Below are positions 1-64,000 of a stretch of 64,000 nt of DNA, in pieces. The position numbers were made by a program, and so were the translations under genes. Location of the stretch: contig NZ_QPHM01000001.1 of the NCBI RefSeq assembly GCF_003336245.1, forward strand, positions 2,112,113 through 2,176,112. Direction: 5' to 3'. Source of the stretch: Haloplanus salinus (GTDB lineage: Archaea; Halobacteriota; Halobacteria; Halobacteriales; Haloferacaceae). Under the pieces are notes generated by a model. It saw only the letters and a program-made list of their open reading frames with translations. It ran no database searches and was not told the DNA's origin. Position 1 is the first letter of the stretch, and every line of letters begins with the position of its first letter.

Positions 1-54
1 GGCCCGCGCGAGCCTACCCGTACTCTCATACGCCCGTGGTGCCACCCACCGACC

Positions 55-1311
55 ATGGTCGATGCACGCGTGTCACGCCGCCGCCTGCTCGCAGCAGTAG
101 CCCTCTCTAGCTCGGTGACGGGCTGTGCTGGCACGCCCGATGGGGGGTCCGGGGCGAGCGAGTCGGCGGGCTCGACACCGCGCGGGACGTCGACGGGACC
201 CGACCGGGCGAGGCGATCGGCCGCTTCCGAGTCGACCGCCGACGTCGCCGTCACCGAGGCGCTGACCGGTCTCGCGAACCCGTGGGGCCTCGCCGTCCTC
301 CCCGACGAATCCGGGCTGTTGGTGACCGAGCAGGCTGGACGGCTCCTGTTAGCGGACCTGGACACCGGTGATCGAACCACGCTGGCAGGGGTCCCCGAGG
401 TCCACGCCCGCGGCCAAGGTGGGCTACTCGACGTGACGCTACACCCCGACTTCGACTCGACCCGGCTCGTCTACTTCACGTACTCCGTCGCGGGCGAGGG
501 TGGGTCGACCACGCGCGTCGGTCGCGGCCGACTCGATCACGACCGGGGGCGGCTCACCAGCGTCGAACCGATCTACACCGCCCGCCCGTTCGTCGAGTCG
601 AACGGCCACTACGGCTCGCGAGCCGTCTTCGATACCGAGGGGTATCTCTACGTTAGCGTGGGCGACCGGCAGTTCAAGGACTTCGGCCCGAATCACGTCG
701 CACAACTGCTTGACGACGACCTCGGTTCGGTGTTACGGCTGCACGACGACGGGTCGATCCCCGACTCGAACCCGTTCGTCGACGATCCGGACGCCTCGGA
801 CGCGGTGTTCACCTACGGCAACCGGAATCCACAGGGGCTCACGATCCATCCCGAGACGGGTGCGGTGTGGGAGACGGAGTACGGCGAGCGCGACGGGGAC
901 GAGATAAACGTTCTCGAGCCGGGTGCGAACTACGGCTGGCCCGTTGCGGACAACTCCTGCGAGTACGGCACCGACGACCCGGTCGGCGTCCCGCACGAGG
1001 AGCGTGACGACGTGGTCGCGCCCGTCTACGGGTGGCCCTGTGGGAGCGGCGGGTTCCCGCCGAGCGGAACCACCTTCTACGACGGGGAGGCGTTTTCCGA
1101 CTGGCGTGGCGACCTGTTCGTCGCCGGCCTGGCCAAACGATATCTCGCGCACTTTACCGTCGACGGGCGCGAGGTGACGGAGGTGACGCCGTTGCTGGCC
1201 GACCGTAACCAGCGCCTCCGCGACGTGACGGTGTCGCCGGTCTCGGGTCATCTCTACGTGGCAGTCGACGCCGACACCGCACCGATCTACCGCATTGCGC
1301 CCGCCGACTGA
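55..1311 (+). CDS. PQQ-dependent sugar dehydrogenase-like Tat lipoprotein
   Basis: The product is a 418-residue secreted beta-propeller of the soluble glucose/sorbosone dehydrogenase family, expected to oxidise sugars outside the cell with PQQ. The N-terminus carries a Tat-type SRRRLL at residues 7-12 and a lipobox ending at Cys24, followed by a Ser/Gly/Thr-rich tether to about residue 60. The propeller shows NPWGLAVLPD, a central NGHYGS and YGNRNPQGL, and near the C-terminus GANYGWP, all typical of the family. The true substrate and PQQ dependence are inferred; many archaeal members are uncharacterised. It stands alone, convergent with the acetyltransferase across a gap of about 210 bases in which I see no gene. 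Confidence 0.85.
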   Translation: MVDARVSRRRLLAAVALSSSVTGCAGTPDGGSGASESAGSTPRGTSTGPDRARRSAASESTADVAVTEALTGLANPWGLAVLPDESGLLVTEQAGRLLLADLDTGDRTTLAGVPEVHARGQGGLLDVTLHPDFDSTRLVYFTYSVAGEGGSTTRVGRGRLDHDRGRLTSVEPIYTARPFVESNGHYGSRAVFDTEGYLYVSVGDRQFKDFGPNHVAQLLDDDLGSVLRLHDDGSIPDSNPFVDDPDASDAVFTYGNRNPQGLTIHPETGAVWETEYGERDGDEINVLEPGANYGWPVADNSCEYGTDDPVGVPHEERDDVVAPVYGWPCGSGGFPPSGTTFYDGEAFSDWRGDLFVAGLAKRYLAHFTVDGREVTEVTPLLADRNQRLRDVTVSPVSGHLYVAVDADTAPIYRIAPAD

Positions 1312-1520
1312 GCTCCCGTCCCGGTCGATTCCGATCCCTCCGGTTCGGATACGCGGAGCGAGCGGACGCTCCCGACGGGGGCTCCGACGACGGGGCGTTC
1401 CCCGCTTTTCCGACGGGTCCGACGCCGAGTTCCGTCGACCGTCCGGCGCACTGACCGGGGTCCGTCGCCGGGCGTAGCGGGGACGAAGAGCGGACCCTTC
1501 ACCGAACGGAACGGGCCAAC

Positions 1521-2432
1521 TCAGACGCCCTCGTCGCCCACGTCCGGATCGGTCAGATCCGCCGCCAACACGAAGTCGGGGTCGCCGCTCACGTCCGCCC
1601 GCGCCGCCGCGGCGTCGGTGACGAACCGGGGCGTCTCGGGGACCAACAGCCGCGCCCGGTCGGCGTCGAGAGTCGCGGCGTCCTGCGCGACGGCGGCGAC
1701 GAGCGCTCGCGCGGCGTCGAGGTCCGCCCACGCGCCGACCGCGTACTCCGTCCAGCGCTCGTCGTCGGCCTCGAACGCTCGGTTCCGAACCGCCAGCCCC
1801 CGCGTGCCGCCGCCTTGGACGATGATCAGGCCGCCCACTCCCGCCGCCCGCTCCAGGTCGGCGGGCCGCAGTTCCGAGAGCGTCCACGCCTCCGAGGGGT
1901 GGATCGTCAGCCCCCGCAGGTGATCCCGCGCGTCCGAGTCGGCCCAGAACGTCCACCCGGCCTCGGGGTCGGCACACACGTCGAGTCCGGGATCCGCGCC
2001 CGAGTCGGCCTCGATCCGCGCCCACCGGAACTCCGTCGTCGGGTCGAACCCGACCCCCCGCGCGAGGCTCAGGCTGGCGACGTTCCACGAGAAGACGAGG
2101 TTGCGACAGACGACCGCACCGCGCTCGCGCGCCCACGACAGCACCGCGTCCGTGAGCCGCCGGGCCAGCCCCCGGTCCCGGTAGTCCGGGTGGACGCGGA
2201 GCGCCTGCACCCACGCTTCGCGCTCGGTGAGGTGGACGCCCTGGATCACGCCCACCGCGTGCCCGTCGTCGTCGGCGACGAGCGTCCGTTTCGTGTCGTC
2301 GTCGCTCTCGGCCCACGCTCGGAACGTGCGGGGCAGGTAGTCCTCCAACTCCCGTTCGGGCCACGTATCGCGCGTGAACGCGGCCACGTCGTCGTGGTCG
2401 GCGACCCGCGCGGGGCGGAGGGTCAGGTCCAC
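1521..2432 (-). CDS. GNAT family N-acetyltransferase
   Basis: This is a 303-residue acetyltransferase. The N-terminal half has the acetyl-CoA loop pattern: residues VHPDYRDRGLARRL around 85-100 supply the R-x2-G-x-A-type pyrophosphate loop, and the preceding strand reads GVIQGVHL. The C-terminal half (about 150-303) is less clear and may be a second degenerate GNAT fold. I chose the GTG at 2432, which overlaps the end of gatD by 10 bases and begins directly with the domain (VDLTLRPARVADHD). An upstream ATG would add 27 low-complexity residues inside gatD. It is probably cotranscribed behind gatD. The substrate is unknown. Confidence 0.8.
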   Translation of the reverse strand: MDLTLRPARVADHDDVAAFTRDTWPERELEDYLPRTFRAWAESDDDTKRTLVADDDGHAVGVIQGVHLTEREAWVQALRVHPDYRDRGLARRLTDAVLSWARERGAVVCRNLVFSWNVASLSLARGVGFDPTTEFRWARIEADSGADPGLDVCADPEAGWTFWADSDARDHLRGLTIHPSEAWTLSELRPADLERAAGVGGLIIVQGGGTRGLAVRNRAFEADDERWTEYAVGAWADLDAARALVAAVAQDAATLDADRARLLVPETPRFVTDAAAARADVSGDPDFVLAADLTDPDVGDEGV

Positions 2433-3670
2433 GGCACCGACCGCGGCTGGAGCTCGCCGGCGAGCGACTCGGCCATCGCGGCCGTCGGATCGCCCCGGTT
2501 CGCGAGCACCCACATCAGCTTCGCCGTCGCCGTCTCGGGTAGGGTGTCGCCCGCCTCGACGACGCCGGCGTCGAGCAGGTCGCGACCGGTGTCGTACACC
2601 CGATCACACACCCGGCCTTCGAGACACTGGCTCGTCATGGCGACGACCGTCCCCGACTCGACCAACTCCTCGATGCGGTCGATCCAGTCGGTCGCGACGT
2701 GGCCCAGGCCCGTCCCTTCGATCACGACGCCCGCCGCATCGTCGAGGTGGTTGAGGGCGGCGGGGTTCAGTCCCGGGGTGAACTTCACGAGTTCGACGCT
2801 CGTCTCCAGGTCGGGCGCGACGCCGAGGTCGGCCGCGCCGCGGTCCGGGCCGTCGCGCCGGAAGCTGACGGTTTCGGCGTCGTAGTCGACCTCGCCGATC
2901 GGGTCCGCGCCCACCGTCTCGAAGGCGTCGCGACGCGACGTGTGGTTCTTCCGGACCCGCGTCGCGCGATGGAGCGCACAGGCGTCGTCGCTCGACGACG
3001 CGTGCATGCAGACGAGGACTTCGGCGCGGTCCGCCGTCGCTGCCTCGACGGCACAGACCGCGTTCATGACGTTGTCGCTGGAGGGGCGGTCGGCGGAGCG
3101 CTGACTCCCCGTGAACACGACCGGAACCGGGGTGTCGAGCATGAACGCGAGCGCCGACGCCGTGTACTGCATCGTGTCCGTGCCGTGCATGACGACGACG
3201 CCGTCGGCGCCGGCCGCGATCTCCTCGCGAACCGCCTCGGCGAGGTCCCGCCACACCGCGGGCGTCATGTTCTCGGAGAGGATGTTGGCGACGACGCGGC
3301 CGCGGTAGTTCGCCCGCCCTGCGAGATCCGGGACGGCCCGAAGCACGTCCTCGGCGTCGAACTGCGCGGTCACCGCGCCGGTACGGTAGTCGACCGTCGA
3401 GGCGATGGTGCCGCCGGTGGAGATGAGCGAGACGGTCGGCAGGTCGTCGTCGAACTCGATGGTCGAGGCTTCGCCGCCGCCGGCGTCCGCGTCGGCCACG
3501 TCGTAGACGTCGCGTTCGAGGACGTCGACCGCGGCGTCCCCGCGGTCGATGCCGACGTTGTACCCGCCCGGTAGCTTCACTACGAGGTGGTCGGCCGTCG
3601 TCGACGGCATGAGGACGCCCTCGTTCGCGACGCCCCCGCGCTCGACGCGGACGCGATCCCCTGGATTCAT
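2423..3670 (-). CDS. gatD: Glutamyl-tRNA(Gln) amidotransferase subunit D
   Basis: GatD is the asparaginase-like subunit of the archaeal GatDE enzyme, which converts Glu-tRNA(Gln) to Gln-tRNA(Gln) using glutamine as amide donor. The 415-residue protein has the small N-terminal domain (1-70) and then an L-asparaginase fold: the first catalytic Thr is in STGGTIAST, and the second Thr-Asp pair is in MHGTDTMQYTA. A conserved FTGSQRSADRPSSDN segment follows. I started at MNPGDRVRVERGG (3670), because the extra 70 residues upstream in the frame are Arg/Ser-rich and run into the divergent gene's region. gatE is not in the window. The GNAT gene follows with a 10-base overlap. Confidence 0.93.
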   Translation of the reverse strand: MNPGDRVRVERGGVANEGVLMPSTTADHLVVKLPGGYNVGIDRGDAAVDVLERDVYDVADADAGGGEASTIEFDDDLPTVSLISTGGTIASTVDYRTGAVTAQFDAEDVLRAVPDLAGRANYRGRVVANILSENMTPAVWRDLAEAVREEIAAGADGVVVMHGTDTMQYTASALAFMLDTPVPVVFTGSQRSADRPSSDNVMNAVCAVEAATADRAEVLVCMHASSSDDACALHRATRVRKNHTSRRDAFETVGADPIGEVDYDAETVSFRRDGPDRGAADLGVAPDLETSVELVKFTPGLNPAALNHLDDAAGVVIEGTGLGHVATDWIDRIEELVESGTVVAMTSQCLEGRVCDRVYDTGRDLLDAGVVEAGDTLPETATAKLMWVLANRGDPTAAMAESLAGELQPRSVPWT

Positions 3671-3755
3671 ACGCCGGGCTACCGCCCGCGCGGACTTGAA
3701 TCCACTCGTTGTGTGGCGGCGCAAGCCACTTGCCCGTCGCGCCCCGAATCGGTGT

Positions 3756-4202
3756 ATGCGACGCCCCGAACTCACGAGCGACGAGGCGGACGCCGACGCG
3801 GACGACGCCCCCGCCGGCCGGTTCGGCATCGGCCGCCGATTCCGTCGCCTCTTCCGCCCCCGAACGTTCCTCCTCGCCATCGTCCTCTCGGTCGTCGGCC
3901 TCGTCGTCGGCGGCGCCGTCCCCGTCGTCGGCTACCTCGGCCGCTTTCTCGGCATCGCACTCGCCGCCTTCGCTCTCGCCGTTCTCTCCTCCCGACGGCG
4001 GTACGTCGAGGCCGGCCTCGCCGGCGCCCTCGCCGCCGGCCTCGGGTTCGTCCTCGGGACGCTCAACTCCGCGCTCTTTCCCGTCGTCGCCGACTACGGC
4101 CTCGAAATCGCCGGCGTCGGGACGACCGCCGGCCTCCTCGTGGCGCTGGCCGGTCACTACCTCGGGCGTGACCTCAAGGCCGGACTGACGAAGGAGTTGT
4201 AG
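3756..4202 (+). CDS. Small integral membrane protein, unknown function
   Basis: The product is 148 residues. An acidic N-terminal tail (DEADADADD) and a basic stretch (RRFRRLFRPR) precede about four hydrophobic helices (roughly residues 38-58, 62-80, 88-112 and 120-138). It resembles small Gly/Ala-rich membrane proteins widespread in haloarchaea, but I recognise no named family and assign no function. The ATG at 3756 was chosen because upstream codons in the frame are antisense to the gatD 5' region. It is divergent from gatD (85-base gap) and nearly abuts the convergent regulator downstream (3-base gap). Confidence 0.7.
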   Translation: MRRPELTSDEADADADDAPAGRFGIGRRFRRLFRPRTFLLAIVLSVVGLVVGGAVPVVGYLGRFLGIALAAFALAVLSSRRRYVEAGLAGALAAGLGFVLGTLNSALFPVVADYGLEIAGVGTTAGLLVALAGHYLGRDLKAGLTKEL

Positions 4203-4205
4203 CCG

Positions 4206-4859
4206 TCAGCTCACCCGCCACTCGTCGCCCTGTTGGCTGACCAGCCCGCGGTCCGCGAGCGTGTTCAGCGCCCCCCGGACCGCGTCGGTCGGGGCGTCGA
4301 CCGTCGCGACGACCTCCGCCGTCGTCTTCGGCTCCGCCGCCACCGCCGCCAGCACCTCTGCGTGGAACCGACTGTCGGCGTCGACGCCGAGGTGGTCGTT
4401 CAGCCGGTCCAGCACCTCGGTGATCCGACCGTACACCCACCGCTGGGCGAGCGAGAGTTCGTTCTCCAGGGCCTGTAGCTGGTCGAACGCCACCGCGAGG
4501 TCCGCCACGTCGTCGTCGGCCTCGCCCGGGGCGTCGAGCGAGACGTGTCGACATCGACCGTTCATGTCCAGACTGGGGCTGGCCGGATAGGCACTCTTCG
4601 TCCCGAAGCCGTACGGCGAGACGCTCACCTCCAGTCGGAGGTTTTGCGAGATGTGGAAGTACTTTCGTCGCTGGTCGTCGGTGTGACTCTCCACGAGGCC
4701 GGCCTCCTCGAGCCTTCGAAGGTGATCGATAACCGCCTTCGGACTCACGCCGAGATACTCGCTGATCTCGGTGACGTAGCAGGGCTTTCGAGCGAGCAGC
4801 CGCAGGATCCGCCGGCGGTTCTCGTTGCCCAAGAGGTCGAGTAGTACCGCCGAGTCCAT
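4206..4859 (-). CDS. ArsR-like winged-helix transcriptional regulator
   Basis: This is a 217-residue DNA-binding protein. Residues 1-65 form an ArsR/HTH_20-type winged helix (LLGNENRRRILRLLARKPCYVTEISEYLGVSPKAVIDHL, read in parts). Residues 75-150 include a conserved SVSPYGFGTKSAYP segment, and the last 50 residues form a second small winged-helix domain ending in GDEWRVS. The start at 4859 (MDSAVLLDLLGNE) matches the usual N-terminus of this haloarchaeal family; the longer frame upstream is Arg/Pro-rich noise. The targets are unknown. It is divergent from the UspA gene, 233 bases away. Confidence 0.82.
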   Translation of the reverse strand: MDSAVLLDLLGNENRRRILRLLARKPCYVTEISEYLGVSPKAVIDHLRRLEEAGLVESHTDDQRRKYFHISQNLRLEVSVSPYGFGTKSAYPASPSLDMNGRCRHVSLDAPGEADDDVADLAVAFDQLQALENELSLAQRWVYGRITEVLDRLNDHLGVDADSRFHAEVLAAVAAEPKTTAEVVATVDAPTDAVRGALNTLADRGLVSQQGDEWRVS

Positions 4860-5061
4860 GACGTGAGGTAAGCGTCCGTAGGTCAAAAGGCCTCCGCGTG
4901 TCGGGCGGGGACGCGGAACGCGCTCGACGCTACACGGCACCGCCGGTACCGATGCCGGCGGCTCACGACGCCACCGCGGCGGAGACGAGGGCCGCGCTCG
5001 GCTCGACGTCGTGCGGTGGCGCCCCCGCTCGCCGGCGAACCGGACCGGGACGCCGGCGACG

Positions 5062-5070
5062 CTTTTTGTA
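5062..5070 (+). promoter_or_regulatory. TATA element of the UspA gene
   Basis: CTTTTTGTA is centred 27 bases before the ATG at 5093, the spacing expected for a leaderless archaeal transcript. Confidence 0.5.
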
Positions 5071-5092
5071 TCCGGTCCGCGTACGGCGTGAT

Positions 5093-5509
5093 ATGCCATC
5101 GCACGTCTTGATCCCGTTCGACGGCACGCCCCAGTCCGAGGCGGCGCTCACCTTCGCCGTCGAGGAGTGGCCGGACGCGGCCGTCACGCTCCTCTACGTC
5201 GTCGACCCGGTCACGGCGGGCTTCGGTCAGCGCGCCCTCCCCGGCAGTTCCGAGACGTGGTACGAGAACGCCCGCGAGACGGCTCGCGGACACTTCGAGG
5301 ACGCGCGGGCGCTCGCCGGCCGCCCCGTCCGGACTCGTCTCGAAGTCGGGAGTCCCACCCGCGTCATCGTCGACGTCGCGAGCGAGGACGCGTTCGACCA
5401 CGTCGTCCTCGGGAGCCACGGCCGGGACGGCGTCTCACGCATCCTGCTCGGGAGCGTCGCCGAAGGCGTCGCTCGCCGGTCACCGGTCCCGGTGACCGTC
5501 GTCCGGTAG
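5093..5509 (+). CDS. Universal stress protein (UspA family)
   Basis: The product is a single 138-residue Usp domain. It opens with HVLIPFDGTPQSEAAL and ends with the nucleotide-binding signature GSHGRDGVSRILLGSVAEGV, which fits the G-x2-G-x9-G-S/T ATP-binding type. A family length of about 140 residues supports the ATG at 5093, and a TATA element lies 27 bases upstream. It probably acts as a small cytosolic stress-response dimer; its specific role is unknown. The nitroreductase gene follows 91 bases later on the same strand. Confidence 0.9.
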   Translation: MPSHVLIPFDGTPQSEAALTFAVEEWPDAAVTLLYVVDPVTAGFGQRALPGSSETWYENARETARGHFEDARALAGRPVRTRLEVGSPTRVIVDVASEDAFDHVVLGSHGRDGVSRILLGSVAEGVARRSPVPVTVVR

Positions 5510-5600
5510 CGCCCGATCCGTGGTAGTCGGTACCGACCCGCAGCCGGCGAGTTCGGCCGGCTTCCGCCGGTTCTTGTCCGTTCGGCCCCTCGTTTCGACA

Positions 5601-6266
5601 ATGGAGTTCGACGACGTCATCCGCACCCGCCGGTCCGTCCACCAGTATTCGGACGCCGACATCGACGACGAAACGCTGTCCGACCTGTTCGAGGACGTTC
5701 GACACGCGCCGTCCTCGTTCAACCTCCAGCCGTGGGAGTTCCTGGTCGTCCGCGGCGACGACTTGGAACGGCTCCAGCCGGTCGCTTACGGGCAGGAACA
5801 CGTCACGGACGCCGCGGCCGCGGTGGTCGTCCTCGGGACGCTCGACCCGAGCGACCACGCCGAGCGGGTCACGGACGACCTGCTGGAGAAGGGGTACCTC
5901 CCGAACGAGTCGGCCGCGGAGGCCCGCCTGGACACCGTCGAGAGCCTCGCCGACGCCGACGCGGTGACCCGCCGCCTCTGGACGACGGGGAGTTCGGCCC
6001 TCGCCGCGATGACGCTCATGCACGCCGCGTGGGACCGCGGCATCGCCTCCTGTCCGATGGGCGGGTTCGACGCCGAGGCGCTCCGCGACGAGTTCGACGT
6101 CCCGGAGGACTACGAGGTTGTCATGCTCGTCACGCTCGGCTACCCCGAGGACGGGGCGGCCGACCTCGAACGACCGCGGAAGCTCCGCCGACCGACCGAC
6201 GAGTTCCTCCACCTCGACGAGTTCGACCCGGTCGCCCGGCCGTCGGCGACGCCGGCCGACGACTGA
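5601..6266 (+). CDS. Nitroreductase family flavoprotein
   Basis: This is a 221-residue FMN-dependent oxidoreductase. It begins with the family's FDDVIRTRRSVHQYSD, where the Arg and Ser bind FMN phosphate, and continues with FNLQPWEFLVVR. A later CPMGGFDAEALRDEFDVPEDYEVVMLVTLGYP block (read in parts) is the second FMN-contacting segment. The ATG at 5601 matches the family N-terminus. The physiological substrate is unknown; members reduce nitro compounds, quinones or enones with NAD(P)H. It converges on the KaiC-like gene across a 30-base gap. Confidence 0.9.
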   Translation: MEFDDVIRTRRSVHQYSDADIDDETLSDLFEDVRHAPSSFNLQPWEFLVVRGDDLERLQPVAYGQEHVTDAAAAVVVLGTLDPSDHAERVTDDLLEKGYLPNESAAEARLDTVESLADADAVTRRLWTTGSSALAAMTLMHAAWDRGIASCPMGGFDAEALRDEFDVPEDYEVVMLVTLGYPEDGAADLERPRKLRRPTDEFLHLDEFDPVARPSATPADD

Positions 6267-6296
6267 CGCCGCCGTCCGGCGCGCTCCGCGTCGACG

Positions 6297-7400
<1,104 letters not shown>

Positions 7401-7512
7401 CGTCGGTCACCGGCGCCCGGCCCGCGACGCCCGTACCCGACGGCCGTCCCCGCGGAACCTGCCATCGGTTCCACTGCGCACGCCGGTCTCATCAATGTTG
7501 TCCGTCCGGTGG

Positions 7513-7522
7513 GCTTTTTTTC
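7513..7522 (+). promoter_or_regulatory. TATA element of nadK
   Basis: GCTTTTTTTC is centred about 26 bases before the ATG at 7543, suggesting a leaderless transcript. Confidence 0.5.
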
Positions 7523-7542
7523 TCACGGGGCGAGACCCGGGT

Positions 7543-8364
7543 ATGTACGTCGGTCTCGTCGCACAGAAGGGCAACAGTCGGGCGTCGTCCCTCGCGGCGG
7601 ATCTTCGGCGGCGACTCCGGGACGCCGACGTCGCCGTCGCCGTGGATACGGCCACCGCCGGGACGCTCGACGTCGACGGGACGCCGATCGAAGCGTTCGA
7701 CGCCTGCGACCTCGTGGTCAGCATCGGCGGCGACGGCACCTTCCTCTACGCTGCCCGCGGCGCCGACGGCACGCCGATCCTCGGCGTCAATCTGGGCGAA
7801 GTCGGCTTCCTCAACGCCGTCGGCCCGGACGAGGCCGTCGGCGTCGTCCTCGACGAGGTTGCCGCCTTCCGTGCCGGCGAGATGACGGTGCGCGAGACGC
7901 CCCGACTCGCCGCCGCCGGTGACGGTTGGACCGCCCCGCCGACGACGAACGAGGTGGTCGTCCAGGGACCGATCCGCGGGCCGAGCGGCGGCGTCGACTG
8001 CGACGTTCGCGTCGACGGATCGCGCTACTCGGCGAGTCGTGCCGACGGCGTCCTCGTCGCCACGCCCACGGGCAGTACGGCCTACAACCTCAGCGAGGCC
8101 GGCCCGCTCGTCCACCCCGGCGTCGACGCCCTCGTCGTCAACGAGATGTGTGCGAGCGAGGGGATGCCACCGCTCGTCGTCGGGCCGGACAGCGAGGTGA
8201 CCGTTCGCGTCTCGGGAGCCGACCGCGCCGTCGTCGTCGGCGACGGCCGCGTCCTCCGGGAACTCGACCCGCCGACCGAGGTGCGCGTCGGCCGCGCCGA
8301 CGCGCCCGTACGCGTCGCCGGTCCCACGTCGGATTTCTTCGAAGCGCTGGGAAAACTGGATTAA
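7543..8364 (+). CDS. nadK: NAD kinase
   Basis: This is a 273-residue ATP-NAD kinase that makes NADP. The catalytic [11 protein letters not shown] motif sits near residue 62, followed by [12 protein letters not shown]. The second half carries NEVVVQGP, then [17 protein letters not shown], and [17 protein letters not shown]. Length and motifs match archaeal/bacterial NadK. The ATG at 7543 ([11 protein letters not shown]) fits the TATA box at 7513-7522. The gene is divergent from the KaiC-like gene and convergent with carB (6-base gap). Confidence 0.93.
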
Positions 8365-8370
8365 GTCGCC

Positions 8371-11300
8371 CTACTCGCCGCCCCACTGGCGTTGTACTTT
8401 CGGCCGGTCCGAGGTGGCCTGCACGTCGATGGGGTCGTCCTGGTGACGCAAGCCCTGCAGGACGGCCTCCGCGGACGCGTGCGTCGAGAAGTACGTCACG
8501 TCCTCTTCGACGGCGACTTCGAGGGCGTCCCGGTTCCGCGAGACGATCACGTCGACCGCACCCCGACGAATCGCCTCCGGTAAGTCGTCGAACGTCTTCA
8601 CGTCGTAGAACTCGGCGAACGCGTCGATCAGCCCCCGCCCCTCGTCGCTGTCGGGGTCGGGGAACTCCGACGCCGAGAGGTCGACGACGGCCGTCCCCCC
8701 GCTCGGGATGGCCTTGCCCGTCGCGGACTGGGCCTTCTCGTAGGCCTTGCCGAAGTGCTCGGCCGTCCCCATCACCTCGCCCGTCGACTTCATCTCGGGG
8801 CCGAGGCGCGGGTCGCTGCCGGGCAGCCGATCGAAGGGCAGCACGACTTCCTTGACGCTCACGTCTTCCGGAATCTGCTCTCGAGCGTCGAGACCGTCGA
8901 GCGACTGGCCCGCCATCACCTTCGCCGCGAGTTTGGCGATGGGGACGCCCGTCGCCTTCGAGACGAAGGGAACCGTTCGCGAGGACCGCGGGTTGGCCTC
9001 GAGGACGTACACCGTGCCGTCCTTGACGGCGAGTTGGACGTTCAGCAGGCCGACGGTGTCGAGTTCGCGGGCGATTTCGACCGTCACCTCGCGCACGCGA
9101 TCCATCACCTCGGTCACCGCGTCCGCCTGCGGCGGGATCATACACGCCGAGTCGCCGGAGTGGACGCCCGCCGATTCGACGTGTTCCATCACGCCGCCGA
9201 TGACGACGTCCTCACCGTCGGCGACGGCGTCGACGTCCAGTTCGACCGCGTCGTCGAGGAACTCGTCGACGAGGATGGGTTTGTCCGGCGAGACGCGAAC
9301 CGCCTCCTCGATGTACGTCTTCAAGTCCTCGTCGTTGTACACCACGTCCATCGCACGGCCGCCGAGGACGTAGGAGGGGCGGACGAGGACGGGGTAGCCA
9401 ATCGAGTTCGCGAGTTCGAGAGCCTCGCTCTCGCTGGTCGCGGAGCCACCCTCCGGCTGGGCGATGCCGCGCTCGTCCATCAGACGGTTGAACCGGTCAC
9501 GATCCTCCGCGAGGTCCATGGCGTCGACGCTCGTGCCGAGGATCTCGCAGTCGAGGTCGCGGCGCTGTAGTTCCGCTTCGAGCGGGTGACCGATGTTGAC
9601 GGAGGTCTGCCCACCGAACTGTACCATCACGCCGTCGGCGTCGGCGGCCTCGACGACGTCCGCAACTTCCTCCGCGGTAATCGGCTCGAAGAAGAGGCCG
9701 TCGGAGGTGTCGTAGTCCGTCGACACCGTCTCGGGGTTGTTGTTGACGACGTGGGCGTCGACACCCTCCTCGCGGAGCGCCTGGATGGCGTGGACCGAAC
9801 AGTAGTCGAACTCGACGCCCTGCCCGATGCGGATGGGGCCGCCGCCGACGACGACGACGCTCTCGACGTCGCGGTCCACCCGCAATTCGCCCGCCGCCGC
9901 CTCGCCCTCGAACGGCCCGGTGACGAACTCGGGTTTCCGCGAGGAGTAGTAGTACGGCGTCTGCGCGGCGAACTCGCCGGCACAGGTATCCACCTGCTTG
10001 TACGTGCGGCCGGGGACCGCGGTTTCGACGGCGCCCACGTCGGCGCCGGCCGTCGACGCGATTTCGGCGTTGGTGACGCCTTTGATTGCCGCGTCGGTGA
10101 AGTCGCCCCCGGCGGCGTCGGCCACCGCCTCGGAGATGCGTGCGAACCGCTCGACGTACCACTCCTCGATGCCGGTCAGATCGACCACCTCGCCGACGGA
10201 GTAGCCGCGGTCGAACGCCTCGAAGATGGCGTACGGGCGATCCGGCGTCGGCTTCGCGAGGTACTCGTCCCCGAGCGCCCCGTCGTCCACGTCGACCCAG
10301 TCGACGGCGGGATCGTACTCCGTCGACCGGAGCGCCTTCAACAGCGACTCCTCGAAGGTCCGCCCGATGGACATCGCCTCGCCCGTCGACTTCATGGCGG
10401 TGCCGAGCGTGAAGTCCACGTCGCCGAACTTGTCTTTCGGCCACCGCGGGATCTTCGTCACCACGTAATCGATGGCCGGCTCGAAGGCGGCCGTCGTCTC
10501 GCCCGTGATCTCGTTTTCGATCTCGTGGAGGCGCTTGCCCAACGCGACCTTCGCGGTGACGCGGGCGATGGGGTAGCCCGTCGCCTTCGAGGCCAGCGCG
10601 GAGGACCGCGAGACGCGGGGGTTCACCTCGACGACCCGATACTCGCCGCCGGGCGTGCCGTCGTCGTGCCACGCGAACTGGATGTTACAGCCACCCTGGA
10701 TGCCGAGTTCGCGGATGACTTCCAGTGCCGCGTCGCGCATCTCTTGATGACCGTCGTCGGGGATCACCTGCGACGGCGTGACGACCATCGACTCGCCCGT
10801 GTGGATGCCCATCGGGTCGAGGTTCTCCATGTTGCAGATGATGATGGTCGAGTCGTCGGCGTCGCGCATCACCTCGTACTCCAGTTCGACCCAGCCCGCG
10901 ATGGACTCGGTGATGAGCACCTCGCTGTTCCGGGAGAGGCGGAGGCCCTTGCGCACGCGTTCGAGGAGTTCCGGCATGTTGTCGACGACGCCCGAGCCCG
11001 ACCCCCCGAGGGTGTAAGTCGTCCGGGCGATGACGGGGAGCCCGCCAACCTCGTCGACGGCCGCTTCGACGCGCTCCCGGAGCGACTCCTCGTCGAGCTT
11101 GCTCACTTCCTCGCCTTCGTCGAGCGAGATGGTGGTGGAGCCGGGAACCGGCTGGCCGATGTGCTCCATCCGCTTGCGGAAGAGGTCGCGGTCCTCCGTC
11201 GCGTAGATGGTGTCGAGCGGCGTCCCCATGATATCCACGTCGTGTTCCTCGAGGACGCCCTCCTCGGCGAGTTCGGCGGTGACGTTCAGCCCGGTCTGGC

Positions 11301-11586
11301 CGCCGAGACCGGCGATCACCCCGTCCGGCTTCTCTTTCCGAATGATCTCCGCGATGGCCGCGGTCGTGATCGGCTCGATGTAGACCCGATCGGCCATGTC
11401 CGGGTCGGTCATGATCGTCGCGGGGTTCGAGTTGACGAGGACGACTCGCGCACCCTCCTCCTGCAGGGCTCGGCAGGCCTGCGCGCCGGAGTAGTCGAAC
11501 TCGGCGGCCTGGCCGATCTGAATCGGGCCGCTTCCGATCAACAGTATCGTCCGATCCTCGGAGTCGGTGGTGGCCTCGTCGGTCAT
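8371..11586 (-). CDS. carB: Carbamoyl-phosphate synthase large subunit
   Basis: CarB (1071 residues) makes carbamoyl phosphate from bicarbonate, ammonia from CarA, and two ATP, feeding pyrimidine and arginine synthesis. Two homologous ATP-grasp halves are visible. The first half opens with [21 protein letters not shown] and has GLGGQTGLN; the second opens near residue 580 with [22 protein letters not shown] and has QFGGQTSVN. Both carry EVNPR/[8 protein letters not shown] metal-binding segments. A C-terminal MGS-like allosteric domain runs from about 950. carA is not adjacent. The start at ATG 11586 has a TATA element 28 bases upstream. Confidence 0.97.
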   Translation of the reverse strand: [1071 protein letters not shown]

Positions 11587-11609
11587 CGTCCGACCCGAGT
11601 TCGCACATC

Positions 11610-11617
11610 GTAATAAG
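11610..11617 (-). promoter_or_regulatory. TATA element of carB
   Basis: On the minus strand CTTATTAC is centred about 28 bases before the carB ATG, as expected for a leaderless mRNA. Confidence 0.5.
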
Positions 11618-11758
11618 CCCCACGAAACGGTACGAGATACGAAGCAATATTACGGATTTCGAAACGAGAGTGACTAACAAGGTACCCGTCGTCGCCATCG
11701 GTCCCTCCGGGCGTTCCTCGGGCGTCGCGACTGCAGCCACCGACCCCGGCCGTCCGTC

Positions 11759-11971
11759 TCAGTTGTTCAGCCGGTAGCGGTACGGACTGCCTTGGAGGAC
11801 TTCCACGTCACCCTCCTCGGCCCAGCGGCCGAGGACCGTCGCGACACGGTGGGCGCTCTCGAACTCCTCTTGTCCCTCTAGGAGCGTCAGAATCTCGCGG
11901 GCGGTCAACGGCTCGTCGGCGTCGGAGAGCACGCCCCGGAGTTGCTCGCGCTGCCGTCGTCGGGGGCGCAT
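11759..11971 (-). CDS. Small putative winged-helix protein
   Basis: A 70-residue protein begins with a basic RPRRRQREQL and continues with a helix-turn-helix-like pattern (PLTAREILTLLEGQEEFESAHRVATVLGRWAEEGDV, read in parts) and a C-terminal wing-like YRYRLNN. It resembles single-domain winged-helix proteins found throughout haloarchaea. DNA binding is inferred from fold pattern only. It sits upstream of carB on the same strand, 172 bases away. Confidence 0.65.
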   Translation of the reverse strand: MRPRRRQREQLRGVLSDADEPLTAREILTLLEGQEEFESAHRVATVLGRWAEEGDVEVLQGSPYRYRLNN

Positions 11972-12054
11972 ACGTCACACGACGCCCGGGAGCGACTTAG
12001 TGTTCAGTGAGACGACCGTCCGACGACCGTCGGACGCTCCGTGGCAGTGCCGCT

Positions 12055-12588
12055 TCAGGCGTAGACGTCGTCGGCGTCGAGGTCACGCTCCGCCCGGTAC
12101 TGGTCGACGAACGACGATACGTCGAACTCCAGCATCTGCTGTTCGAACTCCTGGATCGCGGCGTCGTCGTCGGCGTGGCTGACGGCGTGTTCCATCAGTT
12201 CGATCACGAGTTCGACGACGACTTCGTGGAGGCGCCGCGAGTCGAAGTCGCTCACCCACAGGAGCGCGTAGCCCACGTCGCCTTCGTCGCTCAGGTCCGC
12301 GACGGCCACCTGTTCGGGAAACTCCTCCAAGACGACTCCAAGCAAGTGTGGCGTGTCGAACTCCGGCATCTCCTCGCTGCTCGTCTCGACCGTCTCCCGG
12401 AGCAGGTCGACCAGGAACTCGGGCAGGAATCGCTCGGGTGGGTGGACGTCCATCACGACGGCGTGGACGTCGCCACAGACACAGTCGAACTCCCGCATCC
12501 CCAGGTCGAGGTCGGTCGCGCGGACGGTTTCACCGCAGGGAAGGTCGACCGTCCGTGCGTCGTCGCCGGGGACGCCCGGTTTCGTCAT
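12055..12588 (-). CDS. Conserved haloarchaeal protein (DUF5815-like)
   Basis: This acidic 177-residue soluble protein begins with VDLPCGETVRATDLDLGMREFDCVCG (in parts). Cys residues in LPCGE and DCVCGDVHAVV look like a small metal-binding knuckle. The rest is helical and acidic, ending in FVDQYRAERDLDADDVYA. From memory it matches the haloarchaeal DUF5815 group. No function is known to me. It has no paralogue in the window. Confidence 0.75.
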   Translation of the reverse strand: MTKPGVPGDDARTVDLPCGETVRATDLDLGMREFDCVCGDVHAVVMDVHPPERFLPEFLVDLLRETVETSSEEMPEFDTPHLLGVVLEEFPEQVAVADLSDEGDVGYALLWVSDFDSRRLHEVVVELVIELMEHAVSHADDDAAIQEFEQQMLEFDVSSFVDQYRAERDLDADDVYA

Positions 12589-12631
12589 ACACTGGCTTGC
12601 AGCCTCGCCGGGTTAAACGTCGCGTTCTCGA

Positions 12632-12883
12632 CTACCGCTCGGCCGTCACCCACAGCACCGGCCCGACGACGATCAGGACGATGCCGAGAAACAGATAGTG
12701 GACCGGCGCGAGCGACTGCGGCGTCATGATGAACACGAGACCGAACACCGTCGCATTGATGGCGATGAGCCGCCGGGATTTCAGCGGCAGCGCCCCGACC
12801 GTCGCGAGGATGAAAACCAGCAACAGCGCCTGCCCGACGTTGTAGTTGAGCAGGAAACTGTCGATGACCTGTAGCGGGAGCAT
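12632..12883 (-). CDS. Small membrane protein, three predicted helices
   Basis: An 83-residue hydrophobic protein has helices at about residues 15-32, 40-56 and 60-79 and ends in the charged AER. MLPLQVIDSFLLNYNVGQALLLV starts it (in parts). No family is recognised. A possible partner is the next small membrane protein (12983-13201), which lies on the same strand 99 bases upstream. Confidence 0.7.
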   Translation of the reverse strand: MLPLQVIDSFLLNYNVGQALLLVFILATVGALPLKSRRLIAINATVFGLVFIMTPQSLAPVHYLFLGIVLIVVGPVLWVTAER

Positions 12884-12982
12884 TCCTGCACATATTTCGC
12901 CCGGAATCGGGCATTAAAGTTCCGTTTACCGACGACGGCCCTCCCCGCTACGGCGTGTCGCCACGGCCACCGCGGCAGCGTC

Positions 12983-13201
12983 CTACCGCCCGCTCGGGCC
13001 GGTGATGTCGAGCGGTCGAATCCACCCCCACCACAGCAGAAAGACCATGCTCCCGTAACCCGTCACGAACACGGCCGAGCCGAGGACGTTGTATCCCTGT
13101 TCGGCGAGAAAGCCACGGGCGAGCCCCGAACCACCGATGCCGAGAACGAGAAGGAGGATGATCAGCAGGGTGTCGCGGTTCAGATAGCCGTCGAGGTTCA
13201 T
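12983..13201 (-). CDS. Small membrane protein, two predicted helices
   Basis: A 72-residue protein has hydrophobic segments at about 11-30 (LLIILLLVLGIGGSGLARG) and 41-60 (VFVTGYGSMVFLLWWGW) and a short polar tail. Nothing in it identifies a function. It lies just downstream of the pilin pair on the same strand, 66 bases from the first pilin stop, so cotranscription is possible. Confidence 0.7.
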   Translation of the reverse strand: MNLDGYLNRDTLLIILLLVLGIGGSGLARGFLAEQGYNVLGSAVFVTGYGSMVFLLWWGWIRPLDITGPSGR

Positions 13202-13267
13202 ACCCGACGGTACGGCGCCGTCGCTACTGAGGGTGACGGTTCGGGCCGAAAAATCGTGCCCGAGGCG

Positions 13268-13681
13268 TTACTGCGGTGCGGTCGACCGGGCGATAGTGTT
13301 CGTGCTGCCGCCGTTTGGGTTGGTCCAGACGACGCGGAGCGTTTCCCCAGCAGTGTACGACTCGTTGGTAAAGACCCTGTCGCCAGCGCTGAAGTCGCCG
13401 GACACACTGTCGTTGATCGATCCACTGTCACTCCCGACGAGTTCGAGTGTCGATCCTTCCAGCGTCTCGCCACCGTCGTGGGTGACGTTGACCGTCGGTC
13501 CGGTCGTATCGTAATTGAAGCTGAGCGTGACCTGTGGTGCACTCTCGTCGACTTGATCGCCCAGACCGAGGACGAACGTGCCGATCACGGCGGCCAGAAT
13601 GACGGTGATGGCCACCATCAGGATGACGCCGATGACCGGACTCACAGCGCGGTCCTCCATCAGTAGTTGTTTCAGTTGCAT
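13268..13681 (-). CDS. Archaeal type IV pilin (copy 1 of a tandem pair)
   Basis: The 137-residue precursor has a class III signal peptide: MQLKQLLMEDRAVSPVIGV, cut by the archaeal prepilin peptidase around RAVS, then the hydrophobic H-domain (GVILMVAITVILAAVIGTFV, residues about 16-35) that forms the pilus core. The exposed domain (about 40-137) is Ser/Thr/Asp-rich and ends in ARSTAPQ. It belongs to the haloarchaeal pilin family once called DUF1628. It is very similar along its whole length to the gene at 13877-14290, and the two lie head to tail. Confidence 0.9.
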   Translation of the reverse strand: MQLKQLLMEDRAVSPVIGVILMVAITVILAAVIGTFVLGLGDQVDESAPQVTLSFNYDTTGPTVNVTHDGGETLEGSTLELVGSDSGSINDSVSGDFSAGDRVFTNESYTAGETLRVVWTNPNGGSTNTIARSTAPQ

Positions 13682-13770
13682 GGGTGTGACACGCCGGGCC
13701 GGAGCCGGGGGATCGGATGCTCCCGCACGGGCACGCGTCGACGTGTTGATGAGCGAGACGAACTGGTGCC

Positions 13771-13780
13771 TGATAAGTTT
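13771..13780 (-). promoter_or_regulatory. TATA element upstream of pilin copy 1
   Basis: On the minus strand AAACTTATCA lies about 95 bases before the pilin ATG, predicting an untranslated leader of roughly 65 bases. The equivalent box exists at the same distance in copy 2. Confidence 0.45.
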
Positions 13781-13787
13781 GCGCGGT

Positions 13788-13809
13788 AAATTATCTCTAA
13801 AGATAATTT
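13788..13809. promoter_or_regulatory. Perfect inverted repeat upstream of pilin copy 1
   Basis: AAATTATCT, a 4-base loop CTAA, then AGATAATTT form a 9-base perfect inverted repeat directly upstream of the proposed TATA box. Its AT-richness stands out. Copy 2 has a decayed version at 14402-14420. It is a candidate operator for a regulator of pilin expression. Confidence 0.55.
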
Positions 13810-13876
13810 TGGGTTGACATGCCGCCGGCTCGACGGCGAAGCGTCGAAAAAATGGTATAGCGGCGTCGCAGCGAGG

Positions 13877-14290
13877 TTACTGCGGCGCGGTCGAGCGCGC
13901 GATGGTGTTCGTGCTGCCACCCGAGGGGTTGGTCCAGACGACGCGGAGCGTCTCTCCGGCAGTGTACGACTCGCCGGTGTAAATCTGGTCACCGGCGCTG
14001 AAGTCACCGGATGCGCTGTCGTTGATCGACCCGCTGTCGCTCCCGACGAGTTCGAGGTTGGAGCCCTCGAGTGTCTCGCCTCCCTCGTGAGTCACGTCAA
14101 CCGTCGGCCCCGTCGTGTTGTAGTCGAAACTCAGCGACGACTGCGGTGCGTTCTCGCTCACTTGATCGCCCAGTCCGAGCACGAACGTGCCGATTACGGC
14201 GGCGAGAATGACGGTGATGGCCACCATCAGAATGACGCCGATGACCGGGCTCACTGCGCGGTCCTCCGTCAGTAGTTCTTTCAATTGCAT
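13877..14290 (-). CDS. Archaeal type IV pilin (copy 2 of a tandem pair)
   Basis: The 137-residue prepilin starts MQLKELLTEDRAVSPVIGV and has the same cleavage site, H-domain and ARSTAPQ terminus as copy 1. Differences are concentrated in scattered surface positions (for example DQVSENAPQSS against DQVDESAPQ). I started at 14290 because it aligns with copy 1; the longer frame adds 41 residues covering the duplicated leader. Both copies probably supply adhesion pilin subunits. Confidence 0.9.
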   Translation of the reverse strand: MQLKELLTEDRAVSPVIGVILMVAITVILAAVIGTFVLGLGDQVSENAPQSSLSFDYNTTGPTVDVTHEGGETLEGSNLELVGSDSGSINDSASGDFSAGDQIYTGESYTAGETLRVVWTNPSGGSTNTIARSTAPQ

Positions 14291-14382
14291 GGGTTGTCGA
14301 CACGCCGGGCCGGAGCCGGGGGGGTAGTGTGCTCCCGCACGGACACGCGTCGGCGTGTTGGTGACACGGACGTAGCGATGGG

Positions 14383-14392
14383 TGATAAATCC
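14383..14392 (-). promoter_or_regulatory. TATA element upstream of pilin copy 2
   Basis: On the minus strand GGATTTATCA is placed as in copy 1, about 97 bases before the ATG. The inverted repeat that follows upstream (14402-14420) has lost perfect pairing here. Confidence 0.4.
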
Positions 14393-14527
14393 GGGCGCTC
14401 CAATATCACTCAAGATAATTAGGGCCGGGCGAACGGTTCAGGATCACGTTGAACGTCGGCATCCCGAAAGAATGGTGACCTTACAGCCCGCTGCCGCCGG
14501 TCGATTGCGCGTCTCGGCCGGCGTCGC

Positions 14528-16354
14528 TCAGTAGCTCCGCTCTTTCGGTTCGTAGGTCTGGTTCTCGCCTTCGAGGACGACCGGTTTGTACCAGAGTTCG
14601 GGCGACCCGTTCGACCACGACACCATCGTGTGCTTGAGCCACCCGTCGTCCTTGCGCTCTTGGTGTTTCTTCCGCCAGTGGGCGCCGCGGAACTCGTCGC
14701 GTGCGAGCGCGCCGACCGTAATCATCTCCGCGATGTCCAGCAGGTTCCGCGTCTCGATGGTCTGAATCAGATCCGTGTTGTACGTACTCGACGGGTCGGC
14801 GACGTAGACGTCGCGGTACCGTTCGCGCGCGGCGCGGATGTCGACCAGCGCCTCCTTCAGCGCCGCCTCCTCACGGAAGACGTTGACGTTCTCCGTCATC
14901 GTGTGTTGGACTGCCGCCCGAATTTCGGCGTGTTGGGTCCCTTCGTCGCGTTCGAGCAGGCGTTCGACCCGTTGGCGCTCGCGTTCGAGCGTGCGCTCGA
15001 CGATGGCCTCGCCCGCTTCGGCGGCCGCACCGCCGTCCGCGACGGCTTCCGTCGCCCACGGCTCGCCCAGTTCGACCGGCGTCTCCACGTCGCCGGGCTC
15101 CGCGTCCTCGGTCCGACCGACCGTGATCCGCGGCTCTTCCGTTTCGCCGGCGGCGTGTCGGCCGGCACGGCTTCCGAAGACGATGAGTTCCGGCAGGGCG
15201 TTGCCGCCGAGGCGGTTCGCGCCGTGGACGCTCGCACAAGCGCACTCGCCGACGGCGTACAGCCCGTCGACGCAGGTCTGGCCGTGTTCGTCCGTCTCGA
15301 TGCCGCCCATCGCGTAGTGTTGACCGGGCTTGACCGGCATCGGCTCCTCCAGCCCGTCGACGCCCTCGAAGTCCTCCGCGAGGTGGAGGATATTTTCGAG
15401 TCGGTCGACGATGCGCTCCTCGCCGAGGTGGCGCATGTCGAGGTGGACGTACTCGTCCTCGATGCCCCGCCCCTCGTTCACCTCCGTCAACTCGGCGCGG
15501 GACACCACGTCCCGGGAAGCGAGTTCGCCGTCGTTGTTGGCGTAGCCGCCCTCGAACATGAACCGCTCGCCCTCGTCGTTGTAGAGGATGCCACCCTCGC
15601 CGCGCACCCCCTCCGAAATCAGGACGCCCGTGGAGGGAAGCGTCGTCGGGTGGAACTGGATCATCTCCATGTCCTCCGCGGGGACGCCCGCGCGGTAGGC
15701 CATCGCCACGCCGTCGCCCGTGTTCGCCACCGCGTTGGTGGTGTGGTCGTACACCTGTCCCAAACCGCCGGTAGCGAGGATGACGCCGTCGCGGGCGGTG
15801 AACGCCTCGACGTTCCCGGTCGCCGTCTCGTAAGCGACGACGCCGTGACAACTCCGTTCTCCCGGGTCGTCCTCGTCGGAGACGGCGAGGTTCAGCACGT
15901 ACCACTCGTCGAACACCTCGATACCCCGTTTGACCACCTGCTCGTACAGGGTGTGCAGGAGGTGATGCCCCGTCTCGGCGCCCGCGTACGTCGTCCGCGG
16001 GAACGAGAGACCGCCGAAGGGACGCTGGGAGACGGTGCCGTCGTCCTCGCGGGAGAAGGCCATCCCCCAGTGTTCGAGCTGGATCACTTCCTCCGGGCTC
16101 TCCTGCGTGAGCGCCTCGACGGCCGGGGCGTCGCCCAAGTAGTCCGACCCCTTCATGGTGTCGTAGGCGTGGAGTTCCCAGTCGTCGCCCTCCCGAAGGG
16201 CGGCGTTGATACCCCCTTCCGCCGCGCCCGTGTGACTCCTGACGGGGTGGAGTTTCGTGACCATCGCCACGTCTGCCCCCGCTTCCTGTGCCGCGATAGC
16301 CGCGCGCAGGCCCGCTCCGCCCGCGCCGACCACGATGACGTCGTATTCGTACAT
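14528..16354 (-). CDS. sdhA: Succinate dehydrogenase flavoprotein subunit
   Basis: SdhA (608 residues) oxidises succinate to fumarate in the TCA cycle and respiratory chain. The N-terminus is the FAD Rossmann motif VIVVGAGGAGLRAAIAA, then MVTKLHPVRSHTGAAEGG, where the His normally holds FAD covalently. GVRGEGGILYN, HYAMGGIETDEHGQT and the C-terminal FRGAHWRKKHQERKDDGWLKH are all family landmarks. The ATG at 16354 lies two bases after sdhB ends and begins directly with the FAD fold. It is the last gene of sdhCDBA. Confidence 0.97.
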   Translation of the reverse strand: MYEYDVIVVGAGGAGLRAAIAAQEAGADVAMVTKLHPVRSHTGAAEGGINAALREGDDWELHAYDTMKGSDYLGDAPAVEALTQESPEEVIQLEHWGMAFSREDDGTVSQRPFGGLSFPRTTYAGAETGHHLLHTLYEQVVKRGIEVFDEWYVLNLAVSDEDDPGERSCHGVVAYETATGNVEAFTARDGVILATGGLGQVYDHTTNAVANTGDGVAMAYRAGVPAEDMEMIQFHPTTLPSTGVLISEGVRGEGGILYNDEGERFMFEGGYANNDGELASRDVVSRAELTEVNEGRGIEDEYVHLDMRHLGEERIVDRLENILHLAEDFEGVDGLEEPMPVKPGQHYAMGGIETDEHGQTCVDGLYAVGECACASVHGANRLGGNALPELIVFGSRAGRHAAGETEEPRITVGRTEDAEPGDVETPVELGEPWATEAVADGGAAAEAGEAIVERTLERERQRVERLLERDEGTQHAEIRAAVQHTMTENVNVFREEAALKEALVDIRAARERYRDVYVADPSSTYNTDLIQTIETRNLLDIAEMITVGALARDEFRGAHWRKKHQERKDDGWLKHTMVSWSNGSPELWYKPVVLEGENQTYEPKERSY

Positions 16355-16356
16355 GG

Positions 16357-17232
16357 TTACCAGAATTTCAGGTTGCTCTTGACTGCCTCGCGTTTCAGCT
16401 CCTGGATGTGCTCGGTCAGGGGGATGTCCTTCGGACACACCTCCGTACAGGAGAACTGCGTCTGACACCGCCAGACACCGTGCTCCTGTTCGATGATCTC
16501 CAGGCGCCGTTGTTTCATGTCCTCGCCTTCCCGCTCGTCCATCGCGAACCGGTAGGCCTTGTTGATGGCCGCCGGCCCGAGATACTCGTTGTCGCCCGCC
16601 GCGATGTTACAGGACGACATACACGCCCCACACCAGATACACCGCGTCGATTTCTTGATTTTCTCCCTGTTTTCCCGACTCTGTCGCTGTTCCTCTAGCT
16701 CCCCGTCCGGCCGATCGGTCGTCTGGAAGTACGGCTCGACCGACTCCATCTGGTCGTAAAAGTGCTCCATGTCGACGACCAGATCCTTCACCACCTCCGA
16801 GTGGGGAAGGGGTTCGATCCGTACCGGCTGTTCGAGGTCCGACAGTTGTGTCTGACACCCGAGCCGCTGGGAGCCGTTGATGAAGAGGGCGTCGGAGCCA
16901 CAGATTGCCTGCCGGCAGGAGTGCCGGAAGGTGAGGCTGGCGTCGAACTGGTCGCGCGCGTAGATGAGCGCGTCCAGTACCGTCATCCCCGGCTCGTAGG
17001 GGACGTGGAAGTCGTCGAAGCGGGGTTCCTGTTTCCCCTCTACCTCGGGGTCGTAACGGAACACTTTCAGGTGGTAGCGCTCCGCGTCGGCCGCGGCGCG
17101 CTCCTCGGCCTCGACGCGTTTCCGTTCGCGCTCCTCGGCCCGCTGGCGCTTCTCTTCGAGACGGCGCTCCTGTGCCGTCTCCGTCTCCGTGCTGTCCGTC
17201 TCGGTCTCCGCGCGCTGTCGTTGTGTACTCAT
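16357..17232 (-). CDS. sdhB: Succinate dehydrogenase iron-sulfur subunit
   Basis: SdhB (291 residues) relays electrons from SdhA to quinone. The 2Fe-2S cysteines lie in FRHSCRQAICGSDA and RLGCQT; 4Fe-4S and 3Fe-4S cysteines lie in CIWCGACMSSC and CQTQFSCTEVCPKDIP. The first about 50 residues form an unusual charged extension rich in Glu, Arg and Lys (for example EEKRQRAEERERKRVEAEE) that is probably a helix or coiled coil. The start at 17232 overlaps the sdhD stop by 3 bases (ATGA). Confidence 0.96.
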   Translation of the reverse strand: MSTQRQRAETETDSTETETAQERRLEEKRQRAEERERKRVEAEERAAADAERYHLKVFRYDPEVEGKQEPRFDDFHVPYEPGMTVLDALIYARDQFDASLTFRHSCRQAICGSDALFINGSQRLGCQTQLSDLEQPVRIEPLPHSEVVKDLVVDMEHFYDQMESVEPYFQTTDRPDGELEEQRQSRENREKIKKSTRCIWCGACMSSCNIAAGDNEYLGPAAINKAYRFAMDEREGEDMKQRRLEIIEQEHGVWRCQTQFSCTEVCPKDIPLTEHIQELKREAVKSNLKFW

Positions 17233-17609
17233 AGGATTGGGATGAGGTCGATGCCGGCCCACGCGTTCGCGGTTCTGAACCCCTGCACTAGCAGGAGGAG
17301 GCTCGCGACGCCGAGAGCGATCCTGACGGCCCGCCGCTTGACGCCAGTCAGGCCGGCGTTGATCAGGGCGTTGTAGACGCCGTTGACGCCGTGGAACGTC
17401 GCGGTTACCAGAAAGAGGATCATCAGCGAGTAGTAGCTCCACGTCTCCATCCGCCCGGCGCTCATCGCGAACGTCACCTCGTCGGCGTGGTGAACGAAAT
17501 GAAGCAGGAAGAAGTGAAAGGCGAGCACGACGATGAGGAAGGCGGCGGTGATGCGCTGCCAGAGCCACAGCCGGCCGCCGGCCTGGAACGAGGAGTAGCG
17601 CTCGGCCAT
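17229..17609 (-). CDS. sdhD: Succinate dehydrogenase membrane anchor subunit D
   Basis: A 126-residue membrane subunit has three helices at about residues 17-38, 53-77 and 95-115. His residues in LAFHFFLLHFVHHADE and TATFHGVNGVYNAL are candidate haem or quinone ligands. It anchors SdhAB together with SdhC. Its ATG is interlocked with the sdhC stop (TGATG) and its stop with the sdhB start (ATGA), which implies tight translational coupling. Confidence 0.9.
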   Translation of the reverse strand: MAERYSSFQAGGRLWLWQRITAAFLIVVLAFHFFLLHFVHHADEVTFAMSAGRMETWSYYSLMILFLVTATFHGVNGVYNALINAGLTGVKRRAVRIALGVASLLLLVQGFRTANAWAGIDLIPIL

Positions 17610-18037
17610 CAGAGCGACACCCCCGCGAGGAAGGTGGGGATGCTCGCGACGACGATGGCGCCCGTCAGGATAAGCGACGCGTAGAAGCTCCGGTCCTGCG
17701 TCCCGAGGCCGATTCCGAGGTCGATCAGCAGGAGGCGCGTCCCGTTCAGGATGTGGAACACGGCGACCGCCAGCAGCCCGACTTCGAGGAGGCGGACCAC
17801 CAGTAGCCCCTCTAGTGCCTGGATCGTCTGCGTGTAGAGGTCCTGATTCGCCGCGACCGTTGCGGGATCGGCGCTCGCCGAAGTGAGGGCCGTACTCAGC
17901 ACGGCGATGTGGGTGAATAGGTAGCCGATCAACACCCACCCGGTGAACTTATGAAAGACCCAGGCCCACATGCCGGCCGAGAACTCCCGCCACCGGCCGA
18001 AGTCCTCGATGAGGCCTCGATCGTAAGACTGACTCAT
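17609..18037 (-). CDS. sdhC: Succinate dehydrogenase cytochrome b556 subunit C
   Basis: The 142-residue SdhC carries the family signature [20 protein letters not shown] near the N-terminus and [15 protein letters not shown] near residue 100, supplying probable haem b His ligands. There are three transmembrane helices. It is the first gene of the operon, with a TATA element about 30 bases upstream of the ATG. Confidence 0.93.
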
Positions 18038-18063
18038 ACTCGTTCGGCTCTCGGGACCGTGAT

Positions 18064-18075
18064 CGTATAGAAGTT
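18064..18075 (-). promoter_or_regulatory. Promoter element of the sdhCDBA operon
   Basis: On the minus strand AACTTCTATACG lies about 30 bases before the sdhC ATG; no competing element was seen. Confidence 0.45.
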
Positions 18076-18124
18076 ACGTACGCCCGTGGGGGACCGCGGC
18101 GCTACTGACTGCCGATTCCGTCGA

Positions 18125-19123
18125 TCATCGATCCGCCTGTCGGCGGTCGACGATCCGCGCCCGCTCCGCGTCGAGTTCCGCGAGGTGGCAGATCGGGTTG
18201 CCCGGATACACCACCGGGTTCTCGAGGAGACCGATCAGAACGCCGGTAAACGGTGCCTCGACCGGCACCCCCTGGGCCTTGAACGGGTCGGTGATCGTGC
18301 AGATTCGCTCGCCCTCGCGGACGAGGCTCCCCCGGTCGTGATGCATGTCGACGATGCCGCCCGCGTCGGCCCGAATCCACGTCTTCTCCGTCACGACCGT
18401 TCGCCACCCTGGCCAGCGGACCGGTCCCGGCTGGAGGCCGTACTCCGCGAACACGCTCTCGACGCCGTCGAGGGCGTCGTCGATCAGGCGGCGCTCGAAT
18501 CGGTGTGCCTCCCCCATCTCGACCGTGACGGTCGGGACGCCCGCGCGAGTCGCCTCCCCACGAAGCGTCCCGTCGCTCCCCGCGCCGTCGACGACGACGC
18601 TCGCGCCGAAGGCGTACGCCAAGCGCGACACGTCGTCCTTCGACGTGTCCGCGCGCACGTGAAGCATGTTCGTCCGTCCCCGCGTCGAGGTGTGAAAGTC
18701 GATGCCGAGGTCACAGGGCGCGATGAAGTTCTCGAAGATGGCGTGGGCCATCCGCTTCGCGCTCGTCGAGGTCGGATCGCCGGGGAACGAGCGGTTGAGG
18801 TCGCGGTCGTAGATGGGGAGATACCGCTGTTGGGTGAGAAAGCCCTGGACGTTCAGGACCGGGAGACAGACGATGGTGCCCGCGAGGTCCGCGAGATTCC
18901 ACTCGAAGGCCACCTCCCGCACCACCTCGATGCCGTTGAGTTCGTCGCCGTGTGCGGCGGCCGACAGGAACACCGTCGGTCCGTCGCGTTCGCCGTTGAC
19001 GATGGTCACCGGAATTCGAACCGGATCGCCGAGATACGTCTCGCTGATGCCGTACCGGAGGTTCTGCCGCTCGCCGGGGGCGACCTTCCCGCCGTTGTAC
19101 GTGAAGGCCGCGTCCGAATTCAT
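18125..19123 (-). CDS. Succinylglutamate desuccinylase/aspartoacylase family hydrolase
   Basis: This is a 332-residue M14-like zinc hydrolase. Zinc ligands are visible in AAHGDELNG (His and Glu) and GIDFHTSTRG (His); the likely catalytic Glu is in VTVEMGEAHRF. DRDLNRSFPGD is the family's substrate-carboxylate-binding segment. The C-terminal 90 residues form a beta-rich domain (GGIVDMHHDRGSLVREGE, in parts). Haloarchaeal members may act on acylated amino acids or on modified carboxylates, but the substrate is unknown. It is divergent from the DUF1405 gene, with a TATA box for each direction. Confidence 0.88.
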   Translation of the reverse strand: MNSDAAFTYNGGKVAPGERQNLRYGISETYLGDPVRIPVTIVNGERDGPTVFLSAAAHGDELNGIEVVREVAFEWNLADLAGTIVCLPVLNVQGFLTQQRYLPIYDRDLNRSFPGDPTSTSAKRMAHAIFENFIAPCDLGIDFHTSTRGRTNMLHVRADTSKDDVSRLAYAFGASVVVDGAGSDGTLRGEATRAGVPTVTVEMGEAHRFERRLIDDALDGVESVFAEYGLQPGPVRWPGWRTVVTEKTWIRADAGGIVDMHHDRGSLVREGERICTITDPFKAQGVPVEAPFTGVLIGLLENPVVYPGNPICHLAELDAERARIVDRRQADR

Positions 19124-19144
19124 ATCCGGCCTTGCGCGAGGCGG

Positions 19145-19154
19145 CTACTTAAAC
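19145..19154 (-). promoter_or_regulatory. TATA element of the aspartoacylase-like gene
   Basis: On the minus strand GTTTAAGTAG is centred about 27 bases before the ATG at 19123. Confidence 0.5.
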
Positions 19155-19177
19155 TATTCAACCTCCGCCTCGCGACA

Positions 19178-19186
19178 GACTTTAGC
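19178..19186 (+). promoter_or_regulatory. TATA element of the DUF1405 gene
   Basis: GACTTTAGC is centred about 28 bases before the ATG at 19211. It completes a compact divergent promoter of about 90 bases. Confidence 0.45.
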
Positions 19187-19210
19187 TTCGACCGGTTCAC
19201 CTAACGACCG

Positions 19211-19882
19211 ATGGTCACGGTCTCGCTCGACCTCGGGCGCTACGTAGAGTACTACCTCGGTAACGCGCCCAGCCTCTCCACGCTCCTGGTCGCCAACGGC
19301 ACCGCCTTCCTCGTCGGCGTGAGCTTCTACGTTCACGCCGACCCCTCCTTCGCCGACCTCCCGACCGTCCTCTATCCGCTCTTTGGCGACTCTCCGACGG
19401 CGCTCGCGCTGGCGACGCTCTCGCTCGCGACGCTTCTCCCCACCCTCGGGAACCGCGTCCGCGACGCCCCGACCAACACTCCCCTGGTATACCTCCATAC
19501 GTTCGCGTTCGTCTGGCTCGTCAAGTACGGCCTCTGGACCGTCGTCGCCCTCAACCTCCACCCGGACCAGTACGTCGGCGCTCCCGGCGCCCTCTGGAGC
19601 TACTGGGGCATCATGTTCACCCACCTGCTGTTCGTCGTCGAGGCGTTCGCCATCCCCTACTACGGCCGGACGACCGACCGTGCGCTCAAGGCCGCGCTCC
19701 TCGCCCTCCTCGTCAACGACGTCTTCGACTACGCGTTCGGTTACCACCCGCCGCTCCGTTACGACCCCGGAATCCCCCTGATCGTCGCGACGCTTCTCCT
19801 CTCGGTCGGCGCCGTCTACGTCGCCGACCGCGTCTTCGACCGCCCGGAGCGGTTCGATCCGCTGGCGCCGAGTGGGGAGTGA
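19211..19882 (+). CDS. DUF1405 family membrane protein
   Basis: A 223-residue protein has about six hydrophobic helices. Characteristic segments are NGTAFLVGVSFYV near residue 30, HTFAFVWLVKYGLWTVVALNLH near 100, and YWGIMFTHLLFVVEAFAIPYY near 135, then LVNDVFDYAFGYHP. These match my memory of the DUF1405 family of archaea and Firmicutes. No function is established. The fragment of a DNA glycosylase follows 46 bases downstream. Confidence 0.85.
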   Translation: MVTVSLDLGRYVEYYLGNAPSLSTLLVANGTAFLVGVSFYVHADPSFADLPTVLYPLFGDSPTALALATLSLATLLPTLGNRVRDAPTNTPLVYLHTFAFVWLVKYGLWTVVALNLHPDQYVGAPGALWSYWGIMFTHLLFVVEAFAIPYYGRTTDRALKAALLALLVNDVFDYAFGYHPPLRYDPGIPLIVATLLLSVGAVYVADRVFDRPERFDPLAPSGE

Positions 19883-19928
19883 GGTCCCGCGGCAAGTCGC
19901 TTATCTCCGCTACCTCCCCACGCCCGCT

Positions 19929-20207
19929 ATGGGCGACGCCGTGATCGAGGAGCTCACCTCCATCACCGGCGTCGGAACGTGGACGGCGAAGATGCAACTC
20001 CTGTTCTCGCTCGGCCGCCCGGACGTGTTCCCGGTCGGGAACCTCGGGATTCGGACGGGGATGCGGACCCTCCGTGGCGACATCGACCGCGAGCGAATGG
20101 TCGAGACGGCCGAGCGGTGGGCGCCGTACCGGAGCTACGCTAGCCTCTACCTGTGGCGGATCGAGGAGGATATCGCCGACTCGGTCGACGAGGGTCGGGA
20201 GCGCTAG
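19929..20207 (+). pseudogene. Truncated AlkA-like (HhH-GPD) DNA glycosylase remnant
   Basis: The 92-codon frame encodes only the C-terminal half of a 3-methyladenine-type DNA glycosylase. The helix-hairpin-helix LTSITGVGTWTAKMQLLF (residues 9-26) is clear, followed by GRPDVFPVGNLGIRTGMR. In this family the position after PVG/PVD is the catalytic Asp; here it is Asn38 (codon 20040-20042). The N-terminal half (about 100 residues) is absent, as the upstream DNA encodes DUF1405. It is probably non-functional. The frame could extend 19 codons further upstream within the DUF1405 end without adding homology. Its stop interlocks with that of the downstream convergent gene. Confidence 0.7.
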
Positions 20208-21259
20208 CTGTACGCCCGATCCAGCGGGTCCTCCAGTTCACCCATCACGGCCTCCAGCGCGTCCGTCGCGGTCAGGAGCCCGACCACCTCGCCGTCTTCG
20301 AGCACCAGCGCGAGCTCCTGGTCCTGCGCCTGGAACTGGTCGAAGGCGTCGCTGACGTTCGTCCCCGCCGCGAGCGTCATCGGCGGCGCCGCGATGGACT
20401 CGAACGTCCGCTCGCCGCGTTCCAGCGCCTCCAGATGCGTCAGCACCGAGGGCGTGTAGACGACCCCTCGGAAATCCGCGAGGTCATCGCCGACGAGCGG
20501 GAACCGGGTGTGGGGCGTCGCCCGCATCGTCTCGAGGTTCTCCTCGGTCGTCGCCGTCGTCGACAGCGCCACGATGTCGTCCGGGTCGGTCACGATCTCC
20601 GCGACCGCCATCTCGTCGACCGTGAGGGCGTTGAGCACTTCCTCCCGACGCTCCTCGGGCACGTCGCCCTCGTCGAGGAGGGAGCCGAGACGGTTCCGGA
20701 GGTCCGCGCGCGACTCGATCACCTGCTCTTCGGTTTCGAGCCACGCGCCGGTCATCTCGACCCCGAACAGACTCAGCGTCGCCTTCGCCACGCTGTCGCC
20801 GACGCGCATGATCGGCGAGATGAGCCACGCGAACCAGTAGAGCGGGCGCGCGCCGTACCGGCAGACGAACTTCGAGCGCTCGACGCCGAGATACGTCGGC
20901 GTCTGCTCGCCGTGGGTGAGATGCAGGAGGTTGATGATCGCGTACGCGATGAGGGCGCCGGCGCCGACCGACGCCAGCGCGCTCCCGGCGAAGTACGGTT
21001 CGAACAGCGCCGCGAGCGCCGGCTCGGCGACGATACCCACGGCGATGCTGGAGGCGGTGATCCCGACCTGACAGCTCGTGAGGTAGATTTCGAGGTCCTG
21101 TGTCATCTCCCACGCCCGTTCGAGCGCGGGCGTGTCGAACTCGGACTCGGGGTACTGGCGAACGCGCGTCAGCGCGAACTCGACGGCGACGAAGAAGCCG
21201 TTCGCGAGGATGAGGAGGACGCCGGCCACCAGTCTGAACCCGATTTCCAGCGGGGTCAT
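20204..21259 (-). CDS. CNNM/HlyC-CorC family membrane protein (DUF21-CBS)
   Basis: The 351-residue protein has an N-terminal DUF21-type membrane domain with about four helices (first at residues 8-30, LVAGVLLILANGFFVAVEFALTR in parts; HGEQTPTYLGVERS near 115). After about residue 180 two CBS-like motifs follow (VVYTPSVL and a C-terminal VLEDGEVVGLLTATDALEAVMGE, in parts). The fold is that of CNNM/CorC-type proteins implicated in divalent-cation (Mg2+) export. The usual C-terminal CorC_HlyC domain is absent, as in many archaeal homologues. Confidence 0.88.
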   Translation of the reverse strand: MTPLEIGFRLVAGVLLILANGFFVAVEFALTRVRQYPESEFDTPALERAWEMTQDLEIYLTSCQVGITASSIAVGIVAEPALAALFEPYFAGSALASVGAGALIAYAIINLLHLTHGEQTPTYLGVERSKFVCRYGARPLYWFAWLISPIMRVGDSVAKATLSLFGVEMTGAWLETEEQVIESRADLRNRLGSLLDEGDVPEERREEVLNALTVDEMAVAEIVTDPDDIVALSTTATTEENLETMRATPHTRFPLVGDDLADFRGVVYTPSVLTHLEALERGERTFESIAAPPMTLAAGTNVSDAFDQFQAQDQELALVLEDGEVVGLLTATDALEAVMGELEDPLDRAYS

Positions 21260-21297
21260 CGCTCCCGATTTCAGGAACGAGTCGGAAAAGGTTACCC

Positions 21298-22650
21298 CTA
21301 CTCCTCCAGCAACTCGCCACCACTCCGCTCGTCGTCGTCGGCGCGTCGGCGCACGTCGACCCGGTAGTGTTCGAGTACGTCCCGCCCGAGCAACAGGGGG
21401 TAGTCCATGTGGCCGCGGTCCTCGACGCTCGCGGTGACGGTGTGTTGGGTGCCGCCGATGCCGATGACCAGGTCGACGACCGGCCGCGCCTTCCCCGACT
21501 TGACGCTCCCCGATTTCACGCGCGTCATGCTCTTGATCGGGCCGGCGCCGATGTCGGCGGCGAGGCCCGTGTCGATGCTCGTCCGCGTCGCGCCCGTGTC
21601 GGACTTGGCTTTCACCTGTTTCGAGCCGCTCGTCCCGCTGACGATGACGTCCTCGATGTAACCGATCACCGGGAGATCCTCCTGTTCCGGCGGGGTGATG
21701 CGTGGCTTGCAGGAGGGCGTCGAGTCGTCGAGCGTCGCGGAAAGGCTCTCCACTCGCTCCTGCTCTACGCCCCCGCCGGCTCGTTCGATGGCGAGTTTCG
21801 CCACGTGGGGCGCGGGGCTGGTTCCCGTCGCCTCGTACAGCCCCTTGAACCCCGCCGTCGGGTTGACCTCGAGGACGAACCAGCCGTCGTCGCCCTCGAT
21901 GAGGTCGACGCCGGCGTAGTCCAGTCCCATCACTTCGGCCGTGTAGAGCGCCGTCTCGGCGGCCGATTCGGGCAGGTCGTCGCCCGCGTCGGCCACGTCC
22001 CCGCCGAGGGCGACGTTGGTCCGCCAGTCACCCTCGGGCGCGTAGCGGTACATGGCGCCGACGATCCGGTCGTCGACGATGTACACCCGTAGGTCGCGGT
22101 GGCGGCTCTCGTCGCGTTCGACGAGGTCCTGTAAGAACGCCTGGCGGTTGCCGACACGTGGGTTGACGGGTTCGGTGAGGTCGACTTTCCACGTCCCGCC
22201 GCCGTGGGTGCCGATGGCCGTCTTGTAGACGCCCACGTCGCCGAACCGGTCCCGGCCGCTGTTGAGGCGGTCGTTCGACAGCGCGAGGAAGGCGTCGGGA
22301 ACCCGGATGTTCCAGTCCGCGAGCGTCGACGCCGTCGCGAACTTGTGAATCGCCGTCAACACCGCGCCCGGCTCGTTCAGCATCGGGCGGATGCGGTTGA
22401 AGGTCGTCGCCAGCCCCAGCAACTCCGCGGGTTCGCTCGTCGTCGACAGGAGGAGTCGGTTGGCGACCACGTCCACGTCGGGGTCGACCGTCACCTCGCT
22501 ATCTCCGATGCTGACCGTCATGTTCTCGCGTCGGAGCCACACCGGTTCGTGACCGAGGTCCTCGACCGCGTTCAGGATCGCCTTCGTCTCCTTGCTGTTG
22601 TGTAGGGAGAGCACCCCGACACGAACGGGTCCCTGTTCGTCGGTAGACAT
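21298..22650 (-). CDS. RimK-like ATP-grasp ligase fused to retropepsin-like domain
   Basis: A 450-residue two-domain protein. Residues about 90-290 form a RimK-type ATP-grasp: VYKTAIGTHGGGTWKVDL resembles the ATP-binding loop, YAGVDLIEGDDGWFVLEVNPTAGFKG (in parts) carries metal ligands. Residues about 320-440 look like an aspartyl-protease fold of the RimB / 'ATP-dependent zinc protease' type, with AKSDTGATRTSID as the DTG-like active site and YPLLLGRDVLEHYRVDV as the closing strand. Such ligases add amino acids such as glutamate to proteins or small molecules; a fused protease-like domain may act on the same tag. I used the ATG at 22650; one at 22677 adds nine residues. Confidence 0.85.
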   Translation of the reverse strand: MSTDEQGPVRVGVLSLHNSKETKAILNAVEDLGHEPVWLRRENMTVSIGDSEVTVDPDVDVVANRLLLSTTSEPAELLGLATTFNRIRPMLNEPGAVLTAIHKFATASTLADWNIRVPDAFLALSNDRLNSGRDRFGDVGVYKTAIGTHGGGTWKVDLTEPVNPRVGNRQAFLQDLVERDESRHRDLRVYIVDDRIVGAMYRYAPEGDWRTNVALGGDVADAGDDLPESAAETALYTAEVMGLDYAGVDLIEGDDGWFVLEVNPTAGFKGLYEATGTSPAPHVAKLAIERAGGGVEQERVESLSATLDDSTPSCKPRITPPEQEDLPVIGYIEDVIVSGTSGSKQVKAKSDTGATRTSIDTGLAADIGAGPIKSMTRVKSGSVKSGKARPVVDLVIGIGGTQHTVTASVEDRGHMDYPLLLGRDVLEHYRVDVRRRADDDERSGGELLEE

Positions 22651-22742
22651 GGATGCGTGTTCCGAAGCAACGCTCAAAGGCGTGCCGATGGGCGGCAGGC
22701 CGAGACACCCCGCGAACGCCGCTCCGGACGCGATGCAACAGG

Positions 22743-22750
22743 TAGTTAAC
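22743..22750 (+). promoter_or_regulatory. TATA element of gpmI
   Basis: TAGTTAAC is centred 27 bases before the gpmI ATG at 22773. Confidence 0.45.
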
Positions 22751-22772
22751 CGCCGCCGGCCTCGCTCCGACC

Positions 22773-24295
<1,523 letters not shown>

Positions 24296-24299
<4 letters not shown>

Positions 24300-24541
24300 A
24301 CCACGACCGCATCCACGCGCGCCGTCCGACCCACGACCGCGACCGATGGTCGACAGGGACCATCGAATCGATCACGGAGCGCGATGGCCACTGCGTCGTC
24401 ACCGTCGAAACGGCGGCCGACGACGTGGTCGAACTCGTCGTCACGTTCGCGATCCGGGATCTCGTCCTGTCGCGACTGGACGTCGACGACGGGGCGTCGC
24501 CCGTCGGCGAGCGGGTCTGGTACCGCCAGCGCGGGGGGTGA
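24296..24541 (+). CDS. Small conserved haloarchaeal protein after gpmI
   Basis: An 81-residue protein, starting with the ATGA overlap at the gpmI stop. It is His/Arg-rich at the N-terminus (NHDRIHARRPTHDRDRW) and then shows alternating beta-type residues (CVVTVETAADDVVELVVTF, in parts) and a closing ERVWYRQRGG. From memory similar proteins accompany gpmI in other haloarchaea. No function is known. Confidence 0.7.
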
Positions 24542-24560
24542 GCCGTCGCCGCCGCGGCGC

Positions 24561-24977
24561 TCACCGTCGGTCCGGTTCGGGCAACGGCCGCGTGTACCAG
24601 GCCGCCCAGAGGATCAACACGGCCTGCAGCGGCAGCCGTCCCCAGCGAACGAGGGCGGACGGATCGCCGCCGCCCGGCAGTCCCGCCACGACGACGCCGG
24701 ACGTCGCCATGTAGACGTTCGCCGGAAAGACGGCGACGAGGAGGGCGACCGTCGCCCACGCCGCCAGCCGCCGTGTTCGCGGGAGCAGAACCCCGACGCC
24801 GACGGCGATTTCCGCGACCCCGGAGAGATACACGAGCGCGAGCCGCGCCGGGAGGATCGGGGGGACGATCTGAACGTACAGTTCCGGCACGACGAAGTGT
24901 CCCACTCCGGCGACGACGTACAGCGGTCCCATCAGGTAGAGCAGCGGGCGTTTGGCCCGCCGCCGTAGTCCGGTCAC
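24561..24977 (-). CDS. DoxX-like membrane protein
   Basis: A 138-residue protein with four hydrophobic helices, starting LLYLMGPLYVVAGVGHFVVPELY (in parts) and with YLSGVAEIAVGVGVLLP in the second helix. These are characteristic of the DoxX/DoxD-like family. I prefer the GTG at 24977 (TGLRRRAKRPLLYL); the internal ATG at 24932 would cut into helix one. The function is unknown; relatives take part in quinone-linked redox chemistry or sulfur metabolism. Confidence 0.75.
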   Translation of the reverse strand: MTGLRRRAKRPLLYLMGPLYVVAGVGHFVVPELYVQIVPPILPARLALVYLSGVAEIAVGVGVLLPRTRRLAAWATVALLVAVFPANVYMATSGVVVAGLPGGGDPSALVRWGRLPLQAVLILWAAWYTRPLPEPDRR

Positions 24978-25057
24978 CTCCGTCGGTATCGTTCGTGCCG
25001 TGAAGTAGCTACCCCCTCGACGACTCTCCGGCCGACCGACCGCCGCGTTCGACGCAC

Positions 25058-25687
25058 TCACCGGCGGGCGTAGAGCCGGTACGCCGGCCCGGCGAAGGCC
25101 AGCGCGGCGAGTACCGCGGCCCCGACGACCACCCGCGGGTCCATCGCGGCCGAGAGCGACGCGGTCGAGAGCGCCGCGAACGAGTCGCCCGCGACGACGC
25201 CCGCCGCGACCCAGGGCACCTCGCCGACGGCGGTTCCGAGGGCGAACGCCCGGAACGGGACGCCCGCGACGCCCGCGCCCGCCGACACCACGTCGGAGGG
25301 GAGAGGCAGGAGGCGACTCCCGACGACGCTCCGCACGTCGCCCGCCTCGGCGACCAGTCGCTCCCCCGCCGCGGCGACGGCGCCGTCGCCGGCGCTCAGG
25401 CCGGCCATCCAGTACGGGGGAAGACTCGTCACGACGACCAGCGCGAGCGCGAGCGGGAACCCCCCGAGTCCCAGTCCGTAGCCCGCGGCGACGGCGAGCA
25501 GCGTCGTCGGCCACGCGAACAGCGGGCGGACGACGGCGACGGCGACGAGCGTGAGGGCCAGGCGAAGCGGGTCGGCGGCGACCCACGCTAGCCGATCGAG
25601 GACCGCCGCCGGCGAGGTGAGAACTGCGAGGGCGGCGACGACGGCGACGAGACCCACGCCGGCGCCGAGGCGGACGCGTCGGTCCAT
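25058..25687 (-). CDS. TVP38/TMEM64 (DedA-like) membrane protein
   Basis: The 209-residue protein has about five helices and a core VVRPLFAWPTTLLAVAAGYGLG (in parts) near residue 52, followed by GSRLLPLPSDVVSAGAGVAGVPFRAFALGTAVGEVPW (in parts) near 125. These are the SNARE-associated/VTT domain landmarks. The family is linked to lipid scrambling or small-molecule transport; the substrate here is unknown. It is divergent from the DUF5830-like gene. Confidence 0.8.
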   Translation of the reverse strand: MDRRVRLGAGVGLVAVVAALAVLTSPAAVLDRLAWVAADPLRLALTLVAVAVVRPLFAWPTTLLAVAAGYGLGLGGFPLALALVVVTSLPPYWMAGLSAGDGAVAAAGERLVAEAGDVRSVVGSRLLPLPSDVVSAGAGVAGVPFRAFALGTAVGEVPWVAAGVVAGDSFAALSTASLSAAMDPRVVVGAAVLAALAFAGPAYRLYARR

Positions 25688-25750
25688 ATCCGTCGCTCGT
25701 CGTCACGGCGCAAACGGCTTGCGCTTCCCACCGCCGCGAACGGGACGTTG

Positions 25751-26173
25751 ATGAGCGCCGCTCCCGAACGGACGGTCGTGACGGACGACACGCACGGGCG
25801 GGCGAGCGCGAACGCGGACGACCGGGTGGAACTCGCCCTCGACCTCCTCGCGGCCCTCGAACACGACGCCCTGCCGCTATCGGCGACCGTCGACCGCATC
25901 GAGACGGTGACGACCGATCCGACGCTCGTCCGTGCTATCCTCGACGAGGCCGAACTCCGGGGGCTCATCGAACGCGACGACGGCCGGGTCCGGATGCGTC
26001 GCGAGGGTGGCAGCTTCGTCCGCTTCGAACGGCAGGTCGTCGAACGGGAGGGCGATTTCGACTGCCGGCGCTGTGGCGCGCCGCTCTCGACCGGCCACTT
26101 CGTCCAGTTCGAATCCGGCGAACTCGGTCCCTTCGGCTCCTCCTGTGTCAGAAAAGTGCTCGGCCGGGACTAG
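25751..26173 (+). CDS. DUF5830-like protein with winged helix and cysteine knuckle
   Basis: The 140-residue protein has an N-terminal helical domain like a winged helix (DDRVELALDLLAALEH and VRAILDEAELRGLIERDDG, in parts). The C-terminal part carries CRRCGAPLSTGHFVQFESGELGPFGSSCVRKV (in parts), with Cys-x2-Cys and a later Cys that suggest a zinc site. It corresponds from memory to the haloarchaeal DUF5830 group. Its stop interlocks with the convergent neighbour (CTAG at 26170-26173). Confidence 0.78.
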   Translation: MSAAPERTVVTDDTHGRASANADDRVELALDLLAALEHDALPLSATVDRIETVTTDPTLVRAILDEAELRGLIERDDGRVRMRREGGSFVRFERQVVEREGDFDCRRCGAPLSTGHFVQFESGELGPFGSSCVRKVLGRD

Positions 26174-27183
26174 CGGCCCTGCCGGAGTTCCTCGATCAAC
26201 TGCTGGATGGTCCGCTCCTGGCGGTCGAGGCGGTCGTTCTGTTTCTCGACGACCTTCCGCAGTTCGGCCAGTTCCTCGGCGACGCTGTCGTCGGCGACGC
26301 CCGCCGACCGAAACCCGGAGTCGCCGAAGCCGTCGTCGGGGTCGGTCGCCTCCGAAGCCCGTCCCGACTCCGACGTTCGCGCCGCCGTTTCCGGGCGGTC
26401 CACGCTCCCGCCGCCGCTCCCCGTTCCGTCCTCCGCCGTCACGTCGCCGTCGATGCCGCTCGTATCTAGGGGGTCGGGACCGTCGCCGAACGATACGGTC
26501 CCTTCCGTGTCGGCGTCGGCGTCCGACTCGTCGTCCTCCGCCTCCCTGGCCACCGTCGCCCGGAGTTCGTCGAGATCGTCGACCCCGTGGTAGGCACACA
26601 CCGCCGAGACGAGCCCCTCGCGGACCGCCCGCGCCTGATCGTTCGGCGTCTTGAACCGCTCCTGCCGGCCGTCGACGGTGAGGACCACCGACGTGGCGAC
26701 GCTGCCTTCCTCGAACGTGAGGTCGGTCACGTCCGCGAAGCCGTACTCCTCGTACTCCTCGTCCCACACCGCGGCGCCGATGTGGCGGATCAGGCGTTCG
26801 CTCGTGATGACGATCGTCAGTTCGCTGAATCGGTAGGTCTGTTTGACAGTCTCGCCGGTGTCCGTGATTCCGCGGGCGTTGAACACGCCCGCCAGCACCG
26901 GATGGAGTACCTGGTCGAGCTGTTTCGTCGGCACCGAGAACGTCCGCTCGCCGTCGAGCCCGTAATCGAGCGTGACCTTGGCCTTGCGTCGGCCCTCGGA
27001 GACGCCGACGTGTTCCGCGTCGTGGGGGTACTCCTCGACCGCCTCGTCGGAGAGGAGGCCCTCGGCCCGGTAGACGAGCGTCCGCGTCGGCGTCACGAGA
27101 AGCAGGTCGTCACCGCCGAGCCCAACGCGTGCCGCGACGGATTCGCCGTCGAGCGCGGACTGGACGATCTCCGGCAAACTCAT
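26170..27183 (-). CDS. Conserved haloarchaeal protein with C-terminal coiled coil
   Basis: The 337-residue protein has a beta-rich N-terminal half with two similar parts (LLLVTPTRTLVYRAEGLLSDE and ITSERLIRHIGAAVWDEEYEEYGFADVTDL, in parts) that looks like duplicated PH-like folds. An acidic disordered linker (about 210-295) follows, and the last 40 residues are a coiled coil (EELAELRKVVEKQNDRLDRQ). No function is known. A role as an oligomeric scaffold or membrane-adjacent sensor is only a guess. Confidence 0.72.
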   Translation of the reverse strand: MSLPEIVQSALDGESVAARVGLGGDDLLLVTPTRTLVYRAEGLLSDEAVEEYPHDAEHVGVSEGRRKAKVTLDYGLDGERTFSVPTKQLDQVLHPVLAGVFNARGITDTGETVKQTYRFSELTIVITSERLIRHIGAAVWDEEYEEYGFADVTDLTFEEGSVATSVVLTVDGRQERFKTPNDQARAVREGLVSAVCAYHGVDDLDELRATVAREAEDDESDADADTEGTVSFGDGPDPLDTSGIDGDVTAEDGTGSGGGSVDRPETAARTSESGRASEATDPDDGFGDSGFRSAGVADDSVAEELAELRKVVEKQNDRLDRQERTIQQLIEELRQGR

Positions 27184-27297
27184 GGACGGATGGTCCCCGT
27201 CGCCAATGATAATACTGCCGGCTGTGTCGACGTCGGGAGGTCACCGGTGGGCGGATATGGGAAGCTTCAAGGGCGGCATTTACCTACGACTTACTGC

Positions 27298-27456
27298 GCC
27301 CGGGTGGCTTAGCTGGACATAGCGCCGCACTCATAGGGTATTCGAGCTTCGGTGCGGATACACCTCGGCCTTGGAAGCCTCCGTCCCCCTTGAGGCCCGC
27401 CGAGCCTCGTAACCTGGGACATGCGGAGATCGTGGGTTCGGAGCCCACCCCGGGCA
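27298..27456 (+). tRNA. Elongator tRNA-Met (CAT anticodon) with intron
   Basis: The acceptor stem GCCCGGG (27298-27304) pairs with CCCGGGC (27449-27455), with discriminator A at 27456. The anticodon stem CCGCA (27325-27329) pairs with TGCGG (27422-27426), and CAT is at 27332-27334. The T arm is GTGGG-TTCGGAG-CCCAC. The intron sits at the standard archaeal 37/38 position. Elongator tRNA-Met is one of the two tRNAs that commonly carry introns in haloarchaea. The sequence lacks features of the initiator. CCA is not encoded. Confidence 0.93.
27336..27420 (+). other. tRNA-Met intron (85 bases)
   Basis: The segment interrupts the anticodon loop between A37 (27335) and A38 (27421). Its removal restores a 7-base loop with CAT. 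Removal by the splicing endonuclease at a bulge-helix-bulge is expected; I place the ends from the loop geometry and have not folded it. Confidence 0.85.
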
Positions 27457-27481
27457 TTCTCGACCCTTCTTCCGACCGTGG

Positions 27482-27490
27482 TTTTTAAGC
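27482..27490 (+). promoter_or_regulatory. T-run serving as TATA element (or tRNA terminator)
   Basis: TTTTTAAGC lies 26 bases after the tRNA end and about 32 bases before the ATG at 27518. It could terminate the tRNA, start the glycosyltransferase transcript, or do both. Confidence 0.4.
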
Positions 27491-27517
27491 TCCGTGGGGA
27501 TGCCATCACGCGGTGGG

Positions 27518-29350
27518 ATGCGCACACGGGGTTTGCAGGCGACGATACGGGGGACAGGGACCCGACTCGGCCGGGCCGTGGGGCGGACGCCCCCCTCGGC
27601 CGCCGTCGTTCTCGCGGTCGCGACCGCCGCCGTCTTCTATCGACTCGGGGATCGACCGCTGTGGTGGTGGGACGAGTCGTTCTACGCGAACGCGGCACAC
27701 AACGCCATCGCGGGGGGCCACTGGCTGATCCCTCATCTCGCCGGCTTCGACACCATTCACCCGTCGCCGTTCCTCGAGAAGCCGCCGTTGGCCATCTGGC
27801 TCGAAGCGCTCTCCATCGGCGTCTTCGGCCCGACCGAGTTCGCCGTCCGGGCGCCGTCGGCCGCGGCGACCGTCGCCACGGCCGTCCTCGTTTTCCTCCT
27901 CGGTCGCGAGATTCGGGGGCGAGGGGCCGGCCTCGTCGCCGCGGCCGCGTTCCTGACCACGCCGGCGGTCATCGTCGGGACGAACGCGGCACGGTTCGGC
28001 GCCACGGATTCGTTGCATACGTTCCTTGGCTCCCTCCTCGTCGCCCTCGTCTGGCTCCACGCGGCCGACCGGCGTGACGTTCCCCCCGCGCTCGTCGGCG
28101 GGGTCGCCGCCGCGCTCCTCCTCACCAAGGGGTTCGCCGCGGGCGCGTTCTTCGCCGCGCTCGTCCCGCTTTTGCTCGTCCGCCGCGGGCGGTTCTCCGC
28201 TCGGTTCGTCGGCGTCGCCACTGCCGTGACGACCGTCGCCGTCGGCTGGTGGGTGGCCGCGGTGTACCTGCTCGTGGGGGACTACTTCGTCGAGGAGATA
28301 TTCCTCGAACCGGTCTGGCACCGCATCGTCGGTGCGGACGCCGCCTCGACGAGCCGTCGAACGCTCGTCCCCATCTTCGAGTATCCGTACCTGACGCGGC
28401 TCCAGTCAGTGTTTCGTCCCTGGTGGTTCCCCTTCCTTTTCGGCGCCGTCGTCGCCGCGGTGACCGGCCGCCGGACACCACCGGACGGGCGTTCCGGGGG
28501 GCTCTCCCCGCGATTCCTCGTCTGGTGGACCGCGGCCGTGTTCGCCCCGTTCCTGTTTTTCGGCACGAAGCTGTGGTACGTCGTTCCGACGTTCGTCCCG
28601 GCAGCGCTCACGGTCGGCTGGCTCGTCGCAGCAGCCGTCGACGGGACCACCGCCGCCGTTGCGACCGACGCATCGGGTGGCGAACGCGGCGACGGCTGGC
28701 CCATTCGTCGTTCGGCAGCGGTCGTCGGCCTCGTCGCCGGGACTGCCCTCGCCGCCCTCGCCGGCCCCAGCGGCCGACTGTACGCGCCCGCCGACGGCGG
28801 TGGCGTCGCCCTCGACCCGTCGATGCCGCCCGATCTATCGGTCCTCGCCGTCGTGGCTGCCCTCTGTGTCGGTGCCCGGCTGGTGTCCACGGACGGCCTC
28901 GGACCCGGGTTGCTTTCGCTCCCGGGCGGGCTGTCCCTCGACGCCGACGCCTTCCTCCGCGCGCTGACCGCGGGCGTGGCTCTCGTACTCGTGCTCGGCG
29001 TCCTCGTCGGCACTCCCGCCGTCTACGCGGCGGGGAACGGCGACGAACCGGCCGACACGGACTTTCGCCACCTCGGCGAGACCACCGCAGCCGTCGTGCC
29101 CGCGGGCGAGCGCGTGTACGTACAACCGAACGCCGCGGCACGCTGGTTCTACGCGAGCTACGAGTTCTACGCCGACCGACCGATGCGGGAGGTGCCGGTC
29201 GACCGTCTCCGCACCGACCCGGACGTCAGGTACGCCCTCATGACGAGTCAGGGCGTCCCCATCGTGGACGACCGGAACCCGTCGGTCGTCGCGGAGAGTT
29301 CACATCTCGACCTCGTTCTCGTCGAACTCGGGCCGCCGGCCGAGCCGTGA
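27518..29350 (+). CDS. GT39/ArnT-like polytopic glycosyltransferase
   Basis: The 610-residue membrane enzyme has about a dozen helices. Near residue 50 it carries LWWWDESFYANAAHN: the Asp-Glu pair in the first extracellular loop is the metal and catalytic site of the PMT/ArnT (GT-C) superfamily. HPSPFLEKPPLAIWLEALSIGVFG (in parts) is the second loop. These enzymes transfer a sugar from a polyprenyl-phosphate donor, and a role in surface glycosylation would suit its position near the S-layer gene. The start at 27518 was chosen from the TATA position; a GTG at 27494 is also possible. Confidence 0.85.
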   Translation: MRTRGLQATIRGTGTRLGRAVGRTPPSAAVVLAVATAAVFYRLGDRPLWWWDESFYANAAHNAIAGGHWLIPHLAGFDTIHPSPFLEKPPLAIWLEALSIGVFGPTEFAVRAPSAAATVATAVLVFLLGREIRGRGAGLVAAAAFLTTPAVIVGTNAARFGATDSLHTFLGSLLVALVWLHAADRRDVPPALVGGVAAALLLTKGFAAGAFFAALVPLLLVRRGRFSARFVGVATAVTTVAVGWWVAAVYLLVGDYFVEEIFLEPVWHRIVGADAASTSRRTLVPIFEYPYLTRLQSVFRPWWFPFLFGAVVAAVTGRRTPPDGRSGGLSPRFLVWWTAAVFAPFLFFGTKLWYVVPTFVPAALTVGWLVAAAVDGTTAAVATDASGGERGDGWPIRRSAAVVGLVAGTALAALAGPSGRLYAPADGGGVALDPSMPPDLSVLAVVAALCVGARLVSTDGLGPGLLSLPGGLSLDADAFLRALTAGVALVLVLGVLVGTPAVYAAGNGDEPADTDFRHLGETTAAVVPAGERVYVQPNAAARWFYASYEFYADRPMREVPVDRLRTDPDVRYALMTSQGVPIVDDRNPSVVAESSHLDLVLVELGPPAEP

Positions 29351-29535
29351 GCGCCCTCGCCCGAGCGCCCCGAGTCACCGCCACCTCGTCGCGACGGTCC
29401 CGCCTTCTACGGCGGCCGTCCGGATCAGGCCGAGAACTGCATATATCTATCAGAACGGATAGAATATGAACGTACGTGATGTATTCTCCGAAAAAATTAA
29501 AAGAAATCGCTCCCAAGCGACATCGAAGTCAGCCA

Positions 29536-29664
29536 ATGAAACTCGCACTCACCCCGTCGGACCTGTTCCGAGTCCTCTCGCCAACCGGCTGTTTAGTGGA
29601 GGCGCTTTCGATGGCCCTGCTGCTGGTTGCGATGTTCGGCTGTGCCCTCGCGGCCCTCCCCTGA
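29536..29664 (+). CDS. Possible 42-residue membrane peptide
   Basis: A short frame begins at ATG 29536 after an AT-rich stretch (AAAAAATTAAAAG near 29492-29504). It has one hydrophobic helix (about residues 22-40, MALLLVAMFGCALAALP). Its stop abuts the stop of the convergent lipoprotein gene (TGA|TCA). It may be real, given the compact arrangement and promoter-like upstream DNA, but no homologue is recognised. Between the glycosyltransferase and this frame (29351-29535) I see nothing else. Confidence 0.35.
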   Translation: MKLALTPSDLFRVLSPTGCLVEALSMALLLVAMFGCALAALP

Positions 29665-30516
29665 TCACTTCGTCCAGATCACTTTCACGTCGCCCCCCTC
29701 GTACGACCGCTCCCACGTCAGTCGGAGGTCACGCGCCTGTGTCCCCGCCGGCACGGGGTAGACCAGTTCCCCCCGTCTGACGGTTCGGCCCGCGAGTGAG
29801 CCGCTCTCGTAGGGATCGCTCGCCACGTCCTGTCGCAGCGGTCGCTCCTCGCCGCCGACATCGAGGGCGAACGTCGACGGCTCCGGTACCGACTGTGCCT
29901 CCTGGAGTCGATTTCGCACGTCGACGCGCATCACCGCCCACACCTGCCCGTCTGCGGGTGCCGTCGGCGTCGGCGTCGGCTCCGCCGTCGCCGTGGACTC
30001 GTTCGTCGCCGTCTCGTTGCCGGCCGTCGGATACGTCCGCTCGAACGAGCCCCCGAGGACGTTGACGAAGAGCCCGGTCGGCGTGGCGTACCGGATGCCG
30101 AAGTCGTACTCGGCCGGCACGACGTCGATGGCCCACGTCTCGTCGAACGCGGCGAGGCGGAACTCTATCGTCCCCAAGTAGTCCAGGGCGAACCGCGGGC
30201 TGTGCCACTCGCCCGTCTCGCCCGCGGCGAGGGGCATCTCGAGTTCGCCGGCCGTCTGCCACTCGCCGCCGTCGACCCGCTGTTCGAGCGCCGAGACGAA
30301 GGTGCCCGCTCCAGTGCCGGTGTTTTGCACGGCGATGGCGAAGACGGTCGGATCGTTCAGCGGGGTCGATTCGGTCGCTTCGACGGCGCGGAGTTCGAAC
30401 TCGGGTGTGCCCGTGCCCGTCGCCGTGGGCGTCGCGGTCGATCCGGACCCGCCACCGTTCGAACAGCCCGCGAGGGCCGCGAGACCGGCCGAAGCGAGGA
30501 ACGCGCGTCGTCGCAT
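29665..30516 (-). CDS. Haloarchaeal surface lipoprotein
   Basis: The 283-residue protein starts MRRRAFLASAGLAALAGC, a Tat-type signal with a lipobox Cys18, followed by a Gly/Ser/Thr linker. The mature part has beta-rich sections and a Thr/Pro insert (TPTPTAPADG) near 195. The WAVMRVDVRN and LTWERSYEGGDVKVIW segments suggest an Ig-like fold. No enzyme motif is seen. The upstream in-frame extension (20 residues) was rejected because the signal begins at the chosen Met. Confidence 0.8.
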   Translation of the reverse strand: MRRRAFLASAGLAALAGCSNGGGSGSTATPTATGTGTPEFELRAVEATESTPLNDPTVFAIAVQNTGTGAGTFVSALEQRVDGGEWQTAGELEMPLAAGETGEWHSPRFALDYLGTIEFRLAAFDETWAIDVVPAEYDFGIRYATPTGLFVNVLGGSFERTYPTAGNETATNESTATAEPTPTPTAPADGQVWAVMRVDVRNRLQEAQSVPEPSTFALDVGGEERPLRQDVASDPYESGSLAGRTVRRGELVYPVPAGTQARDLRLTWERSYEGGDVKVIWTK

Positions 30517-30879
30517 ACTGTCGTGTCCGCGCGCACGACGTAAAATGGTACTCGATTCCGCCACGACCGACGACACTAAAGTATCATTCAGCTAACTAGT
30601 ATCGCCTCACCGACAAATATCAACGAGACAACTATTGTGCTCGGACTAGTTACAGTATCTGTCAATCGTCTAATCTTACTCCCGTCAATCGGTTTCGACG
30701 TTCGCTCTGCGGACGTCTGACACACACACGACAGTACCACAAAACATATACCAAACTTGCCTAAAGACATGCCCGTACCCCTACCAGTGGTCGCGCTATC
30801 CGTTACGGACGGCAAGATCACGAATCGGCACGAAAGAGGAGCGACCTCCGGACTGTCACTGCAGATAAGACAACAAAAA
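30517..30879 (+). promoter_or_regulatory. Long AT-rich upstream region of the S-layer gene
   Basis: These 363 bases lie between the lipoprotein and S-layer genes and contain no gene I support. They are AT-richer than the surroundings. ACTAGT occurs at 30595-30600 and 30645-30650. A TATA-like AAAACATATA lies at about 30741-30750, predicting a leader of roughly 110 bases. A long regulated leader is common for abundant S-layer mRNAs. A GGAG-like stretch near 30836 is too far from the ATG to act as a normal ribosome site. Confidence 0.45.
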
Positions 30880-33800
30880 ATGACAGACTATAACGAAAAA
30901 GTTCGCGCGGTCATCCTCGCGGCGCTCATGGTATTCAGCGTCTTCGCTGGTACTGTGGCGCTGTCGGGGACGGCTGTAGCAGACCCCTCGGGCGCATCGA
31001 ACGCTTCCGTTGCAGCTGGGACTGTTACGCCTACGACCGTCATTAACGGCTCCGAACCGACACACAGCGTAGAGATTCAGATCGATAACGTGGACGCCGA
31101 CGGTGTTGACGATGCAGTTAACATTTCGTCGACTGTTGGGACAGTCACCGGCGTCTCCAACGTCGCAGCGACTAACGAGACGTCGGGATCCAGTTCGATC
31201 TCCGACGTCCGTGTTCGCTCCTCGTCTAACGGCCAGTTGGTCGTTAATGCTTCTGGTGGAAGCAGTCCTCAGGAGATTCAGGTGAACATCACGGCTGATG
31301 TCACTGTCGACTACAGTGGTGCGACCCCGGCCTCGGGCGACACCGGCAACATCCAAGTCGAAGTCGACGAAGATGACGACGGTGCCAGCGTGGCTGGCCC
31401 GACTAGCATCGGCAACACGATTACCGTCGCCACGTCTCCGTCGGGGAACCGAGCAGGTAACCCGGACGGTACGGGCACCTTCGACACCGTCGACGGTGAG
31501 GGTGCATTCTTCCCTGGCGCGACTATCTTCCAGGGTGAATCCGGCATCCAGCTCGGCGACTCCTTCGCCGACACGCCGACCAAAACGGCCGGTAATGCTG
31601 AGGGCGTCCCGCTCGAAACTCCTGACATCCCGCAGAATCAGGAAACCGGTCGATATCAAGACTCGAACGGCAACTCGGTCACTGTCACGACCCCGCGTGT
31701 CACCACGCTGGACGTGATCAACACGAACGGTGAGGACATCGCCGGCGGCTCCGTCGCCGAAGGTATCTCCGGTGAGAGCGGTGCCGGTAACCTCTCCGTT
31801 GTCGGTTCTTGGAACTACGAGAATGCTGAGCGTCTGGAAGTCACCGTTGAGGACGACTCCGGTCTTGATGTGACCGGCGACGTCATCAACAACGGTGCTG
31901 TCCGCACCGCTGGTGACAAGACGAGCCAGACGCAGACCAACAACGGCTTCAGCCTCAGCAACAACGAGGTCTACTACAACCTCAACCTTGCGGACACGGG
32001 TACGGGAACGTACACGATCACTCTCGCCGGCACGGACGACCTCGACTTCGGTGAGGCGTCCCAGTCGACGACCGTCACCGTCACCGGTGACGACGACGCG
32101 AACCTCGAACTCGACTCGGACGACGTCACGCGCGGTGAGGACGTCCGCTTCGAGATTCAGGGCTCCGACGCTGGCGACACGCACACGGTCCTGATCGAGT
32201 CCGACGACTTCCGTGACGGCTTCACGGTCGACAACGCCCAGCGCGTCTTCCGTCTGGTCGGCGACACTGACGAAGTTGGTGTCGTCGAGAACGCGAGCGC
32301 TCTCAGCGGCGACGTCTACGAGCGCGGTACCTCGGGCTCGAGTCCCACTAACGTCGACTACGCGTTCGCGAACATCACCATCGACGACGACACCGGTGTC
32401 GGCGTCGGGCAGATCGAAACGCAGTACCTCGACGACTCGGACGTGGACGTCTACCTGTACGATCAGAACTTCGGCGTTCCGTTCGACACTGACAACTCGA
32501 CGGCCACGGACAACGAGGCCGACGACCAGACCCTGACCGTCGAGCAGGGTGACATCTCCATCGAATCGCCCGGCAGCACGTACGTTGTCGGCAGCGAAGT
32601 GGACGTCAACGGGACGGCCTCCGAAGGTATCGACGAGGTCGCCTTCTACGTCCGCCGCCAGAACGACTACCAGCTCCTCGACATCGACGATAGCCCCACG
32701 CTGACCGTCGACGCTGACGGCACGTTCGACGAGGACGACGTCGTCCTCTCGCAGGGCAACGAGCCCGGGAACAACGAACTGTCCCAGCCCGGCACCTACC
32801 GTCTCGGTGTCGTCGACGCTGATGGTCTCGGCACGAACACGCCGCCCGCGACGATCAGCACGTCGAACTTCAACACGAACACGAGTACGCAGCAGTCGCT
32901 GCGCGTGCTCGACACTGAACTCGACGCGAACTACCAGACCGTCGGTGGTCAGGTGGCCGTCGAGGACAACGAACTCAACATCACCGGCAGCGCATTCGGT
33001 GCGCAGCAGGTGACGGTCGTCTTCGTCGGTGAGCGTGGGAACACGGCGTTCCACACGATCAGCGTCGACGACGACAACACGTTCGAAGAGGACGACCTCA
33101 CGGTCTCCGAGAGTGGCCAATTCAACGGCGACGCGAGCGGTCTCTCGGAAGGCGAGGTCAGCGCGCACGTCCTGATCCCTGGTCGTGACGACCAGTTCGG
33201 TGACGACAGCTTCGACGGCGCGAACAGCTTCGAAGCGTTCGTCGAGGACCTGGACAACGACAACTCGGGACTGACCGGTCAGCAGGTCCGTTCGCGCATC
33301 GTCGATCAGACGACCGAGGAAGTCGCGTCCGACGACCGGATGGTCACCTCGCGCTTCCGCTACGCGGACGCGCAGACGACCATCGACACGGTCTACCCCG
33401 AAGGCTCTGAGGCCTCTGGCGTCAACCCGGTCGGCGTGGACGACACGCTGGTCGCGGAAGGCGGCACGAACCTCCGGCCGGACGACAACTCGATCACCGT
33501 GGAACTCCTGACGGAGGACGGTGACTCGGTCGCACTGACGACGACCGAGGAATGGTCCTTCGACGGGACGTACAACGTGTCGCTCGAACTCGAGGACGTG
33601 CAGACGGGCACGTACACCCTCGAAGCCGACGACTCGTTCAACACGGACATCGTGTCGGTCGAAATCGTCCAGAGCGTCCAGACGGCAACGCCGGAACCGA
33701 CGGCGACGCCGGAGCCGACTCCGACGGAGACGCCGGAGCCGACGCCGGAGCCGACGCCGGAACCGACGGAAACGATGGAACCGACGGACACGGCAACGGC

Positions 33801-33903
33801 CACGCCGACGCCCACTGAGGGTGGCGGTCCTGGCTTCGGTGCCATCATCGCCGTCATCGCGCTCATCGCGGCCGCACTGCTGGCCGTCCGGCGCGACAAC
33901 TAA
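30880..33903 (+). CDS. csg: S-layer glycoprotein with PGF-CTERM anchor
   Basis: The 1007-residue surface protein has an N-terminal Sec signal (residues 1-35, ending SGTAVADP) and a long acidic Asn/Thr/Ser-rich ectodomain with many N-x-S/T sites. A Thr/Pro/Glu-repeat stalk (about 930-980, ETPEPTPEPTPEPT) follows, then GGGPGFGAIIAVIALIAAALLAVRRDN (in parts). The PGF motif plus helix plus basic tail is the archaeosortase A signal, which is removed and replaced by a lipid anchor. The family builds the cell wall lattice. The first about 450 bases are less GC-rich than the rest. The ATG at 30880 follows an A-run and starts the signal peptide. Confidence 0.93.
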   Translation: MTDYNEKVRAVILAALMVFSVFAGTVALSGTAVADPSGASNASVAAGTVTPTTVINGSEPTHSVEIQIDNVDADGVDDAVNISSTVGTVTGVSNVAATNETSGSSSISDVRVRSSSNGQLVVNASGGSSPQEIQVNITADVTVDYSGATPASGDTGNIQVEVDEDDDGASVAGPTSIGNTITVATSPSGNRAGNPDGTGTFDTVDGEGAFFPGATIFQGESGIQLGDSFADTPTKTAGNAEGVPLETPDIPQNQETGRYQDSNGNSVTVTTPRVTTLDVINTNGEDIAGGSVAEGISGESGAGNLSVVGSWNYENAERLEVTVEDDSGLDVTGDVINNGAVRTAGDKTSQTQTNNGFSLSNNEVYYNLNLADTGTGTYTITLAGTDDLDFGEASQSTTVTVTGDDDANLELDSDDVTRGEDVRFEIQGSDAGDTHTVLIESDDFRDGFTVDNAQRVFRLVGDTDEVGVVENASALSGDVYERGTSGSSPTNVDYAFANITIDDDTGVGVGQIETQYLDDSDVDVYLYDQNFGVPFDTDNSTATDNEADDQTLTVEQGDISIESPGSTYVVGSEVDVNGTASEGIDEVAFYVRRQNDYQLLDIDDSPTLTVDADGTFDEDDVVLSQGNEPGNNELSQPGTYRLGVVDADGLGTNTPPATISTSNFNTNTSTQQSLRVLDTELDANYQTVGGQVAVEDNELNITGSAFGAQQVTVVFVGERGNTAFHTISVDDDNTFEEDDLTVSESGQFNGDASGLSEGEVSAHVLIPGRDDQFGDDSFDGANSFEAFVEDLDNDNSGLTGQQVRSRIVDQTTEEVASDDRMVTSRFRYADAQTTIDTVYPEGSEASGVNPVGVDDTLVAEGGTNLRPDDNSITVELLTEDGDSVALTTTEEWSFDGTYNVSLELEDVQTGTYTLEADDSFNTDIVSVEIVQSVQTATPEPTATPEPTPTETPEPTPEPTPEPTETMEPTDTATATPTPTEGGGPGFGAIIAVIALIAAALLAVRRDN

Positions 33904-34268
33904 GCGACCGGTCGTGAGCCACGGTTGAGTCGCCTCGCGCGACTCGGTCGACGGTGACGATCGGGCGACCACGAACCACGACTGACCGCCGAAAGCGGTC
34001 ATCCGATGCGGATTCTTTTATCGGCGCAGATCCGGTAGCGACGGCGCTCGCTGGGCGCCGACTCCGTTGCTCCGCAACCACTAAACACGCTTCGCGCCTT
34101 CGCCCGACAATGGTCGACTGGACGGAGGAGTTCACCAAATCGTGTGTATCTCGTGTGTACCGGTGACGCCGCTCGCTTCCCGAGAGGTGATGCAAGTCGA
34201 AGTCTCTGTGATGGGTAGACTGGCATATTTTGGGAACTGTTTTGTCTGTACCCACCGTACGATACGAT
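33904..34268 (+). other. Gene-free stretch with terminator-like hairpin and rfcL duplicate
   Basis: No gene is supported in these 365 bases. GAGTCGC (33927-33933) and GCGACTC (33939-33945) form a 7-base hairpin just after the S-layer stop and may be a terminator, although no T-run follows. At 34069-34135 the DNA matches the rfcL promoter and start (described separately). GCATATTTTGG at 34223-34233 may be the VapB promoter. Confidence 0.5.
34069..34135 (+). pseudogene. Duplicate of rfcL promoter and first codons
   Basis: About 67 bases match the segment at 34876-34940. They include the promoter-like CCACTAAAC, the GCTTCGCGC stretch and an ATG at 34110 that reads MVDWTEEFT before diverging (the intact rfcL reads MTDWTEKYR). 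The frame then ends after 18 codons at 34166. The duplicate lies immediately upstream of the VapBC-like pair, so the pair sits between two copies of the rfcL 5' end. Confidence 0.85.
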
Positions 34269-34499
34269 ATGTCCGACGCGACGCTCGACGACCGGGGCCG
34301 TCTGACACTCCCGAAGGAGATACGGGAGCGATACGGCGACCGCTACCACGTCGTCGACATCCACGACGGAATCAAGTTGATTCCGGTCGCCGGGGACCCT
34401 CTCGACGCGCTTCGGGACGAGTTCGCTGACGTCGAGAAGTCGGCGGAAGAACTGCGCGAAGGGGCACGCGAAACGGCGCTGGACGAGGCCGGGCGCTGA
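34269..34499 (+). CDS. vapB: AbrB/MazE-type antitoxin (VapB-like)
   Basis: A 76-residue protein. Residues 1-45 form an AbrB/SpoVT swapped-hairpin DNA-binding domain (LDDRGRLTLPKEIRERYG, then YHVVDIHDGIKLIPV). The C-terminal tail (about 46-76, FADVEKSAEELREGARETA) is a helix that should wrap the toxin. It stands at the start of a two-gene cassette with the toxin directly after (no intergenic base). Such antitoxins both neutralise the toxin and repress their own promoter. Confidence 0.85.
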   Translation: MSDATLDDRGRLTLPKEIRERYGDRYHVVDIHDGIKLIPVAGDPLDALRDEFADVEKSAEELREGARETALDEAGR

Positions 34500-34874
34500 A
34501 TGTACGTCGAGACGGACTTCCTACTCGCGCTCATCAAGGACGAAGACTGGCTCGGTGCTGCCGCCGAGACGGTGTACCGTGACCATCGAGACGGACTGTG
34601 GACGTCACAGTTCACGCTCATCGAACTGCTCTTAGTCGCCGACCGTGAGGACCGGGATACAGAGCGAGTCGTAACGAACGCCGCAAAACTCGTCGAGGTC
34701 CATGGCGACGTGGATACGGTCGTCGCGGCAGCAACCTACGTCGAAGACCACAACTTCACCCCCTTCGACGCACTCCACCTCGTCGAGTCGGACGGCGACC
34801 GGATAGTCTCCAGTGACGACGCATACGAGGGATACGCACCTCGCATCGATCTGAAGGATGTAGCCGAGGAGTGA
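34500..34874 (+). CDS. vapC: PIN-domain toxin (VapC-like ribonuclease)
   Basis: The 124-residue PIN protein starts at the base after the antitoxin stop. Acidic active-site residues are visible: Asp6 in YVETDFLLALIKDEDW, Glu in FTLIELLL near 43, Asp in FTPFDALHL near 92, and Asp in SSDDAYE near 109. VapC toxins are Mg2+-dependent endoribonucleases cutting tRNA or rRNA. Its stop lies one base before the second copy of the rfcL promoter duplicate. All catalytic acids appear intact. Confidence 0.88.
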   Translation: MYVETDFLLALIKDEDWLGAAAETVYRDHRDGLWTSQFTLIELLLVADREDRDTERVVTNAAKLVEVHGDVDTVVAAATYVEDHNFTPFDALHLVESDGDRIVSSDDAYEGYAPRIDLKDVAEE

Positions 34875-34884
34875 CGCTCCGCAA

Positions 34885-34894
34885 CCACTAAACG
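34885..34894 (+). promoter_or_regulatory. TATA element of rfcL
   Basis: CCACTAAACG is centred about 27 bases before the rfcL ATG at 34917, and the same element is preserved in the duplicate at 34078-34086. Confidence 0.45.
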
Positions 34895-34916
34895 CGCTTC
34901 GCGCTTTCGTCCGGTA

Positions 34917-36392
34917 ATGACCGATTGGACGGAGAAGTACCGCCCGTCGACGCTGTCGGCGGTCCGGGGGAACGACAAGGCCCGTGACGCGCTGGCGGAG
35001 TGGGCGAAGACGTGGGACGATCACCGCGAGGCGGTCGTCGTCTACGGGAGTCCGGGCGTCGGCAAGACGTCGGCGGCCCACGCGCTGGCGGCCGATATGG
35101 GATGGGAGACGGTCGAACTCAACGCCTCCGACCAGCGGACGGCCGACGTGATCGAACGGTTCGCGGGGCGAGCGGCGCAGAACGCGACGCTCGTCGGATC
35201 GGCCGGCGGCGACGACGGCGGCCGACAGCTCGTGATTCTCGACGAGGCCGACAACATCCACGGTAACTACGACCGCGGCGGGGCGAGCGCGGTCACGCGT
35301 GTGGTCAAAGACGCCGACCAGCCCATCGTCCTGATCGCCAACGACTACTACGACATGAGCCGTGGCCTGCGCAACGCCTGCCGTGACATCGAGTTCCGTG
35401 ACGTGTCGGCACGCTCCATCGTGCCCGTTCTCCGGGACATTTGCCGGCGCGAGGACGTCGAGTTCGAGGCCGACGCCTTGGACCGCATCGCCGAAATCGA
35501 CGACGGCGACCTGCGTTCGGCGGTGAACGACCTGCAGGCGGCCGCGGAGGGAGACCGCCGCCTGACGGTCGACGACGTCGTGACGGGCGACCGCGACCGG
35601 AGTCTCGGGGTCTTTCCCTTCCTCGATGCGGTGTTGAAAGAGGAGACCCCGGAGGCGGCCATCGGGTCCGCGTACCGCGTCGACGAGACGCCGGACGACC
35701 TGACGAAATGGGTCGCGGAGAACGTCACGAAGGTGTACGACGGGGCGGAACTCGCGCGGGCGTACGACCACCTCGCGAACGCCGACCGGTGGCTGGGACG
35801 GGTGCGCGCCAGCCAGGAGTACGGCTACTGGCGGTACGCGACCGACGCCCTCGCCGGCGGCGTCGCGGCGTCCCGTGACGGCTCGAAGGGGGGCTGGACG
35901 CGCTTCTCACGGCCGCAGTTCTGGCCCTCGTCGGACTCGACGGCCGACGAGGTGGTCCGCAAGGTGGCCGAGAACGGCGGGTTCAGCATGGCGACCGCTC
36001 GCCGCGAAGTCCTCCCGTTCCTCGCGGCGATGACCCATCACTGCAAGCCCCGTGAACTGACCGTCTCGATGGCCGCCTACTACGACCTCGACGAGGCGGC
36101 GGTGTCTTTCGTCACCGGGAGCGGCGAGACGACGAACAAGGTGGAGTCAATCGTCGCGGACGCACGGGAACTCCGGGAGTCCGCGATGGAGGAACACTCG
36201 GGGGCGTTCGGCGGCGAGCGAGCGACCGTCGACGAGGCGGCGGCGCCCGACGACGAAGCGTCGGACGGCGACGCACACGGGGCGAATGCTGCCGAGACCG
36301 AGGCGGGCGCGGGCGACGTCGGGAGCGAGGCCGACACCGACACCGACGCCGACGCCGACGACGGCCAGTCCGGCCTCTCGGATTTCATGTGA
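34917..36392 (+). CDS. rfcL: Replication factor C large subunit
   Basis: RfcL (491 residues) is part of the clamp loader that opens PCNA. TDWTEKYRPSTLSAVRGND begins the protein; Walker A is VYGSPGVGKTSAAHALA, Walker B VILDEADNIHGNYDRGG, followed by sensor 1 LIANDYYDMS and the arginine region LRNACRDIEFR. The collar domain follows from about 235 to 400. The C-terminus is an acidic tail rich in Asp/Ala ending in QSGLSDFM, where the final QSGLSDFM resembles a PIP box for PCNA binding. The first residues and promoter are duplicated upstream. Confidence 0.96.
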   Translation: MTDWTEKYRPSTLSAVRGNDKARDALAEWAKTWDDHREAVVVYGSPGVGKTSAAHALAADMGWETVELNASDQRTADVIERFAGRAAQNATLVGSAGGDDGGRQLVILDEADNIHGNYDRGGASAVTRVVKDADQPIVLIANDYYDMSRGLRNACRDIEFRDVSARSIVPVLRDICRREDVEFEADALDRIAEIDDGDLRSAVNDLQAAAEGDRRLTVDDVVTGDRDRSLGVFPFLDAVLKEETPEAAIGSAYRVDETPDDLTKWVAENVTKVYDGAELARAYDHLANADRWLGRVRASQEYGYWRYATDALAGGVAASRDGSKGGWTRFSRPQFWPSSDSTADEVVRKVAENGGFSMATARREVLPFLAAMTHHCKPRELTVSMAAYYDLDEAAVSFVTGSGETTNKVESIVADARELRESAMEEHSGAFGGERATVDEAAAPDDEASDGDAHGANAAETEAGAGDVGSEADTDTDADADDGQSGLSDFM

Positions 36393-36429
36393 GCAATCCT
36401 TTTTGCCCCGTCGTGGCGTGGCGTCGAGT

Positions 36430-37497
36430 ATGCGAGCCGCAGTCCTCCGGGAACACGGCGAACCGCTGGAGATCACCGACGTCGAGCCGCCCGATCCTGC
36501 GCCGCACGGCGTCGTCGTCGATGTCGAGGCCTGTGGCGTCTGCCGAAGCGACTGGCACGCGTGGCAGGGACACGGCGAGTGGGTTGGCGAGACGGTCGCC
36601 GACGGGCAGATACTTGGCCACGAACCGGCGGGTCGTGTCGTCGCTGTCGGCGACCGGGTCGGACGCGTCGCCGAGGGTGACCGCGTCGCCGTCCCGTTCA
36701 ACCTCGGCGACGGCTCGTGTCCGCAGTGTCTGAGCGGCCACGGCAACGTCTGCGAGGACGGCCTCGCGCTCGGTTTCCAGCGGGAGGCACAGGGCGCGTT
36801 CGCCGAACAGGTACACGTCCCCGACGCGGACTACAACGCCATGCAGCTTCCCGACGGCGTCTCGGCGCGGGACATGGCAGCGCTCGGCTGTCGGTTCATG
36901 ACCGCCTTCCACGCGCTGACTGCGCGCGGCGACGTCGGCGCCGGGGACTGGGTCGCCGTCCACGGCTGTGGGGGAGTGGGCCTCTCGACGGTCCACATCG
37001 CCGATGCCCTGGGCGCGCGGGTCGTCGCGGTCGACATCCGCGACGCGGCGCTCGACTTGGCGACCGAGTTGGGCGCCGACGCCGTCGTGAACGCCGACGG
37101 GAAGGACGGACGGGCGGTGACGGGCGCGGTTCGGGGGACGACCGACGGCGGCGCGCACGTCTCCGTCGACGCCCTCGGGGTGGCCGAGACGTGTCGTAAC
37201 TCGGTGTTCTCGCTGCGGCGCCGGGGGACGCACGTCCAGGTCGGGCTGACGACGGACGAGGAGCGCGGCGAGGTGTCGCTCCCCGTCGAGCGGATGGCGA
37301 TGATGGAGGCCGATTTCAAGGGGGCACGCGGGATGCCGCCGACGCGATACGACGAACTGCTCCGGTTGCTGGAGTCGGGGGAGATCGACCCCGGCCGGCT
37401 CGTCCACCGCGAGGTGTCGTTGGCGGACGTACCGGAGCGCCTCGCGGCGATGACGGAGTACGAGACGACGGGCGTGGAAGTCGTCACCGAGTTTTAA
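36430..37497 (+). CDS. Zinc-dependent alcohol dehydrogenase (MDR family)
   Basis: The 355-residue enzyme has the catalytic zinc Cys in EACGVCRSDWHAW and the GHE motif in ILGHEPAGRV. The NAD(P) fold is VHGCGGVGLSTVHIADALG with a following Asp (VVAVDIRD) that favours NAD. In the structural-zinc lobe the usual four Cys become Asp-x2-Cys-x2-Cys-x7-Cys (DGSCPQCLSGHGNVC), so one ligand may be Asp, as in several haloarchaeal enzymes. The substrate is unknown. It converges on ctaA with interlocked stops (TTAA). Confidence 0.88.
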   Translation: MRAAVLREHGEPLEITDVEPPDPAPHGVVVDVEACGVCRSDWHAWQGHGEWVGETVADGQILGHEPAGRVVAVGDRVGRVAEGDRVAVPFNLGDGSCPQCLSGHGNVCEDGLALGFQREAQGAFAEQVHVPDADYNAMQLPDGVSARDMAALGCRFMTAFHALTARGDVGAGDWVAVHGCGGVGLSTVHIADALGARVVAVDIRDAALDLATELGADAVVNADGKDGRAVTGAVRGTTDGGAHVSVDALGVAETCRNSVFSLRRRGTHVQVGLTTDEERGEVSLPVERMAMMEADFKGARGMPPTRYDELLRLLESGEIDPGRLVHREVSLADVPERLAAMTEYETTGVEVVTEF

Positions 37498-38348
37498 TCG
37501 GAGCTCACCACGGTCCCGGCCCGTTCCTCCGGACGTGCCCGACGGACGAGGACGGTGGTAGCGGCGACGAGAGCGCCGGCAAGCAGGAAGACGCCCGCGT
37601 TGACGAGGCGGACGCTCGCGGTGTAGAACACGAGGTCACGGCCGAGCAGCATCCCGAGGAAAAGCAGCCCCAGCGCCGTTCCGGTCGCGAACCGGAGTCG
37701 CGGGACGGGCGATGCGGCGAGCCACCGGGTCACGGCGATGAGCGTGGCGACGGCGAGCAGCGAGGTGCCGTAAAAGAGGGCCTGCCCGGCCGGGCCGTAC
37801 GGCGTCGGCGTGAAGACGCGGCTGGCGAGCACGCTCGCGACGAGGGCGCCGAGAGCGACGGGGAGCGCCCGGCGGGCGCGGGGGAGCGGCGGACCGCCGC
37901 CGGACCGTGCGGACAGCGCCGTCCACACGAGCAGGGAGAAGATGGTGAGCGCGACGGCGAGGTGGGCACCCTGCGTCGGCGCGGAGTATCCGGTCGGGAG
38001 CATGCCGTTGAGCGTGACGGTCACGGCGCCGATGCTGATCTGAAGCGGCAGTAGGAGGGTCGCGAGCGTCGCGGTGAGGCGGGTCCCCGTCTCGGGGCGA
38101 CGCCACGACCAGATCGCGGTGCCGATGATGAACCAGCCGGTGATCATGGCGACGAGGCGATGGAACCATTCGATGAAGCTCGGAATCGTCTGGGGGAGGA
38201 GTCCGTTGTCACAGAGGGGCCACTGGGCCGAACAGGCCAGTCCCGACCCCGTCGCGGCGGTGTAGACGCCGAGCATGACGAGTGTGAGGGTCAGTCCCGT
38301 GGTGAACGCGGCGAAGCGGGGGAACGTAACCCGGTCGCGAAGGCGCAT
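37494..38348 (-). CDS. ctaA: Heme A synthase (CtaA/COX15 family)
   Basis: The 284-residue membrane enzyme converts haem O to haem A for terminal oxidases. Eight helices are likely. The first half retains conserved His in PSFIEWFHRLVAMITG (residue about 62) and TQGAHLAVALTIF (about 128). A Cys pair in GSGLACSAQWPLCDNG near residue 40 is the disulfide loop of many CtaA proteins. The second half is less conserved. The start has a run of basic residues (MRLRDRVTFPRFAAFTTG). Confidence 0.88.
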   Translation of the reverse strand: MRLRDRVTFPRFAAFTTGLTLTLVMLGVYTAATGSGLACSAQWPLCDNGLLPQTIPSFIEWFHRLVAMITGWFIIGTAIWSWRRPETGTRLTATLATLLLPLQISIGAVTVTLNGMLPTGYSAPTQGAHLAVALTIFSLLVWTALSARSGGGPPLPRARRALPVALGALVASVLASRVFTPTPYGPAGQALFYGTSLLAVATLIAVTRWLAASPVPRLRFATGTALGLLFLGMLLGRDLVFYTASVRLVNAGVFLLAGALVAATTVLVRRARPEERAGTVVSSD

Positions 38349-38524
38349 ACGCGCGTGTCGGTACCCCGTGTACTTAGACCTGTCCGACCGTCCCCACGAA
38401 CTGGGAGGGAGACCGGGTCAGCCCCGGACCCGACCCGCCGATGTCCGGGACGGCGACGCCACGGCCCGGACCCCGCCGACGAGTCGACGATCGACGAATC
38501 CACTCATCGACACGCCACGGATAG

Positions 38525-38533
38525 CTTTTTATC
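38525..38533 (+). promoter_or_regulatory. TATA element of the malic enzyme gene
   Basis: CTTTTTATC is centred 27 bases before the ATG at 38556, a strong match to a haloarchaeal promoter. Confidence 0.6.
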
Positions 38534-38555
38534 TACCCCACTTGTGGTCGCGGTT

Positions 38556-40814
<2,259 letters not shown>

Positions 40815-40854
40815 GTCGGTCGCTTCGGCGACCGGCGTGCACGGCCGGCGCGCC

Positions 40855-40863
40855 GTTTTTACG
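40855..40863 (+). promoter_or_regulatory. TATA element of the TauE/SafE gene
   Basis: GTTTTTACG is centred about 26 bases before the GTG at 40885 and supports that start over the GTG at 40837. Confidence 0.45.
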
Positions 40864-40884
40864 TCGGACCGCGAGCCGACGGTC

Positions 40885-41664
40885 GTGGCCCCCATCGCAC
40901 TCTCACCGTCGACGGTCGCCGTCGCGACGGCCGTCCTGTTCCTCGGCGGCGTGGTTGCTGGCGTCAACGGCTTCGGGTTCGCGGCCGTCGGGACGGCGGC
41001 GCTCGCGAGCGCGTTCGACCCCCGAACTGCGGTCGTCGTCATGTTACTGCCGCTACTGGCGGCGAACGCCTCGCTCGCGGCCGAACTCCGCGTCGGCGAC
41101 CTCCGGCCGTGCGCCCGGCGGTTCTGGCCGTACGTCCTCGCGGCCGTCGTCGGCGCCGTCGCCGGCATGACGCTTCTCGCCCGGATTCCGACCCGGCCGC
41201 TGACGGTCGGTCTCGGCGTCTTCACCCTCGGATACGTCGCCGCCTCGCAACGCCGTCTGCCCGTCCCCGGGCGGGCGTTCGTCCGGCAGCGATGTTTCGG
41301 GGAGTCGACGCGGGCGAAGGTCGGCCTCGGCGTCGTCTCGGGCGCCGTCTTCGGCGCGAGCAACGTCGGCGTGCAGGTGGTCGCGTATCTCCGGAGCCGC
41401 GACCTCGACCGCGGAACGTTCGTCGGGGTGCTGGCGTCGGTGTTCCTGGGTGTCACCGCCCTTCGGATCGGTGTGGCCGCGTGGCTCGGCTTCTACCGCG
41501 GCGACGTGGCGATCCTGTCGGTCGTCGGCGTCGTCCCGGGCCTCCTCGGCGTCGCTGCGGGAAAGCGGATCCGGGCCGCCATCCCCGACGCGGCCAAACG
41601 AGCCGCGGCGCTCACGCTGCTGACGGTCCTCGGCCTCAAACTGACGGTGACGGCCGGCGGTTAG
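40885..41664 (+). CDS. TauE/SafE family sulfite/sulfonate exporter-like permease
   Basis: The 259-residue protein has about eight helices. The first repeat begins with FLGGVVAGVNGFGFAAVGTAAL (in parts), the family signature, and the second repeat contains VSGAVFGASNVGVQVVAYL. The family moves sulfite, sulfonates or related organic anions. The specific substrate is unknown. The GTG at 40885 follows from the promoter. Its stop interlocks with the stop of the convergent RNase HI gene (TTAG). Confidence 0.85.
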   Translation: MAPIALSPSTVAVATAVLFLGGVVAGVNGFGFAAVGTAALASAFDPRTAVVVMLLPLLAANASLAAELRVGDLRPCARRFWPYVLAAVVGAVAGMTLLARIPTRPLTVGLGVFTLGYVAASQRRLPVPGRAFVRQRCFGESTRAKVGLGVVSGAVFGASNVGVQVVAYLRSRDLDRGTFVGVLASVFLGVTALRIGVAAWLGFYRGDVAILSVVGVVPGLLGVAAGKRIRAAIPDAAKRAAALTLLTVLGLKLTVTAGG

Positions 41665-42323
41665 TCGCTCGCGCGCCGCTCCGCCCGCGACGGCGGCGGG
41701 ATTTCGGTCGCCGTGTCCTCGGGGGCCGGCGCGTGGCTCCGGCCGCGGGGGCGCCCGTACTCCGCGTCCGGTAGCACGCACCGTTCCCCACCGCCGTTGA
41801 CGTGGACGTACTGCTCGGGCGCGTTCGCGAGTGGGTGCGCGGGGTTGACGCGGCCGTCGATGCGCGCCGCACGGAGTTTCTCGAAGTCGCCGATACGGGC
41901 ACGGATCCCGCGCCAGTGGTACTCGCTCCGGGACGGAACGTCGATCGGTCGCCCCGGCTCCCAGTCCGGATGTTCCCCGGCCAGAACGGCCTGATTGACG
42001 TTCGCCGCCAGGTCGTCGTGGTCGACGAGGACGCCGACCCGGACCCCCGGGGGCGTCCGCGCGGCGAGTACGTCGAGGCCGAGATGGAGCGCCCGATACT
42101 CGGCGACGTTGTTGTCCGGCGGGGTATCCGGAAGGGCGAGCCGAGCGACCCGCGTCCCGTCGCGTGCTTCGATGACTGCCCCGAGGCCCCCACCTTCGGC
42201 TCGGTAGGAGCCGTCGGTGGCGACGTAGAAGTGTCGATGGTGGGTGCGCGGCGGATGCGCGATGTGGGGCGTGGGCGAGTCGTCGAACAGGTCCCGAAGC
42301 GTCGAACGGCCGTGAACGGCCAT
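41661..42323 (-). CDS. rnhA: Ribonuclease HI
   Basis: The 220-residue protein has an N-terminal extension (about 30 residues, His/Pro-rich) and then an RNase H fold: YVATDGSYRAEGGGLGAVI (first Asp), NNVAEYRALHLGLDVL (Glu) and VGVLVDHDDLAANV (second Asp). It cleaves RNA in RNA-DNA hybrids, for example during primer removal. The C-terminal region is longer than the bacterial enzyme and is polar and basic. The promoter box lies 28 bases upstream of the ATG. Confidence 0.9.
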   Translation of the reverse strand: MAVHGRSTLRDLFDDSPTPHIAHPPRTHHRHFYVATDGSYRAEGGGLGAVIEARDGTRVARLALPDTPPDNNVAEYRALHLGLDVLAARTPPGVRVGVLVDHDDLAANVNQAVLAGEHPDWEPGRPIDVPSRSEYHWRGIRARIGDFEKLRAARIDGRVNPAHPLANAPEQYVHVNGGGERCVLPDAEYGRPRGRSHAPAPEDTATEIPPPSRAERRASD

Positions 42324-42346
42324 ACTCCGTCTTTGCGGTCGGATTA

Positions 42347-42356
42347 CTTAAATATA
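42347..42356 (-). promoter_or_regulatory. TATA element of rnhA
   Basis: On the minus strand TATATTTAAG is centred about 28 bases before the rnhA ATG. It is one of the clearest TATA boxes in the window. Confidence 0.65.
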
Positions 42357-42407
42357 CGGCGCGGCGGACCCGCAAAACCTACCCCTCACACCGTCCTCCC
42401 TCCCCGC

Positions 42408-42959
42408 ATGGCCCTGACCGCCCGTGACCTGATGCAGACGGACGTGGAGACGGTCGCCCCCGACGACGAGGTGAGCGAAGTGCTCGGCCGACTGGCCCGT
42501 GCCGACTTCAACGGCTACCCCGTGGTGGACAGCGAGGCGTCGGAGACGCCTCGTGCAGACGACGACGCCGTCGACGACACCGGCGCCGTCGTGGGTATCG
42601 TCACCCAACACGACCTCGTCCACCTGTTCCAGACCGGGGACCGAACCCTGTGGCTCCCCGTCGGCCTCCCGCCGTTCACCCAGACGCTCACCTACGCCAT
42701 CGACGTCTCGTGGGACGACCTCGACCTCGGCATCGACCTCGCGAAAAACGCAAGCCGCCCGATCAGCGAGGTCATGACTGCGGACGTCGTGACGGTCGCG
42801 CCCGACGCCGACCTCGATGCGATCCTGGATCTGCTCGCCGACGACGAACGCGACATCAACCGGCTGCCCGTCGTCGACGACGACACCCTCGTCGGCATCG
42901 TGGCCCGTCAGGACGTGTTGCGGGCGATCCGCGACGAGCGCCGCGAATCGAAACGTTGA
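42408..42959 (+). CDS. CBS domain pair protein
   Basis: The 183-residue protein has two CBS motifs: ARDLMQTDVETVAPDDEV then AVVGIVTQHDLVHLF, and ISEVMTADVVTVAPDADL then LVGIVARQDVLRAI. Such pairs usually bind adenine nucleotides and regulate an attached or partner protein. No effector domain is present. The EamA gene starts 26 bases after its stop and could be cotranscribed. It is divergent from rnhA. Confidence 0.87.
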   Translation: MALTARDLMQTDVETVAPDDEVSEVLGRLARADFNGYPVVDSEASETPRADDDAVDDTGAVVGIVTQHDLVHLFQTGDRTLWLPVGLPPFTQTLTYAIDVSWDDLDLGIDLAKNASRPISEVMTADVVTVAPDADLDAILDLLADDERDINRLPVVDDDTLVGIVARQDVLRAIRDERRESKR

Positions 42960-42984
42960 GTGCCGCGTCGGGTCGACTCACCCC

Positions 42985-43911
42985 GTGTCCCGCTACCGCA
43001 ACCTCGCCCTCTTTCTCGTCCTCGCGGCCATCTGGGGATCGGCGTTCATGGCGATCAAGGCCGGACTGGCGTACTTCCCGCCCGTCCTCTTTGCGGCCGT
43101 CCGGTACGACGTGGCCGGCGTTCTGATGCTCGCGTATGCCGCGTGGGCCGCCGACGACCCCCGGCCCCGAACACTGGGTCAGTGGACGCTCGTCGCCGTC
43201 GGCGCGACGCTCCTGATCGCCGGCTACCACGCTCTCCTCTTTCTCGGCGAGTCCGACCCGGCCGTCACCAGCGCCGCCGCCGCCGTCATCGTCAGCCTCA
43301 GCCCCGTCTTGACGACGGGGTTCGCCCGCGTGTTCCTCCCGGACGAGCGGTTGACCGTCGTCGGCGTCGGCGGCCTCTGTCTCGGCTTGCTCGGCGTCGT
43401 CGTCCTCGCACGCCCAGACCCCGGTGCGATCCTCGCGGGCGGCGTCGTCGCGAAACTGCTCGTCTTCGGCGCGGCGACGTCGTTCGCCCTCGGCTCCGTG
43501 TTGACCCGCTGGATCGACGCCACGCTTCCCATCGAGACGATGGAAGCGTGGTCGATGCTCGGGGGCGCGCTCCTGATGCACGCCATCTCGGTCGCGCTCG
43601 GCGAGTCGGTCGGGGACGTGACCGTCGCCGCCGAAGGGCTCCTCGCGCTCGCGTACCTCGCCCTCGTGGCCAGCGCGCTCGGCTTTCTCATCTACTTCGA
43701 TCTGCTGGAGCGGCTGGGGGCGGTCGAAATCAACCTCGTTTCCTACGTCGCCCCGGTGTTCGCGGCGCTCGCGGGGTGGGTGTTCCTGCGGGAGGACCTC
43801 TCCGTCGCCACGGTCGGTGGATTCGCCCTGATCTTCGTCGGCTTCCTGCTGGTCAAGCGACGGGCCATCCGAGCCGAACTCCCGCGGCTTCGGCGGTCGA
43901 TGGGCGATTAA
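42985..43911 (+). CDS. EamA/DMT family transporter
   Basis: The 308-residue protein has ten predicted helices in two EamA repeats (FLVLAAIWGSAFMAIKAGL near the N-terminus; LVFGAATSFALGSVLTRWID near 165). The PAVTSAAAAVIVSLSPVLTT segment is typical. Substrates of drug/metabolite transporters are commonly amino acids or other small metabolites; it is not identifiable here. The GTG at 42985 starts SRYRNLALFLV directly before helix one. It ends interlocked with the kinase gene (TTAA). Confidence 0.85.
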   Translation: MSRYRNLALFLVLAAIWGSAFMAIKAGLAYFPPVLFAAVRYDVAGVLMLAYAAWAADDPRPRTLGQWTLVAVGATLLIAGYHALLFLGESDPAVTSAAAAVIVSLSPVLTTGFARVFLPDERLTVVGVGGLCLGLLGVVVLARPDPGAILAGGVVAKLLVFGAATSFALGSVLTRWIDATLPIETMEAWSMLGGALLMHAISVALGESVGDVTVAAEGLLALAYLALVASALGFLIYFDLLERLGAVEINLVSYVAPVFAALAGWVFLREDLSVATVGGFALIFVGFLLVKRRAIRAELPRLRRSMGD

Positions 43912-44591
43912 AGCGACACGTCGCGCGTGGTGAAGGCGCCCTCGTCGGTCTCCGGCTCGTAGCCTTCGACCGCGGTAAGTACCATGCCGAGCACCGTCTC
44001 GGCGTCCCACCGGGCGGTGTTGATCGAGAGGTCGTAAAACGACTGGTCCTCCACGTCGATGCCGTAGTAGCTCTCGTACCGGCCGGCCTCGCTCACCTCG
44101 CGGACGCGGAGCAGGGGGCCGATCTCCCCCTCGTCGTCGAGGTGGCGGAGGCTGACGTCCTCGCGTTCGGCCGGACGCTCGATCTCGTAGCTCACCTCGT
44201 AGTCGCTGAGGCGTTCGACGCGGATCTCCTCGGGCGCGTCGAGCCAGATGCGCAGGTCGGCCCGGTTGCCCGCGAGCCACCCCGCGAGCCGCGATTCGAG
44301 GATGAACGCCTTGTTCGCCGCCCCCCACTGCTCGGCGATTCGGCGGAGTCGCTGGTCGAGCGCCCGGTCGATCGTATCGTCCTCTTCGGCTTTCGCGATG
44401 AGCTGTTGCAGCGAGAGGTCGCGCTCCTCGGCGAGGTCACGGAAGATGTCGCCCCCGATGACGTAGCCACAGTTCAGCGCCTCCGCCAGCCCCTCGGTGA
44501 GCGTCGTCGCCCCACAGCCCGGTGGTCCGGAGACGGTAATGAACAGGTTGCTGTCGATTTGCCGCTCCGTGGTGGCGCTGGGATTCGACAT
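43908..44591 (-). CDS. Cytidylate-kinase-like NMP kinase family protein, atypical P-loop
   Basis: The 227-residue protein has an NMP-kinase fold: P-loop region TVSGPPGCGATTLTEGLAEAL at about 19-39, then GYVIGGDIFRDLAEERDLS, the lid region (AEREDVSLRHLDDEGE) and YYGIDVEDQSFYDLSINT near 190. The Walker A Lys is replaced by Ala (GPPGCGATT instead of GPPGxGKTT), which usually abolishes or changes catalysis. Length and layout resemble archaeal Cmk. Because the pattern may be conserved in haloarchaea, activity cannot be judged from sequence alone. Confidence 0.75.
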   Translation of the reverse strand: MSNPSATTERQIDSNLFITVSGPPGCGATTLTEGLAEALNCGYVIGGDIFRDLAEERDLSLQQLIAKAEEDDTIDRALDQRLRRIAEQWGAANKAFILESRLAGWLAGNRADLRIWLDAPEEIRVERLSDYEVSYEIERPAEREDVSLRHLDDEGEIGPLLRVREVSEAGRYESYYGIDVEDQSFYDLSINTARWDAETVLGMVLTAVEGYEPETDEGAFTTRDVSL

Positions 44592-44857
44592 GAACGTTCG
44601 TCATCACCTACGCGGCAGCGGCATTAAGAGAACACCGGTTCGCGGTCGGTAGTAACGCCCTACCTCCGCCGACATGGATTCCGCTTATCCAGAGTGAATA
44701 AAAAAGTGAGCGAGTCGTATGAAAAGTTAACGCCGAATAGAGGCAGTGAATCGGCGAACTGCATCGGGCACACTCCGGATGAAAATCCCCGAAACGACGC
44801 CAACGCTCGGCGGGGTATATGGTTCCGACCGTCTATCGAAGGGATGAGGTGTCCCCG

Positions 44858-45118
44858 ATGTCGAACTCGTCCCCCGCCGCCCCGATCGACCGATTGCCCC
44901 GCTCACAGGAACTCGCAGACTCCCGACTCGTCCGCCTGAGTCTCGCCGTGGTCGTCGCTCCCCTCCGATTCCTGGCTTTCTGGACCGCGGTTGCCCTCCC
45001 GTTCCTCTATCTTCCCTTGCTCGCCGGCGGCCTCGAGGGCCAGCAGGCGACGGTGTTCGTCGGACTCCTCCTGATGAACGCCGTCGCCCTCCTCGTCGGC
45101 CACGAACACGGGCAGTGA
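44858..45118 (+). CDS. Small membrane protein, unknown function
   Basis: The 86-residue protein has a polar N-terminus (SNSSPAAPIDRLPRSQEL) and two hydrophobic helices (about 32-52 and 62-80) with C-terminal HEHGQ. No family is recognised. The ATG at 44858 was chosen over the upstream in-frame start 13 codons earlier, because a TATA-like GTATATGG (44815-44822) lies upstream. The preceding 266 bases (44592-44857) hold no gene I support; the AT-rich AATAAAAAAGTG near 44698 is the only notable element. Confidence 0.55.
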   Translation: MSNSSPAAPIDRLPRSQELADSRLVRLSLAVVVAPLRFLAFWTAVALPFLYLPLLAGGLEGQQATVFVGLLLMNAVALLVGHEHGQ

Positions 45119-45187
45119 CCCGACGGCCCCGCTTCCCGGCCGGCCGAAAGCTAATCAATTATGTGACTGCGGCACGAGTGATGTCGT

Positions 45188-45373
45188 ATGCTCGGCCTCA
45201 CACAGCGTAGCCTGATCGGAATCGTTCTGATGGTCGTGGGAACGGCGGCGTTCTATCCGACGCTCTTCCCCGGAGCAACGCGGACCGTCGATCTGATCGC
45301 CATCGTCGCGGCGGCGCTGCTGACGCTCGGCACCTACCTCGTCGGCACCGACATGGACGGGCGGCCGGTCTGA
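45188..45373 (+). CDS. Small membrane protein with two helices
   Basis: The 61-residue protein starts MLGLTQRSLIGIVLMVVGTAAFYP and has a second helix (about 35-52, VDLIAIVAAALLTLGTYLVG in parts). It resembles short haloarchaeal membrane proteins that I cannot name. The function is unknown. It converges on the ferredoxin gene across 35 bases. Confidence 0.55.
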   Translation: MLGLTQRSLIGIVLMVVGTAAFYPTLFPGATRTVDLIAIVAAALLTLGTYLVGTDMDGRPV

Positions 45374-45408
45374 ACGGCTCGCCTCCCGCGACCCGATTTC
45401 GGCCGACG

Positions 45409-45753
45409 CTACTCACGCTTCCGCCGTCCCCAGACGATTTTCTCCGCGAGGCGAATCTCCGCGTCCGCGTCCAGCCGAACCTGACACGAGAGGCGCGGAT
45501 ACCCCCACCGCTCGGCGAGGGTGTCGTGCCAGTGCTCGGCGTCCGGTCCCTCGTCGATCCGCACGCCACAGGTCCCACACAGCCCTCGCCCACCGCAGTT
45601 CAACCGTCCGGTGAGGCGGGTGTGCGGCGACAGCCCGGCCGCGACGAGGACGTCCCGGAGCGTCGCTCCCGCCGGGGCCGCCAGGAGGTGTCTCCGGTCC
45701 GCTCCGTCCGTGACCCGGACGTACACCACGTCGCAGTGCTCGCCGTTACGCAT
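45409..45753 (-). CDS. 2Fe-2S ferredoxin (plant type)
   Basis: The 114-residue protein has a ferredoxin fold. Cysteines in LNCGGRGLCGTCGVRI give the Cys-x5-Cys-x2-Cys spacing, with the fourth in PRLSCQVRL. The C-terminus is basic (WGRRKRE). Its start overlaps the end of the cryptochrome gene by 8 bases, so it belongs to the same operon and may pass electrons to or from it. That link is an inference. Confidence 0.85.
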   Translation of the reverse strand: MRNGEHCDVVYVRVTDGADRRHLLAAPAGATLRDVLVAAGLSPHTRLTGRLNCGGRGLCGTCGVRIDEGPDAEHWHDTLAERWGYPRLSCQVRLDADAEIRLAEKIVWGRRKRE

Positions 45754-47179
45754 CGTCCCCGTACTGCGTCTCGGGATCGATCATCGGCTCCGGATACTCC
45801 AGCCGCGCCCGTTCGTCGTCGGGAAGCGTCCACGGTTCGTGGGCCGTTTCGGCCGCCAGCCCGTCGAGTTCGGGGACCCACCGTCGCACGTACTCGGCGT
45901 CCGGATCGTATCGGTGGGCCTGCCACAACACGTCGAACGAGCGGTTCCGCGAGTCGTTGCCCACGCCCGCGATGTACGCCCAGTTGCCGTAGTTCGACGC
46001 CGGGTCGTAGTCGACCAGCCGCGTCTCGAAGTACGCCGCCCCCCGCCGCCAGTCGATCCGCAGGTCGTTCGCGAGGAAGGACGCGACGTTCTGCCGGGCA
46101 CGGTTCGACAGATACCCCGTTGCGTTCAGCTCTCGCATCCCCGCGTCGACGAAGGGGAGCCCCGTCTCGCCGCGAGTCCAGCGCTCGAACGCCTCCGGGT
46201 CGTCCTGCCACGCGACTTCGCGGCGACGGATGCCGCCCGGCGTGAACATCGTCGCGCCGTGCTTGGCGACCTGGAACTGGAAGAAGTCGCGCCAGACGAG
46301 TTCGAACCGGAGCCAGTACGTCGAGTCGTTCGCGACGCGTCGCTTCTCGTACTCGTCTATCGCGGCGCTCACCCGCCGCGGCGAGAGACAGCCTTCGTTC
46401 AGCCACGCCGAGAACTTCGAGGAGTAGTCGCGGCCGAGCAGCCCGTTTCGAGTCTGCTTGTACGCACGGAGCGAGTCGGTCTCCCAGAGATACTCGTCGA
46501 GGCGGTCGAGGGCCGCCGTTTCGCCGCCTTCGAAGGCGACCGCCGCCCGGTCGTCGACGGGGCTGGTATCGACGCCGAGGGCGGCGGCGTCGGGTATCTC
46601 GCCGGCGTCGACGGCGCTCGGTCGTGCGGGGAGTTCGGGCACCGCCGCTGGCGCCCGTATCGACGCCGACGATTCCACCGACTTCCGGAACGGCGTGTAG
46701 GTGTCGTCGATCCCCGACACGCCGTTCGGGAGGTCGTCCGGGTGGTACAGCGTGTGTCCCCAGCGGCGGTCGAGGGGCGCGTCGAGCGCCGCTTCGACCC
46801 GTTTCTCGGCCGTCCGCTCCTCCGGCGCCGGGCGCGCGTCGACGTGGACGACGTCGGCGCCGACGCGGTCCGCCAGGGCCGGGAGGACCGAGGCGGGATC
46901 GCCCGTCCGGACGACGAGGTCGCTGCCGCGGTCCCGTAGCCGGTCGCGCAGGTCGGCGACGGACTCGATCCGGAATCGCGTCCGGTGGCCGCCCGTCTTC
47001 TCGTACGCGAACGAGTTCGCGCCGCCGTACTCGACGGTTCCGTAGCGGGTCGGATCGAAGACGTACACCGGAAGGAGGCGGTCGGCGGCGGCCGCGGCGA
47101 CGAGCGCCGGGTTGTCGTGGAGGCGGCAGTCACGCCGGAGCCACCAGAGTGCGGTGTCGGAGTCGGCGTCGGAGGCCAT
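45746..47179 (-). CDS. DASH-type cryptochrome/photolyase
   Basis: The 477-residue flavoprotein has an N-terminal alpha/beta antenna domain (ALWWLRRDCRLHDNPAL) and a C-terminal FAD domain. YTPFRKSVE, FELVWRDFFQFQ near 300, and the block SNYGNWAYIAGVGNDSRNRSFD (in parts) near 415 are typical of the DASH group; RNRSFDVLWQAHRYDPDAEY separates it from class I CPD photolyases. DASH proteins repair mainly CPDs in single-stranded DNA. It is the first gene of an operon with the 2Fe-2S ferredoxin. Confidence 0.9.
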   Translation of the reverse strand: MASDADSDTALWWLRRDCRLHDNPALVAAAAADRLLPVYVFDPTRYGTVEYGGANSFAYEKTGGHRTRFRIESVADLRDRLRDRGSDLVVRTGDPASVLPALADRVGADVVHVDARPAPEERTAEKRVEAALDAPLDRRWGHTLYHPDDLPNGVSGIDDTYTPFRKSVESSASIRAPAAVPELPARPSAVDAGEIPDAAALGVDTSPVDDRAAVAFEGGETAALDRLDEYLWETDSLRAYKQTRNGLLGRDYSSKFSAWLNEGCLSPRRVSAAIDEYEKRRVANDSTYWLRFELVWRDFFQFQVAKHGATMFTPGGIRRREVAWQDDPEAFERWTRGETGLPFVDAGMRELNATGYLSNRARQNVASFLANDLRIDWRRGAAYFETRLVDYDPASNYGNWAYIAGVGNDSRNRSFDVLWQAHRYDPDAEYVRRWVPELDGLAAETAHEPWTLPDDERARLEYPEPMIDPETQYGDDA

Positions 47180-47348
47180 CGGACGGCGTAGTATCCGGAG
47201 TCACATGAAAGCGCGGCGGCGAGTGACGAAGCTACGCCGTTCCGCGCCGTAACCGTGTGTCCCCGCTCGACCGGCACGAGTCGCTGTGCCGACAGGTAGC
47301 GCCCGTGACGGGCGACTGGCGGGGCCGGGACCGGATCGACCGGCGGGC

Positions 47349-47966
47349 CTACTGCTCCGCCCAGAACCGTCCACCGAGGGTGAACGCCCCGAGGAAGACG
47401 ACGAGCAACTGGAACCCCGAACGGACCACCGGGAAGATTCGTTCGACGTTCTCCGGCTCCGCCCCGCGCGTCGGGTCGACTCCCGTCCAGTAGTGGGTGT
47501 TCTCGGTCGTCCGCTGGGGATCGGCCGACAGGTCCACGAACGTCTGGACGACGCCGCGCTGATTGGAGAGCAGGAGTTCGCCGTCGACGGTGAAAAAGCG
47601 GTCGTAGAAGGGGTAGAAGACGTTGACACCGTTGGTCATCAGGTCGGGGAGGATGCCGCCGATCGAAAGCGCCGCGAGCGCGACCCACGCCACCCGGACG
47701 CCGCGTACCCCCCACCGGCCGAGGAGCCACGAGGCGGGTCTGAGCCGCGTATCGTAGGCGAGAACGGCGCCGGCGCCGACGGGAAGGACGAGCGTGTGCA
47801 ACAGCGCCCGGTGGGTCCCCTGCAGGTAGAGACCGGCGAACGTGTCCACGTCCGGAACGGCGGTGGCCGCGAGGACGACGGCGACGGACCGCCGGTCGAA
47901 CTCGTCGCCCAAGAGAGCGGCGGCGACGACGGCACCGACGGCGAGGTGAACGACCGTCGAGGGCAT
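47349..47966 (-). CDS. YdjM/DUF457-like membrane-bound metal hydrolase
   Basis: The 205-residue protein starts MPSTVVHLAVGAVVAAALLG, with the conserved His of the family, then VPDVDTFAGLYLQGTHRALLHT, where Asp and two His likely bind a metal. It has four or five helices. Function unknown; related to YdjM-type putative hydrolases. The 169 bases between the cryptochrome start and this gene hold nothing I can support. Confidence 0.78.
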   Translation of the reverse strand: MPSTVVHLAVGAVVAAALLGDEFDRRSVAVVLAATAVPDVDTFAGLYLQGTHRALLHTLVLPVGAGAVLAYDTRLRPASWLLGRWGVRGVRVAWVALAALSIGGILPDLMTNGVNVFYPFYDRFFTVDGELLLSNQRGVVQTFVDLSADPQRTTENTHYWTGVDPTRGAEPENVERIFPVVRSGFQLLVVFLGAFTLGGRFWAEQ

Positions 47967-47982
47967 AGCGGACGGTTGGCGG

Positions 47983-48765
47983 TCAGCGGCTTGAATCTCT
48001 CGGCTTCCGCGACACCGTCACCGACCCGAGCGAGGTGAAGCGCGCCTCGACGGTGTCGCCCGGTTCGAGCGGCACGAGTTCGGTGAGCGACCCCGTCGAG
48101 ACGAGATCGCCGGCGGCCAGCCGTTCCCCGCGCTCCGCGAGCGCCCCGGCCAACCACGCGACGACGCGGGCGGGCGAGCCGAGTACGTCGGCGCCGACGC
48201 CGGTCGCCACCCGCTCGCCGTTCCGGCGGACGACGACGCCTTCGAGCGGGAGGTCGACGGCCGTGGGGTCGGCGATCCGGTCACCGTGGACCACCCGCGC
48301 CGCGAGGGTGTCGTCCGCGACGGCGCTCCCGGCCGTCAGCTCCCACCCTGCGACCCGCGAATCGACGACCTCGATTACGGGGACGACGGCACCGATCGCC
48401 GCCAGCGCGTCCACCGGCGTCGCCGGCGGATCGAGCGGCTCGGACAGCCTGACAGCCAGTTCCGGTTCGACCTTCGGGTCGATCAGGTCGTCGTCGAGCC
48501 GCCCCTCCCCGCGAACGGTGTCGGCGAGGATGCGACCGTAGGCGGGGTCGTCGACGCCCAGTTCCTCCCGGATCGCCGCCGACGTGAATCCGACCTTGTA
48601 GCCGACCGGCGGCCCCTCGTCGGCCTCGCGGCGGTCGGTCACGGCGCGCTGGACCGCGTAACCGTCCGCGAGGTCGAGGTCCGGGAGCGTCGCCGCGTCG
48701 AGTGGATCGCTACGTCCGTAGGCGTCGTACAGTCGGTCCGCGAGAGCGTCGAGGGAGTCGGCCAT
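47983..48765 (-). CDS. 2-keto-4-pentenoate hydratase/fumarylacetoacetase-like enzyme
   Basis: The 260-residue protein begins with an all-alpha N-terminal part (LADRLYDAYGRSDPLDA) and then VGYKVGFTSAAIREELGVDDP. The metal-binding segment KVEPELAVRL holds the acidic residues of the hydratase/decarboxylase (MhpD/HpcG) family. AIGAVVPVIEVVDSRV is also typical. It should act on dienoate or keto-acid intermediates of aromatic degradation, but the pathway genes are not nearby. ATG 48765 was used in preference to a 22-residue upstream extension. Confidence 0.83.
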   Translation of the reverse strand: MADSLDALADRLYDAYGRSDPLDAATLPDLDLADGYAVQRAVTDRREADEGPPVGYKVGFTSAAIREELGVDDPAYGRILADTVRGEGRLDDDLIDPKVEPELAVRLSEPLDPPATPVDALAAIGAVVPVIEVVDSRVAGWELTAGSAVADDTLAARVVHGDRIADPTAVDLPLEGVVVRRNGERVATGVGADVLGSPARVVAWLAGALAERGERLAAGDLVSTGSLTELVPLEPGDTVEARFTSLGSVTVSRKPRDSSR

Positions 48766-48872
48766 CGGTTCCGTCTGGGATCCGCGGCACCTAAAGTCCG
48801 GCCCCCCGAGTCGGTAGCCTTTTGCGCTCACCGTTCGCCCATCCGATATGGTGTGGTCCCAGAGTCGGTGGG

Positions 48873-49586
48873 GTGACGGATGAGCGACGACCCCCGCGAC
48901 GAACTCGCCGACGCATCGCCGGCGAGATCACGCTCAGTTCGAATCCCGGCGCGACGCTCCGGAAGTGGCGCACCGACTTCGACGTCTCACAGACGGAACT
49001 CGCCGACCGGCTGGACGTCTCCTCCTCCGTCATCTCGGACTACGAGAGCGGCCGTCGGGAGAGCCCCGGCATCGGCGTCGTCAGCCGCATCGTCCGCGCG
49101 CTGCTCGACATCGACGAGTCCCGTGGCGGCGGCCGGATCCGTCAGTACGCCCGCGTCATCTCCGCGGGCTTCGAGAGCGACATCGTCCAGGACCTCCGCG
49201 AGTACTCGACCTCGATCCCCCTCGAACGATTCTACGAGGTGATGGACGCGACCGAGGTGGTCGCCGGCGACCGCGACCACGTCAGCGGCCACACGGTCAT
49301 CAACAGCATCGAGGCGATCAAGCGCCTGCCCAGCGAGGAGTTCTACCGTCTCTACGGGCAGAGTACGAACCGTGCGCTCGTCTTCACCGACGTGACGCGC
49401 GGGGAATCGCCGCTGGTCGCCCTCCGAGTGGTGAACCCGACGCCGAACGCCGTCGTCCTGCACGGACTTGAAGCGGACGAGCTATGGGAACACGCGGCGG
49501 CGCTGGCCCGGGTCGACGGCTTCGCGCTCGCCGTTTCGACCTGTGATCTGGACGCGGCGCTCGCGAAACTCCGCGAACTGCCTTAG
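48873..49586 (+). pseudogene. HTH (XRE-like) transcriptional regulator with probable 5' frameshift
   Basis: Residues from about 30 form a clean helix-turn-helix (LRKWRTDFDVSQTELADRLDVSSSVISDYESGRR, in parts), then a conserved C-terminal domain with RLYGQSTNRALVFTDVTRGESPLVALRVV (in parts). The in-frame start is GTG 48873, giving an odd Arg/Pro-rich lead-in. A better start, ATG 48880 (SDDPRDELA), is one frame off; one extra C at 48908-48909 would join it as DELARRIAGEITL. The reading suggests a single-base deletion. The gene may still be expressed from the GTG. It is convergent with hmgB (TTAG interlock). Confidence 0.7.
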
Positions 49587-50920
49587 TCGACGTACTCGTA
49601 CTTGCGCTCGTTCATCCGGCCCCAACCGGTGAAGACGAACTCGTCGCTCGGCACCGTGAACTCCTCTAACTCCCGTTCTTTCTCGTGGTTGTGGGCGTCG
49701 TGGACGCGACCGTACTCCTCGAAGCTCAGGTCGTAGCGGCGGGAGAGCTGTTCGTCGATGTCGAACGCCGCCACCTCGTCGCGCCAGCCGTCGACGACGG
49801 TCTCGGAGTGGATCTCCGCCTGCGCGCCCGAGCCGTAGGAGCCGACGAGGAGTCTCTCGCCGGAGAGCGCCCGCCCCGTCTCGGCTGCGGCCTTGAGCGC
49901 GCTCGCCCGCGCGACGTGTACCGAACCGGTGTACCAGTTGCCGACCCGCCGCGAGAGCGTGAGCGTCGGATCGATGGCTCGCGCGTACCAGTCGTTGTAC
50001 GTGTCGGTCCCCTTCAACTCGTCCATATACTCCCGGATGGCGTCCTCGTAGGCGTCCCAGTCCGCGTACGCCTCCTCCCGTGGCTGGCGACCGATTTCGT
50101 CCGCGAGGCCGTCCTCGATTTCGGTGTCGCGGGTCATGTGTCGGAAGCCGAGCAGCGCGGCCTTGCGGACCATCCCCGGGAACGGCGTGTGGAAGGGGAA
50201 GTACGCGTAGTCGTCGGGGTGGGTGCGGCCGGCGACCGACTCGAAATCGGTCAGCGCCTCGCGCATCCGCGCGAGATACACCTGGACGGAGCGCTTGCCG
50301 TCGACGCTCGGGAACTGCTGGTTGGGCTTGAGAAAGTCCGTCTCGTCGGCGCTGCCGTACCCCTGTTCGGTCGAGAGTTCGACGACGCTCGGCTCCTCCG
50401 AGACCAACATGGCGACGGCGCCCGCGCCCTGCGTGGCCTCGCCGGGGTCGCCGCGGGCGTAGAGCGCGGTGTCGGTGGCGATCACCAGCGCCGACCGGCC
50501 GCGATGTCGTCCCGCCTTGATCCAGTTGTAGGCGTCGTCGATGCTCTGGGTGCCGGCGACGCAGGCGAACTTGCGCTCGCCCTTGTTGGCGTGGTGGAAG
50601 TCGCCGTCGTACACCTCCTCCAGACAGCCGGCGATGTAGGTGGAGACGGGTTTGGAGTTGTCGAAGGCGCTCTCGGTGGCCACGTCGATGCGCCCGATGT
50701 CGTCGGGCGAGAGGCCCTTGCGGTCCATCAGCCGCTTGGCCGCGTTCGCCCCCATCGTCACGATATCTTCGTAGGTGTCGGGAAAGGACGAGGCCTCCAG
50801 CCCCAGCCCCTTCGTGTACTTCTCCGGGGCCTCGTCTTTGGCCGGTGCGAACGTCTCCGCCAAGTCGAGTTTGAGCTTGCCCGTCCGGATCTCGATTGCG
50901 TCGATGCCGACGGCGGTCAT
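49583..50920 (-). CDS. hmgB: Hydroxymethylglutaryl-CoA synthase
   Basis: The 445-residue HMG-CoA synthase condenses acetyl-CoA with acetoacetyl-CoA for the mevalonate pathway to archaeal lipids and carotenoids. The catalytic Glu region is in VATESAFDNSKP, the acyl-Cys is in KFACVAGTQSID, and the His is in YFPFHTPFPGMVRKA. C-terminal GSYGSGAQAEIHSE is the fold-closing motif. The ATG at 50920 is set by a TATA element 26 bases upstream; the longer frame lies in the repeat-rich region upstream. Confidence 0.95.
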   Translation of the reverse strand: MTAVGIDAIEIRTGKLKLDLAETFAPAKDEAPEKYTKGLGLEASSFPDTYEDIVTMGANAAKRLMDRKGLSPDDIGRIDVATESAFDNSKPVSTYIAGCLEEVYDGDFHHANKGERKFACVAGTQSIDDAYNWIKAGRHRGRSALVIATDTALYARGDPGEATQGAGAVAMLVSEEPSVVELSTEQGYGSADETDFLKPNQQFPSVDGKRSVQVYLARMREALTDFESVAGRTHPDDYAYFPFHTPFPGMVRKAALLGFRHMTRDTEIEDGLADEIGRQPREEAYADWDAYEDAIREYMDELKGTDTYNDWYARAIDPTLTLSRRVGNWYTGSVHVARASALKAAAETGRALSGERLLVGSYGSGAQAEIHSETVVDGWRDEVAAFDIDEQLSRRYDLSFEEYGRVHDAHNHEKERELEEFTVPSDEFVFTGWGRMNERKYEYVD

Positions 50921-50941
50921 GCTGCCACCTTCAGCGAGACG

Positions 50942-50951
50942 GCATATGGGT
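50942..50951 (-). promoter_or_regulatory. TATA element of hmgB
   Basis: On the minus strand ACCCATATGC is centred 26 bases before the hmgB ATG. Confidence 0.45.
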
Positions 50952-51035
50952 TTGTCGATGCTCGATACGTCAGGCGTCGAATGTGGTTTCGGCGGGAGCG
51001 AGGCCGACCGGCAGGAGGCCTCGTGGTGAAACGGC

Positions 51036-51050
51036 GAGCGAAGCGAGCCG
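51036..51050. repeat. GAGCGAAGCGAGCCG repeat, copy 1
   Basis: A perfect 15-base match recurs at 51107-51121, in slightly diverged flanks. Similar short GC-rich intergenic words occur widely in haloarchaea. It sits in the gene-free stretch between hmgB and the small membrane pseudogene. Confidence 0.7.
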
Positions 51051-51106
51051 TGGAGCAGGAGCGAGGTCGAGGGAGCGTAGGGACCGAGGCCTCGAACCGG
51101 AGCGGT

Positions 51107-51121
51107 GAGCGAAGCGAGCCG
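51107..51121. repeat. GAGCGAAGCGAGCCG repeat, copy 2
   Basis: The second copy of the 15-base word, 57 bases after copy 1. Confidence 0.7.
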
Positions 51122-51162
51122 CGGAGGGACGGCGGGTTTGAGCGTAGCGACCGGAGCCTCGC

Positions 51163-51418
51163 TCACAGCCCGCCCTGTCCACCCCGGAATCCGACCGAGC
51201 GGTCAACGTCGGATGGCAGGAGCGTGCCCGCGGCGTGCTCGCGGCGGACGAGCCACGTCAGACCGAAACCGATAGCCAGCCCGAACGCGACCATCGTGGC
51301 CATCACGCGGGTGGCGGTCGGGCCGGTCCAGAGCATCCAGCCGACGAAGGTGTACCCCACGGGGCGGCGAGGGCGCTGGGGCGAGGAGGAGGGCGACGAG
51401 GCGAGCCGTCGGGCTCAT
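51163..51418 (-). pseudogene. Small two-helix membrane protein with likely frameshift
   Basis: Two frames encode consecutive parts of one plausible protein. From ATG 51418 the frame reads SPTARLVALLLAPAPSPP; the other reads GYTFVGWMLWTGPTATRVMATMVAFGLAIGFGLTWLV (in parts) and ends VGFRGGQGGL. One G too many in the + strand GGGG run at 51361-51364 separates them, and deleting it gives an 84-residue protein. Alternatively translation begins at GTG 51360 and gives a 65-residue version. Confidence 0.5.
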
Positions 51419-51440
51419 GCAGGCTCTTCGCCCCGCCACG

Positions 51441-51946
51441 TCACGTCGGTGTGGCTGGCACGACGGCCGCGGGCGGCGCCGGCGTCGGCGTCGGCGTCGG
51501 CGTGGCGGCGATCCGTCGTCCCCGGAAGAGGACCGTGTTCGAGGGGTCGTGGACTAGGAGAACTTCGACCCGGTCGCCGACGGCGTACGGGACACCCCCG
51601 TCGAGCCGCCACTCGTCGCCGGCGTCGAAGGTGGCGTCCGCGCCGTAGCCGCCGTCGGCCGCGAAGTCGTACCGCTCCTCGACCCCGCCGTATCGGACGA
51701 CGACGGTCAGGTCGTCACCCGGGAGGCCGTCACCGCTCAGTGTGTAAGCGCCAGCGTGCTGTCGGTCACCGTCGCCCTGACGTCGACTGCGGGGCTGTCG
51801 TCGGGTTCGATGGTGCCCAACACGACGTAGCCGACGCTGCTCACGAGGATCACAACGATGGCGAGCAGCAACACGGTGGCGACGGCTTCCGACTGACCCC
51901 GGCTCACACCTCCGACGACGGTGTCCGCCCAGTTAACCGTCCCCAC
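51441..51946 (-). pseudogene. Type IV pilin-like gene broken by a frameshift
   Basis: The first frame (GTG 51946) encodes a prepilin-like N-terminus with RGQS cleavage site and H-domain (EAVATVLLLAIVVILVSSVGYVV) but stops at 51737 after VTDSTLALTH. Reading on in another frame gives a continuous pilin ectodomain with no stop for about 98 codons: YTLSGDGLPGDDLTVVVRYGG, then GDRVEVLLVHDPSNTVLF and a Thr/Pro tail. One base missing near 51737-51745 rejoins them into 168 residues. It is divergent from the gene at 52007. Confidence 0.75.
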
Positions 51947-51974
51947 TATTCCCCGTGAGATTTTGGCGACAAGG

Positions 51975-51984
51975 CTTTTTTATC
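51975..51984 (+). promoter_or_regulatory. TATA element of the Ig-like surface protein gene
   Basis: CTTTTTTATC is centred about 28 bases before the ATG at 52007. The same AT-rich stretch may also serve the divergent pilin. Confidence 0.55.
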
Positions 51985-52006
51985 CGCTCGACCGCTCTTC
52001 GGCACG

Positions 52007-53686
52007 ATGGGATTTCGCGACGCGAACCGGGGCCAAGCCATCCAGGTCGGTGCGATCCTTCTCTTCGGCATTCTGATCCTCGGGCTCTCCATCTATCAGG
52101 CGAGCGTCGTCCCCCAACAGAACTCGCGCGTCGAGTTCAACACGTACCAGGAGGCGACCGACGACATGGTGTCGGTCCGGGACGACGTGGTGACCGCGGG
52201 GACCGAAGGGACGGCCGCGAGCACGACGGTCGAGACCGGTGCGACGTATCCGGCCCGCTCGATCTTCGTCAACCCCGGTGTGCCGTCGGGGACGGTCTCG
52301 ACGGCGTCGGCGCCGAACGTCACCCTCAGCGGCGTTCGCCCCGTCGATAGCGAGGCCAGCAACACCCGGACGTTCTGGAATCAAACGTCCGGCACCTACG
52401 AGACCAACCGTGTGACGTTCACGCCGTCGTACAACGAGTTCGACGGCTCGCCGGTCGCCATCGCCGGGCAGGGGGTCTATCGGTTCCCGGACGGCCGCGT
52501 GCTCCCGATATCGGCAGGATCGACGATCAGCGGGAATCGGATCACGCTCGTGACGGTTCGCGGTGATCTCGGTGCCTCCGGTCGCTCCGTCTCCGTGACG
52601 GCCGATCCGGTCTCGACGGCGACGCGGACCGTCGTCGTCACCGGCACCGGAACGAGCTTCAACGTGACCGTCCCCACGCCCATCCCGGCGTCGGCGTGGA
52701 ACGACACCGTCGCGCCGGACGTGGTGGCGAACCCGAACGTCCGGACGACGACGCCGGTCGGCGACGACAGCGTGCGGATCACCTTCGACGGGAGCCGGCA
52801 GTACGAACTTCGCCTGGCCGCGGTGGAACTCCGGGCGCAGTCGGATTCGAACGCTGTCCAGCAGCCCGACGGGTCGTATCTGCTCGGGCTCACGGGGAAC
52901 GAGACGATCAGCACGAACGGGACCAGCCCGGTCGCGGTCGAGGTTCGGGACCGCTACAACAATCCGGTCAGCGGGGCCGACGTGACGTTCACCGTCACCG
53001 GCGGCGACGCGACCTTCGCCGGCGGCGGTACGGGGCGAGTCGTCACCACCGACGGTAGCGGCCGCGCGCCGGTCGCCCTCCGTCCCAACGGCGCCGGAAC
53101 GATCACCGTCGAGGCGAAACGCGATCTGAACGGGAACGGAACCATCGAGTCGTACGAGCGCACGCGGTTCGCCATCACGGCGACGGACGGGTCGAACGAC
53201 GACGGGGGGGCAGAGAATATCAATCCCGCTGAAGAGGGTGACGTGATCCTGGTTCGTGGTGTCGCGAATGACCGCGCCATCGAAATAGATTTCAACAACA
53301 CGGCCGATGAAACGCGGACCATAACCGAGGCCCGCCTCTCGTTTTATTACGTCAACGAACAGGGTAACAGCCAACGGAGTGCACCTGACGTATTCAACTT
53401 TGGCAACACCGATTTCAATATTCCAGGGCAACTCAAACCTCTTAACGATCAGGAACAGGTCCCCACCGGAACGCCGGACGGACCTGAACTCACGATAACG
53501 ACTGAGGGCGGCGACCCACCCGAACGCGAGGATTTCTTCGTCCTCACCGTCGTCTTCGAAGAGACTGGCGACACGAGCACATATTTCATTACGCTCGAAG
53601 GATCAGGACCCGGTAACGGGAACAACAACGGAAATAACGGGAGTGGCCAGGGACCGGACGGGACCGGACCACCGGGACAGAACTGA
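52007..53686 (+). CDS. Secreted surface protein with pilin-like N-terminus and Ig-like domain
   Basis: The 559-residue protein begins with RDANRGQAIQVGAILLFGILILG, which looks like a class III (pilin-like) signal peptide and H-domain. The ectodomain is Ser/Thr/Val-rich beta with many N-x-S/T sites. Near residues 300-370 the sequence VEVRDRYNNPVSGADVTFTVTGGDATFAGG (in parts) matches a bacterial Ig-like (Big_1/invasin) domain. The last about 70 codons and the region 53210-53640 are less GC-rich than the rest, and the tail is Gly/Asn-rich (GNGNNNGNNGSG). Likely an adhesin or minor pilin. Confidence 0.75.
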   Translation: MGFRDANRGQAIQVGAILLFGILILGLSIYQASVVPQQNSRVEFNTYQEATDDMVSVRDDVVTAGTEGTAASTTVETGATYPARSIFVNPGVPSGTVSTASAPNVTLSGVRPVDSEASNTRTFWNQTSGTYETNRVTFTPSYNEFDGSPVAIAGQGVYRFPDGRVLPISAGSTISGNRITLVTVRGDLGASGRSVSVTADPVSTATRTVVVTGTGTSFNVTVPTPIPASAWNDTVAPDVVANPNVRTTTPVGDDSVRITFDGSRQYELRLAAVELRAQSDSNAVQQPDGSYLLGLTGNETISTNGTSPVAVEVRDRYNNPVSGADVTFTVTGGDATFAGGGTGRVVTTDGSGRAPVALRPNGAGTITVEAKRDLNGNGTIESYERTRFAITATDGSNDDGGAENINPAEEGDVILVRGVANDRAIEIDFNNTADETRTITEARLSFYYVNEQGNSQRSAPDVFNFGNTDFNIPGQLKPLNDQEQVPTGTPDGPELTITTEGGDPPEREDFFVLTVVFEETGDTSTYFITLEGSGPGNGNNNGNNGSGQGPDGTGPPGQN

Positions 53687-53704
53687 AGCGTCCGCTGATC
53701 TCAT

Positions 53705-53850
53705 TCAGCCCTCGTCCTCTTCGACCACTTCGGGGTCGCCCATCGCACTCTGCAAACTGTCGAGCCCATCGATCCACTCCGAGACCAGCCCGTACTCCAG
53801 GTCCTCGACGGGCGCGATGTCGAGTTCGTCGCCGTCGACGACGTGGCCAC
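53705..53850 (-). pseudogene. Duplicate of the 3' end of the DUF2150 gene
   Basis: About 146 bases match the 3' end of the gene at 54721-55302, with roughly 90% identity by eye. They encode GDELDIAPVEDLEYGLVSEWI and then GLDSLQSAMGDPEVVEEDEG before a stop. No start or upstream part of the gene precedes them; the TumA antitoxin end lies three bases away. The duplicate and the intact gene thus bracket the toxin-antitoxin cassette. Confidence 0.85.
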
Positions 53851-53853
53851 CGG

Positions 53854-54258
53854 CTACGGCGCCGCCGCACCGACGTTCCGATCCGAATCGACAAATGGGA
53901 TATCGATTTCGAGGCCGTCGTAGGCCAGGATCGGTTTCTTCGCCCGCCCGGGACCGCCGCCTTCGAACTCGACGACGCCGATGTCGTGGAGCTCCGAGAG
54001 GTTGCGGTGGACCTGCTTGTAGTCCCGCCCGACCAGCTCGGACGCCTCGCTGATACTCTCCGGGTCGTGTTCGGCGACTGTCTCCAACAGCTCCAGGTTC
54101 TTCGGGCTGAGGAGCCGACTGAGTTCGGCGTACGACCCGAAGTTCAGCGTCGGCTGGTCGTCGTCGATGTCCGTTCCCTCCCGTGCGGCCTCGATACGGC
54201 GGCGCGTCCGTTCGTCGAGGCGGTCGCGTTCGCCGACGGTGACTTTGAGCGTGGGCAT
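53854..54258 (-). CDS. tumA: HTH antitoxin of the TumA (HVO_A0114) family
   Basis: The 134-residue protein has a beta-rich start (TLKVTVGERDRLDERT) and a winged helix (SPKNLELLETVAEHDPESISEASELVGRDYKQVHRNLSEL, in parts), ending with a strand (IGVVEFEGGGPGRAKKP). It is downstream of the TumE-like toxin and on the same strand. Families of this type are haloarchaeal DNA-binding antitoxins paired with TumE. Its C-terminus ends just before the DUF2150 duplicate. Confidence 0.78.
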   Translation of the reverse strand: MPTLKVTVGERDRLDERTRRRIEAAREGTDIDDDQPTLNFGSYAELSRLLSPKNLELLETVAEHDPESISEASELVGRDYKQVHRNLSELHDIGVVEFEGGGPGRAKKPILAYDGLEIDIPFVDSDRNVGAAAP

Positions 54259-54279
54259 GGCGTGACTCCCGGCGGCGTC

Positions 54280-54584
54280 CTACTCCGGCCAGTTCCACGA
54301 AACGGGCGACAGTTCCGTCGCCTCCCGCGTGAACCGGTCGTAGAGCGAGAGCATCCCCGGAAACTCGATGGATTCGACATCGTCCCCGAAATGCCGTTCG
54401 TGACCTTTCGTCCGTTCGTGAGCGTTGTCGTATCGGAGGACGGTGTCGCCCCGACCTCCCCGAGATGGAGGCTGTAGTCCCAACCGCTCGGGTACGCCTC
54501 GGCTTCCGTCCGGCGGATGGTGACGCCGACGACGTAGCCGGCTTCGACAGCCTGCCAGTCGGCGACGGTCGTGTAGGACGCCAT
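54280..54584 (-). pseudogene. tumE: TumE-type toxin (DUF6516), frameshifted
   Basis: The frame from ATG 54584 encodes ASYTTVADWQAVEAGYVVGV and then YPSGWDYSLHLGEVG, after which it loses homology. A second frame takes over with DTVLRYDNAHERTKGHERHF, EFPGMLSLYDRFTREATEL and SPVSWNWPE, the signature of the TumE family. The junction is the C run at 54449-54452 on the + strand; one more base restores a 101-residue toxin. It is probably inactive. The antitoxin downstream is intact. Confidence 0.78.
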
Positions 54585-54720
54585 CGGTGCTTCGATACTC
54601 GCCCCACAATGATACTCCTATGGACCGAAATCCATAGCTAGCTGGAGGAGATCGATCACCGCGAGAATCGGAGACTGCGGGGAGAGCGGCCTATCGTGTA
54701 ACTCGACCGGACGGCGACGC

Positions 54721-55302
54721 TCAGTCCTCGTCTTCCTCGACCACTTCGGGGTCGCTCATCGCACTCTGCAAACTATCGAGCCCGTTGACCCACTCCGACA
54801 CCAGCCCGTACTCCAGGTCCTCGACCAACGCGATGTCGAGTTCGTTGCCGTCGATGATGCGCGTGCCGGCCTGGACGAGGTAGCCGAGCGCGGCGTCTAA
54901 GTCCTCGTTGGCCTCGGCGTCGGCCGCGGCGTGGACGTACTCCTCGACGGTGCCGTCCTCGGCCGGACCGGCGGCGATGAACTCCTCGGCGGCGTAGAAG
55001 ACGCAGACGAGGCTGGTCTGGACGCCGTCGACGAGCATCCGCTTCTCCTCGTCTTCCAGGTCCACGTCGTCGAGGACGATGTCGCGGATGCCGGCCAGTT
55101 CGTCGATAGCTTCCTCCTCGTCGAGGCGCCCGTCGTCGTAGGCGTTGATGATCTTCGCGACGGCGATGGCGGCGTCGTCCTGCAGGTTGAGCAGGAGGCG
55201 TGCCGAATCCTCGTTCTCGGGGTCGAGTTCCTCCTCGGCTACCCGCCCGATCCAGTTCTGCCAGCGGTCTTCCGTGTAGAACGTATCCTCCACGTCGGTC
55301 AT
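54721..55302 (-). CDS. DUF2150 family haloarchaeal protein
   Basis: The acidic 193-residue protein starts MTDVEDTFYTEDRWQNW and has a conserved core (SARLLLNLQDDAAIAVAKII and VDGVQTSLVCVFYAAEEFI), ending EDLEYGLVSEWV and GLDSLQSAMSDPEVVEEDED. From memory this is the DUF2150 family, present in nearly all haloarchaea, with no known function. The 3' end is duplicated at 53705-53850, on the far side of the toxin-antitoxin cassette. 136 bases separate its stop from the TumE start codon. Confidence 0.9.
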   Translation of the reverse strand: MTDVEDTFYTEDRWQNWIGRVAEEELDPENEDSARLLLNLQDDAAIAVAKIINAYDDGRLDEEEAIDELAGIRDIVLDDVDLEDEEKRMLVDGVQTSLVCVFYAAEEFIAAGPAEDGTVEEYVHAAADAEANEDLDAALGYLVQAGTRIIDGNELDIALVEDLEYGLVSEWVNGLDSLQSAMSDPEVVEEDED

Positions 55303-55348
55303 ACTCTGACCGAACGTTCGTGGACTCAAAGACCTTTCCTATGTCCGT

Positions 55349-56203
55349 TCACCCCGTCAGCGTCGCTTCGGTGTCGATTCCGTACACGTCGGCGGGCGTC
55401 TCGACGTGCGCCCGCCGGACGGCGTCGTCGTAGCCCTCGTCGAGCAACATCCGAACGCGGCGCGGGACGGTCTTCGGCCCCATCACCGCCCCGGGGCGGT
55501 CGGGGTCGTCGACGAAATCCGTCTCCATCAGGAAGGGTTCGCCCCGCTCGGCGGCCTCGCGGAGCCACTCCGTCCGGCACATGACGCTCGGCGTCGGCCC
55601 CGCGAGCGTCGGTCCCGCGTAGTGTTTGACCACGCGATGCGGGGACAGCCCGCGCGCGGCGGCCCACTCGGCGACGTCGGTCAGGTCCTCGCTCGCTTCC
55701 GTGTGCAACTGGACCGCACAGCCCGCGTCGGCGCCGAGTGAGAGCGCGTGTTTCAGGACCGCGTTCGAGGCGTCCCACACCGCGTCGGTCGTGTCGTAGT
55801 GGGGGCGGCCGGACTTGAGCGCGAGCGCGCGCCCGTCGCGGACGTATTCGGCGGCGACGTCGAGCCCGGCCTGCATCAGGTCGCGGGCGTCGTCGGACGC
55901 GACCCCCCGCTCGTCGACGAGTCGGGAGATCAGGCCGGGGTGGACGCCGAGGACGGGCCACGCTCGGCCGGGGAGTATGTCGTCGGCGTCGGCGACGACG
56001 TCGAGGGTCCGGTCGAAGACGGCGCGGAAGTCCTCGCCGGTGTCGGCCTCGCAGCCGAGATGCCACGACGGCTTGTTGACGACGAGCAGGTGCGTGCCGC
56101 CGAGGCGACGGAAGTCGCGCACGGCGTCCAGCCCCCGCCCGTGGTCGGGGTCGAGGTGGAGGTGGTCGTCGAGGACCGGCGTGTCGAGTTCGAGGTCGGC
56201 CAC
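55349..56203 (-). CDS. TatD-like metal-dependent hydrolase
   Basis: The 284-residue TIM-barrel protein begins LDTPVLDDHLHLDPDHGRGLDAVRDF, where the HxH-type metal-binding motif is visible as HLHLD. Later GVHPGL, VQLHTEAS, and near the C-terminus METDFVDDPDRPGAV give further ligands. It resembles TatD-type deoxyribonucleases and their uncharacterised archaeal relatives. The start is the GTG at 56203. A NYN nuclease gene lies 30 bases upstream, so the two may form an operon. Confidence 0.82.
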   Translation of the reverse strand: MADLELDTPVLDDHLHLDPDHGRGLDAVRDFRRLGGTHLLVVNKPSWHLGCEADTGEDFRAVFDRTLDVVADADDILPGRAWPVLGVHPGLISRLVDERGVASDDARDLMQAGLDVAAEYVRDGRALALKSGRPHYDTTDAVWDASNAVLKHALSLGADAGCAVQLHTEASEDLTDVAEWAAARGLSPHRVVKHYAGPTLAGPTPSVMCRTEWLREAAERGEPFLMETDFVDDPDRPGAVMGPKTVPRRVRMLLDEGYDDAVRRAHVETPADVYGIDTEATLTG

Positions 56204-56233
56204 GGGCGAGCGTCGGGCCGAGCAGATAAAAAG

Positions 56234-56698
56234 TTAGGCGTCCACGTCGCCGTCGAGCGTGACGCTCCCGCCGGCAGCGTTGCGGAGGGCGTCCGAGCGG
56301 CCGTGTTCGCCGGGGGCGATGGCGAGCGTCCGGAGCCCGCAGGCGTTGGCCGCCTCGATGGCGGGTTTGAAGTCCGTATCGCGGGAGGCGACGGCGACGA
56401 CGTCCGCGCGGCCCTCGACGGCGAAGCGGGTGAGGTCGACCGCGAGTTTCACGTCGACGTCGCCGCTGGTGACGACCACTTCGAACCCGCGGGCCTCGGC
56501 CGCTTGGATGAGTTCGGGGGTGGCGTGCTCGTCGACGTAGAGGCGGGTCGTCGCCGGGCGCCCGGCGGCCGCGGCCGCCTCGCGCACGTCGTCCAGATCG
56601 ACGTCGAACTCCCCGCGGAGCACGTTGGGACCGTCGACGAAGAGCGCGACGCGGGGCTCGGCGTCGTCCTCGTCGGCACCCCGACCGAACAGGTCCAT
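56234..56698 (-). CDS. NYN domain (LabA/DUF88-like) putative ribonuclease
   Basis: The 154-residue protein has the PIN-like NYN fold: VALFVDGPNVLRGEF near residue 20 holds the first acidic residue, and GDVDVKLAVDLTRFA and VAVASRDTDFKPAIEAAN hold the others. Archaeal NYN proteins are thought to process or degrade RNA. ATG 56698 was chosen because upstream codons do not belong to the fold. It precedes the TatD-like gene. Confidence 0.82.
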   Translation of the reverse strand: MDLFGRGADEDDAEPRVALFVDGPNVLRGEFDVDLDDVREAAAAAGRPATTRLYVDEHATPELIQAAEARGFEVVVTSGDVDVKLAVDLTRFAVEGRADVVAVASRDTDFKPAIEAANACGLRTLAIAPGEHGRSDALRNAAGGSVTLDGDVDA

Positions 56699-56771
56699 AC
56701 GCCACCGTACCGCGCTCGCGGTCATATACGTCCCGGTATCGGCACCGACCACGTTTCGGTCCTGTCGACAT

Positions 56772-58290
56772 CCTCCTCCGCGTGAACGCGGAGGGATCCC
56801 ACGGCACCGCGCCGCTGGATTGGGATATTAGGGTTTGCAGTCTACCGCTTGTTCCCTCGGTTGGAATCCGCTGGACAAGTCGTGAAGGTAGACTCCGGGC
56901 TGTGCCAACCAGCCGGTACTCCTATCCCCACCCAAATTGGGTGCAGACTCGGAGTTACTTTCATCGTTGATGTCGAGACGGATGTTCTCCGCCCCGTTCA
57001 CGTCAGCGCTGAACGCCGCATCACACGTCTCGCAGACGTATAGACCACGCTCAACACGCTGACTGTCGTCTTTCCTACCGCAAACACAACACGTCTTGCT
57101 CGTGTCGCTCTCGGATACTTCCACGACTTCGATGCCCTTGACTTTCGGCTTATATTCGAGGATGTTCGAGAACCGGTCGAATGCCCACCCGTGCAAGTCG
57201 AGGTTGCCGTGCTTCCCCCAGTTCTTTGACTCGCCGTTCTCGTCTTCTCGAACACCAGCAAGCTCCCCGAAGTTGATTCGACCCACTTCTTGCTCGACAC
57301 ATCGTTCAACGATGTGTTTGGCTAAGGAGTGGAAGAAGTGGGTTCGACGCTCCGACCACTTCGAGTGCAATCGAGTGGCTTCTTGGCCGTCTGAATCGTC
57401 ACATTTTGCGATTTCTTTCGGGAAGTAGTACCCGTCCTGTTTCAGACGGTTGCCGGGGTACAAGTCGGCTTCCTCGGTACTGTACGCGACAGCGGCGAAG
57501 TTGCGGATACCAAGGTCGATACCCGCCGTCTCGTCACCGGGAGAGTCGGGCGTCTCCACTTCGTGCTTACACACTAAGTGCAGTTCCCAGCGCCCTTTCG
57601 CCTTGTCGTAGACGGCCCTGACTTGTTGCAGGTTCTCGACGGTAACTCCGGGGCGCGTTTCGTATTCAACAAGGATGTATTCCCATGCTCGGGGGTGGTC
57701 CTTGTGATTCGCTCCTTTAGAGAGGCGCACTCGCCCGTTGTTGATATCGTGACGAATGCCTTTCTGCATCCACGTCACCGTGCTACACGGGTGCTCTTCG
57801 TGGACACGGCGGCCTTCTGAGTCGTATAGTTTTTCTTGCGGTAGCCGGGCGGATTTGCACGATCAGCAGATTTCCTCGTTTCGTACCACGAGTTGAAGGC
57901 TTCAGCGAGTTCCTCCAGAACGCGCTGACTGGACTGACTGTGCAGTCCTTTGTACTTGTTGTGAGTCTTCAACTCGCTCTTCAAGTCCGAATCGTCGGGG
58001 ATCTCGCCCGTCTCATCCCACACTTGGCGGGAATGATAGTTTGCAACGTTCCAGAGTTTCGACGCACTCCACCCGTGCCGGTCGAGCGAGTTCTCTACCT
58101 GCTGGTGGTTGAGGATTTTCGCTCGGTAGGTGCGGTGGATGTGCATCGTGAAACGCTTCCATAACTGGTTATGTGGTGTTTTGTCGTTAAAGTTTAGATT
58201 CGGGCGTGGAATATCCAGTCGGGCTATCGACGGTGGATTGTGGAGGGGTTGTCGGATTCATCCCGCGCCTAAAGACGCAGGCATTCTCCT
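56772..58290 (-). mobile_element. IS200/IS605 (IS1341-type) element carrying only tnpB
   Basis: One insertion sequence is outlined by the tnpB gene and its ends. The right end after the tnpB stop contains a perfect 8-base hairpin (CCTCCGCG-TGAA-CGCGGAGG at 56775-56794) ending in a GAGGATGTC-like terminus. The left end upstream of tnpB includes an imperfect hairpin around 58263-58281. No tnpA is present, so the element cannot move on its own. The DNA 3' of tnpB is where the guide RNA (omega RNA) of TnpB systems is encoded. The exact boundaries are uncertain. Confidence 0.7.
56828..58146 (-). pseudogene. tnpB: TnpB transposase-associated nuclease, frameshifted
   Basis: Two frames encode one TnpB (about 439 residues if joined). 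The first (ATG 58146) gives HIHRTYRAKILNHQQVENSL up to NPPGYRKKNY; the second continues as YDSEGRRVHEEHPCSTVTW and holds the RuvC acids in ETAGIDLGIRNFAAV (Asp), INFGELAGVRE (Glu) and SADVNGAENIRLD (Asp), with a zinc finger CCVCGRKDDS and CETCDAAF. The frames split near 57825-57827, where one T on the minus strand is missing. TnpB is an RNA-guided DNA nuclease; this copy is likely dead. Confidence 0.82.
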
Positions 58291-58344
58291 TGCTATTTAT
58301 AATTTGGGGCGTGGGGTTATCACCCGAGCCGACCACGTCCCGGT

Positions 58345-58701
58345 ATGGACGCCGTCGCCTCGGTGTCGCTGGACGAAACGCCGTTCGATCCGACCGAGTT
58401 CTCACGGCTCTGGTTCCTCTCCGCGCTCACCTACGGCGTCGGCGACGTCGTCACCACACTCGCGCTCGTGGGCTACAGCGCCTCGGTAAACGAGGGCAAC
58501 GTTTTGCTCCGGACGGCAATCGAGAGCTTCGGGCTGTGGGGGCTGGTCGGCGTGAAACTGCTCGCCTTCCTGTTCTGTCTGGCGATCAGCCTCTACGGCG
58601 CCCGCGACGGCGACCCGGCGCTCTACTACGGGCCCCCGGCGATGCTGGCGCTCGTCGGCGCCTTCACCACCGCCTACAACCTGCGGCTGCTGATCGGGTA
58701 G
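58345..58701 (+). CDS. Small membrane protein with four helices
   Basis: The 118-residue protein has hydrophobic helices near residues 23-41 (LWFLSALTYGVGDVVTTLAL, in parts), 57-74, and 82-112 (LYYGPPAMLALVGAF). A polar N-terminus (DAVASVSLDETPFDP) precedes them. It resembles haloarchaeal proteins annotated only as conserved membrane proteins (DUF5658-type); I cannot assign a function. It lies immediately outside the tnpB element's left end, so the element inserted upstream of it. Confidence 0.65.
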   Translation: MDAVASVSLDETPFDPTEFSRLWFLSALTYGVGDVVTTLALVGYSASVNEGNVLLRTAIESFGLWGLVGVKLLAFLFCLAISLYGARDGDPALYYGPPAMLALVGAFTTAYNLRLLIG

Positions 58702-59028
58702 CCCGCGTCCTACGGTCGGACGGGACTCCCGCCCGGACCGCCCCGGGACCGGGGACCGGCGGGCGCCCGTCGCCGGTGACGACCCTCGCGGCCGGTAGCT
58801 TCCAGCACGCGCTCGAGACGGGGGTAAACTACCCCACCCTACTCCCTCGGCGCATACGCGCCTCGGTCCTTGCGGGTGTCGTCAGACGCGGAGCTTCTGA
58901 CTGCTAATCAGAAATCTCCGATTTCTGGTGATGGGGCTTTGATGTGAACTCCCGGCGATCAGTCACCAGCAATAGGCCGGTGACTCTCGCCGTTCGACGT
59001 CACCAGAACGCCCCGCGTTCTGGTTGGC
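58702..59028. other. Gene-free stretch packed with hairpins
   Basis: No gene is supported. Perfect hairpins are GGGGTA-AAC-TACCCC (58821-58835), CAGAAATC-TCC-GATTTCTG (58909-58927) and CCAGAACG-CCCCG-CGTTCTGG (59003-59023); a further one at 59030-59050 (CACGAGAG, CTCTG loop, CTCTCGTG) lies just beyond. They look like the right-end or guide-RNA region of the truncated TnpB element next to it. Confidence 0.65.
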
Positions 59029-59345
59029 TCACGAGAGCTCTGCTCTCGTGAACTGTTCTCCGTGGCGGTTGTCCTCGTGTGTGAACCCACAATCCGTCCG
59101 GGAACAGCGTTGAGACGTGTGGTTCGGCACAACCTGCTCCACGGAGACGCCCTGTTCGGGCGCTTTGTAGGAGACGTACTCGTAGAGGCGTCGGAACGCC
59201 CAGACGTGGTGCCACTTCACCTGCGGAAGCCGCTCTCGAACGTCGGTTAACTCCTCGAACGCGATAACGTCACAGCCGTCTTCGACGGCTTCCGCGACAA
59301 GTTCGCTAGCGACCGTGTGGATGTTCGGGTCTCGGTCGACGACCT
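59029..59345 (-). pseudogene. TnpB remnant (central to zinc-finger part only)
   Basis: The minus-strand frame contains [61 protein letters not shown] (in parts) and the beginning of the zinc finger [19 protein letters not shown], then ends at once. This covers the RuvC-II Glu region and half of the finger. RuvC-I and RuvC-III are missing. It differs clearly from the copy at 56828, so it is a second, older element. It is directly upstream of the AsnC gene's promoter; its 5' edge is uncertain. Confidence 0.75.
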
Positions 59346-59378
59346 CCACCTGCTGTGAGCCATCGACGGTCGGGGTCC

Positions 59379-59388
59379 AAACATACAG
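59379..59388 (+). promoter_or_regulatory. TATA-like element of the AsnC gene
   Basis: AAACATACAG is centred about 29 bases before the ATG at 59413. It lies at the edge of the TnpB remnant. Confidence 0.4.
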
Positions 59389-59412
59389 GACCGTCGCGGT
59401 GGACGTACGCGT

Positions 59413-59898
59413 ATGTGTGACGAGGACATCGACGACGTGGACGGGGCCATCCTGTACGCGCTCCAGGAAGACGCCCGAAACATGTCGTCCGGCGACATCG
59501 CGGAGCGCACCGGCACCTCCGACAGCACCGTCCGGAAACGAATCAGGCGCCTCGAAGCCGACGGGGTGATCAAAGGCTACAGCGCCGAAGTCGACTACGG
59601 GCAGTCGGGATACCCCCTCCGCATGTTGCTCTACTGTACCGCCTCGATCGCGGACCGCGGCGACTTCATCCCCGACATCTTGGGGATAGACGGCGTCGTC
59701 TCGGTGCAGGAACTGGTCACCGGCGAACAGAACCTCCTCGTGACGGCCGTCGGCGAGTCGGACGGCGACATCACACCCGTCGCGCGCGAACTGATCGACA
59801 TGGGGCTCACCGTCGCGGACGAGGTGCTCGTCCGAAGCCACGAGACGACGCCGTTCGGCAAGTTCGACCCCGAGCGACGCGGTGACCCGGACGAGTGA
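59413..59898 (+). CDS. Lrp/AsnC family transcriptional regulator
   Basis: The 161-residue protein has an N-terminal helix-turn-helix ([39 protein letters not shown], in parts) and an RAM-like effector domain ([26 protein letters not shown], in parts). Two Cys near the start (MCDED) are unusual. It sits in the same direction as dabB, 225 bases upstream. It may control the carbon-uptake genes, but no binding site was identified, so this is only inferred from context. Confidence 0.85.
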
Positions 59899-60020
59899 CG
59901 CCGCGTTCACCCGGTTCTGCGGGCCGCCCGCCCGACTGCCAGCCCGTACGACGGGACTGCTCCACGGGAAACCATAATGTTCTATAATACGTAATTTTCG
60001 AACGATTTGGTAAGATAGAC

Positions 60021-60030
60021 AGATTTAATG
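60021..60030 (+). promoter_or_regulatory. Candidate TATA element of dabB-dabA
   Basis: AGATTTAATG lies about 93 bases before the dabB ATG in a markedly AT-rich patch (59976-60040), implying a leader of about 65 bases. No inverted repeat that would be an AsnC site was recognised. Confidence 0.4.
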
Positions 60031-60122
60031 CGCATTCTGTTCGTGTAGGCAGTGTAGGCGACCGAAACCGGCTTCGCAGGGCCAACGGCGCCCCGCGGCC
60101 CCGGTCGTCGACGGAGCAATCG

Positions 60123-61604
60123 ATGCACGATCAGGAACGCCGGACGTCCGTAGGATCGCTACCGACACCGACGAGTGACGAGTCACGCGTCCCGACGGTG
60201 CTGACGCGACTCGTGTGGCTCGCCCTCGCGGCGAGCGCCGTCGTGTTCGGCCTCCGACTCCGGAGTGGCGATCCCTGGACGTTCGGCCCCGTCGCCATCG
60301 ACGGATTGACCGCCGTACTGTGGGTCGCTATCGCGTTCCTCAGCGGCATCGTCCACAGCTACTCGCGGCGCTACATGGCCGGGAGCCGGCGCGTGGATCG
60401 ATTCTTCGGCCGCCTGTCCGCGTTCACGCTGGTCGCGATGTGTCTGGTCGCGGCCGACCACGTCGTCCTGTTCTGGGCCGCGTGGCTCGCGATGGGCCTC
60501 CTCATGGCCGACCTGATCGGACACGTCGAGGGCTGGAACGGGGCGCGGACGGCCGCCTCGCTCGCGCGTCGGTACTTCCTCGCGAGTAGCGCGTCGCTCG
60601 GCGTCGGTCTCGTGACCCTCCGGTGGGCCACCGGCGCGACGACGGTGTCCGGCATCGCGGCGGCCGTCGACGCGGCGCCGACTGCGGCCGTGCTCCTCGC
60701 CGCCGGCGCAGTGCTACTAGCAGCGATGATGCAGTCGGCGCTGTTGCCGTTTCATACGTGGCTCCTGTCCTCGATGACGGCACCCACCCCAGCCTCGGCG
60801 CTGATGCACGCCGGGTTCGTCAACGCCGGCGGGATTCTGTTGGTGCGTTTCGCGCCCGTCGTCACCGTCGATCCGGGGACGATGCTGGCCATCACGGCCG
60901 TCGGCGCGGCGAGTGCCCTCCTCGGAAAACTCCTGAAGACCGTCCAGACGGACGTCAAGGGCCGGCTCGGCTGTTCGACCGTCGGCCAGATGGGCTTCAT
61001 GATCATGCAGGCCGGGCTGGGATTCTTCGCGGCGGCGATCACCCACCTCGTCCTGCACGGGTTCTACAAGGCCTACCAGTTCCTCTCGTCGGGTGGCCGG
61101 GTCGCCCGCGAGCGGCCGACGAAGCACGCGGCGGGGTCGACCGGCCCCGCCGGTGCCGCCGTGGTCCTCGGCACCGGCCTCGCGGGCGGTGCGCTGTTCG
61201 CCGCGCTCACGGGCAAGGGAACCGCGCTCGACGGCGGTCTGTTGCTCACGCTGCTCGTCACCCTGACCGTCCTACAGGCGGCCCGGACCGTCGTCACCGA
61301 CGCCGCCGTTCCGCCGACGGTTCGGTACGCCGCCGTCCCCATCGTGACCGTGCCGGCGCTCGCCGTTTACGCCGTGCTCTACCGCGCCATCGAGGGACTG
61401 CTGACCGGCCTTCCCGCCGTCGGGGACCCGATGGCGCTGCCGACGATACACGGGGTCCTCGCCGCCGCGTTCGTCGTGGCGTATCTCGCCGTCGAAACCG
61501 GCGTCTACCGGCACAGCGAACGCCTGTACGTGGCGCTTGTGAACGCCTCTCGCCCCGCTTCGGACACCCTGCTGACATCCCCGGAGGAGTACAATGAGTA
61601 CTGA
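60123..61604 (+). CDS. dabB: DAB inorganic carbon transporter membrane subunit
   Basis: The 493-residue protein belongs to the NuoL/MrpA proton-channel superfamily with about 13 helices. The key motif is LLPFHTWLLSSMTAPTPASALMHAGFVNAGGILL (in parts, residues about 205-240), followed by KGRLGCSTVGQMGFMIMQAGLG near 280 and ITHLVLHGFYKAYQFL. Lys and His in these helices form the proton path. Coupling to DabA lets CO2 be converted vectorially to bicarbonate inside the cell. The N-terminal about 28 residues are polar and may be surplus. It overlaps dabA by 11 bases. Confidence 0.9.
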   Translation: MHDQERRTSVGSLPTPTSDESRVPTVLTRLVWLALAASAVVFGLRLRSGDPWTFGPVAIDGLTAVLWVAIAFLSGIVHSYSRRYMAGSRRVDRFFGRLSAFTLVAMCLVAADHVVLFWAAWLAMGLLMADLIGHVEGWNGARTAASLARRYFLASSASLGVGLVTLRWATGATTVSGIAAAVDAAPTAAVLLAAGAVLLAAMMQSALLPFHTWLLSSMTAPTPASALMHAGFVNAGGILLVRFAPVVTVDPGTMLAITAVGAASALLGKLLKTVQTDVKGRLGCSTVGQMGFMIMQAGLGFFAAAITHLVLHGFYKAYQFLSSGGRVARERPTKHAAGSTGPAGAAVVLGTGLAGGALFAALTGKGTALDGGLLLTLLVTLTVLQAARTVVTDAAVPPTVRYAAVPIVTVPALAVYAVLYRAIEGLLTGLPAVGDPMALPTIHGVLAAAFVVAYLAVETGVYRHSERLYVALVNASRPASDTLLTSPEEYNEY

Positions 61605-63996
61605 CCCCGCCATCGAGACGAGTATCGACGCGGCGGCGGACGCGGTCGGATCGGCCTGGCCGATCCACTCGTTCGTGACCGCCAACCCGCTCGCCGGCTA
61701 CGAAGACCGGCCGTTCCACGAGGCCGTCGCGGACGCCGAACGCCTGCTCGGCGGCGACGGCTACCCGAGCGCCGACACCGTCCGCCGCGCGTGGGACGCC
61801 GGCCGGATCGATCCGAACTACCTCCGGTCGCGGCTGGACGCCCACGGCTACGACACCGACCCCGAGGCGTCGCTCGACCGGCTGGCCGCCGACGCCGACG
61901 CCGACGCCAGCGCACACACCGGGACGACGACGCCGGCGATGGACCGGGTCGACGCCGTCGCGTCGAAGTGGCTAGCCGCCTTCCTCGATCAGGGGACCGC
62001 GTCGTGGCCCATGCCGAACCGCGAGGCCGGCTTCTACGAGGCGTTCCGCACCGTGATCCCCCACGACGGCGACGTGCCGACCGACGCCGTCGTCGACCTT
62101 CCCGACAGCCCCGTCGACGCCATCCAGAACCACCTCGCGGCGTTCCCCGCCGGTCGGTGGCAGGAGATTTTCGAGTTCCATCTGGCCGCGCTACCGGGCT
62201 GGACGGGGCTGCTCAAGCAGCGCGCCGCCGACGGCGACGCCTGGCAGTCGACGTATCCGATCACGCTCGCGGGCTATCTGGCGGTGCGGCTGACGCTCGC
62301 CAACGCCTTCGACGCGCCCCTCGCACCCCCCGAGGACGCCGCGGCCGGCGACACGGACGCGACCGTCCCGCTCGCCGACGTCTGGCTGTCCGCTTGGGAA
62401 GCGACGTACCGGTCCGAACTGGTCGAGTCGGTCGCCGACGCGAGCGGGTCGGTCGCCGACGGGGACGCCGGCGGCCGGCCGGCCGCCCAGCTGGTCTTCT
62501 GTATCGACACCCGCTCGGAGATCATCCGCCGGCACGTCGAGGCCGCGGGGGACTACGAGACGTTCGGCTACGCGGGCTTTTTCGGCGTCCCGATGCGCTG
62601 GGACGGCTACGACGCCGACGTGCCCGTCGACGCCTGTCCGCCGATCCTCGACGCACAGCATCGCATCGCGGAGCGTCCCACGGCGGCGGACGGGGCGGCG
62701 ACACACGACGGCTGGCACGCCGCGCTCGACGCCGGGACGCGGGCGGTCAAGCGGCTGAAATCCAACGCCGCGACCGCGTTCAGCTTCGTCGAGAGCGCCG
62801 GCGCCGGCTACGGCGTCGCGCTGGCCGCCCGCACGCTCCTGCCGGCGCGCGTCCGGGACCTACTCGACGCTGCCGACCGCGCCCCCGAGTCCCACGAGTT
62901 CTGTGCGCCGACGGTCGGCTACAACCCGGACTCGGTCGACGAGCTTCGCGAGGGCCTCACCCTCGACGAGAAGGTGACCTACGCCGAGACGGCCTTCGAC
63001 CTCATGGGCTGGTCGGAGTTCGCCCGTCTCGTCGTCTTCACCGGGCACGCCAGCGAGACGGCGAACAACCCGTTCGATTCGAGCCTCGACTGTGGCGCCT
63101 GCGCCGGCAACCCCGGCGGCCCGAACGCCCGCGTCCTCGCCGCCATCTGTAACGACGACGCGGTCACGGCCGAACTCCGGGACCGCGGAATCGAGGTCCC
63201 ACACGACACGGTCTTCCTCGCCGCCGAACACAACACGACCACCGACGAGGTGTCGCTGTACGACGGCTCCGTCCCCGAGACGCACGCCGCCGACGTCGAG
63301 CAGCTCCGTGCCGACCTCGCGACCGCCCGCGCCGACGCGGCCGCCGAACGCGCCGGCGACATGGGCGGCGACGCCGAGCGGGGCGTCAGCGAAACCGAAC
63401 GCCGCGCCGGCGACTGGGCGGAGACGCGCCCGGAGTGGGGACTGGCCGGCAACGCGGGCTTCGTCGTCGGGCCGCGCGCCCTCACCGACGGCCTCGACCT
63501 GGACGGGCGGTCGTTCCTCCACTCCTACGACTGGACGGTCGACGACGGGGAGGCGCTCGAAGCCATCCTGACCGGCCCGATGGTCGTCACGCAGTGGATC
63601 AACGCGCAGTACTACTTCTCGACCGTCGACAACGCGGCCTACGGCAGCGGGTCGAAGGTGACGCACAACCCCGTCGGCAACGTCGGCGTCTACCAGGGCA
63701 ACGGCGGCGACCTGATGACCGGGCTCCCGCTCCAGTCCCTGACGAGCGCCGACGACGAGCCGTACCACCAGCCGCTCCGGCTCTCGGCGGTCGTCCACGC
63801 CCCCGTCGAGCGCGTGACCGGAATCCTGGCCGACCACGAGGAACTGGCGACCCTCCTCGACAACGGCTGGCTCTCGCTGACGGTCGTCGACCCGACCCAG
63901 AAGCACCGCGCGTTCCACTACGACGGGGCGCTCGACTGGGAACCGATGGATCGCGTGGAGCGCCCACCGGCGCCCGCCGCCACGGCCGACGACTGA
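61594..63996 (+). CDS. dabA: DAB inorganic carbon transporter, DabA (DUF2309)
   Basis: The 800-residue soluble protein has beta-carbonic-anhydrase-like zinc ligands. Cys and Asp in AQLVFCIDTRSEIIRRH (about 298-315), His in VVFTGHASETANNPFDSS near 484, and Cys in DCGACAGNPGGPNARVLA near 499 match the DabA active site. The N-terminus has the family start PIHSFVTANPLAGYEDRPF. It hydrates CO2 in the cytosol driven by the DabB proton flow. The gene is complete and ends 4 bases before the window edge. Confidence 0.93.
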   Translation: MSTDPAIETSIDAAADAVGSAWPIHSFVTANPLAGYEDRPFHEAVADAERLLGGDGYPSADTVRRAWDAGRIDPNYLRSRLDAHGYDTDPEASLDRLAADADADASAHTGTTTPAMDRVDAVASKWLAAFLDQGTASWPMPNREAGFYEAFRTVIPHDGDVPTDAVVDLPDSPVDAIQNHLAAFPAGRWQEIFEFHLAALPGWTGLLKQRAADGDAWQSTYPITLAGYLAVRLTLANAFDAPLAPPEDAAAGDTDATVPLADVWLSAWEATYRSELVESVADASGSVADGDAGGRPAAQLVFCIDTRSEIIRRHVEAAGDYETFGYAGFFGVPMRWDGYDADVPVDACPPILDAQHRIAERPTAADGAATHDGWHAALDAGTRAVKRLKSNAATAFSFVESAGAGYGVALAARTLLPARVRDLLDAADRAPESHEFCAPTVGYNPDSVDELREGLTLDEKVTYAETAFDLMGWSEFARLVVFTGHASETANNPFDSSLDCGACAGNPGGPNARVLAAICNDDAVTAELRDRGIEVPHDTVFLAAEHNTTTDEVSLYDGSVPETHAADVEQLRADLATARADAAAERAGDMGGDAERGVSETERRAGDWAETRPEWGLAGNAGFVVGPRALTDGLDLDGRSFLHSYDWTVDDGEALEAILTGPMVVTQWINAQYYFSTVDNAAYGSGSKVTHNPVGNVGVYQGNGGDLMTGLPLQSLTSADDEPYHQPLRLSAVVHAPVERVTGILADHEELATLLDNGWLSLTVVDPTQKHRAFHYDGALDWEPMDRVERPPAPAATADD

Positions 63997-64000
63997 GTCG

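Follow-up and report, generated by a model that had tools for sequence, protein, structure and literature searches.

Candidate CsmR-type sites before both genes of a tandem type IV pilin pair in Haloplanus

Introduction

The closest described system to the locus considered here is the CsmR regulon of Haloferax volcanii. In the CsmR sections of a 2026 study, the protein (hvo_1209) is reported to have a ChIP-seq motif, TATCA(N4)TGATA, which lies beside the TATA element and occurs in 50 of 65 peaks, and its targets are given as archaellum and chemotaxis promoters (PMC13286277). According to the same sections, the target genes and the pilins go up when csmR is deleted, the authors inferred a positive role for CsmR from the position of the motif, and the up-regulation of the pilins was termed compensatory; pilin promoters are not named as bound targets in these main-text sections and passages (PMC13286277). 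Regarding the pilins themselves, the relevant passages of a review state that the conserved H-domain of the H. volcanii pilins affects motility (PMC4371748). Literature searches, judged by listings and passages, returned no report that pilin promoters carry a CsmR site, and the search for "Haloplanus" together with "pilin" found no paper.

Here we describe two type IV pilin genes of a high-GC haloarchaeon of the genus Haloplanus, located in a stretch of 64,000 nucleotides (G000:C1:2112113-2176112) that will be called the window. A sequence-only reading of this DNA had noted a tandem duplication with an AT-rich palindrome before one of the copies, and had proposed that this palindrome, if it is an operator, would let the cell switch its surface type. 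Comparison across genomes leads us to a different view, namely that attachment and swimming are probably placed under one switch, and not that two pilin genes are switched against each other.

The pilin pair and its repeat unit

Both genes lie on the minus strand, and copy 1, a name kept from the sequence-only reading, is the downstream gene in transcription order.

13268 to 13681, minus strand: type IV pilin, copy 1 (win_B; downstream gene), open reading frame of 137 aa, Pfam PF07790 (Pilin_N) E 4.2e-26
13877 to 14290, minus strand: type IV pilin, copy 2 (win_A; upstream gene), open reading frame of 137 aa, Pfam PF07790 E 6.9e-26

The Pilin_N scores of the pair, 92 and 91.4 bits, both exceed the curated cut-off of 25.2, and the copies are 88% identical in protein and 83% in coding DNA. 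Direct repeats run through the unit: 300 nt at 80% with a spacing of 609, a stretch of 102 nt before the genes at 74% with a spacing of 612, and a block of 24 nt that is 100% identical between the copies at a spacing of 611. The earlier description of two 137-residue pilins duplicated together with about 130 bases of upstream DNA was therefore confirmed, the repeat taking in ~130 bp before the gene with an overall spacing of 609–612. The array adjoins an sdhA-like gene. Archaeal pilin structures that have been solved, 8fj5 (E 2.2e-34), 9myg (E 1.6e-12), and 8gi2 (E 5.3e-11), are relatives in sequence of the pilin P0002. Elsewhere in the window, a further weak Pilin_N match of 32 bits lies at 51740-51892 on the minus strand (G000:C1:2163852-2164004), in an open frame of 80 residues.

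The palindrome, the core dyad, and the TATA-like words

The elements before the two genes are the following.

13788 to 13809, no strand: perfect inverted repeat AAATTATCT-N4-AGATAATTT before copy 1, from an inverted-repeat search with shuffles
13792 to 13805, minus strand: core dyad TATCTTTAGAGATA of copy 1, 8/10 to the CsmR consensus
13773 to 13777, minus strand: TATA-like word CTTAT of copy 1, with the dyad start 28 bp before it
14404 to 14417, minus strand: core dyad TATCTTGAGTGATA of copy 2, 9/10 to the CsmR consensus
14385 to 14389, minus strand: TATA-like word TTTAT of copy 2, with the dyad start 28 bp before it

The perfect 9-bp AT-rich inverted repeat that had been read before the TATA box of copy 1 is indeed present, at 13788-13809. 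With up to 3 mismatches allowed, the window contains no second match to its pattern, and 100 shuffles give 0. Inverted repeats that have perfect 9-bp arms and a spacer of 0-12 are listed 36 times in the window, some of them overlapping, against a mean of 14 in 30 shuffles, and the copy-1 repeat is the only one of these with at least 7/9 A/T (0 in 30 shuffles). In the whole genome, the 16-base palindrome has one exact place and four more at 3 mismatches, including the copy-2 site, with 1 for the reversed control. The idea of a unique long palindrome serving as a global operator was rejected on account of this single exact place, and for the same reason the genome was searched anew for the inner dyad together with TATA.

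The inner dyad, TATC-N6-GATA, is intact at both pilin promoters, where it lies next to and upstream of TATA on the matching strand; the distance from dyad start to TATA is 28 bp in both, a spacing shared with the archaellin promoters of the genus. The loss of symmetry attributed to copy 2 thus holds for the outer bases and not for the inner dyad. Moreover, the asymmetric copy 2 is nearer to the CsmR consensus (9/10) than the palindromic copy 1 (8/10), and the TATA-like word differs between the copies, CTTAT in copy 1 versus TTTAT in copy 2.

Conservation across Haloplanus

The genus sample comprised 27 pilin upstream regions, the best 27 of 67 matches, from 12 Haloplanus genomes with our own included, and each region was scored by its best TATCA(N4)TGATA match at a distance of 27 or 28 bp from a following TATA-like word. 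Thirteen regions scored 9/10, five 8, seven 7, one 6, and one 0, so that 18 of the 27 reach at least 8/10 and 26 at least 6/10; in dinucleotide shuffles, 0.15% score at least 7. The zero belongs to G005_B, an intra-operon copy, and the 6/10 to G006_A. While the distance from dyad to ATG ranges from 118 to 147 among the genus pilins, dyad and TATA stay 27-28 bp apart, which ties the element to the promoter and not to the gene. The exact core dyad with TATA occurs in 14 of the 27 regions; the perfect 16-base palindrome was found in none of the 27 other than window copy 1. That orthologous promoters should lack the palindrome, a result named beforehand as refuting the operator, is therefore true of the perfect form in the other 26 genus copies and not of the core dyad with TATA. 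The right half of copy 2, GATATT, is common to the first copies G002_A, G003_A, and G009_A, and its presence in three positional orthologues means that it is not a fresh loss.

Tandem pairs or triples of such pilins, the genes separated by 189-234 bp, are found in 8 of the 12 genomes (G000, G001, G002, G003, G006, G007, G009, and G011). G005 has two abutting pilin genes, 5 bp apart, the second of which lacks a promoter-like dyad, and G004, G008, and G010 have single pilin genes at the loci fetched.

Trees for the history of the pair took in 20 and then 19 of the 27 copies, G011_B being dropped from the second as a long branch. The upstream DNA of copy 2 clusters with the first (A) copies of three other species (support 91/95, then 96/97). 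Forcing the upstream parts of win_A and win_B together is rejected only at the borderline (AU p 0.053), and the upstream part of win_B joined G003_B in the first tree (88/81) and was unresolved in the second. In the coding tree, win_A and win_B group at 100/100, and a positional grouping is rejected (p 2e-22). The tandem pair is probably older than the species, since the copy-2 upstream DNA follows its position in other species, and the coding sequences appear to have been made alike inside this genome, as gene conversion would do.

Matches in the whole genome and in the genus

The pattern used for whole genomes was TATC-N6-GATA-N13/14-YTTAT, with the reversed pattern as control. It has five exact matches in the entire genome of our haloarchaeon (reversed control 0), two of which are the window pilins. 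The remaining three lie before an archaellin gene (PF01917; dyad 63 bp before the start), in the gap between a divergent cheW (PF01584) and a frame containing cheB (PF01339 ~620 bp further on), and before a gene with a histidine-kinase-type ATPase domain (dyad 27 bp before the start). The pattern found no exact site at the other four Pilin_N proteins of this genome.

Across the genus, there are 34 exact matches in 10 of the 12 genomes, and again 0 for the reversed control. Of these matches, 14 precede pilins, 9 fall in the che gap, one precedes an archaellin, and 10 lie elsewhere, the two matches of G002 being placed by coordinates. No exact pilin site was found in three csmR-bearing genomes of the genus, G005, G006, and G010.

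Among individual sites, L157 and L162 (G009:C1:1546124 and G011:C1:638386) have the dyad and TATA 25 bp ahead of the gene for a small, conserved, uncharacterised protein, and these dyads are ~10 kb or less from csmR. In L151 and L172 (G003 and G001), dyad and TATA precede a small, possibly exported protein family.

The csmR orthologue and its co-occurrence with the site

The genome has a csmR orthologue at G000:C1:233416-233751. Its product shares 61% identity with the Haloferax protein, and the stretch PIATCYRRIEEL, within the HTH match, is identical in both. The gene adjoins an archaellin here as in Haloferax, and it lies beside archaellins and a gene for a KaiC-like ATPase (PF06745; L175:9755-10489, minus strand), which is convergent with csmR. 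A KaiC-like gene is also found beside csmR in three other loci of the genus (L208, L209, and L239), and we take it to be reminiscent of cirA. Five further CsmR-like HTH proteins match in the same genome, at E up to 0.001.

The archaellin nearest to csmR scores 9-10 at the register in all nine genus csmR loci in which one was found (11 scanned, L207-L217). In further loci with more archaellins, the scores are mostly 9, the third gene in L227 reaching 5 and L234 giving 0. The Haloferax archaellins, taken as positive control, score 0-3 under the TATA rule used here; with that rule dropped, the perfect motif appears in two of their promoters, L218 and L220 (L219 lay outside the rescan).

Family-wide, the dyad plus TATA pattern tracks csmR. 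The set comprised 148 genomes, 135 of them positive for csmR at E<=1e-20 (identity of the four weakest, 44-50%). The pattern occurs in 118 of the 148 genomes, the reversed control in 8. It is present in 116 of 135 csmR-bearing versus 2 of 13 csmR-less genomes (Fisher p 2.5e-7) and, among complete genomes only, in 109 of 121 versus 2 of 8 (p 7.7e-5); these p-values overstate independence, because the genomes are related and the csmR-less set is skewed (5/13 of one genus, 4/13 under 90% complete).

Within the genus, the contrasts are single cases, for G004 and G008 as well as for G005, G006, and G010. G008 (95% complete) has neither archaellin nor cheB match, and it keeps csmR (80% identical) with a KaiC-like neighbour; its only exact dyad plus TATA site is that of its pilin, at 9/10. 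G004 is without csmR orthologue, cheB, and exact site, and its pilin site scores 7/10; given that six pilin copies in csmR-bearing genomes of the genus also score 7/10 and one 6/10, the G004 contrast is weak evidence. The archaellin match of G004, L240 (G004:C1:2099980-2100333), is broken by two in-frame stops.

Pilin promoters outside the genus

In other haloarchaea, 14 of 74 pilin upstream regions score at least 7, compared with 0.24% of shuffles. A per-genus tally, which drew on 75 regions, gives 8 of 11 at this level for Haloarcula, mostly near-identical orthologues with the right half alone intact, 2 of 3 for Halosimplex, 1 of 3 for Halomicroarcula, 1 of 1 for Halomicrobium, 1 of 2 for Halohasta (9/10), and 2 of 19 for others. 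None of 33 Haloferax pilin promoters reaches 7 at the dyad-TATA register. When 28 Haloferax pilins were rescanned without the TATA rule, a few matches of 8-9/10 appeared elsewhere (L056, L071, L075, and L077), set back from TATA by about one helix turn more than the usual register. Thirty family loci with exact matches, scanned for three signatures, gave one pilin (L190, of another genus, whose exact site reads 10/10), one archaellin, no cheB, and 28 with neither pilin nor archaellin. To judge from these promoters, direct pilin control through a CsmR-type site would be patchy among haloarchaea.

A conserved 5′ leader

Each window pilin is preceded by a conserved leader.

13682 to 13746, minus strand: conserved leader of copy 1 (transcript start predicted), with predicted closing stem 13739-13746 / 13689-13696
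14291 to 14358, minus strand: conserved leader of copy 2 (transcript start predicted), with predicted closing stem 14351-14358 / 14300-14307

The ~65-70 nt between the predicted transcript start and the ATG are very conserved among 23 leaders of the genus, and a blended leader query gave two near-full matches in our genome, both at the window pilins, the rest being short. RNAalifold predicts an 8-bp closing stem immediately upstream of the ATG; over the 23 leaders, seven of the 8 pairs are kept in 22-23 and the outermost in 18, and covariation consists of a two-sided change at one pair, in 2 sequences. A second class of leaders in the genus (G010_A, G002x_A, and G003x_A) has other letters with a stem at the same place. 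Rfam gave no match at E up to 5 for window positions 13200-14600.

Whole-leader fold energies have z of -1.5 or lower in 6 of 26 leaders and are near 0 in the others, and a structured leader is not claimed on energy since most are not below shuffles. At p<=0.05, the closing stem is found in 4 of 75 leaders of other genera and 6 of 26 of Haloplanus with a wide window, and in 4 of 46 and 8 of 26, respectively, with a window anchored on TATA; at such low rates, no signal comes from leaders of other genera taken singly. A positional test, whose zone was chosen after the TATA-anchored result, found the stem in 16 of 35 distinct leaders, a set that includes two representatives of Haloplanus; the null mean was 4.4, and 0 of 300 shuffles came up to the observed count. 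With the zone unchanged, a held-out set (18 loci minus two duplicates, minus six lacking a TATA match) gave 4 of 10 against 1.2, reached by 15 of 500 shuffles; one of the held-out positives, L022, has arms almost identical to those of L054 in the first set. These results are only suggestive that this leader architecture is general. The leader may fold back just before the start codon, and it may act on mRNA stability or translation.

Discussion

We consider it probable that both pilins are CsmR targets, co-regulated with the archaella, each promoter carrying a CsmR-type site upstream of BRE/TATA. CsmR, a small winged-helix protein encoded beside the archaellins, would bind both pilin sites at that place and would set pilin transcription jointly with the archaellin, chemotaxis, and kinase-like genes; we infer both the binding and the sign of the regulation. 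A regulatory role for the palindrome is very probable. The idea of an operator is sustained by the conserved dyad, its fixed register to TATA, the match to the published motif, the presence before che and archaellin genes, and the way the site co-occurs with csmR. The perfect palindrome of copy 1 would be one natural variant of a CsmR-type site, so that the copies would differ in degree and not as on versus off, and the level of each pilin may be tuned by the features in which the copies differ, namely symmetry, TATA word, and leader.

The sequence-only reading went further, making the palindrome an operator specific to copy 1, with the pilins regulated oppositely and the cell switching its surface type. 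Some observations agree with it, as the repeat of copy 1 is symmetric out to its outer bases and that of copy 2 is not, the perfect form is found in no other of the 27 genus copies, the TATA-like words differ (CTTAT versus TTTAT), and preliminary data mentioned in passages of a review point to different H. volcanii pilins in planktonic and sessile cells (PMC4371748). However, both promoters keep the core dyad at equal register, copy 2 is the closer to the consensus at 9/10, and its GATATT variant recurs in G002_A, G003_A, and G009_A; differential regulation of the pair is left unsupported by these facts, and the opposed switch appears distinctly unlikely. It could also be that the operator is real and belongs to another regulator, for instance another HTH_20 protein, the likeness to the CsmR motif being coincidental or shared within the family, an explanation that draws on the five further CsmR-like proteins (E up to 0.001), on the Haloferax pilins without a site at the register, and on the 7/10 of csmR-less G004. 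We think this unlikely, as the identical site stands before archaellin and che genes, which the CsmR sections of the 2026 study give as CsmR targets (PMC13286277), and across 148 genomes the pattern goes together with the csmR orthologue. Finally, the window has many perfect 9-bp inverted repeats, and the palindrome might be a chance AT-rich symmetry in a duplicated stretch, with no function; conservation across species at a fixed register, set against 0.15% in shuffles, and a reversed-pattern count of 0 in the 12 genus genomes make this extremely improbable.

Under the reading preferred here, joint control by CsmR, a broader proposal can be formulated. CsmR would directly drive the appendages of both swimming and attachment in Haloplanus and in part of the other haloarchaea, a lineage without archaellin or cheB would keep CsmR for its pilin, this direct branch of the regulon would have been lost or rewired in Haloferax, and the pilin transcripts would carry a new 5′-terminal hairpin leader, from near the transcript start to just before the start codon. 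This combination is put forward tentatively, as somewhat more likely to fail in one of its parts than to hold in all of them. If true, swimming and attachment in archaea would be linked via one DNA-binding protein. The genus offers pilin promoters with CsmR-type sites, a species with csmR and pilin and without an archaellin or cheB match, and a csmR-less species, and with such contrasts direct versus indirect control of pilins by CsmR becomes testable.

Comparison with known systems

The locus resembles the CsmR regulon of H. volcanii, as set out in the CsmR sections of its description (PMC13286277), in the motif by TATA, in the archaellin and che targets, and in the position of csmR beside archaellins. 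It differs in that the Haloplanus pilin promoters carry the site themselves, whereas 0 of 33 Haloferax pilins do so at the register. By analogy with PilA1-PilA6 of H. volcanii, the window pilins are putative adhesion pilins: in the passages of the review that treat that system, there are likewise several pilins with a nearly identical N-terminal segment (PMC4371748). Unlike PilA1-PilA6, Haloplanus has a tandem array of two or three genes, with its own promoter for each copy, in 8 of the 12 genomes of the genus.

Follow-up and report, generated by a model that had tools for sequence, protein, structure and literature searches.

The gene for the large subunit of replication factor C, rfcL, is preceded in Haloplanus salinus by a second, broken copy of its own promoter and first codons, and a toxin-antitoxin pair lies between the two. 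We examined this locus in a stretch of 64,000 nucleotides of the genome (hereafter the window; the genome is G000). How a small cassette could enter the start of an essential clamp-loader gene, keep that gene working and leave a piece of the old 5' end behind is the question that the locus raises.

The duplicated rfcL start and its cassette

The repeat is direct and imperfect. Its two copies, at 34069-34131 and 34876-34938 of the forward strand, are identical at 54 of 63 positions (86%) with a spacing of 807, and a search within the locus reports the match with a BLAST E-value of ~3e-17. Each copy comprises the rfcL promoter and 22 coding bases. The 18-base promoter block GCTCCGCAACCACTAAAC, covering 34069-34086 in the left copy, occurs exactly twice in the 64 kb, for a chance expectation of 0.02 even with three mismatches allowed. 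The left ATG, at 34110, opens the reading MVDWTEEFTKSCVSRVYR, which is followed by a stop. The right copy contains the promoter block, a variable promoter segment, an ATG at 34917 and the first 22 coding nucleotides of the working gene, and leads into an intact RfcL of 491 residues (34917-36392, forward strand; NCBIfam NF003228). Both copies, the left one dead and the right one functional, had been recognized in a preliminary description of the window, which placed their ends slightly further on, at 34135 and 34940. The left copy is best described as the putative old 5' end of rfcL, forming an attL-like junction, and it harbors a candidate recombination core (GACTGGACGGAGGAGT, 34116-34131, forward strand), the same that borders rfcL islands in five other genomes and at which near-identical units break.

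The cassette consists of two genes only, within a unit of 807 bp in the window (~800 bases), and the two genes that the preliminary description called a complete AbrB antitoxin and PIN toxin are both present, on the forward strand. The first gene (34269-34499) encodes an AbrB/MazE-like protein of 76 residues, whose matches to TIGR01439 (E=4e-5) and PF04014 (E=0.001) do not reach the curated cut-offs; the antitoxin-then-toxin order fits VapBC. The second (34500-34874, 124 residues) is assigned a PIN domain above the cut-off (PF01850, E=6.4e-7), as in type II VapBC systems, and is predicted to be a VapC-like toxin; no solved structure was found for it by sequence search. Its stop lies 1 base before the promoter block, a distance that is nearly constant in most other loci. 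Upstream of the antitoxin, the likely promoter/operator region of the cassette (34212-34254, forward strand) contains an inverted repeat TGGGTA...TACCCA and is kept in copies of the pair away from rfcL. Closer to the core, starting 11 nt past it, an arm-type repeat TGTGTA-tctcg-TGTGTA (34143-34159, forward strand) has a period of 11 nt, a geometry also found at the left ends of the islands and in other cassettes. The same toxin-antitoxin pair is found outside rfcL (L038-L046, L126-L145), with one clade concentrated in Haloferax, and these copies have a conserved operator-like inverted repeat GTGGGTA...TACCCAC. Cassettes sited elsewhere in genomes are devoid of direct repeats resembling the rfcL bracket, and the bracketing is therefore specific to rfcL. 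Just upstream of the locus, the window encodes a large secreted protein with a PGF-CTERM sorting motif (30856-33903), resembling S-layer glycoproteins; a PGF-CTERM protein precedes rfcL in several genomes of the genus (G001, G002, G007, G009).

Coding constraint at the rfcL start can be rejected as the source of the repeat. The left copy is recognized at 29 cassette loci and is absent from all 24 intact rfcL loci examined that have neither cassette nor island, one of which returned a weak 35-nt match without the promoter (L016); the repeat is thus tied to the insertion. The preliminary description would have been overturned by a left copy without any cassette or by similarity due to coding constraint alone, and neither was found at the loci examined.

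Recurrence, transfer and boundaries of the unit

The preliminary description proposed to look for the same junctions elsewhere. A whole-locus query identified essentially complete cassettes directly next to the rfcL promoter block in 66 of the 392 genomes of the order (counted manually from the match table), spread over seven families and including Halorubrum, Natrinema, Natrialba, Halopiger, Halorussus marinus and Halobonum tyrrellensis. The position at rfcL is constant: as a rule, the cassette lies 1 base ahead of the promoter block. Where the left copy is recognized, its homology to rfcL normally stops at nucleotide 22 of the gene (less clearly so in L106 and a few decayed copies), and its identity to the right copy of the same locus ranges from 67% to 97%. 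At several loci, decayed older cassettes lie to the left of the old 5' copy (L079, L096, L105, L106, L111, L112, L116, L117), so the insertions were successive, the newest adjoining rfcL. As to the age of the window's insertion, G002, the genome nearest by RfcL (91%), displays a PIN gene relic directly upstream of rfcL (L002, 2900-3500), with the same left flank as in the window and no left copy. Since this relic occupies the same place, the insertion in the window probably predates the split from G002.

The tree of the antitoxin and PIN proteins is out of step with host taxonomy. Of the two cassettes from the genus of the window, that of G004 clusters with Halorubrum G333 (support 99/84) and apart from that of G000. 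Copies located at rfcL are mixed with those from other sites (8 changes, of which at least 2 are forced), many forks of the tree being weak. Furthermore, units that are 98-99% identical occur in four genomes of two genera (G191 and G271; G230 and G308), between which the rfcL genes are only 84-88% identical.

These near-identical units delineate what was inserted. On the left, identity falls to background at about nucleotides 3-9 of the left copy; on the right, the best-resolved pairs diverge at nucleotide 18 of the right copy, and in other pairs this boundary is no narrower, the first ~60 bases of rfcL being conserved. The resolved breakpoints fall inside the core, in a small number of informative pairs. 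Alignment with cassette-free relatives, also proposed in the preliminary description, revealed the empty site: the left flank and left copy of G191, joined to rfcL, align over 650 bp at 85-86% identity with G410 and G407, two cassette-free genomes of the same genus, Natrinema. The rfcL insertions are bounded by a repeated core, with a known empty attB. The promoter segment of the G191 left copy is that of the G410 and G407 empty sites, and that of its right copy is common to the near-identical units of G271, G230 and G308; because of these matches, we equate the G191 left copy with the old gene start and regard the right copy as insert-borne. By sequence, the right copy appears to be unit-borne in all four of these genomes, the insert supplying promoter and N-terminus. 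The rfcL upstream region of G410 matches with equal score on two contigs (L251; C4:143034-143366 and C1:1687815-1688147), either a duplicated region or an assembly artefact.

By analogy, the left copy of the window would be the old start and, by comparison with the other genomes, the right copy would be unit-borne and a fresh attB-like site. The claim that the insertion kept rfcL working and left its old 5' end behind thus has sequence support in G191 and extends to the window by analogy. The preliminary description had further taken the differences between the window copies to favor a diverged donor; for this genome, that proposal is weak. Across 62 bases, a length too short to assign the lineage of the right copy, the right copy is nearest to G002 (57/62) and G009 (56), the left copy is nearest to G011 (54), and both are within the range of their own genus.

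A single ancient duplication at rfcL, passed on by vertical descent and lost repeatedly, would account for a position and junction that hardly vary among the families. However, the 67% to 97% span of repeat identities, the conflict between the cassette tree and taxonomy, and the empty site with its host-type left copy do not agree with such a history, and the 98-99% identical units in two genera contradict it, leaving it with hardly any credibility.

Integrase islands at the same site

Much larger insertions are found at the same position. Islands with a tyrosine integrase occupy the rfcL start in nine genomes (G006, G142, G339, G158, G136, G202, G093, G189, G123). Five of them are complete (13-35 kb), with both ends seen and the same core (GACTGGACSGAG...) repeated as border: G339 (L153-L155), G006 (L156-L157), G142 (L158-L159), G158 (L243) and G136 (L244). 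The rfcL start is cut off from its native promoter by 35 kb in G339, 24.5 kb in G006 and 29 kb in G142, with the core ATG..GACTGGAC.GAG at both island ends; G158 and G136 contain two further complete elements of about 13-14 kb. The islands give rfcL an upstream sequence and start codon of their own. In G339, G006 and G142, the gene adjoining rfcL encodes a tyrosine integrase identified by Pfam (the generic Phage_integrase, PF00589), and a small, weakly characterized ribbon-helix-helix-like protein is encoded beside the island integrase. When the G006 integrase is used as query against 195 genomes, the six best matches (45-52% identity) and one match at 40% all adjoin an rfcL start. Other island proteins exhibit resolvase, HNH, peptidase and exonuclease-like domains, the cargo is largely uncharacterized, and no diagnostic viral gene was found among the island proteins. 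No relatives of the rfcL integrase were found in the collections of viral contigs, phages and plasmids searched. Judged from these sequences, the rfcL 5' end is an attachment site for integrative elements. Pattern scans for the bare core mostly returned chance matches.

The left ends of islands and cassettes resemble each other. The former exhibit a hexamer repeated with an 11-base period and starting about 11 bases past the core, each hexamer being present twice (TCATGA in G158, TACACA in G006, GATGTA in G142). Cassettes likewise display hexamers in two copies, GATGTA in many Natrialbaceae and TGTGTA in the window. When all 400 combinations of offset and period were scored, offset 10 with period 11 ranked first in islands (5.40 of 7; mean 1.85, sd 0.60) and, scored separately, also in 15 non-redundant cassettes (4.20; mean 1.86, sd 0.53). 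Within 16 non-redundant Natrialbaceae cassettes, the arm region is 75-77% identical as compared with 32-50% in the next 30 bases; since it is more conserved than its surroundings, it appears to be constrained.

This resemblance might indicate that the cassette is a decayed remnant of a large rfcL element, of which everything but the left end and the toxin-antitoxin pair was deleted, and islands do occur alongside cassettes or cassette relics in G339, G142 and G158. The right ends differ, however: those of the islands comprise an arm repeat and a non-native promoter, while in cassettes the promoter is of the native type and its distance from the PIN gene hardly varies. Near-identical cassettes also recur as cassettes in different genera, and we regard this origin as quite improbable. 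Shortly inside the left end of the G339 island, a possible PIN fragment (GDVDTIAETANTHHYV; L153, 13157-13230) is perhaps another cassette relic.

The core also bears on the two models of the preliminary description. The first, a site-specific insertion that brings its own replacement 5' end, gains support from the G191 promoter segments, from the empty sites and from unit boundaries that coincide with the island core. The second, homologous exchange on one side and illegitimate joining on the other, is disfavored by a left boundary conserved across families and by a shared tract that does not continue further into rfcL. A related possibility is that homologous recombination alone moves the unit, the rfcL 5' sequence at both ends serving as homology arms and the left junction being a copied founder accident, after the manner of the minimal mobile elements of Neisseria or of insertions with long target duplication. 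Every haloarchaeal rfcL start does share homology with the ~63-bp repeats, and promoter segments have been exchanged or homogenized at some loci (L092, L101). Yet the promoter block offers homology at least as long as the core, and the resolved exchanges are in the core or inseparable from it; the core and arm geometry is that of the integrase islands, and the arm region is conserved. We therefore hold this route to be unlikely as the sole explanation.

A probable passenger of rfcL integrases and its known counterparts

Site-specific insertion is the reading that we retain. It is likely that the rfcL start is the attB of haloarchaeal integrative elements, with the VapBC-like unit as a minimal passenger that probably uses their integrase. 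The unit encodes no recombinase, its two genes lacking the integrase that the rfcL islands carry elsewhere, and it would thus probably depend on an enzyme supplied in trans by rfcL-targeting elements. With slightly more confidence than doubt, we propose that it is a recombinase-less satellite composed solely of an integrase arm site, a toxin-antitoxin pair and a substitute for the rfcL promoter and start. This satellite would be mobilized in trans, would re-create attB whenever it inserts and would have spread through haloarchaea on repeated occasions. The tyrosine integrases of the rfcL elements would recombine within GACTGGACSGAG, at about codons 3-6, and the inserted elements would hand rfcL a new promoter, start codon and first codons. 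The left end of the unit would consist of the core and the arm-type repeat, and its right end of a complete rfcL promoter, the ATG and the core. As a putative circle, the unit would recombine with attB, leaving the old 5' end of the resident stranded on the left and rfcL driven from the incoming promoter. Its right junction would again be an attB, so that later units or large elements could insert between the unit and rfcL, and the toxin-antitoxin pair may stabilize the unit against loss between the direct repeats.

Several features count against the satellite: a recognizable left copy is missing at about half of the cassette loci, the right end of the cassette is devoid of an arm repeat, and at L092, L091 and L117 a single promoter segment is common to the left and right copies, a pattern that calls for either a close donor or gene conversion. 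A possible second route, homologous recombination via the repeats, would explain shared or exchanged promoter segments (L092, L101). In G000, no integrase of the rfcL type was found at E<=1e-40, and hence nothing shows that the unit is mobile there now.

A literature search, with most subscription papers outside its scope, turned up neither rfcL as an integration target nor any toxin-antitoxin pair pared down to a unit of this kind. The locus points to the start of an essential clamp-loader gene as the likely attachment site for an archaeal integrase family, and provides a simple, datable example of a toxin-antitoxin pair that would be mobile in its own right. The unit contains an essential-gene promoter and its toxin may punish loss, which makes it testable whether such pairs persist as selfish passengers. 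The att core and the integrases could also serve as integration tools in haloarchaea.

Among known systems, the Neisseria minimal mobile elements are small cassettes that replace one another at a fixed chromosomal position through homologous recombination in the genes on either side. The rfcL cassette is also small and exchanged at a fixed place; in contrast, its resolved breakpoints, from few informative pairs, are in a short core and not in flanking genes. Helicobacter restriction-modification genes can be inserted with a long target duplication and, like the cassette, form an addiction-type pair that has no mobility gene and is flanked by a long direct repeat of target sequence. In such an insertion both copies derive from the target, whereas the second copy of the cassette appears to be unit-borne in the resolved case, G191, and the junction is an integrase-type core; L091, L092 and L117 would fit a target duplication. 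Integron gene cassettes, known also from archaeal integrons and some with toxin-antitoxin genes, are small, integrase-less and serially added at a fixed site by a tyrosine recombinase, as the rfcL unit may be (PMC9668308). The rfcL unit is distinguished from them by a site that is a gene start and by the whole promoter and start codon that each unit carries; neither IntI nor an attC-type site was noticed. Lastly, bacterial islands in the dusA 5' end (IMEVchUSA3) and SXT in prfC insert into, and restore, the 5' end of a housekeeping gene (PMC8409611). The rfcL insertions are similarly site-specific within the 5' coding end of such a gene. The dusA islands and SXT carry an integrase and span tens of kb or more, whereas the rfcL cassette is ~0.8 kb long, contains only a toxin-antitoxin pair and has an archaeal target; it is the rfcL islands that are the direct archaeal counterpart of the dusA and SXT elements.
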